From: an uncultured Acidobacteriota bacterium
GTDB taxonomy: Bacteria > Acidobacteriota > Thermoanaerobaculia > Gp7-AA8
Reading direction: 5' to 3'
Assembly (NCBI GenBank): GCA_937870635.1
Contig: CALMZP010000105.1
Coordinates: 1-35,510 of the forward strand
DNA: 35,510 nt
In this document: positions 1 through 35,510 of the stretch, piece by piece
Numbering within the stretch: the stretch's first letter is position 1
How the letters are laid out: every line of letters begins with the position of its first letter
Translations under genes and position numbers: made by a program
The notes under the pieces: generated by a model
Told to the model about the DNA's origin: nothing
The model's database searches: none
Seen by the model: only the letters and a program-made list of their open reading frames with translations

Positions 1-359
1 GGCGCCGTTTTCGCCCCGAGAACAAAGGGCTGCGTCGTTTCGTCGAAGGCGGCGAAAACGGGAAGGTACGTCTTCGGATCCCGCCTGAGGAAGTCGAAGA
101 TGCCTGTACGGCCGGGGTCGATTCCGGTCGTGAATGTCGACCAGGAAACAGGTGTCTGGGCCGGCACGGTCGGGCGCAACGGGCGGAAAGTCCCCTGCTC
201 CCGCAGCTTCGCCAGGTTGGGAAGCTTCCCCTCGTTCATCCACTGCTCAGTCAGGCGGCCGTCCACTCCGTCGAATCCGAGCACGATGACGCGCTGCTGG
301 GCGGCAGCGGAGGCGGCGTGGATGAGGCACGCCGCCAGGATCAATCGGCGAAAAAACAT
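1..359 (-). CDS. Secreted type I phosphodiesterase / nucleotide pyrophosphatase family protein (3' part beyond window)
   Basis: Only the first 119 codons are inside the window; the gene continues past the left edge. Residues 1-20 look like a Sec signal peptide ending in a run of alanines, so the enzyme is probably periplasmic or extracellular. The mature start reads VIVLGFDGVDG, where Asp30 is the expected first metal ligand. The stretch QTPVSWSTFTTG at about 68-79 matches the nucleophile loop of the alkaline phosphatase/nucleotide pyrophosphatase superfamily, with Thr69 as likely nucleophile. Family members hydrolyse phosphodiester or phosphomonoester bonds using two metal ions; the substrate cannot be told here. 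The start is set by ATG at 359, with a TATGAT hexamer only 6 bases upstream and no ribosome binding site. Family call is good; exact activity is unknown. Confidence 0.85.
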   Translation of the reverse strand, partial: MFFRRLILAACLIHAASAAAQQRVIVLGFDGVDGRLTEQWMNEGKLPNLAKLREQGTFRPLRPTVPAQTPVSWSTFTTGIDPGRTGIFDFLRRDPKTYLPVFAAFDETTQPFVLGAKTA

Positions 360-365
360 CGGCGC

Positions 366-371
366 ATCATA
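366..371 (-). promoter_or_regulatory. Putative -10 element of a leaderless transcript (phosphodiesterase gene)
   Basis: TATGAT on the minus strand ends 6 bases before the ATG at 359. The usual -10 to +1 distance would place transcription start at or next to the start codon. No clear -35 box or Shine-Dalgarno sequence is visible. Confidence 0.45.
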
Positions 372-376
372 CACAG

Positions 377-587
377 CCGTTAACCGTTAACCGTTAACCG
401 TTAACCGTTAACCGTTAACCGCGAGGAGCGTAACCGACCCCAGGTCATCCTCAGGCGCGAAGACGCCGAAGGATCTCAGGTTACGCATCCTGAGACCCTT
501 CGCCGTCTTCGCGGCTCAGGGTGACGTGGTGGAGCGCGGGCGACCTCGCCCGCGCCCGGTTAACGGTGAACGGTGAACGGTTAACGG
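377..587. repeat. Nested palindromic repeat with CCGTTAA heptamer arms (element 1)
   Basis: The left arm holds six tandem copies of CCGTTAA (377-418). The right arm holds four copies of GGTTAAC/GGTGAAC (558-587), its reverse complement. Between them lies a second palindrome with arms of about 37 bases (444-480 and 489-525), starting GTCATCC and ending GGGTGAC. A small GC palindrome (about 535-555, GCGGGCGA/TCGCCCGC type) follows. The element fills most of the gap between two divergent genes. The same architecture and inner palindrome recur at 16585-16834. No transposase is nearby. It could fold into a long hairpin as RNA or a cruciform as DNA. Confidence 0.9.
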
Positions 588-632
588 CCCCCGGGCATCC
601 CTCTTGTAACCCCCCCGCCACAGCAATTGAGC

Positions 633-638
633 AAGGAG
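633..638 (+). promoter_or_regulatory. Ribosome binding site of the solute-binding lipoprotein
   Basis: AAGGAG lies 7 bases before the ATG at 646. It fixes that start and contrasts with the many genes in this window that lack a Shine-Dalgarno sequence. Confidence 0.75.
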
Positions 639-645
639 TAAGGCA

Positions 646-2205
646 ATGAAGAATCGATATTTCTCTGCAGCCGTGATCGCCGGGGTCGTCCTGCTCGCCG
701 CCTGCGGCGGCGGCGAACGCAAAGAAGGCTCCGGTAGCCGCGGCGGCGATGCGGCCACGGAGCTCGTCATCGCGTTCGACGGCTCTCCCACCAACCTCGA
801 CCCCCGGGTCGGGACCGATACCTACTCCGGGCGCATCTGGGACATGACCTCGAGCGGTCTCATCCGCCTGACGCCGTCCGGCGAGTTCGTCGGCGACATC
901 GCCGAGCGCTGGGAAACGCCCGATGACAAGACGATCATCTTCCACCTCAAACCGAACGCGAAGTTCCAGGACGGGAAACCCGTGCGGGCTCGCGACTTCA
1001 AGTTCACGTTCGACTCGATGATGGCCGAGAGTTTCAACAGCCCGAAGAAATCGGGGTACGCGGCCGTCGCTTCGTTCGAAGCGCCCGATGACAAGACGTT
1101 CATCGTCCGGCTGAAGGAACCGAACGCGGGTATCTTCGACAACTTCCCATACATGCTCGTCCCCGAAGGGGCGAATGCCGAGGAGTTCGCGCGGAAGCCG
1201 ATCCTGGCTGGGGCCTACAAGGTCAGCGAGTACAAGACGGACGAACGGGTCGTGCTCGACGCATTCAACGAATGGGTCAACGGCAAGCCGACCGTTCCCC
1301 GCGTGACCGTCCGCATCGTCCCCGATGCCACCACGCGTGTCCTCGAGCTGCGACGCGGCGGCATCAACTTCGCGATCAACAGCGTACCCCTCGACCAGGT
1401 TCAGTTCTTCAAGGACAACACAGCCGACTTCAAGGTCCAGACCGCGCCGGGCGGCGCGTATCAGTACATCGCCTTCAACTTGCGCGACCCGATCCTGAAG
1501 AAAAAGGAAGTGCGTCAGGCTCTCGCGCACGCGATCGATCGCCAGCGCATCGTCCGCGATCTGCTGCACGGGTACGGCTCCGTGACCGACACGATGTTCC
1601 CGCCGGGACACTGGGCGCGGGCGGAAGGCCTGCAGACGTACGCCTACGACAAGAACAAAGCCATGCAGCTCCTCGATCAGGCCGGCCATCGGGACCCGGA
1701 CGGGCCGCAGGGTCCACGCATGCGGTTCCAGCTCTCCTTCCGCACGTCGGAGGACGCCGAGGCGAATCAGCAGGCCGAGATCATGCAGCAGATGCTGAGA
1801 GAGGTCGGCGTCGACCTTCAGATCCAGCGCAGCGAGTTCGGCACGTTCATGGAGGATGTGCGCAACGGGCGGTTCCAGATGTTCTCGCTGCGCCGCGCCG
1901 GCATCTCCGATCCCGACTTCTATCACACGATTTTCCACTCCTCGAGCCTCGCGCCGACCGGGCAGAACCGCGGTTACTTCATCAACAAGCGCGTCGACCA
2001 GCTGATCGAACAAGGGCGTTCGACGTTCGACCGTGAGAAGCGCAAAGCGGCGTACTCGGAGATCCAGAAGATTCTCGCCGAGGAGCTGCCGTACATCTCG
2101 CTGTATCACCGCGACAACGTGGCGATCATGCGGAAGAACGTCGGCGGCTTCGAGATGTACCCGTCCGGCTTCCTCCTCAGCGTACCCAAGATGACGATTC
2201 AGTGA
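646..2205 (+). CDS. ABC transporter substrate-binding lipoprotein, family 5 (oligopeptide/dipeptide type)
   Basis: 519 residues. An N-terminal signal ends in the lipobox LAAC with Cys20, followed by a Gly/Ser-rich tether, so the protein should be a lipid-anchored periplasmic binding protein. The remainder matches the SBP_bac_5 fold: an early segment ending NLDPRVGTDTYS, the family landmark near VRQALAHAIDRQRIV (about 287-301), and a C-terminal region with PYISLYHRDNVAIM. Relatives bind peptides, nickel or sugars and deliver them to an ABC permease; no permease or ATPase partner is adjacent, so the ligand is unknown. The start is set by AAGGAG. Its stop overlaps the GTG of the MgtC remnant (GTGA), implying translational coupling. 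Confidence 0.93.
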   Translation: MKNRYFSAAVIAGVVLLAACGGGERKEGSGSRGGDAATELVIAFDGSPTNLDPRVGTDTYSGRIWDMTSSGLIRLTPSGEFVGDIAERWETPDDKTIIFHLKPNAKFQDGKPVRARDFKFTFDSMMAESFNSPKKSGYAAVASFEAPDDKTFIVRLKEPNAGIFDNFPYMLVPEGANAEEFARKPILAGAYKVSEYKTDERVVLDAFNEWVNGKPTVPRVTVRIVPDATTRVLELRRGGINFAINSVPLDQVQFFKDNTADFKVQTAPGGAYQYIAFNLRDPILKKKEVRQALAHAIDRQRIVRDLLHGYGSVTDTMFPPGHWARAEGLQTYAYDKNKAMQLLDQAGHRDPDGPQGPRMRFQLSFRTSEDAEANQQAEIMQQMLREVGVDLQIQRSEFGTFMEDVRNGRFQMFSLRRAGISDPDFYHTIFHSSSLAPTGQNRGYFINKRVDQLIEQGRSTFDREKRKAAYSEIQKILAEELPYISLYHRDNVAIMRKNVGGFEMYPSGFLLSVPKMTIQ

Positions 2206-2387
2206 CCGCAGACGTAGAAACAGCAGCGGGGCGTCTCGCCCTCGCGCTCCTCGCCGGTGTTCTCATCGGCCTGGAGCGCGAGTGGCGTCAGAAGAACGCG
2301 GGCAGTGGAAAAGCCGGCAGAAGCGGGATTCGCCAGCGCTTCTTCCCCCGGCGAATTCCGGGGGAGAAGGGCTCGAAGATCACGTGA
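2202..2387 (+). pseudogene. Truncated MgtC/SapB-family membrane protein remnant
   Basis: A GTG start overlaps the stop of the preceding lipoprotein gene by four bases. The first 33 or so residues, with LALALLAGVLIGLEREWRQ, are a clear MgtC/SapB N-terminus: the first membrane helix and the conserved GLEREWRQ motif. After NAG (about 2302) homology stops abruptly and the frame runs into a palindromic GC-rich stretch, ending after 61 codons. Intact family members are roughly 140-420 residues, so most of the protein is gone. It ends 8 bases inside the convergent DUF3592 gene. Deletion or repeat insertion is the likely cause; no function is expected. Confidence 0.75.
2320..2370. repeat. Palindromic GC-rich sequence at the break point of the MgtC remnant
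   Basis: Imperfect inverted repeats AGAAGCG/CGCTTCT and CTTCTTCCCCCGG (2339-2351) with CCGGGGGAGAAGG (2358-2370) lie directly after the last residue homologous to MgtC. The sequence may serve as a terminator for the lipoprotein transcript or be a short mobile palindrome that disrupted the gene. Confidence 0.55.
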
Positions 2388-2790
2388 ATCCGAGCACGAT
2401 GAGCCCGATGCCCACCACGATGATCACGAAGCCGCACCCCACCTTGTACCGCGCTTCCTGAACGAGCTTCGCATCGGAGGGCAGATCAGGGTTGTAGGCC
2501 ACTTCCACGGTGTCGCCGAGCTTCACCAGACTTCCGGCCGGGATCTCATATTCGATTTTGTTCGCGGCGCGATACTTGACGTGGTGAACGGTCGCCGTGC
2601 CGTGCGCGAAGTTGTCGCTCATGTGGTTATAGGTCTCGACCTCGTTGGAGCGGTAGGCGAGGCCCTCGACGCGCGTGGCACGCGCCAGCCAGGCGTCAGC
2701 AACGCGCTTGCGCCGGAACTCGACGATCGTGACGATCACGCCGAGAGTGATCGCCATCAGCCCGAAGATGAGCTCGATCGTGATGTTCAT
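2380..2790 (-). CDS. DUF3592 domain-containing membrane protein
   Basis: 136 residues with a hydrophobic helix at each end (about 4-24 and 112-134). In between is a soluble domain containing the YEIPAGSLVKLGDTVEVAYNPDLPSDAKL signature segment (described here in parts: a GDTV turn followed by YNP). DUF3592 proteins typically have this two-helix, beta-rich layout and unknown function. The gene lies 42 bases downstream of the glutamine synthetase stop on the same strand, behind a strong hairpin, so co-transcription is doubtful. Its 3' end overlaps the convergent MgtC remnant by 8 bases. Confidence 0.8.
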   Translation of the reverse strand: MNITIELIFGLMAITLGVIVTIVEFRRKRVADAWLARATRVEGLAYRSNEVETYNHMSDNFAHGTATVHHVKYRAANKIEYEIPAGSLVKLGDTVEVAYNPDLPSDAKLVQEARYKVGCGFVIIVVGIGLIVLGFT

Positions 2791-2801
2791 GCAGGAAAGA
2801 A

Positions 2802-2823
2802 GGGCCCCGGTCGCCCGGGGCCC
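2802..2823 (-). terminator. Rho-independent-like terminator after glutamine synthetase
   Basis: A perfect 9-bp stem (GGGCCCCGG / CCGGGGCCC) with a 4-base loop begins 9 bases after the glutamine synthetase stop. On the minus strand it is followed by TTCTTTCCT. It should end that transcript before the DUF3592 gene. Confidence 0.75.
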
Positions 2824-2832
2824 TCGTCACGA

Positions 2833-3843
2833 CTAGCCGCAGACGGTCTCCATCAAAATCGCGCAGACTTCATACGGATCCATGTTCGCCGCCGGGCGGC
2901 GATCTTCGAAGTAGCCCTTCCCCTCTTTCTGGGTGAGCATGGGGATGCGCACGGACGCGCCGCGATCGCTGACGCCGTAGCGGAAGCTGTGGATGGGCGC
3001 GGTCTCGTGGTGTCCGGTGAGACGCTCCTCGTTGTGCGCTCCGTAGACCTTGATGTGGTCTTCGTGGCGCTTCTCGAGCTTCTTCATCGCTTCTTCGATG
3101 TACTTCATGCCGCCGTCGGCTCGCATCTTCTTCGTGGAGAAGTTGGTGTGCGCGCCGGCGCCGTTCCAGTCGCCCTTGACCGGCTTCGGATAGAGCGTTG
3201 CCGCGACGCCGAACTCCTCGCCGATGCGGTACAGGAGCCAGCGCGCGAGCCAGATCTCGTCGGCGATGTCGAGCGGCCCGAGCGCCCCGATCTGAAACTC
3301 CCACTGCCCCGGCATCACCTCTGCGTTGGTCCCGACGATGTGCAGCCCGGCGCGGAGGCAGGCGTCGGCGTGCGCTTCGACGACTTCCCGGCCGAACACC
3401 TCGTCGTTGCCGACGCCGCAGTAGTAACCGCCCTGCGGCGCCGGGAAACCCTTGTCCGGCCAGCCCAGCGGCTTGTTCCCTTCGAAGAAGGTGTACTCCT
3501 GCTCGATGCCGAACCAGGCCTCTTCATCCTTGAATTTTTCGGCGACCTGGCGGAGGTGCGCTCTGTTGTTGCTCCAATGCACCGACGTGTCGGGATTGAG
3601 CACCTCGCAGAGGACGAGGATGTCGTTCTCACGATGAAGCGGATCGGGAACATACTTGACCGGGCGCAGCAGCAGGTCGCTGAAGTGCCCCGTGGCCTGG
3701 GCAGTGCTCGAACCGTCGTATCCCCATTCCGGGATGTCGCCCAGCGATTTGACCGCGTGGTCGAGAATCTTCGTCTTGGAACGAAGCTTCGGCGTCGGTT
3801 TCTGTCCGTCGATCCAGATGTACTCAGCAGTGATTTTGCCCAA
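2833..3843 (-). CDS. glnII: Type II (GSII, eukaryote-like) glutamine synthetase
   Basis: Makes glutamine from glutamate, ammonia and ATP in the cytoplasm. The N-terminus AEYIWIDG followed by PTPKLRSKTKIL is the hallmark of GSII rather than bacterial GSI. Other family motifs are WGYDGSSTAQA, the metal/glutamate site MPGQWEFQIG, the ATP-site segment GAGAHTNFSTKKMR, and HHETAPIHSFRYGVSDRGASVRIP in pieces. The open frame extends upstream to 3915, but that extension is low-complexity repeat sequence. A TTG at 3843 preceded by GGAGG at 6 bases gives a 336-residue protein, close to the usual GSII size, so this start is preferred. A hairpin follows the stop. No GlnB or regulator gene is adjacent. Confidence 0.93.
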   Translation of the reverse strand: MGKITAEYIWIDGQKPTPKLRSKTKILDHAVKSLGDIPEWGYDGSSTAQATGHFSDLLLRPVKYVPDPLHRENDILVLCEVLNPDTSVHWSNNRAHLRQVAEKFKDEEAWFGIEQEYTFFEGNKPLGWPDKGFPAPQGGYYCGVGNDEVFGREVVEAHADACLRAGLHIVGTNAEVMPGQWEFQIGALGPLDIADEIWLARWLLYRIGEEFGVAATLYPKPVKGDWNGAGAHTNFSTKKMRADGGMKYIEEAMKKLEKRHEDHIKVYGAHNEERLTGHHETAPIHSFRYGVSDRGASVRIPMLTQKEGKGYFEDRRPAANMDPYEVCAILMETVCG

Positions 3844-3849
3844 TGGGCA

Positions 3850-3854
3850 CCTCC
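3850..3854 (-). promoter_or_regulatory. Ribosome binding site deciding a TTG start for glutamine synthetase
   Basis: GGAGG on the minus strand lies 6 bases before TTG at 3843. No in-frame ATG exists close to the conserved N-terminus, so TTG is the probable initiation codon. Confidence 0.65.
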
Positions 3855-3871
3855 GTAGCGAAGACCTCAGG

Positions 3872-3924
3872 CCTTCGACCTTCGCCCTTCGATCGCTCGA
3901 AGGACGAGGGTCCAAGGTCGAAGG
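3872..3924. repeat. Short heptamer-armed palindrome (CCTTCGA type, element 2)
   Basis: Three 7-bp units CCTTCGA/CCTTCGC (3872-3892) are followed by TCGC and four 7-bp units TCGAAGG, ACGAGGG, TCCAAGG, TCGAAGG (3897-3924). The right arm is the reverse complement of the left. The element begins 10 bases after the stop of the diguanylate cyclase gene and may act as its terminator. Confidence 0.8.
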
Positions 3925-3933
3925 CTGGCGGCG

Positions 3934-5058
3934 TTACTTCCCTGCACCGATGACCGTATCGACGACGACCTGGTTCTTACCCTGCGATTTGGCGCGATAC
4001 ATCGCCGCATCGGCCCGCTTCACGAGCTCGTTCTTTTCCATGTCGATCGAGGTTCGCAAGTCGGGATGCGGGATGTGCTGCGCGAGTCCGATGGATGCGG
4101 AGATGATGCCGCCCAGATGAAGAGGCGGCATGTGGTATCCCCACTCCCGTGACAGGAACGTATTGTCCGCGATGGAGCGCCGGATCTCCTCGCAGATCTT
4201 GAGACCTTCTTCGATCGTGGTCTCGGGCAGGATCATGACGAACTCATCCCCGCCGTAGCGGGCCACCGTGGCATCGCCACGCTGAATGATCCGCTTCAGG
4301 ATGAACCCGACCTCGCGGAGGACCTGGCTTCCGGCGAGGTGGCCGTGGCAGTCGTTGATCAGCTTGAACTGATCGAGATCCATGAAGATGAGGACCGCCT
4401 CGCGGCGCGTCTGCCGCGCAATGGCGAGCGTTTCCGTCAGACGTACGTTGAACCACCGGTCGTTGTAGAGACCGGTGAGATCGTCCTTCTTGGCGAGCTC
4501 GTGAGCCCGTTTCGCGTCGAGCGCGTTCTGAATCGTGAAGGACGTGTAACCGGCGAAGATCTCCAGCAGCGTCATGTCGCGATGGGTGAACGTCTTCCCG
4601 TCGAGCCGGTTGATGAGCTCCAGGACCCCGCAGACGTGCTTGCCGATGTAGATCGGCACGGCCACCACGGAATGCGTCTTGTGCCCGAGCTGCGTGTCGA
4701 TCGCTTTGTAAAAGTGCTCGTCGGTGTCGACGTCGGGTGACAGATACGGCGTTCCTGTCTGGTAGACCTGACCGACGATGCCGTGCATCGCCGAGAGGCG
4801 CTGGCCGATCAGCTCGCGGCTGGAATCGCCGAACGTGGCGATGAAGACCAGCTCGTTGTCCTTGCGCGACGCCATCTTCCGGATCGGGTCGTCGAGGAGG
4901 ATCGATCCCGACTCGGAGGGGACGAATTCGTACGCTTTCTGGAGGACTTCGCGGAGAACCAGATCGAGGTCGACCTCTGATCCGAGGGCCAGGCCGGACT
5001 TGTGGCGCTCGAGAAAACGCTCGAGCTGCGGAATCTCCAGCGAATGAAATTGAATCAT
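3934..5058 (-). CDS. GAF-GGDEF diguanylate cyclase
   Basis: 374 residues. A GAF sensor domain covers about 28-182 and a GGDEF domain about 190-368. The active site is intact (YGGDEF, 268-273) and the domain entry DDLTGLYNDRWF is typical. It should make cyclic di-GMP from two GTP in the cytoplasm, with the GAF domain sensing a small ligand or redox state. At the product-inhibition site the residues before TVARYGGDEF are R-G-D-A, so the usual RxxD is not in register and feedback control may be weak. No membrane helix is present. The gene starts 23 bases after the HELAH gene on the same strand. A TATAAT hexamer (5085-5090, minus strand) overlaps the HELAH stop codon and could give it its own promoter. 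Confidence 0.92.
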   Translation of the reverse strand: MIQFHSLEIPQLERFLERHKSGLALGSEVDLDLVLREVLQKAYEFVPSESGSILLDDPIRKMASRKDNELVFIATFGDSSRELIGQRLSAMHGIVGQVYQTGTPYLSPDVDTDEHFYKAIDTQLGHKTHSVVAVPIYIGKHVCGVLELINRLDGKTFTHRDMTLLEIFAGYTSFTIQNALDAKRAHELAKKDDLTGLYNDRWFNVRLTETLAIARQTRREAVLIFMDLDQFKLINDCHGHLAGSQVLREVGFILKRIIQRGDATVARYGGDEFVMILPETTIEEGLKICEEIRRSIADNTFLSREWGYHMPPLHLGGIISASIGLAQHIPHPDLRTSIDMEKNELVKRADAAMYRAKSQGKNQVVVDTVIGAGK

Positions 5059-5081
5059 CTCAACCGTTTGCGATGGATCGA

Positions 5082-5429
5082 TTATACGGTTTCCTCGGCA
5101 GCAAGCGCTTCCTTCTCGAACGAGATATTGCGATAAGCCGCCGAGGAGGAGAGGCCCGCGCGGCGATGGGCCACGTACTCGGACAGGTAGCGCCAGTAGA
5201 AGGTGAACAGGCCGTGCCTGCCCACCTGAGCAACATGCGCAAGTTCATGTCGCAGAAGACGTTCCAGCTTCCGGCCGTCGATGTGCGGCGCGATGTAGAT
5301 CCGCCTGCCCAGCGTGATGCCGATGACGTCCCGCATCACGAATAACCGGAGCCACCAGGGATACCCGCGGCGCACCCGGGCCCGCACGGCATCGGCCGCG
5401 GCGCGCAGTTCATCGGAAAGATCGATCAT
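5082..5429 (-). CDS. Small putative zinc metallopeptidase-like protein (HELAH motif, DUF4157-like)
   Basis: 115 residues. His61-Glu-Leu-Ala-His65 in RLLRHELAHVAQ is a classic HExxH zinc site, and acidic residues near the C-terminus (FEKEALAAEE, 104-113) could give a third ligand. The arrangement of a short beta segment (IYIAPHIDG), the HExxH helix and a following aromatic region resembles the compact DUF4157-type domain. It has no signal peptide and is far smaller than a full protease, so it may be a structural or processing domain. It lies just upstream of the GAF-GGDEF gene and is divergent from the metallo-beta-lactamase remnant, with only 15 bases between the two start codons. Confidence 0.7.
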   Translation of the reverse strand: MIDLSDELRAAADAVRARVRRGYPWWLRLFVMRDVIGITLGRRIYIAPHIDGRKLERLLRHELAHVAQVGRHGLFTFYWRYLSEYVAHRRAGLSSSAAYRNISFEKEALAAEETV

Positions 5430-5430
5430 C

Positions 5431-5436
5431 TACGAT
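5431..5436 (+). promoter_or_regulatory. Putative -10 element of a leaderless transcript (metallo-beta-lactamase-fold gene)
   Basis: TACGAT ends 8 bases before the ATG at 5445. It lies between two divergent starts and there is no Shine-Dalgarno sequence. Confidence 0.35.
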
Positions 5437-5444
5437 CGCACCCC

Positions 5445-5766
5445 ATGCGTCATCGGATCGTCCTGCTTGCCCTGACCGCCGCCTGCGCCGCTCCCCTCGC
5501 TGCCCAGAGCGATCTCGAGAAGGTCACGATCGAGACGACGAAAGTCGCCGGAACCGTGTACATGCTCACCGGTGCCGGCGGAAACATCGGCGCTTCCGTC
5601 GGAGAAAACGGCATCGTCATCATCGACGACCAGTTTGCGCCGCTCGCGCCGAAGATCAAGGCCGCGCTGGCCGCTATCACCAGCAAGGCGATCCGCTTCG
5701 TCGTCAACACGCATTACCACGGCGATCATACGGGGGGGAAACGAGATCTTCGGACGCGAAGCGCCG
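5445..5766 (+). pseudogene. Truncated and frameshifted metallo-beta-lactamase-fold hydrolase
   Basis: A signal peptide (about 1-20, ending in LAAQ) is followed by a good MBL-fold start: VYMLTGAGGNIGASVGENG, IVIIDDQFA and the zinc motif THYHGDHTGG. Directly after this motif a run of seven G (5732-5738) shifts the frame; with six G the protein would continue GGNEIFGREAPV, as in intact relatives. Even so, homology ends about 10 codons later, next to the 3' end of the convergent DUF4442 gene. Family members are about 280-330 residues, so two thirds of the gene is missing. The later zinc ligands are lost and the product cannot be an active hydrolase. The G7 step could be a sequencing error; the 3' loss cannot be explained that way. 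Confidence 0.8.
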
Positions 5767-5778
5767 GTGGACACTTTC

Positions 5779-6237
5779 TTACTTCCGCTTGATCGAGAGC
5801 GTCAGCTCGAACTTTGCCACCGGCTCGTCGCCGAGCTTTTTCGGGACGGTGGCGATCACGCGCACGGTGGCTTCTTCCCGCTCCCCGCTCGCGAGCGCGC
5901 GGTCGATCAGACCCTGAATGAGCGGGCCGTCCGTGTTCGTGAAGTGGACGTCGCCTTCGGCGCGCTTCAGGAACTCGGCGCGTATGTCCTTGAAGATGAA
6001 AGACACGCGCACCTTCTTCCGCCTGACGAGATCGAACGCCGGCAGTCCGGAGGCGACATCGGCACCCATGCAGAGGACGCCGAGGTACATGGCGTGGATG
6101 TCGCGGCGCCGGGTGCGCCAGGTGAGCGGGATTCTGATCACGCAGCCGCGCTCGTTGATCTCGAGTACGGACGGCTTCACGAACCAGAGCAGAAAAACGT
6201 TCTGAAGTGACCAGAGGCGGACTGCCAGCGTATTCAT
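5779..6237 (-). CDS. DUF4442 hotdog-fold protein (thioesterase-like)
   Basis: 152 residues. The segments RIPLTWRTRRRDIHAMYLGVLCMGADVASG (seen in parts: IPLTWRTRR, then MYLGVLCMGAD) match DUF4442, a PaaI-like hotdog family often annotated as acyl-CoA thioesterase-like. No catalytic residue can be assigned with certainty, and the substrate is unknown. Its ATG overlaps the stop of the SDR gene (ATGA), making it the last gene of a three-gene operon with the FAD oxidoreductase and SDR. Confidence 0.82.
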   Translation of the reverse strand: MNTLAVRLWSLQNVFLLWFVKPSVLEINERGCVIRIPLTWRTRRRDIHAMYLGVLCMGADVASGLPAFDLVRRKKVRVSFIFKDIRAEFLKRAEGDVHFTNTDGPLIQGLIDRALASGEREEATVRVIATVPKKLGDEPVAKFELTLSIKRK

Positions 6238-6974
6238 GTTCTTTTCACCATGATGGCATCGTAGAGCGCGTCGGGCAGATGGCGCATCAGGCGCGTTGCG
6301 ATCGACATCGGCCGCGGAAATTCGATGACGCGTTTCCCGCGCTCGAGACCGTCGGCGATGACTCGCGCCGCGCGGTCGACCTTCATGAGGAACGGCATCC
6401 GGAAGCGGTTCTTCGCCGTCATGGCCGTGACGATGAAGCCCGGATTCACGATCGTCACGCCGACACCGTACGGGGCGAGCTCGATGCGGCTCGCCTCGAG
6501 AAACGTCTGCATCGCCGCCTTGCTCGAAGAGTACGCGGACGCTGTGGGAAGGCCCCGATGACCGGCGAGCGAAGCAATACCGGCGAACCGACCGCTGCGC
6601 CGCTCGATCATCGACGGGACGACGGCGCTGAAAAGGTTGATCATTCCGATTACGTTCACCCGGAAGATCTCACCGGCCGCCTCAGCGTTGAATTTGCTGG
6701 CGTGTGTGGGGTAACCGATTCCGGCGTTGGCGACAGCCAGGTCGAACGGACCGCCCAGCTCGGTCTCCGCGCGGCGAACCGCGTCAGCGACCGCGACGGC
6801 ATTGGTGACATCGCACGTGACGGCCGTCGCCCGCTTCAGGGTGGCGACGGCCTCGGTCAGCAATTCCGTCCGGCGGGCCAGAAGGGCGAGCTCCCATCCC
6901 CTCCTGTCGAGCTCCTGCGCGAGAGCGAGGCCGATCCCGCTCGACGCGCCGGTGATGATCGCCCGGAGGGTCAT
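6234..6974 (-). CDS. SDR-family NAD(P)-dependent oxidoreductase
   Basis: 246 residues, the usual size for a classical short-chain dehydrogenase. TGASSGIG (8-15) is the dinucleotide-binding loop, with ARR at 33-35 after the second strand favouring NADP. NAG is at 83-85. The catalytic set is Ser135 (IASLAG) and Tyr148-xxx-Lys152 (AYSSSK). It reduces or oxidises a carbonyl/alcohol; the substrate is not evident. PGFIVTAMT is the typical post-catalytic loop. The gene overlaps its upstream and downstream neighbours by ATGA, so the three products are probably made together; a link to lipid or acyl metabolism is only suggested by the thioesterase-like neighbour. Confidence 0.93.
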   Translation of the reverse strand: MTLRAIITGASSGIGLALAQELDRRGWELALLARRTELLTEAVATLKRATAVTCDVTNAVAVADAVRRAETELGGPFDLAVANAGIGYPTHASKFNAEAAGEIFRVNVIGMINLFSAVVPSMIERRSGRFAGIASLAGHRGLPTASAYSSSKAAMQTFLEASRIELAPYGVGVTIVNPGFIVTAMTAKNRFRMPFLMKVDRAARVIADGLERGKRVIEFPRPMSIATRLMRHLPDALYDAIMVKRT

Positions 6975-8143
6975 TTCGTGGCCTCGAATTGAGTCGCGCG
7001 TTTCGCATCGCTCAGTCTGGCGAGGCGGAACAGCGGAGGAATTTCCTTTCCGCCCAGGACGGCGGCGGCGACCATCTCGCCCACCGCGGGCGAAAGCTTG
7101 AAGCCGTGGCCGGACCCGCCGCCCGCGATCCAGACGTTCTTCATGGCGGGATGACGATCGATGATCAAGTGGCCGTCCGGGCTGTTCTCGTACTGGCAGA
7201 CCTCGGCGGCGAGCAGCGGCGCGCCGGCGAGCTCGGGAAAGCGTTCCGCGAGAAGGACGCGGGCGCGCGCGATCGCTTCTGCGCCGGGAGTGCGATCACC
7301 CGTCGTCGGATCGAACAGTTGCCCGCGCGTGTCGTCTGCGATTTTGAAGCCGCGGCCGTGCACATCGGGAATCCCGTAGAAGATCCGCTCTCCGAAATCG
7401 ATCCAGACGGGAAATCGTCCCGGTCGATATCGATCCGACCCTTCAGGCGTCCCGAAGTAGAAGACTTCCTGGCGCGTGGGCTGGATCGCGTTGCCGATGA
7501 CGTCGGGAAAAATCTCGCCGAGCCACGGGCCGCATGCGAACACACACACGTCCGCACGCAGGGCAGCCACATCCCTGACCGAGATTCGAGCGGTGCGATA
7601 GGTCCCGCCTTCTCTCACGAACGTATCCCGGACGACACCGCATGCATCGCGCGCCGAGAGCGCGCCGGCGCGGCGCTCAAAATACACTGACTTGATGCCT
7701 TTGAAATCGATCTGCGGATAGCGCCGCGCCGCTTCATCGGCCGTCCATCGGTCGACGGGAAATCCGAGCTCCGCGAGAATCGGAAGCGAGGAGCGGACGT
7801 ACGCATCATCGCCGCGATGCAGCCAGAGGGCACCTGTCTCGACGTAAAGCGACGGGTCGATCCGGGCCCACAAATCGTACGAACGCAGAACCATCTCGAC
7901 GTAGATCCGGTCGGAGCCATAGATCGCGCGAATGACGCGAGTCTCCCCGCCGGAGCTGGCGCGGGCGTGGCCGGGGCCCCACGCATCGAGCAGCTCGACG
8001 TCGGCACCGGCGCGCAGGAGATGCAGGGCCGTCCATCCGCCGAAGGCGCCGGCGCCGACCACCGCAACGCGAGGCCGGGGACCCGTTTTGACTAGTGGAA
8101 GGGCGGCAAGCCCACCGAGAAACATTCGCCGGGAAACTGTCAT
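6971..8143 (-). CDS. FAD-dependent oxidoreductase of the monomeric sarcosine / N-methyltryptophan oxidase type
   Basis: 390 residues. The N-terminus SRRMFLGG followed by a hydrophobic stretch is a probable twin-arginine signal, implying export with folded FAD. The Rossmann motif VVGAGAFGG spans 29-36. Near the C-terminus, EVCQYENSPDGHLIIDRHP (314-332) matches the sarcosine oxidase family, including Cys316, which corresponds to the cysteine that binds FAD covalently there; GGGSGHGFKLSPAVGE follows. It probably oxidises a secondary amine or N-methyl amino acid to give hydrogen peroxide. It is the first gene of the operon with SDR and DUF4442 and follows the TonB-dependent receptor behind a strong hairpin. 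Confidence 0.88.
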   Translation of the reverse strand: MTVSRRMFLGGLAALPLVKTGPRPRVAVVGAGAFGGWTALHLLRAGADVELLDAWGPGHARASSGGETRVIRAIYGSDRIYVEMVLRSYDLWARIDPSLYVETGALWLHRGDDAYVRSSLPILAELGFPVDRWTADEAARRYPQIDFKGIKSVYFERRAGALSARDACGVVRDTFVREGGTYRTARISVRDVAALRADVCVFACGPWLGEIFPDVIGNAIQPTRQEVFYFGTPEGSDRYRPGRFPVWIDFGERIFYGIPDVHGRGFKIADDTRGQLFDPTTGDRTPGAEAIARARVLLAERFPELAGAPLLAAEVCQYENSPDGHLIIDRHPAMKNVWIAGGGSGHGFKLSPAVGEMVAAAVLGGKEIPPLFRLARLSDAKRATQFEATK

Positions 8144-8151
8144 CCGCGGAA

Positions 8152-8190
8152 GTCAGCCTGAGAGGCTGCGAACAGACCTCTCAGGCTGAC
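8152..8190. terminator. Perfect 14-bp hairpin between receptor and oxidoreductase genes
   Basis: GTCAGCCTGAGAGG (8152-8165) and CCTCTCAGGCTGAC (8177-8190) pair perfectly around an 11-base loop. There is no long T run, but the position 8 bases after the receptor stop suggests a terminator. The arm resembles the GTCACCCTGAGAGGCTG module of the repeat at 12735-12942, so this may be a minimal member of that palindrome family. Confidence 0.65.
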
Positions 8191-8198
8191 GTGAGCCC

Positions 8199-10607
8199 TC
8201 AGAAATTCACCCGCGTGGAGATGCCGATCGTCCTCGGTTGATTGATCAGGTATCCGACCCGCGCGCGCGTTCCGCGCTCCTGATCCAGCGCCAGGTACGC
8301 GATCTCGTCCGTCACGTTGTTCACGAAGAGCGCCGCGTCCCAGTTGTTGATGAGAAGGCCGAGCCGCAGATTGATGATGTTGTAGGCCGGAAGCTCTGGA
8401 TCGAACGTGAACGTGCTCTGGGTGAACGGGCCGCCGATGTTGTTCGGCGCGAACGAGTTCAGATTCACGGTACCGAATCCGGCTGCCTGATCGCCGATCT
8501 GCGTGTAGCGCGATCCGACGTGCTGATAGACGCCCGTGAAGTAGCCCGCACGGCCAGCCGCCATCTGCCACCGATAAGTCGCTGCTGCGGCGGCCTGAAA
8601 CTCCGGAACCGTCGGCAGCCGGTTCCCTTCTTCGATCCCGGCCACCACGCTCACATGTCCCGCCGCATCGGTCGACGTCAACGTCGAGCGGAGCTCGGAA
8701 TTGAGCGCCGTGGCGGAGAGGGCAAAATCGAAGCTGTCCGTCGGAGCAAGCTCGAACTCCACCTCCACACCGGTGCTGCGCGCTTTCGGCACGTTGAATA
8801 TGACGCGTGACGAGCACGATCCCGCGGTGACCGTGGCCTGGAGGTCGTTGATGTCCATGTAGAACGCCGCGGCGTTGAACGCACCGCGCCCGCCGGCAAT
8901 CGTGGACTTCGATCCGACCTCGTAATTCCACAGCTCTTCGTCGGCCCATGTGTCGCGGCCGCCGAATGTCACGAGATCCTGGGGCGTGCAGAGCGGTACG
9001 TTGAGCGGATCGTTGATGCCACCGAGACGGAATCCTTTGGAGATCTGAGCATTGAGGCGGGTGGCGTCGCTGAGCCGGTAGCTGGCGATGACACGCGGGG
9101 CAACGCCACTGGCAGTGGACGATCCTCTGCTCGTCCCGGGATCGGCAAAGATGCCGTCGAAGGTCTGCACGCGGTCTTCCTGGAAGTCGTACCAGCGGAG
9201 GCCACCGGTGAGGTCGAGCCGGTCACCGATCGAGACCGTCGCCTCGCCGAAGAGTGCGAGCTGATCGAACTTGTAAGTGAGATCGGAGTAATAGAGCACG
9301 TCGCGGGAGGCGCCGAACCGGCCGGCGGTGGGGATTCCGGAGAGTGTCTCAAAGCCGCTGACGAGGAGATCCTGACCGTAATCGCGGTCGGTGGTGCTGT
9401 AGAAACCGCCAACCACCCACTCCATCCGGTTCGCAGACCCCGCCAGACGCAGTTCCTGTGTCACCGACTTGGCGGTCGTGGCATCGGTGAGCGGCGAGTC
9501 CAGCGTGTAGATGTTGGCAGGCAGCCCGATGGATCCGCCGGTGATGCTCGACGTGAGCGCCCCGGCATCCCGCACGACGAGCACGTCGCGATCGGTATAC
9601 GAGGTGATGGACGTCAGCGTGAGGTCGTCCGAGAAGTCGTATTCGAGGTTCACGTCGCCGAGGAGAAATTCATCGGTGACCGGTTCGTCGATCTGGGTGA
9701 AGTGCTCGCGATCGCCGAGCGTGACCGCCGGCCGCGACGTGGTGTACGGATTCCCGAGGATGTTGAAGACATCGACACGATTCCAGCCGTCCATGTCCAC
9801 TTCCTGGTAAAGCAGACGAGGCGTGATGCGGAAGTTCGAGCTCGGCTCGAAGCGGAACGCGAGACGCGCGCCGATGCGGCTGCCGCTGTTCACGTTGTCG
9901 TTCACGCGAAGATCGGGCTGAACCGCGTCCATGTAGCCGCCGTACTGAGTGTAGTAAGCGACGACGCGCATCGCCGCGGCGTCTCCCAGCGGAACGTTGC
10001 CCGCGTACTTCGCGCTGCCGCCGATCCCGCCGTCGGCGATCGAGTTCAGGGTCACTTCGCCGATCGATTCCGACACGCCGATCTTCGGCTGGTTCGTGAT
10101 GTAGCGGAGCGTCCCGGAGAGCGATCCCGATCCGAAGAGCGTGCCCTGCGGGCCACGAAGCACTTCCACGCGCGAAAGATCGAAGAGATCGACATCGGGC
10201 GTGAAGAGCGAGAGCGAAATCACGGACTCATCGAGGTAGACGCCGACCTGTTCTTTCACGCCGGGCTGATCGCGCACGATCTGTCCGGCGGACACGCCGC
10301 GCATGGCAACCTGACTCTGCCCGGGCCCGAGGTTCTGGACGGTGAATCCCGCGACGTTGGCGGCGATGTCTTCGATCGTCTCCGCGCCCCGGTCGCGCAG
10401 CTGCTGCTCGCTCGGAGCGACGATGGACATCGGCACTTCCTGTGGCGATTCCTCGCGCTTGCGTGCCGTAACCACCATCTCCTCGGTCACTTTCGGAGCG
10501 GGCTGCGGGTCGGGAGTCTGGGCAAATACAGGGAGGGATGTGACGCAGATGAGCGTCGCCGTGAGAAGGATGGGGAAACGCCGGGAGCGGGCACATGGGG
10601 TCGCCAT
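8199..10607 (-). CDS. TonB-dependent outer-membrane receptor
   Basis: 802 residues. A signal peptide (about 1-29, ending VFA-Q) precedes a TonB box (EEMVVTARKRE, about 42-52). The plug domain follows (VPMSIVAPSEQQL, AMRGVS, then VEVLRGPQGTLFGSGSLSGT), and then a long beta-barrel ending in the terminal aromatic residue typical of outer-membrane barrels (TRVNF). The barrel has many aromatic strands such as SKGFRLGGIN and the late GTRARVGYLI. It imports a ligand too large for porins using TonB energy; sequence alone does not reveal the ligand. The TonB protein at 13090 is a candidate partner. AAGGAGG sits 6 bases before the ATG. No SusD-like partner or regulator is adjacent. Confidence 0.95.
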   Translation of the reverse strand: MATPCARSRRFPILLTATLICVTSLPVFAQTPDPQPAPKVTEEMVVTARKREESPQEVPMSIVAPSEQQLRDRGAETIEDIAANVAGFTVQNLGPGQSQVAMRGVSAGQIVRDQPGVKEQVGVYLDESVISLSLFTPDVDLFDLSRVEVLRGPQGTLFGSGSLSGTLRYITNQPKIGVSESIGEVTLNSIADGGIGGSAKYAGNVPLGDAAAMRVVAYYTQYGGYMDAVQPDLRVNDNVNSGSRIGARLAFRFEPSSNFRITPRLLYQEVDMDGWNRVDVFNILGNPYTTSRPAVTLGDREHFTQIDEPVTDEFLLGDVNLEYDFSDDLTLTSITSYTDRDVLVVRDAGALTSSITGGSIGLPANIYTLDSPLTDATTAKSVTQELRLAGSANRMEWVVGGFYSTTDRDYGQDLLVSGFETLSGIPTAGRFGASRDVLYYSDLTYKFDQLALFGEATVSIGDRLDLTGGLRWYDFQEDRVQTFDGIFADPGTSRGSSTASGVAPRVIASYRLSDATRLNAQISKGFRLGGINDPLNVPLCTPQDLVTFGGRDTWADEELWNYEVGSKSTIAGGRGAFNAAAFYMDINDLQATVTAGSCSSRVIFNVPKARSTGVEVEFELAPTDSFDFALSATALNSELRSTLTSTDAAGHVSVVAGIEEGNRLPTVPEFQAAAAATYRWQMAAGRAGYFTGVYQHVGSRYTQIGDQAAGFGTVNLNSFAPNNIGGPFTQSTFTFDPELPAYNIINLRLGLLINNWDAALFVNNVTDEIAYLALDQERGTRARVGYLINQPRTIGISTRVNF

Positions 10608-10613
10608 CGCAGG

Positions 10614-10620
10614 CCTCCTT
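10614..10620 (-). promoter_or_regulatory. Ribosome binding site of the TonB-dependent receptor
   Basis: AAGGAGG on the minus strand lies 6 bases before the ATG at 10607. This is the strongest Shine-Dalgarno sequence in the window and implies high expression. Confidence 0.8.
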
Positions 10621-10666
10621 AAAACTCAGAAATACTTGGTGGAGGGAAGGATAGCACCGGCGGCAT

Positions 10667-10883
10667 GGACCCTGGACCCTGGACCCTGGACCTTGAACTT
10701 TCGATCTGCCGGCCGGTTGCTGATGCGCCCATGGCTTGATTCGACCTTCGACCTTCTGCCTTCGATGGCTCGCATGCGGCGGGCGAGATCGCCCGCGGCT
10801 CCACTCCTGCGTAGCCCAAGGTCCAAGGTCGAAGGTCGAAGGTCGAATCGAGCCGAAGCCCCAAGGTCCAGGGTCCAGGGTCC
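10667..10883. repeat. Doubly nested palindrome with GGACCCT and CGACCTT heptamer arms (element 3)
   Basis: Outer left arm: GGACCCT x3, GGACCTT and a diverged unit (10667-10701). Inner left arm: CGACCTT x2 and CTGCCTT (10742-10762). The centre is the small palindrome CGGGCGA-GA-TCGCCCG (10780-10795, within a slightly longer stem). Inner right arm: AAGGTCC and AAGGTCG x3 (10818-10845). Outer right arm: AAGGTCC and AGGGTCC x2 (10863-10883). All units are seven bases. The element ends 8 bases from the LigD stop codon and fills the space to the receptor promoter region. Confidence 0.9.
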
Positions 10884-10890
10884 AAACGTC

Positions 10891-12696
10891 CTACCGGTTC
10901 AACTTGGGCAGCTTCGCCTTATTCTTGAACACGTCCTCGAACAGATCGCCGGCCTTGTCCAGCCGTTTCGGCATCGTGCGCAGGTTGAACTTCAGCGGAT
11001 CGAGTTTCTTCGTGATCTCGCTCCACTTGAGAGGGGCGGACACCGGCGCGCCGTCGCTCGCCCGGAGCGAGTACGGAGCGACGACCGTCTTCCCGTATGC
11101 GTTCTGCTCGCAGTCGAGGTATAGGCGGCCTCGCCTTTTCGAAAGGCTTCGCTCCACGGTCATCTCCGGCACCTTCGACGTAACGGCCGCTGCGAGCGTG
11201 CATGCGAAGTCGTGCATCTCCTCGTACGAATAGCCCGCCCTGAGCGGCACGAAAACGTGAATCCCGCGTTTTCCGGATGTCTTCGGCACGCTGGGCAGCT
11301 CGAGTTGTTCGAGAAGCTTGCGCATGACGAGCGCTGCCTCGATGGCCTGCTCGATTCCCTTGCCTTTCGCAGGATCGAGATCGAAGAGCATCCAGTCGGG
11401 CGAGTCGAGACTCGCTCCGCGCGAATGCCACATGTGCACCGTGAGAACCGACATCTGCGCCAGCCAGCGCAGAGCATCACGGCTGTCGGCGACGAGGTGC
11501 TTGACCGTGCCGCGCGATCCGGTGCGCGTCGGCGTCTCGATCGTCGTCAGCCACTCCGGCCCTTCCTTGCCGATGTTCTGGTGGAACCACGAAGGCTTGT
11601 CGATGCCCTGATTCCAGTGTTCGAGGGCGAGGGGCCGATCGCGCAGCGCGCGGAGCATCGGCTCGGCCACAGCGTCGTAGTACGCCGCCACATCCTGCTT
11701 GGTGATCTTGTCCCGCGGGTAAAGAAGACGGTCAGGATTCGTCAGTGTGATGTTGACCTTCGTCGGTTTCTCGCGCACGACTTCCTCCGTCGTCTTGTCC
11801 TCGCGCAGACCCAGGAACGAGGGATGGCGCAGGCGGCCATCGGCGGTCCACTCGGTGAACGCGACCTGACCGACCAGGCGCGGCTTGACCCACGTGGCCG
11901 TGCGCACACGCGGCGCTCCCTTCACTTCGGTCTTCGGTATGACGTCCTTTGAGAGCTCGTCCTTCAGCCAGACTCTCAGCTTGTACGAAAAGCCGGTGCC
12001 GACTTTCCCGGCATAACGAAGGGAGCCGTCGTCGTCCCGCACGGCGAGATGGAGCGACCCGATCTCCTTCGAGGAGTGCGTGCTCGGCTGCCACCCGACG
12101 ATGATCAGTTCCTGCTGATTGAGCGCCTTCAGTTTGAGCCAGTCGCGCGACCGGCGCCCGTCATAGATCGAGGTCTTCTTCTTCGCGATCAGACCTTCGT
12201 AGCCGGCCTTTGCCGCGCGCTGCAGAGCCTCGTCGCCCGGCCCTTTGACGATCTCGGACGGCAGGACGAGAGCCGGAGCCTTTCGCAGCGCGCGCTCGAG
12301 CAGTTCGCGCCGCTGAACGTAAGAGAGTTTGCGCAGATCTTTGCCGTCGAGCCACAGGATGTCGAAGACGAAGAGCTTCTCGCGATGCTCGCCGCCCTGA
12401 AGCAGCTGAAACCGCGGCGCCCCTTTTTCATCGAGGGCGACGACCTCTCCATCGATGGCGATCTCGGGCACCTTCCACTTCTCGAGCGCCGCGGCGATGT
12501 GAGGAAATCGCGACGCCAGATCGAGCTCGTTGCGGCTCCACATGGCCGCCTCACCCCCGGCGATCGCGCAGACGGCCCGGAAGCCGTCGTACTTCAATTC
12601 GTACGTCCAGTTCTCTTCGTCACGCGGCGCGGCGTCCGCCAGCGTCGCGAGCATCGGTGGAAACATGCGACGGAGAAGTCGCTCCGGCTTGCCCAT
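10891..12696 (-). CDS. ligD: LigD-type DNA ligase / primase-polymerase (LIG-POL)
   Basis: 601 residues. The N-terminal ATP-dependent ligase domain has the adenylation lysine in ELKYDGFR (Lys35), with EIAIDGEVV, VFDILWLDG, GYEGLIAKK and WLKLK as further nucleotidyltransferase motifs, and an OB fold to about 300. The C-terminal AEP polymerase domain (about 310-595) has the metal-binding pair in FDLDP (Asp439, Asp441), HVFVPL (His480) and a late aspartate in RLYLDCEQN (Asp528). Such enzymes carry out non-homologous end joining with Ku: fill-in, ribonucleotide addition and nick sealing. The phosphoesterase domain of Mycobacterium and Pseudomonas LigD is absent. No Ku gene is in this window. The start is ATG at 12696 near the conserved LARMFPPML-like opening. 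Confidence 0.95.
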   Translation of the reverse strand: MGKPERLLRRMFPPMLATLADAAPRDEENWTYELKYDGFRAVCAIAGGEAAMWSRNELDLASRFPHIAAALEKWKVPEIAIDGEVVALDEKGAPRFQLLQGGEHREKLFVFDILWLDGKDLRKLSYVQRRELLERALRKAPALVLPSEIVKGPGDEALQRAAKAGYEGLIAKKKTSIYDGRRSRDWLKLKALNQQELIIVGWQPSTHSSKEIGSLHLAVRDDDGSLRYAGKVGTGFSYKLRVWLKDELSKDVIPKTEVKGAPRVRTATWVKPRLVGQVAFTEWTADGRLRHPSFLGLREDKTTEEVVREKPTKVNITLTNPDRLLYPRDKITKQDVAAYYDAVAEPMLRALRDRPLALEHWNQGIDKPSWFHQNIGKEGPEWLTTIETPTRTGSRGTVKHLVADSRDALRWLAQMSVLTVHMWHSRGASLDSPDWMLFDLDPAKGKGIEQAIEAALVMRKLLEQLELPSVPKTSGKRGIHVFVPLRAGYSYEEMHDFACTLAAAVTSKVPEMTVERSLSKRRGRLYLDCEQNAYGKTVVAPYSLRASDGAPVSAPLKWSEITKKLDPLKFNLRTMPKRLDKAGDLFEDVFKNKAKLPKLNR

Positions 12697-12734
12697 CAGT
12701 CCGATTCATGCACGTGTTCTGCCGCCCGCATCGA

Positions 12735-12942
12735 ATTTTGGATTTTGGATTTTGGATTTTGGATTGCAGCCTGGTGTCAAACACGTCACCCTGAGAGGCT
12801 GTGAGTCGCGAAGACGGCGAAGGGCCTCAAACGGCGTGGATCGCATTTTGAGGTCCTTCGGCGTCCTTCGCCTCAGAGGCTGTGAAACACCAGCCGAACC
12901 CGAAAATCCCAAATCCAAAATCCAAAATCCAAAATCCAAAAT
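12735..12942. repeat. Nested palindrome with ATTTTGG heptamer arms (element 4)
   Basis: The left arm has four ATTTTGG units (12735-12762). The right arm has CCCAAAT and four CCAAAAT units (12908-12942). Inside are paired segments GCAGCCTGGTGT / ACACCAGCC and GTCACCCTGAGAGGCTGTGAG...GCGAAGACGGCGAAGG with its partner CCTTCGGCGTCCTTCGCCTCAGAGG. The inner module is related to the cores at 444-525 and 16678-16759, although the outer heptamer is different. It lies in the 393-base gap between the divergent LigD and TonB genes. The remaining gap sequence (12943-13089) shows no further gene or clear promoter. Confidence 0.9.
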
Positions 12943-13089
12943 GGGGGAACCGGATGACAAGTCACCTGGACCCGACCCACGAAGCGTCTGCGCCGGCCCT
13001 CGCTCAGTGACGCTTGTTACAGACTGTTCACGTCGTTGTCGGGCAGTGGGGGCGCATACCCGGTGCTACCATTCTTCGACCCCCGCGCC

Positions 13090-13881
13090 ATGTTTGAGAC
13101 CGTCGTCCCCGAAAAATTCGCAAAGCGTAGCCGCAAAGCGCTTTACGAAGCCCTTCCCTTCTCCCTCGCATTCCATGGGTTGATCGGCGTCGCGGCACTC
13201 GTGGCAAACGTGTGGGACGTGACGTTCCCCGATCAGTCGCCAGCCCAGGTCATGGCATTCAATCTCGCCGAGCTTCCGCCGCCTCCCCCACCGCCACCCC
13301 CACCGCCGAAAGCACTCGCTACGCCCACGGTGGCCAGAGTCATCGAGACGCCGCAGGAGATCGTCGCTCCCACGATGATCCCCGATGCCATCCCCGAGCT
13401 CCAGCCCCGCTCGATCATCGCCCCCGTTCCCGACGCATCGGCACAGGGCGTCGAGGGAGGCGTAGAGGGCGGGATGACCGGCGGGATGATCGGAGGAATG
13501 ATCGCTGGCCACGTCGGGGGACTGATCGGAGGCACCGAAGGCGGTGTCGTCGTCGACGGCGATCGCATCATCGTCGAGCGGGACAAACCGCTGCCGATGT
13601 TCCCCCTCTCGCAGGTCTATCCCACGTACCCCGAAGAGGCACGTCTGCGGGCCTGGGAAGATCAGCTCATCGTGCGTTACGTGATCGGGAAAAACGGCCG
13701 CGTGAAGGAAGTGAAGGTGATCGCTGCGCCGGAACGGCCGGTTTTTGTGGACGTCACCCTGAAAGCGATCAAGAACTGGCGCTTCCGGCCGATGATCAAG
13801 GATGGCGAACGGCAGGAAGTCGTGCACGAACTGACGATCTACTACCGCCTGCAGCCAACGGCTGGAAACGCCAGCTGTTGA
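13090..13881 (+). CDS. Energy transducer TonB
   Basis: 263 residues from ATG 13090; a longer frame from TTG 13036 adds an unlikely extension. One membrane helix lies at about 22-42. A run of eleven prolines (63-73) and a Pro-rich segment span the periplasm. An unusual glycine-zipper-like stretch follows (120-152, repeated GGM, GGV and GGL steps). A TonB C-terminal domain occupies about 168-255 (YPTYPEEAR, RYVIGKNGRVKEVKV, NWRFRP). TonB passes the ExbBD proton-motive force to outer-membrane receptors; ExbB/ExbD are not here. The TonB-dependent receptor at 8199-10607 is a possible client. The glycine-rich part is not typical of TonB linkers and might embed in a membrane or pack as a collapsible spacer. 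Confidence 0.9.
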   Translation: MFETVVPEKFAKRSRKALYEALPFSLAFHGLIGVAALVANVWDVTFPDQSPAQVMAFNLAELPPPPPPPPPPPKALATPTVARVIETPQEIVAPTMIPDAIPELQPRSIIAPVPDASAQGVEGGVEGGMTGGMIGGMIAGHVGGLIGGTEGGVVVDGDRIIVERDKPLPMFPLSQVYPTYPEEARLRAWEDQLIVRYVIGKNGRVKEVKVIAAPERPVFVDVTLKAIKNWRFRPMIKDGERQEVVHELTIYYRLQPTAGNASC

Positions 13882-13926
13882 ATGTTCAACATTGATGGTT
13901 CCCCTTCGCCCGCCCGCCCCGCCCCC

Positions 13927-13950
13927 GGCGGCAGCAAGCTGCCGCACTCC
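13927..13950. repeat. Short dispersed palindrome (GGCAGCAAGCTGCC module)
   Basis: A GGCAGC-AA-GCTGCC palindrome is flanked by CGCACTCC. Related copies occur at 22409-22428 and, inverted, at 31726-31747. All three lie between genes or just upstream of a start. Confidence 0.65.
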
Positions 13951-13953
13951 CGT

Positions 13954-13959
13954 TATATT
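13954..13959 (+). promoter_or_regulatory. Putative -10 element of a leaderless transcript (pepQ)
   Basis: TATATT ends 9 bases before the ATG at 13969. No Shine-Dalgarno sequence is seen, and the element follows directly after the small palindrome. Confidence 0.45.
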
Positions 13960-13968
13960 CTCCGGGCC

Positions 13969-15312
13969 ATGGACGCCGCATTTTCCGAGAAGATCGCCAC
14001 CCTTTACCGCGCGCACATCACCGTTCTGAAACTCCGGCATGACCGCGCGCTGGATGCTGCCGGGTTCGACCACGCCGTCATCTTCGCCGGGGCTCAGCAT
14101 GTCGCCTTCCTCGACGACATGGGTTATCCCTTCAAGGTCAACCCGCACTTCAAGTACTGGGTGCCAATCGTCGACAACCCGCACTGCGTCCTCGTCTACA
14201 CGCCGGGGGTAAAGCCCCGCCTCATCTATCACCAGCCGGTGGATTACTGGCACAAGCCGGCCGGACCGCCTGAAGGATGGTGGACGGCCCCGTTCGACAT
14301 CGAGGTGATCGCGAAGCCTGAAGATGCGGCAAAGCTCATCCCGAAGAGCGGGCGCATCGCGTTCATCGGCGAGTGGGACGACTCGTTCAAGGCCTGGGGA
14401 AAACTCGAATCGAATCCGCCGTCGCTGCTGAACCGGCTGCACTTCGACCGGGCGTGGAAGACCGAATACGAGATCGAATGCATCCGCGCCGCGAACGAGA
14501 CTGGTGCGCGGGGACACAAGGCCGCGGAGAAAGCGTTCCGGGCCGGCGAATCGGAGTACGAGATTCACCTCGCCTATCTGCGCGCCGCGAGCACGACCGA
14601 AGACGAGCTGCCTTACGGCAACATCATCGCCGTGAACGACAACGCCGCGGTTCTGCACTACTACCATCACGACCGCAATGTCCTGGACAAGAAGGAACGG
14701 CACTCCTTCCTGATCGACGCCGGCGCCAGCTACAACGGCTATGCGTCCGACATCACGCGCACGTACTCGCAGCGCCGCGACGAATTCGCAGAGCTGATCA
14801 AGGCCGTGGACAAGGCCCAGCTCGAGCTGTGCGATGCCGTCGTCCCGAAAGCGAATTACCCCGACATTCACATGATGGCGCACCGCAAAGTGGCGGAGCT
14901 CCTCAAGGAATTCAAGTTCGTCGATCTCGATCCCGATGCAATCGTCGAGAAGCGCATCAGCAGCACGTTCCTCCCCCACGGCGTCGGCCACTACCTCGGC
15001 CTGCAGGTGCACGACGTCGGCGGCTTTCAGAAGGATCCGGAAGGAACCACCATCCCGAAGCCGGAAGGGCACCCGTATCTCCGCCTCACGCGCGTCGTCG
15101 AGCCATCGCACGTCTTCACGATCGAGCCCGGGCTCTATTTCATCGAACCCCTGCTCGCCGAGCTGCGGAAGAGCGAGAACGCGAAATACGTGAAGTGGAA
15201 GAAGGTCGACTCGTTCCGCAAGTTCGGCGGCATCCGCATCGAGGACAACGTCGTCGTGACCGACAACGGCCACGACAATCTCACGCGCGAAGCGTTCGCA
15301 GCACTGGCGTGA
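13969..15312 (+). CDS. pepQ: Xaa-Pro dipeptidase (prolidase)
   Basis: 447 residues, close to the roughly 443 of E. coli PepQ. An N-terminal creatinase-like domain is followed by the pita-bread metallopeptidase domain. The five metal ligands are visible: Asp250 and Asp261 (FLIDAGASYNGYASDITRTY), His341 (LPHGVGHYLG), Glu386 (FTIEPGLYF) and Glu425 (GGIRIEDNVVV). It splits dipeptides with C-terminal proline in the cytoplasm, and relatives also hydrolyse organophosphate esters. The upstream frame is open to 13882, but that part is palindromic and not protein-like; ATG 13969 aligns with the family start. The stop overlaps the next ATG (TGATG), so DUF2721 is coupled. Confidence 0.95.
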   Translation: MDAAFSEKIATLYRAHITVLKLRHDRALDAAGFDHAVIFAGAQHVAFLDDMGYPFKVNPHFKYWVPIVDNPHCVLVYTPGVKPRLIYHQPVDYWHKPAGPPEGWWTAPFDIEVIAKPEDAAKLIPKSGRIAFIGEWDDSFKAWGKLESNPPSLLNRLHFDRAWKTEYEIECIRAANETGARGHKAAEKAFRAGESEYEIHLAYLRAASTTEDELPYGNIIAVNDNAAVLHYYHHDRNVLDKKERHSFLIDAGASYNGYASDITRTYSQRRDEFAELIKAVDKAQLELCDAVVPKANYPDIHMMAHRKVAELLKEFKFVDLDPDAIVEKRISSTFLPHGVGHYLGLQVHDVGGFQKDPEGTTIPKPEGHPYLRLTRVVEPSHVFTIEPGLYFIEPLLAELRKSENAKYVKWKKVDSFRKFGGIRIEDNVVVTDNGHDNLTREAFAALA

Positions 15313-15854
15313 TGCAGTTCTCTCCTCCGAATCTCGACTCGACGATCAGCGTCATCTCCGCGATGATCACGCCGGCCGTGCTCATCCTCGCGACGGGATC
15401 GCTGATCCTCACGACGACCAACCGGCTCGTCCGCGTGATCGACCGCGTCCGGGAGATGCTGCCCGAGTTCGAGAAACAGGCCGCCGAAAAATCGCTCGAT
15501 GCGCTGCAGCAGGAAAAGCGCGACATGCTGTTCGCGCAACTGGACCGCGCCACGATCCGCGCAAGGCTCATTCAGAAAGCGCTGGCGCGCCTCTACATCG
15601 CCCTGAGCGTCTTCCTCGCCACGAGCGTGGCTCTCGGCGTCATCGCACTGACCCACTTCACCGCGGCATGGGTAGCGCTCGTGCTCGGACTCATCGGCGC
15701 GGGGCTGCTCTTCTCGGCCAGCATCCTCCTCATTCTCGAGTCGCGCATCTCCCTTGCCGCAACCTACGAGGAGATGGACTACATCCGCCGCATCAGCCAT
15801 CACCACGCTCCACAGGGGCACAAGCCGTCGCGATGGTGGAAGATCATCAGCTGA
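15312..15854 (+). CDS. DUF2721 domain-containing membrane protein
   Basis: 180 residues. It has a first helix at about 13-33 (ISAMITPAVLILATGSLIL), a charged cytoplasmic loop with a possible coiled coil (about 38-85), two further helices at about 95-115 and 118-142, and a basic C-terminus. The opening S-x-I-S-AMITPAVLI and the TTNRLxRVIDRVR segment are characteristic of DUF2721, whose function is unknown. The start overlaps the PepQ stop by one base, indicating translational coupling, and the TauE/SafE gene follows after 3 bases. Confidence 0.85.
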   Translation: MQFSPPNLDSTISVISAMITPAVLILATGSLILTTTNRLVRVIDRVREMLPEFEKQAAEKSLDALQQEKRDMLFAQLDRATIRARLIQKALARLYIALSVFLATSVALGVIALTHFTAAWVALVLGLIGAGLLFSASILLILESRISLAATYEEMDYIRRISHHHAPQGHKPSRWWKIIS

Positions 15855-15857
15855 TCG

Positions 15858-16589
15858 ATGAATGAGATCCTCCTCTACGCGGTCGCGGGCTTCATCGCTC
15901 AGCTGATCGACGGCGTTCTCGGTATGGGCTACGGGGTCAGCGCGACCTCTTTTCTCCTGTCGCTCGGCGTTCCCCCCGCGGTCTCGAGCGCGAGCGTGCA
16001 CACCGCGGAGACCGTCGCCACCGGCTTCTCCGCGTATTCGCATTACCGTTACGGCAACGTCATCTGGTCGCTCGCGAAGCGACTCCTGATCCCCGGAGCG
16101 ATCGGCGCGGTGATCGGAGCGTACATCCTCACGCAGATTCCCGGCGAGACGATCCGCCCGTTCATCGCGGTGTACCTGCTGCTGATGGGAGCCCTGATTC
16201 TGCTGAAAGCTTTTCACCGCCGTCCGGCCGCCGAGTCGCATGCGCACCTCGGGCCGCTGGGTCTTGCGGGAGGATTCTTCGACGCGATCGGCGGCGGTGG
16301 ATGGGGACCGATCGTCGTCGGGACACTCCTCGCCCGCGGCAATGAACCGCGAACCACGATCGGCTCGGTGAACTTCGCCGAGTTCTTCGTGACGCTGGCC
16401 GCGTCGCTCACCTTCTTCATGACGATTGGCCTCGCCGCCTGGAAGCCGATCGCCGGTCTCGCCCTCGGCGGCGCGCTCGCCGCACCAATCGCGGCAAAGC
16501 TCGTAGGCCGCATCCCCGCCCGCCCGCTCATGATCGCCGTGGGGGTATTCGTCATCGTACTGAGTTTGCGGACGATCCTGGCCAGTTAA
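15858..16589 (+). CDS. TauE/SafE-family sulfite/organic anion exporter-like protein
   Basis: 243 residues with about seven or eight membrane helices. The family repeat motif is visible at the start (AQLIDGVLGMGYGVSATSFLL) and again in the second half (GGFFDAIGGGGWGPIVVGTLL). TauE/SafE proteins export sulfite, sulfoacetate or similar anions across the inner membrane; nothing here fixes the substrate. It is the third gene of the pepQ-DUF2721-tauE unit. The last codons are unusual: the stop TAA lies inside the first GTTAACC unit of the repeat at 16585, so the repeat defines the C-terminus (LAS). Confidence 0.9.
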   Translation: MNEILLYAVAGFIAQLIDGVLGMGYGVSATSFLLSLGVPPAVSSASVHTAETVATGFSAYSHYRYGNVIWSLAKRLLIPGAIGAVIGAYILTQIPGETIRPFIAVYLLLMGALILLKAFHRRPAAESHAHLGPLGLAGGFFDAIGGGGWGPIVVGTLLARGNEPRTTIGSVNFAEFFVTLAASLTFFMTIGLAAWKPIAGLALGGALAAPIAAKLVGRIPARPLMIAVGVFVIVLSLRTILAS

Positions 16590-16834
16590 CCGTTCACCGT
16601 TCACCGTTCACCGTTAACCGTTAACCGTTAACCGTTAACCGTTAACCGTTAACCGCGAAGAGCGTAATCGACCCCACGTCATCCTGAGGCGCGAAGACGC
16701 CGAAGGATCTCAGGTTACGCATCTTGAGACCCTTCGCCGTCTTCGCGGCTCAGGGTGACGTGCTTGCGCTCTGCGGCCCGCGGCACGGGTAACGGCTAAC
16801 GGTTAACGGTTAACGGCAGCCGGTTAACGGCAGC
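16585..16834. repeat. Nested palindrome with GTTAACC heptamer arms (element 5)
   Basis: Ten tandem units on the left (16585-16654; GTTAACC with three GTTCACC). The core palindrome has arms at 16678-16714 and 16723-16759. Six right-hand units (16787-16828; GGGTAAC, GGCTAAC, GGTTAAC x2, GGCAGCC, GGTTAAC) and a partial GGCAGC follow. The core is almost identical to that of 377-587, so these are two copies of one element. It spans exactly from the TauE/SafE stop to the base before the SprT-like stop, two convergent genes, and could terminate both. Confidence 0.92.
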
Positions 16835-17281
16835 TCAGAACAACGCCAGCTGTGGCGGCACGGCGGGCGGCGCAACGGGGGGTCTCTTCTGAAACTCTGC
16901 CCTTCTCCGGCCGAGAAGGATGAACAGATTGCAGCGGATCCACTCCTGCGCTTCGCGGTGGTAGAGAAACTTGCGCTCGTACGCATGGAAGCGCCGGTTG
17001 TGCGCTGCGCCGAGGATGTGGTGCAGGTACTCGTGATGGATCACCGACTGGATGAAGTACGCCGGAATGTTCGGCGCATTCAGCAGCGGATGAATGCGGA
17101 TCTCCGTCGTGTGGTGATTGTAGGAACCGAGCCGGATGCTGCGGCGGCGCTTGCGGGTGATCTGCTGGCCCCAGCGCACGGTGAGCGGCGGTACCTTCGA
17201 GAAGTACGTGCGATGCACCTCCGCCGCGAGCGACTCGAGGTGATGATGCGGCATGTCCGGGACGGGCAGCGAAATCCACAT
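16835..17281 (-). CDS. SprT-like zinc-metalloprotease-domain protein
   Basis: 148 residues. His83-Glu-Tyr-Leu-His87 in SVIHHEYLHHILG is the HExxH zinc motif. The preceding LGSYNHHTTEIRIHPLLN and the later RRFHAYERKFLYHREAQEWI match SprT-like domain proteins. The family includes DNA-protein crosslink proteases of the Spartan type and many uncharacterised bacterial proteins. There is no signal peptide, so it is probably cytoplasmic. The proline-rich tail ends in LALF. Direct proof of protease activity is lacking. Confidence 0.82.
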   Translation of the reverse strand: MWISLPVPDMPHHHLESLAAEVHRTYFSKVPPLTVRWGQQITRKRRRSIRLGSYNHHTTEIRIHPLLNAPNIPAYFIQSVIHHEYLHHILGAAHNRRFHAYERKFLYHREAQEWIRCNLFILLGRRRAEFQKRPPVAPPAVPPQLALF

Positions 17282-17307
17282 GGGATGGCTGCCGCAATTC
17301 TAACCGA

Positions 17308-17643
17308 TCAATCCTCGCGAGGCCGATCCATGATCCGGCTGACGTTCGCCATCGCCGCGGCCGAGATGAGCGAGGTGCCGGCTGCGATGAGCTCGTCGCC
17401 CTTCTTCATGCCGAGGTAGACGCCGATGCCGACGCCGAGAGCAACGGCAGTGAGGGGAAACGAGCGGATGTGCTCGCGCCACTCTTCCGGCAACAGGTTC
17501 TCGATCTCGTCGAACAGCGCCTGCGGTCCGCCCTCGGCCATCGCCGCGCCGAGCGAAGCTGCCTTGTCCCGGATCGGCGAGTCGTATTCCTGGCCCGCCG
17601 CCGCGCGATCGTAATCGTCCTTGCCTCTTCGTGATGTCGCCAT
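17308..17643 (-). CDS. Hypothetical protein with one glycine-zipper membrane segment
   Basis: 111 residues from the ATG at 17643; a 5' extension to 17667 overlaps the upstream gene and is less likely. The N-terminal half is charged and soluble. A hydrophobic segment AVALGVGIGVYLGMKKG (about 66-82) with G-x-G-x-x-x-G spacing is followed by a second weakly hydrophobic stretch. It begins 4 bases after the stop of the DUF883-like gene, whose end supplies a GAGGA ribosome site, so the two are co-expressed. I do not recognise the family; it resembles ElaB/YqjD-like anchors only in layout. Confidence 0.7.
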   Translation of the reverse strand: MATSRRGKDDYDRAAAGQEYDSPIRDKAASLGAAMAEGGPQALFDEIENLLPEEWREHIRSFPLTAVALGVGIGVYLGMKKGDELIAAGTSLISAAAMANVSRIMDRPRED

Positions 17644-17647
17644 ACGC

Positions 17648-17905
17648 TTAATCCTCGTCTTCGTCACCGCGCAGCATGAGGCCGACCAGGAAACCGACTC
17701 CGACCGAGATCAGCAGAGCCTTGCCCGGGTTCGACCGTACATAGTCCCGCACCTGATCGGTGATCGCGCCGAAATCGACGTCCTCGGCACGCTCACGCAT
17801 GGTGTTGTACTTGCCGCCGACGTACTCCTTCGCCCGGCTGAAACGTCCCCTGGTCTCCCCGGTGTCCGCGTCCCCTTGATCGGTGGTGCGGTTGTTCTCG
17901 TCCAT
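17648..17905 (-). CDS. DUF883 / ElaB-YqjD-like membrane-anchored small protein
   Basis: 85 residues. A hydrophilic N-terminus is followed by VRDYVRSNPGKALLISVGVGFLVGLMLRG in parts: the NPGKALL entry and a GVGFLVGLMLRG glycine-zipper helix, then an acidic tail. This is the layout of DUF883 proteins; E. coli YqjD and ElaB bind ribosomes at the inner membrane in stationary phase. The ATG at 17905 has GGAGG 5 bases upstream, better than the longer start at 17917. It is first in a two-gene unit with the 111-residue protein. Confidence 0.78.
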   Translation of the reverse strand: MDENNRTTDQGDADTGETRGRFSRAKEYVGGKYNTMRERAEDVDFGAITDQVRDYVRSNPGKALLISVGVGFLVGLMLRGDEDED

Positions 17906-17910
17906 GCGTA

Positions 17911-17915
17911 CCTCC
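17911..17915 (-). promoter_or_regulatory. Ribosome binding site of the DUF883-like gene
   Basis: GGAGG on the minus strand precedes the ATG at 17905 by 5 bases and decides between two possible starts. Confidence 0.65.
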
Positions 17916-17972
17916 ATTCGAGCGCGCAGATTATCAGCATTTCTGCACCGTTCGTGCCGGGCGTCCGTCCCT

Positions 17973-17978
17973 TAGAAT
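17973..17978 (+). promoter_or_regulatory. Putative -10 element of a leaderless transcript (ABC ATPase)
   Basis: TAGAAT ends 9 bases before the ATG at 17988. No Shine-Dalgarno sequence is present. Confidence 0.45.
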
Positions 17979-17987
17979 GCCGGGACG

Positions 17988-18656
17988 ATGCGCGTCTCGC
18001 TGCAGCATGTGTCGCACGACTATGCGGGCACCGAGGATTCGGCCGCGGTGCACGTCCTCGAGGACGTGTCGCTGGAGATCGGCGATGGCGATTTCGCAGT
18101 GCTGATGGGCGCTTCCGGCAGCGGTAAGTCGACCCTTCTCAACCTGATCGGGGCTGTCGACCGGCCCACCTCCGGAAAGGTTTTTCTCGACGATGCGGAC
18201 ACTTCGCAACTCCGGGAGAGCGGTCTGACGAAGCTGCGCCGCGAATCGATCGGGTTCATTTTCCAGTTCTTCAACCTCATCCCCACGCTCGACGTGAAGG
18301 AGAACGTGGCGTTCCCCCTGTCGCTCGCCCGTGCAGAGGGAATCGCCGAGCGGGTCGAGGCGGCGCTGGACGAAGTCGGGCTTGCGCACCGTGCGCGCCA
18401 TTTTCCGAACGAATTGTCAGGCGGCGAGATGCAGCGTGTGGCGATCGCGCGCGCCGTGATTCACCGTCCCAGACTTCTTCTTGCCGACGAGCCGACTGGA
18501 AACCTCGACTCGAAGAGCGGAGCGATGATCCTCGAGCTCATCCGATCAATCCGGGAAAAGCACCGGCCGACGATCGTCATGGCCACGCATTCCGACCGAG
18601 CCGCAGCCTACGGCGACTACATCATCCAGGTCGCCGACGGACGGATCTCACGATGA
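17988..18656 (+). CDS. ABC transporter ATP-binding protein (LolD/MacB/AttE-like)
   Basis: 222 residues. Walker A GASGSGKST is at 41-49, the Q-loop at FQFFN (92-96), the signature LSGGEMQ at 143-149, Walker B LLLADEP at 163-169 with the D-loop following, and the switch histidine is His201. Size and signature match the LolD/MacB subfamily, which powers FtsX-type permeases that act on lipoproteins, antibiotics or periplasmic substrates rather than classical import. It overlaps the permease start by four bases (ATGA), so the two form one transporter. Confidence 0.95.
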   Translation: MRVSLQHVSHDYAGTEDSAAVHVLEDVSLEIGDGDFAVLMGASGSGKSTLLNLIGAVDRPTSGKVFLDDADTSQLRESGLTKLRRESIGFIFQFFNLIPTLDVKENVAFPLSLARAEGIAERVEAALDEVGLAHRARHFPNELSGGEMQRVAIARAVIHRPRLLLADEPTGNLDSKSGAMILELIRSIREKHRPTIVMATHSDRAAAYGDYIIQVADGRISR

Positions 18657-21214
18657 TCCTTCGGGCGCTGATCCTCCGGCCGCTCGTCAACGAAAAACTC
18701 CGCACGGCACTGACGATCCTCGGCATCGCCGTTGGAGTTGCCGTTGTGGTCGCGATTCAACTCGCAAATCAGAGTGCGCTGCGCGCCTTCAGCGAATCGG
18801 TTGACGCCGTCGCCGGACGCGCGAACTTTCAGGTCGTCTCCGACGCCGGCAGCGTTCCGGAAGACGTCCTCCTTCGTCTCAGACCCCTGTGGGAGCGCGG
18901 CGCGCGCTTCGCTCCGGTCATCGACGTCGAAGGAATCGTGGAGCCATCTCAGCAGCCGGTCCGGCTGCTCGGCGTCGATCTCCTGTCCGACCTTCATTTC
19001 CGCGACTATCGTTACGCAACGGTTCTCACCGCCGAAAGCGCGACGCGCACATCGGCGCAGAGCTATCTCGAGCTGTTCCGGCCCGACTCCGTCGTCCTGC
19101 CCGCACCGCTTGCGCGGCAACAGGGGTTGGCGATCGGGAAATCGATCGTACTGAACATCAACGGTCATCGCCGCAACCTCGTGATCCGCGGCATTCTCGA
19201 GGCTCACGGCCCGGCGACGGCTTTCAACGGGAGCATCGTCATCTGCGACATCGCCACGGCGCAGCGCAACTTCGGGATGGAGGGCGAGCTCTCGCGGATC
19301 GATCTCATCGTGCCCGAAGAACAGGTCACGACCGCGGCGCTCGAGAAGCTGCTTCCGCCGGGAACCCGCATCGAGCGGCCGTCGCGACGGAACGAACGGG
19401 TGAACCGTATGCTCCGCGCGTTCCGCGTCAACCTCTTCGCTCTCGCCGGCGTCGCACTCCTCGTCGGGATGTTCCTCGTCTACAACACGGTTCTGATCTC
19501 GATTCTCCGGCGACGACGCGACGTCGGTGTTCTCAGGACGCTCGGCGCCTCGCCGAGACAAATTTTCCTCGCCTTTGTCGGGGAAGGCGCACTGCTCGGC
19601 GTGCTCGGCTCGGTGTTAGGGATTACCCTCGGCAACGTCCTGGCCGCATCGATCCTCGGCCTCGTCGGACGCACGATCAACGCGCTCTACGTCACCTCGC
19701 GCCCCGAGGAAGTGGTGTTGACGCCGGGAGTCATTCTGGTCGGGGCGGCGGTCGGAACGATTCTCTCTCTGCTCTCCGCCGTCCAGCCGGCCATCGAAGC
19801 GTCGCGCGTTCCGCCGAACACGATGATCCGGGCCGGCCTTCAGCAGCGCACTTCACGCGGAACGAAGCCGATTCTCATCGGCATCGCCCTGTTCATCGCG
19901 GGGGCCATGGCCGCGCAGATTCCGCCCGTGGAAGGCATCGCCGTCGGCGGTTATCTTTCCGTGCTCCTGGTCGTCGGGGGGTTTTCGGCGTTCGCTCCCG
20001 CAATCGTGCGGATGACGTCGAAGCTTGCCCGTCCCATCCTTTCGCGTCTCTTTGGAATCGTCGGTACGGTGGCCGCTGCATCGGTCCCGGCATCGCTTCG
20101 CCGGACGTCGATCGCCAGCGCCGCACTTTCGCTGGCGATCGGAATGATGGTGGCTGTCGCGCTGATGGTCGGCAGTTTCAGGGAGACTGTGCGTATCTGG
20201 GTCGATCAGACCGTGCAGTCGGATCTCTGGCTCCGCCCCTCGCGGGGCCTGTCGAACGCGCAGGCGGCTGTCTTTCCGCCGGGCATCGCGGACGAGGTGC
20301 GCGCCGTCGACTTCGTGGCGTCGGTCGAACGCATTCGCGGGCGCGACGTGGTTTACGAGGACACGATCATCTGGGTCGGGAGCGGCGAGTTTGCGCTCGC
20401 CGCGGCGCGCGCCGATCTTCCGATGGTCGCGCCGAAGGAACCCGATCCGGCGCTGCTCAAAGCCGTGGCGGTGAATGGCGTCGTGATCTCCGAGAGTTTC
20501 TCCACGCGGTTCAACAAAGAGATTGGTGACTCCGTCGTTCTTCCGGTGCCCGGAGGGACGCGATCGTTCCCCGTCACCGGCATCTATCGCGACTACTCGA
20601 ACGACCGCGGCGTGGCGGTGATGGATCGCGATCTTTTCGTGAAGACGTTCCGCGACGATGCCATCAACACGCTCGTCGTGTATCTGAAAGAAGGCGTTGA
20701 CCACGAGACCGCCCGTGCACAGCTCGAAAAGACCTTCGGGCCGAGGTATGGCGCGTTCGCCGTGAGCAACGCGTCGATTCGCAGGGAGGTCATGACGATC
20801 TTCGACCAGACCTTCATGATCACTTACGCACTCCTCGGCGTGGCCATCGTCGTCGCTGTGCTCGGGATCGTGAACACCCTCTCAGCGCTGATCCTCGAGC
20901 GGAGCCGCGAGCTCGCGCTGCTGCGGGTCGGCGGCATGTCGCAGGGTCAGGTTCGCGGCATGATCGTGCTCGAGTCGACGCTGATCGGCATCGCGTCGAC
21001 GGTTGCGGGCGTGGTGATGGGATGGATACTCTCCTGGATCCTCATCAACGTCATCAACCGGCAGTCGTTCGGGTGGACGATCGACTTCTACGTCCCCACC
21101 GCACTGATCGCGACATCCCTGGCCATCACCTTCCTGTCGTCGGTGGCCGCCGGACTCGTTCCGGCACGACTCGCGAACCGTATCCACGTGGCGGCGGCGA
21201 TCAAGGCGGAGTGA
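18653..21214 (+). CDS. ABC transporter permease, large FtsX/MacB-type
   Basis: 853 residues. The N-terminal helix (about 18-38, LTILGIAVGVAVVVAIQLA) is followed by a periplasmic MacB-like domain to about 245. A first FtsX domain (about 255-385, with RRRRDVGVLRTLGASPRQIFL) comes next. Central helices (about 405-510) and a second periplasmic domain follow, then a second FtsX domain (about 720-850, with ERSRELALLRVGGMSQGQVRGMI). The duplicated layout is that of large COG0577 permeases. Such permeases are often encoded with an ATPase and an AttH/COG5621 secreted protein; an AttH-like gene lies about 2 kb away on the other strand. The transported substrate is unknown. Confidence 0.93.
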   Translation: MILRALILRPLVNEKLRTALTILGIAVGVAVVVAIQLANQSALRAFSESVDAVAGRANFQVVSDAGSVPEDVLLRLRPLWERGARFAPVIDVEGIVEPSQQPVRLLGVDLLSDLHFRDYRYATVLTAESATRTSAQSYLELFRPDSVVLPAPLARQQGLAIGKSIVLNINGHRRNLVIRGILEAHGPATAFNGSIVICDIATAQRNFGMEGELSRIDLIVPEEQVTTAALEKLLPPGTRIERPSRRNERVNRMLRAFRVNLFALAGVALLVGMFLVYNTVLISILRRRRDVGVLRTLGASPRQIFLAFVGEGALLGVLGSVLGITLGNVLAASILGLVGRTINALYVTSRPEEVVLTPGVILVGAAVGTILSLLSAVQPAIEASRVPPNTMIRAGLQQRTSRGTKPILIGIALFIAGAMAAQIPPVEGIAVGGYLSVLLVVGGFSAFAPAIVRMTSKLARPILSRLFGIVGTVAAASVPASLRRTSIASAALSLAIGMMVAVALMVGSFRETVRIWVDQTVQSDLWLRPSRGLSNAQAAVFPPGIADEVRAVDFVASVERIRGRDVVYEDTIIWVGSGEFALAAARADLPMVAPKEPDPALLKAVAVNGVVISESFSTRFNKEIGDSVVLPVPGGTRSFPVTGIYRDYSNDRGVAVMDRDLFVKTFRDDAINTLVVYLKEGVDHETARAQLEKTFGPRYGAFAVSNASIRREVMTIFDQTFMITYALLGVAIVVAVLGIVNTLSALILERSRELALLRVGGMSQGQVRGMIVLESTLIGIASTVAGVVMGWILSWILINVINRQSFGWTIDFYVPTALIATSLAITFLSSVAAGLVPARLANRIHVAAAIKAE

Positions 21215-21232
21215 CGTCTGGACATGCACGTT

Positions 21233-21334
21233 GGACCCTGGACCCTGGACCTTGGACCTTGGGAGAGACGAGGCGGACAGACGCGGAGCGCTCACGCGTC
21301 ACTCCCACCGGCCAGGGTCCAGGATCCAAGGTCC
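21233..21334. repeat. Heptamer-armed palindrome (GGACCCT type, element 6)
   Basis: GGACCCT x2 and GGACCTT x2 (21233-21260) are matched by AGGGTCC, AGGATCC and AAGGTCC (21314-21334). The inner region lacks the GTCAYCC core but has short inverted pieces. It begins 18 bases after the permease stop and ends next to the -10 element of the following gene. The heptamer is the same as in 10667-10883. Confidence 0.85.
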
Positions 21335-21336
21335 CA

Positions 21337-21342
21337 TAAAAT
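21337..21342 (+). promoter_or_regulatory. Putative -10 element (copper monooxygenase pseudogene)
   Basis: TAAAAT lies 11 bases before the ATG at 21354 and abuts the right arm of the repeat. There is no Shine-Dalgarno sequence. Confidence 0.4.
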
Positions 21343-21353
21343 AGCCCCCGCCC

Positions 21354-22392
21354 ATGTCCCGCAAGCTCCTGCTCGCCGCAGCAGTCCTCTTTCTCTTTCT
21401 CGGCGCACGGCAGCGCGCCGTCCGGCAGCCGGCGGTGTCTTCGGGCCCGACCTTCAGCAATGAAGTCGTGCGCATTTTCCAGACTCATTGCCAGTCATGT
21501 CATCACGAAGGTGACATCGCGCCATTCTCGCTCACTAACTACCGCGAAGCCGCGCCGTGGGCACACGTGATCAAGTTCATGACCGCCACCCGGCAGATGC
21601 CGCCGTGGAAACCCGCCGCAGGATGCGGCGACTTCGCTGATGCCCGCGGTCTGACGGCAGAGGAGATAGCGACAATCGGACGATGGGTCGATGCCGGCGC
21701 GCCGGAAGGCGATCGATCTCAGCTGCCACCTCCGATCAACTTCGGCGGCGGCTGGTCGCTCGGCGAGCCGGACCTCGTCGTTGCCTACCCGGAGTCATAC
21801 ACCGCTCCTTCCTCGGAAGACATGTATCGATGCTTCACTATCCCGACGAACCAGAGCGTCGACAGGTACGTCGCCGGCATCGACGTCCACCCCGGCGACC
21901 GCAGCAGCGTTCATCACGTCATCGCATTTCTGGATACGACCGGTCAGTCGGCGGCGCTCGACGCAGCCGATCCGCAACCGGGTTACACGTGTTTCGGCGG
22001 ACCTGGATTCGACCTGTCCGCTGACGCCACACTCGGCGGCTGGGCTCCCGGATACCGGGCCTTCACGTTGCCCGACGACGTCGGACTAAGGTTACCGGCA
22101 AACTCGCGGGTGGTGCTGCAGGTCCACTATCACTCGCACGACGGGCATCCGCGGCCCGACCGCACCGAGTTCGCAATGTATTTCTCGAAAACCGGCATGG
22201 TCGAGCGTCAGCCTCACCGCGAACTACGACAACTCGTCATCGAACCCACGCAACCCGAACCATCCGCCGAAAGCCGTCCGCTGGGGCGAGGCCACGACCG
22301 ACGAGATGTGCATCGCCTTCCTCGGGGTCACGATCGACGGCGAGAACCTCGCAAACGGGATCGCGGATGATTCGGCGCTCCGGCCGAAGTGA
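21354..22392 (+). pseudogene. Copper type II monooxygenase-like protein with N-terminal cytochrome c, internally deleted and frameshifted
   Basis: A signal peptide is followed by a haem c site CQSCH (46-50) with a possible axial Met in RQMPPWKP. A copper monooxygenase-like first domain comes next ([20 protein letters not shown]). Up to AMYFSKTG (about 22195) the frame is normal. The typical family C-terminus then resumes in the next frame at about 22209 ([30 protein letters not shown]) and runs to the TGA at 22390-22392. Relatives have about 80-90 residues between these blocks, including the copper-binding HMH segment; these are missing here. The original frame instead ends at 22370 in an arginine-rich tail. 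Deletion plus frameshift makes an active enzyme very unlikely. Confidence 0.82.
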
Positions 22393-22408
22393 TGTGGAGT
22401 GACGGAAT

Positions 22409-22428
22409 GTTGCGGCAAGCTGCTGCCG
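22409..22428. terminator. Small palindrome between convergent genes
   Basis: TGCGGCA (22409-22415) and TGCCGCA (22422-22428) pair around AGCTGC. It lies between the convergent copper-protein pseudogene and the beta-lactamase-like gene. It belongs to the GGCAGC/GCTGCC module seen at 13927 and 31726 and may stop transcription from both sides. Confidence 0.5.
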
Positions 22429-22436
22429 CACCCCGG

Positions 22437-23243
22437 TTAATCGCGGCGCTTCTTTCTTGCCGGCTGCCAACCGACGAGATCTCTGTACACCGCGCGCGTG
22501 ATGTCGGCGACGGCGCGCTCGCGCTGATTCATCGTCGAGGTTTTCCCGCCCTTGGTGAACACGACCATGAGAACGTGATCGCGCCCGTTCGGCGATGTGA
22601 TGATGCCGACGTCGTTCACCGTGCCGGGCATCGTTCCTGTTCGCCCCGCAACGCTCGCGCGCGCGGGAGCGCCCGCCTTGATCCGGCGTCCGCCCGTCTG
22701 AGACCGCGTCATGATGCGCATCAGGCGGTCGTGGCTGGCACGCGACAGACGATCCTCGGCGCGGTAGAAACGCTCGAGAAGCGCGAGCATCTCCGCCGGC
22801 GTCGTGTTCTCCCGCTGCTCGACGGCCGATGGGCCGCCTGCGAGTTTCAAGAGAGCCGCCGAAGCCGTGTTGTCACTCTCGGCGAGCATCGCTTCGAGGA
22901 GATCTTCGACGCTCATCGTCACTGCACGGCCCTTCGCGGCTTCGCGAATGGGGCTGTGGCCCGACGCGAATTCGGCGGGCTGAATTGTCACGTCACTCGA
23001 AAGCGAGATCCTTCCGGAGTCGACCGCGCGCATGAACGCGAGCGCAATCGGCAGCTTGTTCACGCTGCCCATCGGAAACTGTTCGTCGCCGCGGACCGAC
23101 ACCCGGCGTCCGCTCTCGATGTGCAGCGCCGCGACCCCGACCGTCGAGTCGATTTCCGAGGCGATGCGATTGATCTGATCTTCGACTCCGCGAATGAAAC
23201 CAGTGAGGAGAAGAAACGCCGCAAAAGCCGTGAGTGTTCTCAT
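22437..23243 (-). CDS. Class A beta-lactamase-like serine hydrolase lacking the omega loop
   Basis: 268 residues from ATG 23243, with a signal peptide at about 1-19. Ser60-Val-Asn-Lys63 is the nucleophile SxxK and Ser123-Asp-Asn125 is the SDN motif. The third motif reads Arg201-Thr-Gly instead of Lys-Thr-Gly. After GGPSAV (136-141) the sequence goes straight to EQRENTTPAEM; class A enzymes have about 25-30 more residues there, forming the omega loop with the deacylating Glu166 and Asn170. The gap is in frame. The protein could acylate but should deacylate poorly, so it may be a penicillin-binding or esterase-like protein, or a decayed enzyme. Its start overlaps the stop of the AttH-like gene (ATGA). 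Confidence 0.85.
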   Translation of the reverse strand: MRTLTAFAAFLLLTGFIRGVEDQINRIASEIDSTVGVAALHIESGRRVSVRGDEQFPMGSVNKLPIALAFMRAVDSGRISLSSDVTIQPAEFASGHSPIREAAKGRAVTMSVEDLLEAMLAESDNTASAALLKLAGGPSAVEQRENTTPAEMLALLERFYRAEDRLSRASHDRLMRIMTRSQTGGRRIKAGAPARASVAGRTGTMPGTVNDVGIITSPNGRDHVLMVVFTKGGKTSTMNQRERAVADITRAVYRDLVGWQPARKKRRD

Positions 23244-24337
23244 CGTTGTCTGAATGGCCGATCGTACCCGGTCATCTCCACGTAACCCGCGCCGCGCACG
23301 GAGATATTGCCGAGGGATCCGGAAACGTCGACCGCTCCTTCCCAGTAGGTAACCTGCGTCGATGCCCTGGTGACGAGCTCCTGATCCTCGAGCACCGGCA
23401 CCAGCCGAAGCCTGATTTTCAGCGATGGTACCTCCAGCGTCCAGCCCATCGGATAGTTCGCGCCGCTCCGCGGGGATCGCCACGTTGATTCCGGCGTCAC
23501 CCGGATCTGATCGTGACGGATGCGAATCACATCGCCCGCGTCGGTCACCAGCGAGCCGGAGGATGTGACGTCGGGAGTCCCGTCGACGCGCCGGATGATG
23601 TAAAGCATCAGCTCCGTCTCATTGTCGAGCTGCACCGAGAACCAGTCCCACCCCTGCTGGTTCTCGCGAAGCTCGGTTCCCCCGAACTCATGGTCCATCC
23701 AGGCGAGGCCGGTGACCCGCTCGGGCTTCCGCCCTTTTGCGGCCAGTGTGCCGGTGGCCAGAAGGCGGGTCATGGAGTAGTAGTGCGACGCATATCCGGG
23801 CCCCTGCGCTTTGACGCTGACGCCGTCTTCGCCGTGTACCACGGGCGGTTTTGCGGCACGAAGCTTCAGGTCGATGGCGTCACCGTCCGAAGAAGCCCGA
23901 AGATTCCAGCTGCCATCCGGAGATGTCTGAGCGCGCCAGCCCTCGTTGAACACTTCGAGATGTCCCGTGGCCGCGCCGGCAGTGAACGGTGACATCCGGT
24001 TCAGCTTCTCGTAATAGCGGAAGCGCCGGCCGCTGACGTCGGTGATGGCGAAGTGCGCGAGGGCGAGATCGTGAAGATCCCAACGCGTTTCTGGCGCCGT
24101 TCCGGGTCGGGTAACGCCGACTCGGAAAAATGTGACCTCGAAACCGTATCGCCGTCCCGACTCGGTCTCCAGATGTCCGGTGTAGTACCACCACTCGGTC
24201 CGGAAGTCCTCGTGAGAGCCGTGGTCGCGGGGGAACTCGAACTGGTAGCCAGGCAGCGCCTGTTTGAACTGGGCGAATGCGGAGTGATCGAACAGCGGCA
24301 TGGCTGCGATCAGCGCGACGACCAGCCTGTGTTTCAT
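23240..24337 (-). CDS. AttH / COG5621 secreted lipocalin-like protein (CrtC-like fold)
   Basis: 365 residues from ATG 24337; the frame is open further upstream, but this start begins a clean signal peptide (MKHRLVVALIAAMPLF..., ending AFA). The mature part opens with FEFPRDHGSHEDFRTEWWYYTGHL in pieces: the HxxFRTEWWYYTG block is the family hallmark. Later, GLAWMDHEFGG, QQGWDWFSVQLD and YPMGWTLEVPSL match the second lipocalin domain of AttH/CrtC-like proteins. CrtC is a carotenoid hydratase, but this branch has unknown activity and is usually encoded beside FtsX-type ABC permeases, as here at 17988-21214. It is coupled by ATGA overlap to the beta-lactamase-like gene. Confidence 0.88.
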   Translation of the reverse strand: MKHRLVVALIAAMPLFDHSAFAQFKQALPGYQFEFPRDHGSHEDFRTEWWYYTGHLETESGRRYGFEVTFFRVGVTRPGTAPETRWDLHDLALAHFAITDVSGRRFRYYEKLNRMSPFTAGAATGHLEVFNEGWRAQTSPDGSWNLRASSDGDAIDLKLRAAKPPVVHGEDGVSVKAQGPGYASHYYSMTRLLATGTLAAKGRKPERVTGLAWMDHEFGGTELRENQQGWDWFSVQLDNETELMLYIIRRVDGTPDVTSSGSLVTDAGDVIRIRHDQIRVTPESTWRSPRSGANYPMGWTLEVPSLKIRLRLVPVLEDQELVTRASTQVTYWEGAVDVSGSLGNISVRGAGYVEMTGYDRPFRQR

Positions 24338-24367
24338 CGGTTTACCGTCATCCTCGATCCTTTGCCC

Positions 24368-24373
24368 CATAAT
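24368..24373 (+). promoter_or_regulatory. Putative -10 element of a leaderless transcript (cNMP-domain protein)
   Basis: CATAAT ends 9 bases before the GTG at 24383, within the 45-base gap between divergent genes. The complementary strand offers a TAATTAT segment for the AttH-like gene, so the promoters may overlap. Confidence 0.4.
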
Positions 24374-24382
24374 TACAACATT

Positions 24383-26182
24383 GTGTCCGAGCAACCCGTG
24401 AGCACCCGCCCCCGTTTCCGAACGGTGGCGAATGAATCGACAATCGCCATCGAGGCGGACGACCTCATCGTGCTCGCGCGCCGATACACCGATCAGGAGA
24501 TGTTCGACGAGGCCATCCATCTGTACGAGATGGCCGAGAAATTGAAGCCCGGCTCGATCTCGCTTCGCATCAACCTCGCGCGCGTCAAGGATCTCAAGAA
24601 GCAAGCCGAAGACTCACGGTTCACCAGCGTGAGGATGGAAGTGAACGCCGAGCGGGCGCGCGACGAAATCGACGCGTCTCAGTACATCGGGCTCGCGCAG
24701 TACTACATCGCGAAGGAGCAGATCTCCAAGGCCATCGAGCTGCTGGAGATCGCCAAGCTCAAGACACCGAACAACTATCGTCCCTTCGAAATCCTCGGCC
24801 GTCTCTATTACTCGCAGGGCGAATGGGCGGCCGCGCACGACGAGATCTCCCGCGCGCGCACGCTCAATCCATTCGACCGGGGTGTGGCCGAGATGGCCGG
24901 CCGCGTCGAGTTCGAGCTGAAGAACTTCGATCTGGCGCTCGATCAATTCATCGATTCCTTCCTTCTGGCGACCGACCAGAAAGGCGAGACCACCGAGGCC
25001 GTGCGCCGGATGATCAACACACTCAAGCGCGTGCTCGATCTCGAGCAGAAGGACCTGAACGCCCGCATCAAGGATCGGGTCGAGAACCTGCAGGTCTACA
25101 CCGAGCGCCTGGAGCTCCGGAAGGAAAATCTGTTCCGCGCGGACCGCAAGGATTTTCAGGACATCATCAGGAAGGTCGACCGCGCAGAAGAGAAGCGGGA
25201 CGATCTGCGCCACGTCGGCTCGGAGCTGCGTAAGCTCAACGTCCTGCAGCACATGAAGGATGACCAGATCTTCCGTCTCTCGAAGTTCGCGCGCATCGAG
25301 GGATACCTCGACGGCGACTTCGTGTTCCGGGAGGAAGACCGGTCGATGGACTTCTACATCGTCCGCGAAGGGCGCATCGAGATCCGCAAGGAGACACCCT
25401 TCGGTCCTCAGATCCTCGGCGCGCTGACGGCCGACCAGATTTTCGGTGAGATGAACTTCATCGACCGCACGCAGAGATCCAGCGACGCGGTGGCCGTGGA
25501 ATCATCCGCCTGCTACACCTTCTCCTTCAGCGCCCTCGACCAGATCATGGACGAGGACAAGGAGATGGCCGTCGGACTGCACTGGGCGTTCTGGCGATCG
25601 CTCACCGAGAAGGTCCGTGACGCGAACGAGCAGCTCAAGCTGTTCTTCCAGGAGGACGCCAAGCGCGGGGCCGGCCGGAAACGCGTCGAAGGCATCCGCG
25701 AGATGCAGCAGGTCACCGTCAAATCGGAAGACAAGGTCGATCTATTCAAGGAGCGCGGCCTCTCCGCCGCCGAAATGAAGCTCCTGGCCACGTTCTCGAA
25801 CGAAGAGCGTTTCTCGGCCGGATCGATGATCTTTCGCGAGGGCGATCGCGGGGACAAGCTCTACATTGTCCTCGACGGACGCGTGCGTATCTCCAAGTTC
25901 ATTCCCGGCGTCGGCGAGGAGGCCCTCACCGTGCTCGACCGCGGCGACTTCTTCGGCGAGATGGCGCTCATCGACGACAAGGCCCGCTCGGCCGATGCGA
26001 AGGCGCATGAAGCCGACGCCACGGTGCTCTCGATCGATCGCGCCACGCTCAACGAGATCCTCTCGATGGATCCGAACGCATCGCTGCAGTTTCTCAACCT
26101 GCTCTGCCGCATGATCAGCAGGCGCCTGCGAGAGATCAACGAGAAGATCGTTCAGTGGAAATACATGTCAGGAGGATTCTGA
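24383..26182 (+). CDS. TPR protein with two cyclic-nucleotide-binding domains
   Basis: 599 residues from GTG 24383. TPR-like helices span about 24-200 (FDEAIHLYEMAEKLKP; ISKAIELLEIAK; WAAAHDEISRARTLNP; FDLALDQFIDSF). A charged coiled coil follows (about 215-290). Two CRP-like cyclic-nucleotide-binding folds lie at about 296-410 and 465-585. Their phosphate cassettes read FGEMNFIDRTQRSS and FGEMALIDDKARSA, each keeping Gly-Glu and the Arg that contacts the cyclic phosphate. No helix-turn-helix or catalytic domain is attached, so it is probably a signalling scaffold. The PAP2 gene starts 4 bases after the stop; both are likely co-transcribed. GTG is preferred because the upstream frame overlaps the AttH-like gene. 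Confidence 0.85.
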   Translation: MSEQPVSTRPRFRTVANESTIAIEADDLIVLARRYTDQEMFDEAIHLYEMAEKLKPGSISLRINLARVKDLKKQAEDSRFTSVRMEVNAERARDEIDASQYIGLAQYYIAKEQISKAIELLEIAKLKTPNNYRPFEILGRLYYSQGEWAAAHDEISRARTLNPFDRGVAEMAGRVEFELKNFDLALDQFIDSFLLATDQKGETTEAVRRMINTLKRVLDLEQKDLNARIKDRVENLQVYTERLELRKENLFRADRKDFQDIIRKVDRAEEKRDDLRHVGSELRKLNVLQHMKDDQIFRLSKFARIEGYLDGDFVFREEDRSMDFYIVREGRIEIRKETPFGPQILGALTADQIFGEMNFIDRTQRSSDAVAVESSACYTFSFSALDQIMDEDKEMAVGLHWAFWRSLTEKVRDANEQLKLFFQEDAKRGAGRKRVEGIREMQQVTVKSEDKVDLFKERGLSAAEMKLLATFSNEERFSAGSMIFREGDRGDKLYIVLDGRVRISKFIPGVGEEALTVLDRGDFFGEMALIDDKARSADAKAHEADATVLSIDRATLNEILSMDPNASLQFLNLLCRMISRRLREINEKIVQWKYMSGGF

Positions 26183-26186
26183 GCGG

Positions 26187-27008
26187 GTGACCGTCCTCTC
26201 GTCGTTCCTGCTCCTCTTCTTCGTCCTCTGGCTCCTGTTCGTTCCTGTCGGTCCCCTTCTGCAGAGGGCACTGGCCGTCCTCGGAAAACGGACCGCGTCC
26301 TTTCGTTATCGCGACTACATGCCGGTGATCGTCGTGCTCGCGTTCGGAACGTTCGGGACGCTCTTCGTGGCCGATCAATTTCTCGATCTCGCAGAGCTCG
26401 TACGCGGCGAAAGTGAAGTTCTCAAGAGGGTAGACAGCGATGTCCACTCGTGGGCCCGCGATCAGCGTTCCAGCAGTTCCACTCTTTTCTTCGTCGCTTT
26501 CACCCAGCTCGGCAGCCCCGTCGGCCTCGGCATCATCGTGCTCATCGTCGCGGGCATTCTCGCCGTACGCGGCCGGTACAGGTGGGCCGGCTATCTGCTC
26601 TTCACGACCACCGTCGGCGCGCTGATCATCGTGCAGCTGAAAGTCTTCTTTTCCAGGGCCCGCCCCGACCTCGCCGCCGCGATCCGATCAGCGCATGGCT
26701 TCTCTTTTCCAAGCGGGCATGCGATGGGGACAACGATCGTGTTTGGCGCACTCGCCTATCTCATTCTGCGCTCCCAGCAGCCGTGGAAGTGGCGTGCCGC
26801 GGGACTCTCTGCCGCAACCTGCGTGATCGTCGCGGTGTCCCTGTCACGTGTCTATCTCGGCGTCCACTGGATTTCGGACATCGGAGCCGGGATTTCGGCC
26901 GGCCTGCTGTGGGTGCTCGTGACGACGGTTGCGTACGAGTCCTTCCGGAGGATCCGGATGATCCGCGCGGTCAGGAAGCGCGCCGGGGAGCAACCGACGC
27001 TACCTTGA
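26187..27008 (+). CDS. PAP2-superfamily membrane phosphatase
   Basis: 273 residues with about six membrane helices. The three phosphatase motifs are present: KVFFSRARPD, FPSGHAM, and SRVYLGVHWISD with its catalytic His and Asp. Such enzymes remove phosphate from phosphatidic acid, phosphatidylglycerol phosphate or undecaprenyl pyrophosphate at the inner membrane. The N-terminal two helices resemble other bacterial PAP2 proteins of this length. The start is GTG 26187, 4 bases after the preceding gene; an AGGAGG near 26169 lies rather far upstream. The neighbour suggests lipid or cell-wall control by cyclic nucleotides, an inference only. Confidence 0.92.
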   Translation: MTVLSSFLLLFFVLWLLFVPVGPLLQRALAVLGKRTASFRYRDYMPVIVVLAFGTFGTLFVADQFLDLAELVRGESEVLKRVDSDVHSWARDQRSSSSTLFFVAFTQLGSPVGLGIIVLIVAGILAVRGRYRWAGYLLFTTTVGALIIVQLKVFFSRARPDLAAAIRSAHGFSFPSGHAMGTTIVFGALAYLILRSQQPWKWRAAGLSAATCVIVAVSLSRVYLGVHWISDIGAGISAGLLWVLVTTVAYESFRRIRMIRAVRKRAGEQPTLP

Positions 27009-27045
27009 CGATTTGGCTCGTGGCTGCCGAGAGACACGGAGTTGT

Positions 27046-27095
27046 TCTGGCATCTCTGCGTCCCTCTGCGTGCTCTGCGTCTCTGCGGTGAAGGT
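27046..27095. repeat. CTCTGCGT direct-repeat stretch between convergent genes
   Basis: Four near copies of CTCTGCGT, separated by one or two bases, lie in the 110-base gap between the convergent PAP2 and transglycosylase-like genes, with a GAGACACGGAG remnant just before. Similar tracts are common as dispersed intergenic repeats in several bacterial phyla. No gene is seen in the gap. Confidence 0.6.
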
Positions 27096-27118
27096 CGTCC
27101 CCTCGCGTGCGGAGATGC

Positions 27119-28363
27119 CTACCTCGTTCGTCTCGAGGAGCGATCCTTCTCGACGAGCGCGACCTGCGCGTCGAGGCGGCGGCGCGTCGCGGGGACTTTC
27201 TTCATGTACTTGTCAGTCTCGGGCAGCGAGGCGATGAGGCCGGAAAGCATTCGCTTCACGTTGTGTGAGCCACCGTTGTAGAGCGCGGCCGTCATCCGTT
27301 CCACCTGGCTCGAAGCGCGCGCCAGCTTTTGCGCCTCGAGGCGCTTGGTCTCGAGGTGCTGCACGAGGAACGCGGCCATGTGGTTGGCCGAGAAACGGTC
27401 GTCGAGCTTCTTCGCGAGGTACTCGCTGGCTTCATAGACCAGCTCTTCGTCCAGGACGCGCATCGGCGCGCCGAAACGCTCAACGAGCAATTCGTCGCGT
27501 TTTGCGATCAGCTCGCGCTGATAGCTTCTCCATCCGCGAGCCTGTTCTTCCCGAAGATCCGCATACTCGCGCTTCATGCGATCGCGGAAGTCTTCGAGGG
27601 CCGTCCTGTCGCCGGCGTCGAGAAGCTCGCCAAGCCGGGCTAGCGTGCGGCGGTTATAGCGATCGGCTTCAGCGATCGCCTCGTAGAAACCGTCCGTGGT
27701 GTAGGGGCGGAGGTAATCGAGCTCCTCGAGACCTTCGCGGCGCAAAGCGCGCGCCGACTTCAGAAGTTTCTTCGCTTTCGCGGACGAGCCCTTCTTCTTT
27801 TCCAGCGCCACGGTCGCGATCTTGTACGCGTCGCCCAGCGGTTTCTTGACCATGTAAGCGCGAGCACCGTTGACGTAGTCGTCGGTGACGAAGAGCTTTC
27901 CGTTGAACTTCTCCTGGTGGTAAGCGACGGGCGTGGCCTGCGCGAGGCCGACCGCACCGGCTTCCGAGACGTCCAGGATCTTGCCATTGGTCTCCGCGTG
28001 GGCGATCGCGAGCAGGAGAGTCACCGGCGGCGACTGATCGACTGCGCGCGATGCGCGATCGATCACGCGAACCAGGCGCTCCGGACTGCGGGTCCACATC
28101 CGCGAAAGCTCGTGAGCCAGCCGCTCCACACGACGATTGACCTGCTCCACCCCTTCCTCGGTCAGTGTCGGCTCGGCGGCCGAAGTCTCCGGCTCCGCGG
28201 TGAGATCGGGCATCGACGGTGTCCACTCGATGAACACCGCCTTCTGTGCAGGCGGCGTCGTCGGAGATGCCGGCGGCTCGTGCTTCGCCAGCAGATACAT
28301 CGGGATGGCAGCCGCCACGCCGACGAGAATCGACACGCTGATCAGACGATGTTCTGGTTTCAT
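27119..28363 (-). CDS. Lytic-transglycosylase-like (SLT fold) protein with a large helical insertion
   Basis: 414 residues from ATG 28363 (GTG 28375 is an alternative). An N-terminal membrane anchor or signal lies at about 7-26, followed by a Pro/Glu-rich linker. The lysozyme-like core starts at about 110: catalytic Glu124 in AIAHAETNG and the GLAQ motif at 139-142. The closing YNGGSHNVKRM block comes only at 362-372, after an EYLAKKLDDRF helix at about 314-324. In ordinary SLT domains these blocks are some 40-60 residues apart. Here a charged, helix-rich segment of about 160 residues (145-305) is inserted. It should cut or bind peptidoglycan in the periplasm. It is 81 bases downstream of the YihY gene on the same strand. 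Confidence 0.78.
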   Translation of the reverse strand: MKPEHRLISVSILVGVAAAIPMYLLAKHEPPASPTTPPAQKAVFIEWTPSMPDLTAEPETSAAEPTLTEEGVEQVNRRVERLAHELSRMWTRSPERLVRVIDRASRAVDQSPPVTLLLAIAHAETNGKILDVSEAGAVGLAQATPVAYHQEKFNGKLFVTDDYVNGARAYMVKKPLGDAYKIATVALEKKKGSSAKAKKLLKSARALRREGLEELDYLRPYTTDGFYEAIAEADRYNRRTLARLGELLDAGDRTALEDFRDRMKREYADLREEQARGWRSYQRELIAKRDELLVERFGAPMRVLDEELVYEASEYLAKKLDDRFSANHMAAFLVQHLETKRLEAQKLARASSQVERMTAALYNGGSHNVKRMLSGLIASLPETDKYMKKVPATRRRLDAQVALVEKDRSSRRTR

Positions 28364-28384
28364 GGGCACCCCCACCCGCCGATT

Positions 28385-28415
28385 CGGACCCTTGCTACGG
28401 ATAATTATCGGTCCG
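28385..28415. promoter_or_regulatory. Palindrome in the promoter region of the transglycosylase-like gene
   Basis: CGGACC (28385-28390) and GGTCCG (28410-28415) flank the perfect AT-rich palindrome GATAATTATC (28400-28409). On the minus strand GATAAT could be a -10 box, so this may be an operator overlapping a promoter or a weak terminator after YihY. Evidence is limited. Confidence 0.35.
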
Positions 28416-28444
28416 GTCCCACGAATTCCGATGAATTTCTGCTG

Positions 28445-29875
28445 TTACGTTCCGCTGACACGGTCGTCGGTGCGGACGGCTCGCGGCGCGTAGAGCTCAC
28501 GGACCAGGCGTCCGACGGTCATACGGTCGAGAGCGGTCGCGGTGCAGGAGTTCATCGCGGCGAACAGCTTACCCACGACACGGCGCTCCTCATCCTCGGG
28601 CCCGAGCTGTGGGAGCACCCGCACAGAACCTTCGATCTGGGAAACAACTTCTTCGACGGAGATGCGGTCGGGGTCGCAGCCGGGCAGAAACCCGGTCCAG
28701 TCGCCGCCGGTCTCCATCACGAGCTTCCCGTCCTCCAGTTTCCGGAGCACGCGCAACATCTGGGCATCGGTGGTGCCGAACTGTTCGGCGAGCCTGTAGG
28801 ATGAGGGCGCGTCTTCCCTGCGCTCGAAGCGCCGGGTGATTTCGATCAGAGCGCGAAGCGCGAAGTAGAGGTCGAAGCGGGGCTCGTCGTCGATCTGCTG
28901 TTCGGTGGCACGCAGGACCCCGTAGAGATTCTGATAGACGTAGCTGATCTCGACGCCGAGGAGAATGATGATCCACATGACTTCGATGGCGACGAGGAAG
29001 ATGATTGCGAGGCCGAGCGCGCCATAGATGTAGTTGAAGTTGCCGGCCATCAGCTGATCGGCATAGATGCCAAAACCCCAGCGGACCAGCGAGAAGAGCA
29101 GCGTCGTGATCAGCGCTCCGACGGCCGCCGACGAGAACTTGACCCGCGTCGACGGAACGAGCCAGAACAGCATCGTGAAGGCCACGAACAGGACGACGAT
29201 CGGAAAGAGGTCAAAAACGAACTCGGTGCGAAAGACGGCCCGGAGCAGACGGCTGCTCTCCAGCGACTTCGTCGTGGTGAACGAAAGGGTCATCAGCAGC
29301 GGACCCCAGAAGAACAGCATCGTGAAGGCGATGATCTTCGAGCGATACCCCCGCGTACTTCTCACCTTCCAGATGTGATTCACCGAACCTTCGACGGCAA
29401 GGAAGAGCCGGAACGAAATGATCAAAAAGACGACGATGCCCACCGCGGATGCAGCACCAGCGTTCTCAGCAAACCTCGCGATATGGGGCGCGACCGCGTC
29501 CGCCTTGTACGGCAGGACCGAGCTCAGGATGCTGTCGATCGTCGATTGATAATCGGGTTTCTCGGTGAGGTACTTCTGGATCGGGACGATGAACCCGACA
29601 AGCAGGGGAATCAGGGATATGAGGGTCGTGTAGGCAAGCGAGGCCGCCCGCGAAGTCCCTTCGTAGAACCAGAACTCGCGCGTGACTTCCCGGACGAGGA
29701 GGAAGAACTCGACGATCAGGACGCGGGCGCGTTTCCGGCCATGGGCAGCCCGGCGATAGATGAGCACCGCCGGGTCGGTCAGCCATGACCAGAGGACGGT
29801 CCAGCCGGTCACCAGCTTCTGCGCAAGGGTTCTGCGCGGAACCGGCGCCTGGTTCCTGGGATCCTGGTCAGCCAT
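28445..29875 (-). CDS. YihY/BrkB-family inner membrane protein with C-terminal winged-helix-like domain
   Basis: 476 residues from ATG 29875 with GAGGG just upstream; an open extension to 29965 is not protein-like. Residues about 75-345 contain about six membrane helices with family landmarks: GTSRAASLAYTTLISLIPLL, SFRLFLAVEGSVNHIW, RSKIIAF and the last helix pair ending GVEISYVYQNLYG. The C-terminal 120 residues are soluble and look like a winged helix (SYRLAEQFGTTDAQMLRVLRKLEDGKLV in parts). The family is often called ribonuclease BN by old error; its actual function is unknown, with some members linked to envelope integrity. Confidence 0.9.
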   Translation of the reverse strand: MADQDPRNQAPVPRRTLAQKLVTGWTVLWSWLTDPAVLIYRRAAHGRKRARVLIVEFFLLVREVTREFWFYEGTSRAASLAYTTLISLIPLLVGFIVPIQKYLTEKPDYQSTIDSILSSVLPYKADAVAPHIARFAENAGAASAVGIVVFLIISFRLFLAVEGSVNHIWKVRSTRGYRSKIIAFTMLFFWGPLLMTLSFTTTKSLESSRLLRAVFRTEFVFDLFPIVVLFVAFTMLFWLVPSTRVKFSSAAVGALITTLLFSLVRWGFGIYADQLMAGNFNYIYGALGLAIIFLVAIEVMWIIILLGVEISYVYQNLYGVLRATEQQIDDEPRFDLYFALRALIEITRRFERREDAPSSYRLAEQFGTTDAQMLRVLRKLEDGKLVMETGGDWTGFLPGCDPDRISVEEVVSQIEGSVRVLPQLGPEDEERRVVGKLFAAMNSCTATALDRMTVGRLVRELYAPRAVRTDDRVSGT

Positions 29876-29925
29876 CACACCCTCATAGACGCAACAAGCG
29901 GGCCCGGCAATCGGCAGCCCCTGTG

Positions 29926-29931
29926 CATAAT
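29926..29931 (+). promoter_or_regulatory. Putative -10 element of a near-leaderless transcript (DUF4112 gene)
   Basis: CATAAT ends 11 bases before the ATG at 29943. No Shine-Dalgarno sequence is visible. Confidence 0.4.
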
Positions 29932-29942
29932 CGCACCATTGC

Positions 29943-30467
29943 ATGCCCGAAACGCCTCCGGACAAGGTTTACATCCCTGAGGTCATCGACCCGGACGGGA
30001 GCCTGCCGGCGGATCTGCTGCTCCTTCGCCGGTTCTCCGACCTCATGGACAGGGCCGTGGCGATTCCTGGAACCAGTCAGCGCGTCGGCTTCGATGCCGC
30101 TGCCGGCCTGATTCCGGGCCTGGGCGATGTGGTCACCGGAGCGATGTCGGGCTGGATCATCGTCACCGCGATCCGCCACCGCGTCCCGCTGAGCAAGATC
30201 TTCCGGATGTTCTTCCACCTTCTGGTGGATCTTCTGGTCGGCGCGATCCCGGTGCTGGGCGATGTCTTCGACGTTTTTCACAAACAGAACGTCATGAACA
30301 TGCGCATCCTCCTCGACCACCGGAACCGGCAGCTGCCACCGCGGCGGAAGCGTGATGTGATCGGAGCCGCGATTGTCGTGGTCATCGTCGTGTCGATCAT
30401 GGCTATCGGCGCGATCACGGCCGCGATCTTCGGCATTTACTGGCTGGCGCAGCAGCGATATTCGTGA
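29943..30467 (+). CDS. DUF4112 domain-containing membrane protein
   Basis: 174 residues. LRRFSDLMDRAVAIPGTSQRVGFDAAAGLIPGLGDVVTG (in parts: the IPGT turn, then GLIPGLGD) and the second AIPVLGDVFDVFHKQN are the hallmark repeats of DUF4112. About three hydrophobic segments follow, the last at about 138-168. The function is unknown. Its stop overlaps the start of the cardiolipin-synthase-like gene (ATGA), so both are translated together and a role at the membrane is likely. Confidence 0.88.
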   Translation: MPETPPDKVYIPEVIDPDGSLPADLLLLRRFSDLMDRAVAIPGTSQRVGFDAAAGLIPGLGDVVTGAMSGWIIVTAIRHRVPLSKIFRMFFHLLVDLLVGAIPVLGDVFDVFHKQNVMNMRILLDHRNRQLPPRRKRDVIGAAIVVVIVVSIMAIGAITAAIFGIYWLAQQRYS

Positions 30468-31723
30468 TGATTTTCAGGCGAGCGAAACCTGGCCGCTACC
30501 CGAACAAGACCCGGCTCCCGATCGTGCGCCGGCGCCTGCCGATGCGCTATCACATGCGCCATCAGTTCGGCGTCCGCGACGTCGCGTTTCTGCAGACGAT
30601 GCACGCGCTGACCGGGTCGGCGTTATCGACCGGAAATCATGTGACGATCCTCAAAAACGGCGTCCGCATTTTTCCGTCGATGCTCGCGGCCATTCGTGGC
30701 GCGCAGAAAACGATCAATCTCGAGTTCTACATTTACTGGGACGGCGACATCGGCCGCACATTCGCCGAGGCGCTCGCCGAGCGTGCGCGAGCCGGCGTGC
30801 AGGTGAAAGTCATCCTCGACGCCGTCGGTTCCGGCGCGATGTCCGCGACGCTCGTCGAGTTCATGCAGCGCAACGGCATCGACATCGAGTGGTACCACCC
30901 GCTCCGCTGGTACACGCTCTCGCGCGTCAACCATCGAACACACCGCAAGCTGCTCATCGTCGATGGGACCGTAGGCTTCTCGGGCGGAGTAGGCATCGCC
31001 GACGAATGGGCGGGCGACGCGGATTCGAAGGATCACTGGCGCGAGACGGTCGTGCGCGTCGAGGGACCGGTCGTCACGCAGATGCAGTTCGCCTTCATGG
31101 ACAACTGGGTGAAGAGCCGGGGCGAGCTTCTGACCGGACTCGACTACTTCCCCGAAGTCGCTCCGCGCGGCAATCACATCGCCCAGGTGATCAAGTCGTC
31201 CCCCTCGGAAGGCAGCTCGACCGTCAAGCTGCTGTACATCATCTCGATCGTCAGCGCCAAGCGCTCGATCTACATCAGCAACGCCTACTTCGTTCCGGAC
31301 AGCGATACCCGCCGCGCGCTCGAGACCGCCGTACGCCGCGGCGTCGACGTCCGCGTCGTGGTGCCCGGCGAAGAGACCGACGTGCCGATCGTCCGCCATG
31401 CCAGCCGGTGGCATTACGAGATGCTCCTGCGCCGCGGCATCCGCATCTTCGAATACCAGCCGACGATGATGCACTCCAAGACGATGGTCGTCGACGGCAT
31501 CTGGACGACGATCGGCTCCTCGAACTTCGACGACCGCAGCTTCCGCCTGAACGACGAGGTCAACGTCAACGTCTACGATGAAGGCATCGCCGCCGAGATG
31601 GAGAAAATGTTCCACGAGGATCTGGCGAAATCGCACGAGATCACCCAGGCCAAGTGGTTCCGCCGCCCGATGTTCGATCGTCTCAAGGAAAACTTCGCCG
31701 ACCTCTTCAAACGGCAGCTGTGA
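30464..31723 (+). CDS. Phospholipase D-family cardiolipin synthase-like protein
   Basis: 419 residues. There are two HKD motifs: His160-x-Lys162...Asp167 (HRKLLIVD) and His337-x-Lys339...Asp344 (HSKTMVVD), each followed by the usual Gly-Ser/Asn-Phe blocks (GFSGGVGIAD; GSSNFDDRSF). The spacing and the LNDEVNVNVYD ending match the ClsA/ClsB group, which joins phosphatidylglycerol with another phospholipid to form cardiolipin at the inner membrane. The N-terminus is basic with no clear membrane helix, like ClsB. It is coupled to DUF4112 upstream; the stop is followed by a strong palindrome. Confidence 0.92.
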   Translation: MMIFRRAKPGRYPNKTRLPIVRRRLPMRYHMRHQFGVRDVAFLQTMHALTGSALSTGNHVTILKNGVRIFPSMLAAIRGAQKTINLEFYIYWDGDIGRTFAEALAERARAGVQVKVILDAVGSGAMSATLVEFMQRNGIDIEWYHPLRWYTLSRVNHRTHRKLLIVDGTVGFSGGVGIADEWAGDADSKDHWRETVVRVEGPVVTQMQFAFMDNWVKSRGELLTGLDYFPEVAPRGNHIAQVIKSSPSEGSSTVKLLYIISIVSAKRSIYISNAYFVPDSDTRRALETAVRRGVDVRVVVPGEETDVPIVRHASRWHYEMLLRRGIRIFEYQPTMMHSKTMVVDGIWTTIGSSNFDDRSFRLNDEVNVNVYDEGIAAEMEKMFHEDLAKSHEITQAKWFRRPMFDRLKENFADLFKRQL

Positions 31724-31724
31724 T

Positions 31725-31875
31725 GGAGTGCGGCAGCTTGCTGCCGGTCTCGAAAAGCGTGTCATCCCGAGCGTGAGCGAGGGACCTGGGGGATGGGCGG
31801 CACGAGGCATGAGGTTCGCGCCACCCGGCCCCCCAGGTCCCTCGCTCACGCTCGGGATGACAGCATGCCACTCCA
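31725..31875. repeat. Nested palindrome with perfect 32-bp arms between convergent genes (element 7)
   Basis: The arms 31761-31792 and 31830-31861 are perfect reverse complements (starting GTCATCCCGAGCGTGAGCG), with a 37-base loop. Outside them TGGAGTG (31725-31731) pairs with CACTCCA (31869-31875), and a GGCAGCTTGCTGCC palindrome (about 31733-31746) sits in the left flank. No heptamer arms are present, but the GTCATCC...GGGATGAC framing is like the cores of elements 1 and 5. It lies between the cardiolipin-synthase-like and gnd genes and is probably a bidirectional terminator. Confidence 0.88.
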
Positions 31876-31876
31876 G

Positions 31877-33292
31877 CTACTCGTTCCACTCGCTGTGCAC
31901 GAACGGCGCGTCCGGACCTTTGTCGTTTCGCTGATACGTGTGCGCGCCGAAATAGTCGCGCTGCGCCTGGGTGAGATTCTGCGGGAGGTCGGCGGTGCGA
32001 TAGGCATCGAAATACGCGAGACTCGCGGACATCGCCGGAATGGCAAGGCCGCTTGCCTGACCATACGCCACGACGCGGCGCCACGCACTCTGCGTCCGCC
32101 CGATCGCTCCGCGTGCATCCTCGGCCAGCAACAGATTCGGCAGGTCGCGGTCGCTCTCGTACGCCCGCATGATCGAGTCGAGAAAACGCGACCGGATGAT
32201 GCAGCCCGCCTTCCAGATCCTCGCGATCTCGCGAAGGTCGACGTTCCACTTCCACTCTGCCGAACCGGCACGGATGAGCGCGAACCCCTGCGCGTACGAA
32301 CAGATGCGCGACGCGAAGAGCGCGTCACCCACGTCATCGATGAACGCCTGGCGATCCTGCAGCGGAGCCGGCTTCTCACGGCTGGTGAGAATCTCCGAGG
32401 CTCTGACTCGCTCCGCCTTCATGCTCGACAACACCCGTGCATCGATCGCCGCGGCAATCGTCGGCACCGCAACGGCGAGCTCCAGGGCAACCTGGGCGGT
32501 CCACTTACCCGTGCCCTTCTGGCCGGCTTTGTCCATCACCTTGTCGACCAGGGCGTCACCAGTCTCAGGATCGCGGACACGAAAGATCTTCGCGCTGACC
32601 TCGATGAGGAACGACTCCAGATCTCCGCGGTTCCATTCGCTGAAGATCGCTGCGAGCTCCGCGGCCGGCAGCCTCAACCCCCGGCGCAGCAGCTCGTACG
32701 CCTCGGCGATCAGCTGCATGTCGCCGTATTCGATTCCGTTGTGCACCATCTTCACGAAATGGCCGGAACCGTCGGGACCGACGTGGGTCACGCAAGGACC
32801 GGAATCGCTGCTTGCCGCGATCGATTCGAGGACGGGACGGATTGCAGCCCACGCCTCAGCGGTTCCGCCGGGCATGAGCGAGGCGCCAAATCGCGCGCCA
32901 TCCTCTCCGCCTGAAACGCCCGATCCGACGAAATGCAGGCCGCGCGCTTCCAGCCGCGCGGCGCGCGCCTGCGTGTCTTTGAACCAGGAGTTTCCGCCGT
33001 CGATGAGGATGTCGCCCGGCTCGAGAAACGGAATGATGGCGTCGATCGTCTGATCGACCGGGTTGCCGGCCTTGATCATCATCATGATCCGGCGCGGCCG
33101 CTCCACGGCGCGAACGAGCTCTTCGAGGCTCTTCGTCGCCAAGAATTTCTTTCCGCGATTCTCTTCGACGAAGCGGTCGGTCCACTCGCCCTCGAGGTTC
33201 CACACAGCGAGCGAGGTGCCGTGCTCTTCGATGTTCAGAGCGAGGTTCTGCCCCATGACTCCGAGGCCGATCATTCCGAACTGAGCGGTCAT
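31877..33292 (-). CDS. gnd: 6-phosphogluconate dehydrogenase, decarboxylating
   Basis: 471 residues, the long dimeric form. It converts 6-phosphogluconate to ribulose 5-phosphate and CO2 with reduction of a nicotinamide cofactor. GLGVMG (9-14) is the nucleotide loop. GGNSWFKDT, FVGSGVSGGEDGARFG and GHFVKMVHNGIEYGDMQ carry the catalytic lysine and substrate site, and YFGAHTYQR is the C-terminal signature. Unusual: the cofactor loop reads Asn32-Leu33-Glu34, where NADP-dependent enzymes have Asn-Arg-Ser/Thr; the Arg that binds the 2'-phosphate is absent. The start is 3 bases after the tal-pgi stop, so they form an operon. Confidence 0.95.
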   Translation of the reverse strand: MTAQFGMIGLGVMGQNLALNIEEHGTSLAVWNLEGEWTDRFVEENRGKKFLATKSLEELVRAVERPRRIMMMIKAGNPVDQTIDAIIPFLEPGDILIDGGNSWFKDTQARAARLEARGLHFVGSGVSGGEDGARFGASLMPGGTAEAWAAIRPVLESIAASSDSGPCVTHVGPDGSGHFVKMVHNGIEYGDMQLIAEAYELLRRGLRLPAAELAAIFSEWNRGDLESFLIEVSAKIFRVRDPETGDALVDKVMDKAGQKGTGKWTAQVALELAVAVPTIAAAIDARVLSSMKAERVRASEILTSREKPAPLQDRQAFIDDVGDALFASRICSYAQGFALIRAGSAEWKWNVDLREIARIWKAGCIIRSRFLDSIMRAYESDRDLPNLLLAEDARGAIGRTQSAWRRVVAYGQASGLAIPAMSASLAYFDAYRTADLPQNLTQAQRDYFGAHTYQRNDKGPDAPFVHSEWNE

Positions 33293-33295
33293 CGC

Positions 33296-35510
33296 TCAGA
33301 CCTTCGCCAGCGCGTTCTTCACTGATTCGCGCAGCCGCTGCAGCCCCTGCTCGACGTCCTCGCCGAGATCGATGCTGGTGGCGCGGCGCTTCCGGCTGGC
33401 GAGCGATTGAAAGTCGCCGATGGCCTGAGCGCGCGCCAGCACTCCGAACCCGAACTGTTCGCCAGGAATGGCAACGTCGGCTCGCGGCCCTCCAGTGAGC
33501 TGGATGAACACGCCGTTGTCTCCGCCACCCTTGTGAAGCTGGCCCGTGGAGTGGAGAAAACGGGGACCGTATCCGGTCGTCGTCGCCACGCGCAGCTCGC
33601 GGGCTACGGCTTCCCTGATATCGGCGATGAGCTTGTCGCGCGCCGGCGTTTCGGCAAAGTACTCGGTGAGCGCCACGTAATCACCCGGCCTCACCTGCTC
33701 GAGCAACGCCGCGAGAGCTCCGTCCTCGACGCTGGCCTGCCTGGCTCCGTCGCCCATCGTTCCCTTGTTCCGGTATTCATCGAGGAGACGTTTCGTGTTG
33801 TCCTTCGACTCCTGGACGTTCGGCTGATCGAAAGGATTGATGCCGAGGAGGGCGCCGGCAATCGCGGTTGCGAACTCCCATACGAAGAACGTTTCGCCGA
33901 GGTCGATCGACTCTTCCAGCACGATGTCGATGACCGGATGTCCGGCGGCGGTCAGTTCACGCAGGTACTGCGTCTCGTCGGACTTGCGCAGTCGCACCGC
34001 GACGAATACGCGATCCTTTCCGTACTCGGATGCTGCCAGGCGGGGCTCGCCGGCAATGGGCAGGATGCCTTTGCCTTCCTTGCCGGTGCTTTCCGCGACG
34101 AGCTGCTCGATCCAGAGACCGAGCGTGTCGAGCGGCGCAGGCGTGATGAGGGTCAGCTTGTCGCGGCCGGCGGCAGCGAGAGCTCCGATGGCGACGCCGA
34201 GATGCGCGGCCGGGTTCTTGCGGACCGAAGGCGTGATGGCGACGTGCGCCGCGTGAATGGCGAAGTCGAGAAACTTCGAGACATCGACGCCGGAGATCGC
34301 GGCGGGAACGAGCCCGAACTTCGAGAGCGCCGAGTACCGCCCTCCGATGTCGGCCGGGTTGAGGAAGATCTTCCGGAAACGGTCGCGCTGCGCGTCACGG
34401 GCGAGCTGCGTATCCGGGTCGGTGACGGCGATGAAGTTTTCGCCCGCTTTGTCGCCCTTGACCGACTTCACGCGATCATAGAAATAGCGGTGGAACATCA
34501 TCGGCTCGGTCGTGGTGCCGGACTTCGACGCGACGATGAACAGCGTGCGCTTCAGATCGATCCGCGATTCGAGGGCTCGCACGGATTCGGGAACCGTGGA
34601 ATCGAGGACCAGCAGCATTGGATAGCCTTCGCGCCTGCCGAAGACGCGGCGCAGCACTTCGGAGCAGAGGCTCGAGCCGCCCATGCCCAGAATGACGACG
34701 TGATCGAATTCGCCGCGGATGCTTTCGGCGAACGCCGTGATCTCGCCGAGCTCCTTCGTCATCTGCTCGGGCACGCGCAGCCAGCCCAGCGCTCCGGCGA
34801 TCTGCTTGCGGTCGGCGTCACCACTCTTCCAGAGCGACACGTCCTTCTTCCAGATCCGCTCGACGTACTTTTCCTTGTCGGCGCGCTGGATCGCCGCATC
34901 GACCACGGGCTGCAGGTCGCCGAGATGGAAGGCCAGCCGCTCACCGAGGCCATGGACCGCGGCATCGCGTCGTGACTCGATCGTTTCCGACAGCGACACG
35001 AACGACTGATCGAAAGACTTCACGCCCTCGACGGTGAGCTGTTCGGTGATCCTGTCCAGACTCATCCCGTGCGCTTCGAATTTGCTGAGCACGGCCCGCG
35101 CCTCATCGAGGTTCTCCTCGATCGTCATCTTGACGACGCCGTGGTCTTTGAACGCGTCGTACGTCGCCGGTGGAAGTGTGTTCACCGTCTCGGGACCGAC
35201 CAGCGTCTCGACGTAGAGCACGTCGCGGTAATTCGGGTTCTTCGTTCCCGTGGAGGCCCAGAGCGCACGCTGCGGGCGGGCACCTTTGTCGCGAAGCTTC
35301 CTGAAGCGTTCGCTCTCAAAGACCTGCCTGAAGAGCTGATAGGCCATCTTCGCGTTGGCGACAGCCACCTTTCCGAGCAGCGACTGGAGCTCTGCCTTCT
35401 GCGCGGGATCGCTCGTCGCCGCGATCTTCGCTTCAATCTGTTTGTCGGCCTGCGTGTCGATGCGACTCACAAAGAAACTCGCCACCGATGCAATGTCGCC
35501 GATCGGCTGG
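33296..35510 (-). CDS. Bifunctional transaldolase / glucose-6-phosphate isomerase (N-terminus beyond window)
   Basis: About 738 residues are visible, reaching the right edge. The first 180 or so belong to transaldolase: SVASFFVSRIDTQAD, GKVAVANAKMAYQLF, RALWASTGTKNPNYRD, and GPETVNTLPPAT. The Schiff-base lysine region lies just outside the window. From about residue 195 onward (counting from 35485) a glucose-6-phosphate isomerase domain follows: VVILGMGGSSLCSE, FIVASKSGTTTEPM, IGGRYSALSKFGLVP, WEFATAIAGALLGINPFDQPNVQ in parts. The fusion links the non-oxidative pentose-phosphate pathway to glycolysis. The gnd gene follows after 3 bases, giving one carbon-flow operon; zwf may lie upstream outside the window. 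Confidence 0.94.
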   Translation of the reverse strand, partial: QPIGDIASVASFFVSRIDTQADKQIEAKIAATSDPAQKAELQSLLGKVAVANAKMAYQLFRQVFESERFRKLRDKGARPQRALWASTGTKNPNYRDVLYVETLVGPETVNTLPPATYDAFKDHGVVKMTIEENLDEARAVLSKFEAHGMSLDRITEQLTVEGVKSFDQSFVSLSETIESRRDAAVHGLGERLAFHLGDLQPVVDAAIQRADKEKYVERIWKKDVSLWKSGDADRKQIAGALGWLRVPEQMTKELGEITAFAESIRGEFDHVVILGMGGSSLCSEVLRRVFGRREGYPMLLVLDSTVPESVRALESRIDLKRTLFIVASKSGTTTEPMMFHRYFYDRVKSVKGDKAGENFIAVTDPDTQLARDAQRDRFRKIFLNPADIGGRYSALSKFGLVPAAISGVDVSKFLDFAIHAAHVAITPSVRKNPAAHLGVAIGALAAAGRDKLTLITPAPLDTLGLWIEQLVAESTGKEGKGILPIAGEPRLAASEYGKDRVFVAVRLRKSDETQYLRELTAAGHPVIDIVLEESIDLGETFFVWEFATAIAGALLGINPFDQPNVQESKDNTKRLLDEYRNKGTMGDGARQASVEDGALAALLEQVRPGDYVALTEYFAETPARDKLIADIREAVARELRVATTTGYGPRFLHSTGQLHKGGGDNGVFIQLTGGPRADVAIPGEQFGFGVLARAQAIGDFQSLASRKRRATSIDLGEDVEQGLQRLRESVKNALAKV

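Follow-up and report, generated by a model that had tools for sequence, protein, structure and literature searches.

Two kinds of short repeat, arrays of 7-nt units paired as long hairpins and small REP hairpins joined head to head, probably multiply separately in the genome of an uncultured Acidobacteriota bacterium and come together at shared gene junctions, with elements gained, lost and replaced over time. The analysis started from a 35,510-nt stretch of this genome (the window) and was extended to other parts of the genome and to relatives.

Results

Repeat elements in the window

The following elements were located in the window (coordinates, strand, description):

375–421, plus: left heptamer arm (GTTAACC)n of element 1
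443–526, halves 443–478 plus and 491–526 minus: core of element 1, a head-to-head dimer of a CGTC-type REP
529–556, plus: GTGGAG...GCGGGCGA/TCGCCCGC REP, RAYT-associated type, within the arms of element 1
557–587, plus: right arm (GGTTAAC/GGTGAAC)n of element 1
8152–8190: apparently degenerate hairpin with CGTC-REP-like ends only (CACGTCAGCCTGAG on the minus strand)
10664–10692, plus: outer left arm (GGACCCT)n of a nested element
10740–10763, plus: inner left arm (TTCGACC)n of the nested element
10779–10804, minus: GTGGAG REP, innermost loop of the nested element
10814–10847, plus: inner right arm (GGTCGAA)n of the nested element
10853–10884, plus: outer right arm (AGGGTCC)n of the nested element
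12731–12765, plus: left arm (ATTTTGG)n
12784–12876, no strand assigned: diverged dimer of a CGTC-type REP, with insertions resembling IS ends at CTGAG/CTCAG
12901–12942, plus: right arm (CCAAAAT)n
16583–16655, plus: left arm (GTTAACC/GTTCACC)n of element 2, overlapping the stop codon of a TauE gene (15858–16589)
16677–16760, halves 16677–16712 plus and 16725–16760 minus: core of element 2, CGTC-type REP dimer
16786–16830, plus: right arm (GGTTAAC)n of element 2
21225–21262, plus: (TTGGACC)n arm, with a weaker opposed arm at about 21310–21335
31760–31862, no strand assigned: unarmed homodimer of a second REP type, with 33-bp perfect arms

No Rfam family and no tRNA was found in the window. An initial annotation had pointed to near-identical cores at two sites, and the copies at 443–526 and 16677–16760 are indeed 97.6% identical; they belong to a 172-nt repeat at 92%, and both are enclosed by (GTTAACC)n and (GGTTAAC)n arrays. 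The diverged core that it had placed within the ATTTTGG element (12731–12942) was recovered by the core covariance model R1 at 12784–12876 (E = 1.6e-10). At each of its two CTGAG/CTCAG points this copy carries additional sequence of the AGGCTGTGA type, similar to the termini of an IS that has entered other core copies. Two further hairpins had been thought to share a GTCANCC...GGNTGAC frame with the cores. The one at 31760–31862 is a perfect palindrome as described but belongs to the second REP type (TGTCATCCCGAGCGTGAGCGAGGGACCT; six monomers in 435 kb), two copies of which form its 33-bp inverted repeat (31760–31792/31830–31862); by inspection it is CGTC-like and built as the core is (TCCC-GA-GC-GTGA-GC-GA-GGGA). 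The one at 8152–8190 has only the CACGTCA/CTGAG ends in common with the core, is unmatched by R1 and, judged from its sequence, looks like a degenerate copy.

The core is a dimer of a CGTC-tagged REP

The 82-bp core consists of two short CGTC-tagged hairpins of the REP kind, head to head. Each half-core (approximate consensus CGTCA-yCCT-GA-GnCG-CGAAGA-CGnC-GA-AGGr-yCTC) forms a hairpin of ~30 nt with an outer 5-bp stem, a tandem G.A step, an inner 4-bp stem and a CGAAGA loop. A sequence search found dozens of core copies in the 4.52-Mb source genome, and a covariance-model scan, which the initial annotation had proposed as a way to find further copies, yielded at least 150 monomers (half-cores; E ≤ 3.2e-11). 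Within the class, the REP model matched 48 of 120 genomes. Across the genome collection searched, an IUPAC core pattern matched gp7 AA8 and AA11 MAGs only; the family to which the window belongs is related to these gp7 soil MAGs.

The core has the features of the CGTC-tagged REPs described by Di Nocera et al. 2013 (PMC3733652): a CGTC tag at one end of a short stem-loop, occurrence mainly as head-to-head dimers with heterodimers common, and no flanking transposase gene. Of 39 unique monomers, 38 carry the tag, its first base being the informative one since the monomers were excised at [CT]GTCA. As head-to-head dimers with no dedicated transposase, the cores belong to this superfamily in the broad sense. 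However, membership in CGTC-1 to CGTC-4 was rejected. These four published families have a stem of 8–9 bp, a loop of 4–5 nt, mostly a CCA tail, and A/T first and second pairs (PMC3733652), whereas the core has a stem of 5 + 4 bp with the tandem G.A step, a 6-nt loop and a CTCA tail, and its first pair is A-T in 20 of the 39 monomers. On these differences in stem, loop, first pair and tail, the core REP is a separate family.

Compensatory changes support the half-core hairpin

The initial annotation had suggested that compensatory changes would reveal selection on folding. They were found in the small hairpin within each half-core and not in the long palindrome. Across 39 distinct half-cores, the 9-pair monomer structure has 40 double-change cells, compared with 13.8 in shuffles, and a covariation score of 0.312 (0.136 shuffled), which fell to 0.104 or lower in every control in which the structure was slid by 1–3 columns. 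Swaps between T-A/C-G, C-G/G-C and C-G/T-A occur at four pairs of the hairpin, and the tandem G.A step is retained in 38 of the 39 unique monomers. The two halves of a dimer match at 22.96 of 28 positions, against 23.97 for random pairs (0.14% of shuffles were as low), a result weighted by copies of one ancestral heterodimer. Since dimer halves are less similar than random pairs, conservation does not extend to the core's long fold-back, which was ruled out as a conserved structure. The half-core hairpin is probably what selection or mobilisation sees. Copies of the core are thus not few, nor do they lack compensatory changes, the two outcomes that had been named as telling against the original reading.

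Heptamer arrays form inverted pairs

The arms are a repeat class separate from the core REP. In a 435-kb own-genome sample of MAG sequence, made up of stretches of four large contigs and the window, 104 of 121 tandem arrays have a period of 7; the proportion in relatives is 73 of 105, plus some 8- and 9-mers. With this excess of 7 nt over other unit lengths, the arrays are heptanucleotide simple sequence repeats. About 20 unit sequences occur in the own genome, including AAAATCC, AACCGTT, AAGGTCG, AAGGTCC, ACCCTGG, AACATTC, AAGGATG, AACGATG and AAGCACC. Neighbouring arrays are inverted in 70 cases and direct in 3 (p = 1.4e-17, all sampled genomes, among them genera with unrelated units). Polarity is fixed in most unit types (17/17 for ATTTTGG and 7/7 for AGTGCTG), and a few types show both polarities. 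The loops of ATTTTGG hairpins are short and mutually unrelated. No common outer flank sequence was found for ATTTTGG and GTTAACC, the two largest own-genome arm types; the GATGAAG elements of a relative, G008, share an outer GCGAGA.CGTTAGC flank (n = 5). In the element at 10664–10884, one arm pair lies within another.

The arrays most likely grow through slippage by 7 nt, and the second arm would be produced, or kept matching, through fold-back copying during replication. Variant bases are mirrored only weakly between arms (0.17–0.22 at the two nearest registers, 0.05–0.13 at others), which is less than constant arm-to-arm copying predicts and counts against fold-back copying. Slippage alone does not explain the occurrence of one heptamer at many unrelated loci or the fixed polarity, and these two features are not fully explained by REP movement, nor by slippage with fold-back copying. 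A process with a built-in 7-nt step could instead write the same arbitrary heptamer head to head at both sides of a junction, at many unrelated sites, with a heptamer set that differs by genus and with REPs nested inside; we regard this as quite unlikely.

We give slightly less credence still to the proposal that the head-to-head arrays are scars of DNA-end repair, whereby each 3' end at a break received the repeat before the two were joined, as in telomere–telomere fusions, with REPs as frequent break points. Such scars would account for the single polarity, u...rc(u), kept by most unit types, for the unrelated loop fillers, and for a constant unit length with free unit sequence, and the genome encodes Ku, with a LigD containing a polymerase domain in the window. 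Ku is, however, also encoded by the relatives G015 and G010, whose first samples contained no heptamer arrays; a heptamer-adding enzyme was not found, and the few unit types with both polarities do not fit. Ku/NHEJ was also rejected as a marker for heptamer arrays, as the two did not correlate across the genomes compared.

The densest region observed was a 20-kb stretch of another genome (L126, G009:C27:90001-110000) with 27 arrays, mainly AGTGCTG/AGTCCTG. G008 has inverted arrays of 8-nt (AGGCGCAT) and 9-nt (AGATAGGAC) units (L123:281-458 and L121:8157-8238, respectively).

Cores occur between matched arms of several kinds

One core type was found with six kinds of arms and also bare. Core dimers lie between matched arms in 8 of 15 cases; for points drawn at random the share is 4.4% in intergenic DNA and 0.65% overall. 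The sample for this count comprised the window and 20 stretches (L082–L101) selected regardless of cores; the window itself was selected by the finding, and leaving out its three dimers gives 5 of 12.

To the initial annotation, cores and arms had looked like interchangeable modules. This reading largely holds, as differing combinations do occur, but exchange between the two is not free. Arm labels on the core tree change 13 times, against 17.1 in shuffles, which suggests that arm type is partly co-inherited with the core and partly exchanged; the tree behind this suggestion is mostly unresolved (one starred branch) and so lends little support to free arm/core exchange. About two dozen GTTAACC-armed copies have the arm, part of the left arm–core spacer and the core in common, and the GTTAACC family thus appears to have spread partly as one unit.

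Junction elements differ between congeneric species

G008, from the same family as the window's genome, was compared with G015, a species of the same genus as G008, over 76 kb of aligned sequence (78.7% identity), a comparison of one species pair in one syntenic block. G015 has 3 heptamer hairpin pairs in 201 kb, and G008 has 17 in 180 kb. The aligned sequence contains 11 G008 hairpins, and at 9 of these sites G015 lacks a heptamer hairpin; among the 9 is a 125-bp insert where G015 has 0 bp between aligned blocks. Two junctions have a hairpin in both species but with differing heptamers: at the end of a tRNA-like gene, GAAGGCA in one species faces mixtures of GAATGCA, GAACGCA and GAATGAA in the other, and at the second junction TTGTGAA faces GAATGAA-like heptamers. 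A third junction has a heptamer hairpin in G015 and a REP-like inverted repeat in G008. A bare CGTC dimer of G008 is missing from G015, and the class-wide search with the REP model listed no match in G015. No target duplication was noticed by eye at the insertion sites. These differences are the most direct evidence that the hairpins are replaceable parts. As a separate observation, a gene stretch that is single in G008 (L122 8766–11027) is matched twice in tandem in G015 (C6, near 375000–380000).

The presence and absence of hairpins at orthologous sites would also be expected if each element were a single MITE-like transposon, with the heptamer arrays as terminal inverted repeats and the REP dimer as cargo. 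The jointly inherited parts of the GTTAACC copies, the clustering of arm types on the core tree and the outer flank of the G008 GATGAAG elements, as expected of a transposon end, agree with this. It is nevertheless doubtful, given that ATTTTGG elements have common arms but no common loop or outer flank, that at least six arm types surround one core type, that bare cores exist, and that no target duplications were noticed by eye.

That the hairpins are selected regulatory or terminator structures, for which heptamers are merely an easy route to long stems, we consider unlikely. Their location at gene junctions, often starting at the stop codon (16583–16589 in the window), and the arm complementarity retained across very different units are in line with such a role. 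On the other hand, 10 of 39 hairpins lie between divergent genes (by rough gene calls), the mirroring of variant bases is weak, and the 9 of 11 missing at the orthologous junction of the congener would be hard to reconcile with it.

Proposed mechanism and relation to known systems

For the two separately multiplying repeats that we favour, the core REP most likely moves as single-stranded DNA by means of an HUH (Y1) transposase. The CGTC core is absent from the borders of all three Y1 genes in the genome, and with no Y1 gene flanked by it the transposase most likely acts in trans. REP dimers settle into, or become enclosed by, heptamer hairpins far above chance. Composition, structure, copy number, pairing, enrichment and turnover were observed directly, whereas we infer both modes of multiplication and the order of events, be it that a REP entered a hairpin or that arms formed around a REP. 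Through gain, loss and replacement of junction elements between species of one genus, arms and cores would come to be recombined.

Each of the two components, heptamer hairpins and CGTC REPs, has been described on its own; a search of the open-access literature found no account of the two together. The GGGAATC heptameric simple sequence repeats of Xanthomonas (Rehm et al. 2015, PMC4692102) are likewise intergenic and in inverted pairs, with convergent pairs numbering 70 in one genome and 75 in another, but use one main unit per genome, in contrast to the approximately 20 unit types, nesting and looped REP dimers described here. According to these authors, heptameric repeats had received no detailed treatment in the literature. 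PMC4679880 credits Mrazek 2007 with noting that heptamers are over-represented in bacterial genomes and with proposing polymerase slippage as the reason. Intergenic heptamer arrays are also found at the heptamer sites of Geobacter metallireducens (PMC2700814). An intron with heptanucleotide repeats resembles the arms in hairpin pairing, two unit classes and inserted extra sequence elements, but is one locus, whereas the hairpins here form a genome-wide family. Paired inverted REPs also act as a unit in REPINs (PMC3116915) and BIMEs, which, unlike the armed cores, are RAYT-linked and have no heptamer arms. Some REP dimers of A. variabilis and H. neapolitanus lie within larger palindromes, for which heptamer arms were not reported (PMC3733652). 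With some 20 unit types in a single genome, strictly inverted pairs, an almost fixed polarity, nested REPs and empty sites in congeners, this repeat family makes the origin of heptamer hairpins directly testable.

Other REPs, RAYT and IS elements

The small GCGGGCGA palindromes that the initial annotation listed alongside the cores do recur, the GTGGAG...GCGGGCGAnnTCGCCCGC REP having 341 exact genomic copies (0 for a reversed-pattern control), but those at 529–556 and 10779–10804 are a REP different from the core. GCGGGCGA palindromes lie on both sides of a RAYT gene (L079 4821–5363, G000:C139), whose 180-aa product passes the NCBIfam model NF047646 for REP-associated tyrosine transposases (104 bits, cut-off 80). 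In this they resemble the GTAG-type REPs of REPtrons, which flank a RAYT gene, but the tag is GTGG instead of GTAG, and this REPtron-like REP is not the core of the finding. Many of the 341 copies are in close pairs.

An IS with a 417-aa transposase-like ORF (L084:5030-6525, G000:C31), presumably IS1182-like, has inserted into a CGTC-type REP and is bordered by CTGAG at either end, and the cores in L051 and L062 are interrupted at the same CTGAG point by an end related to this IS. The Y1 transposase genes in L080 and L081, which are longer (320 and 372 aa), are flanked by long inverted repeats (GAGGGTCACGTCTGCACTTCGCACTTTC; TCATGGTGTCAGGTCTGGA), in the manner of the TIRYT genes of Di Nocera 2013.
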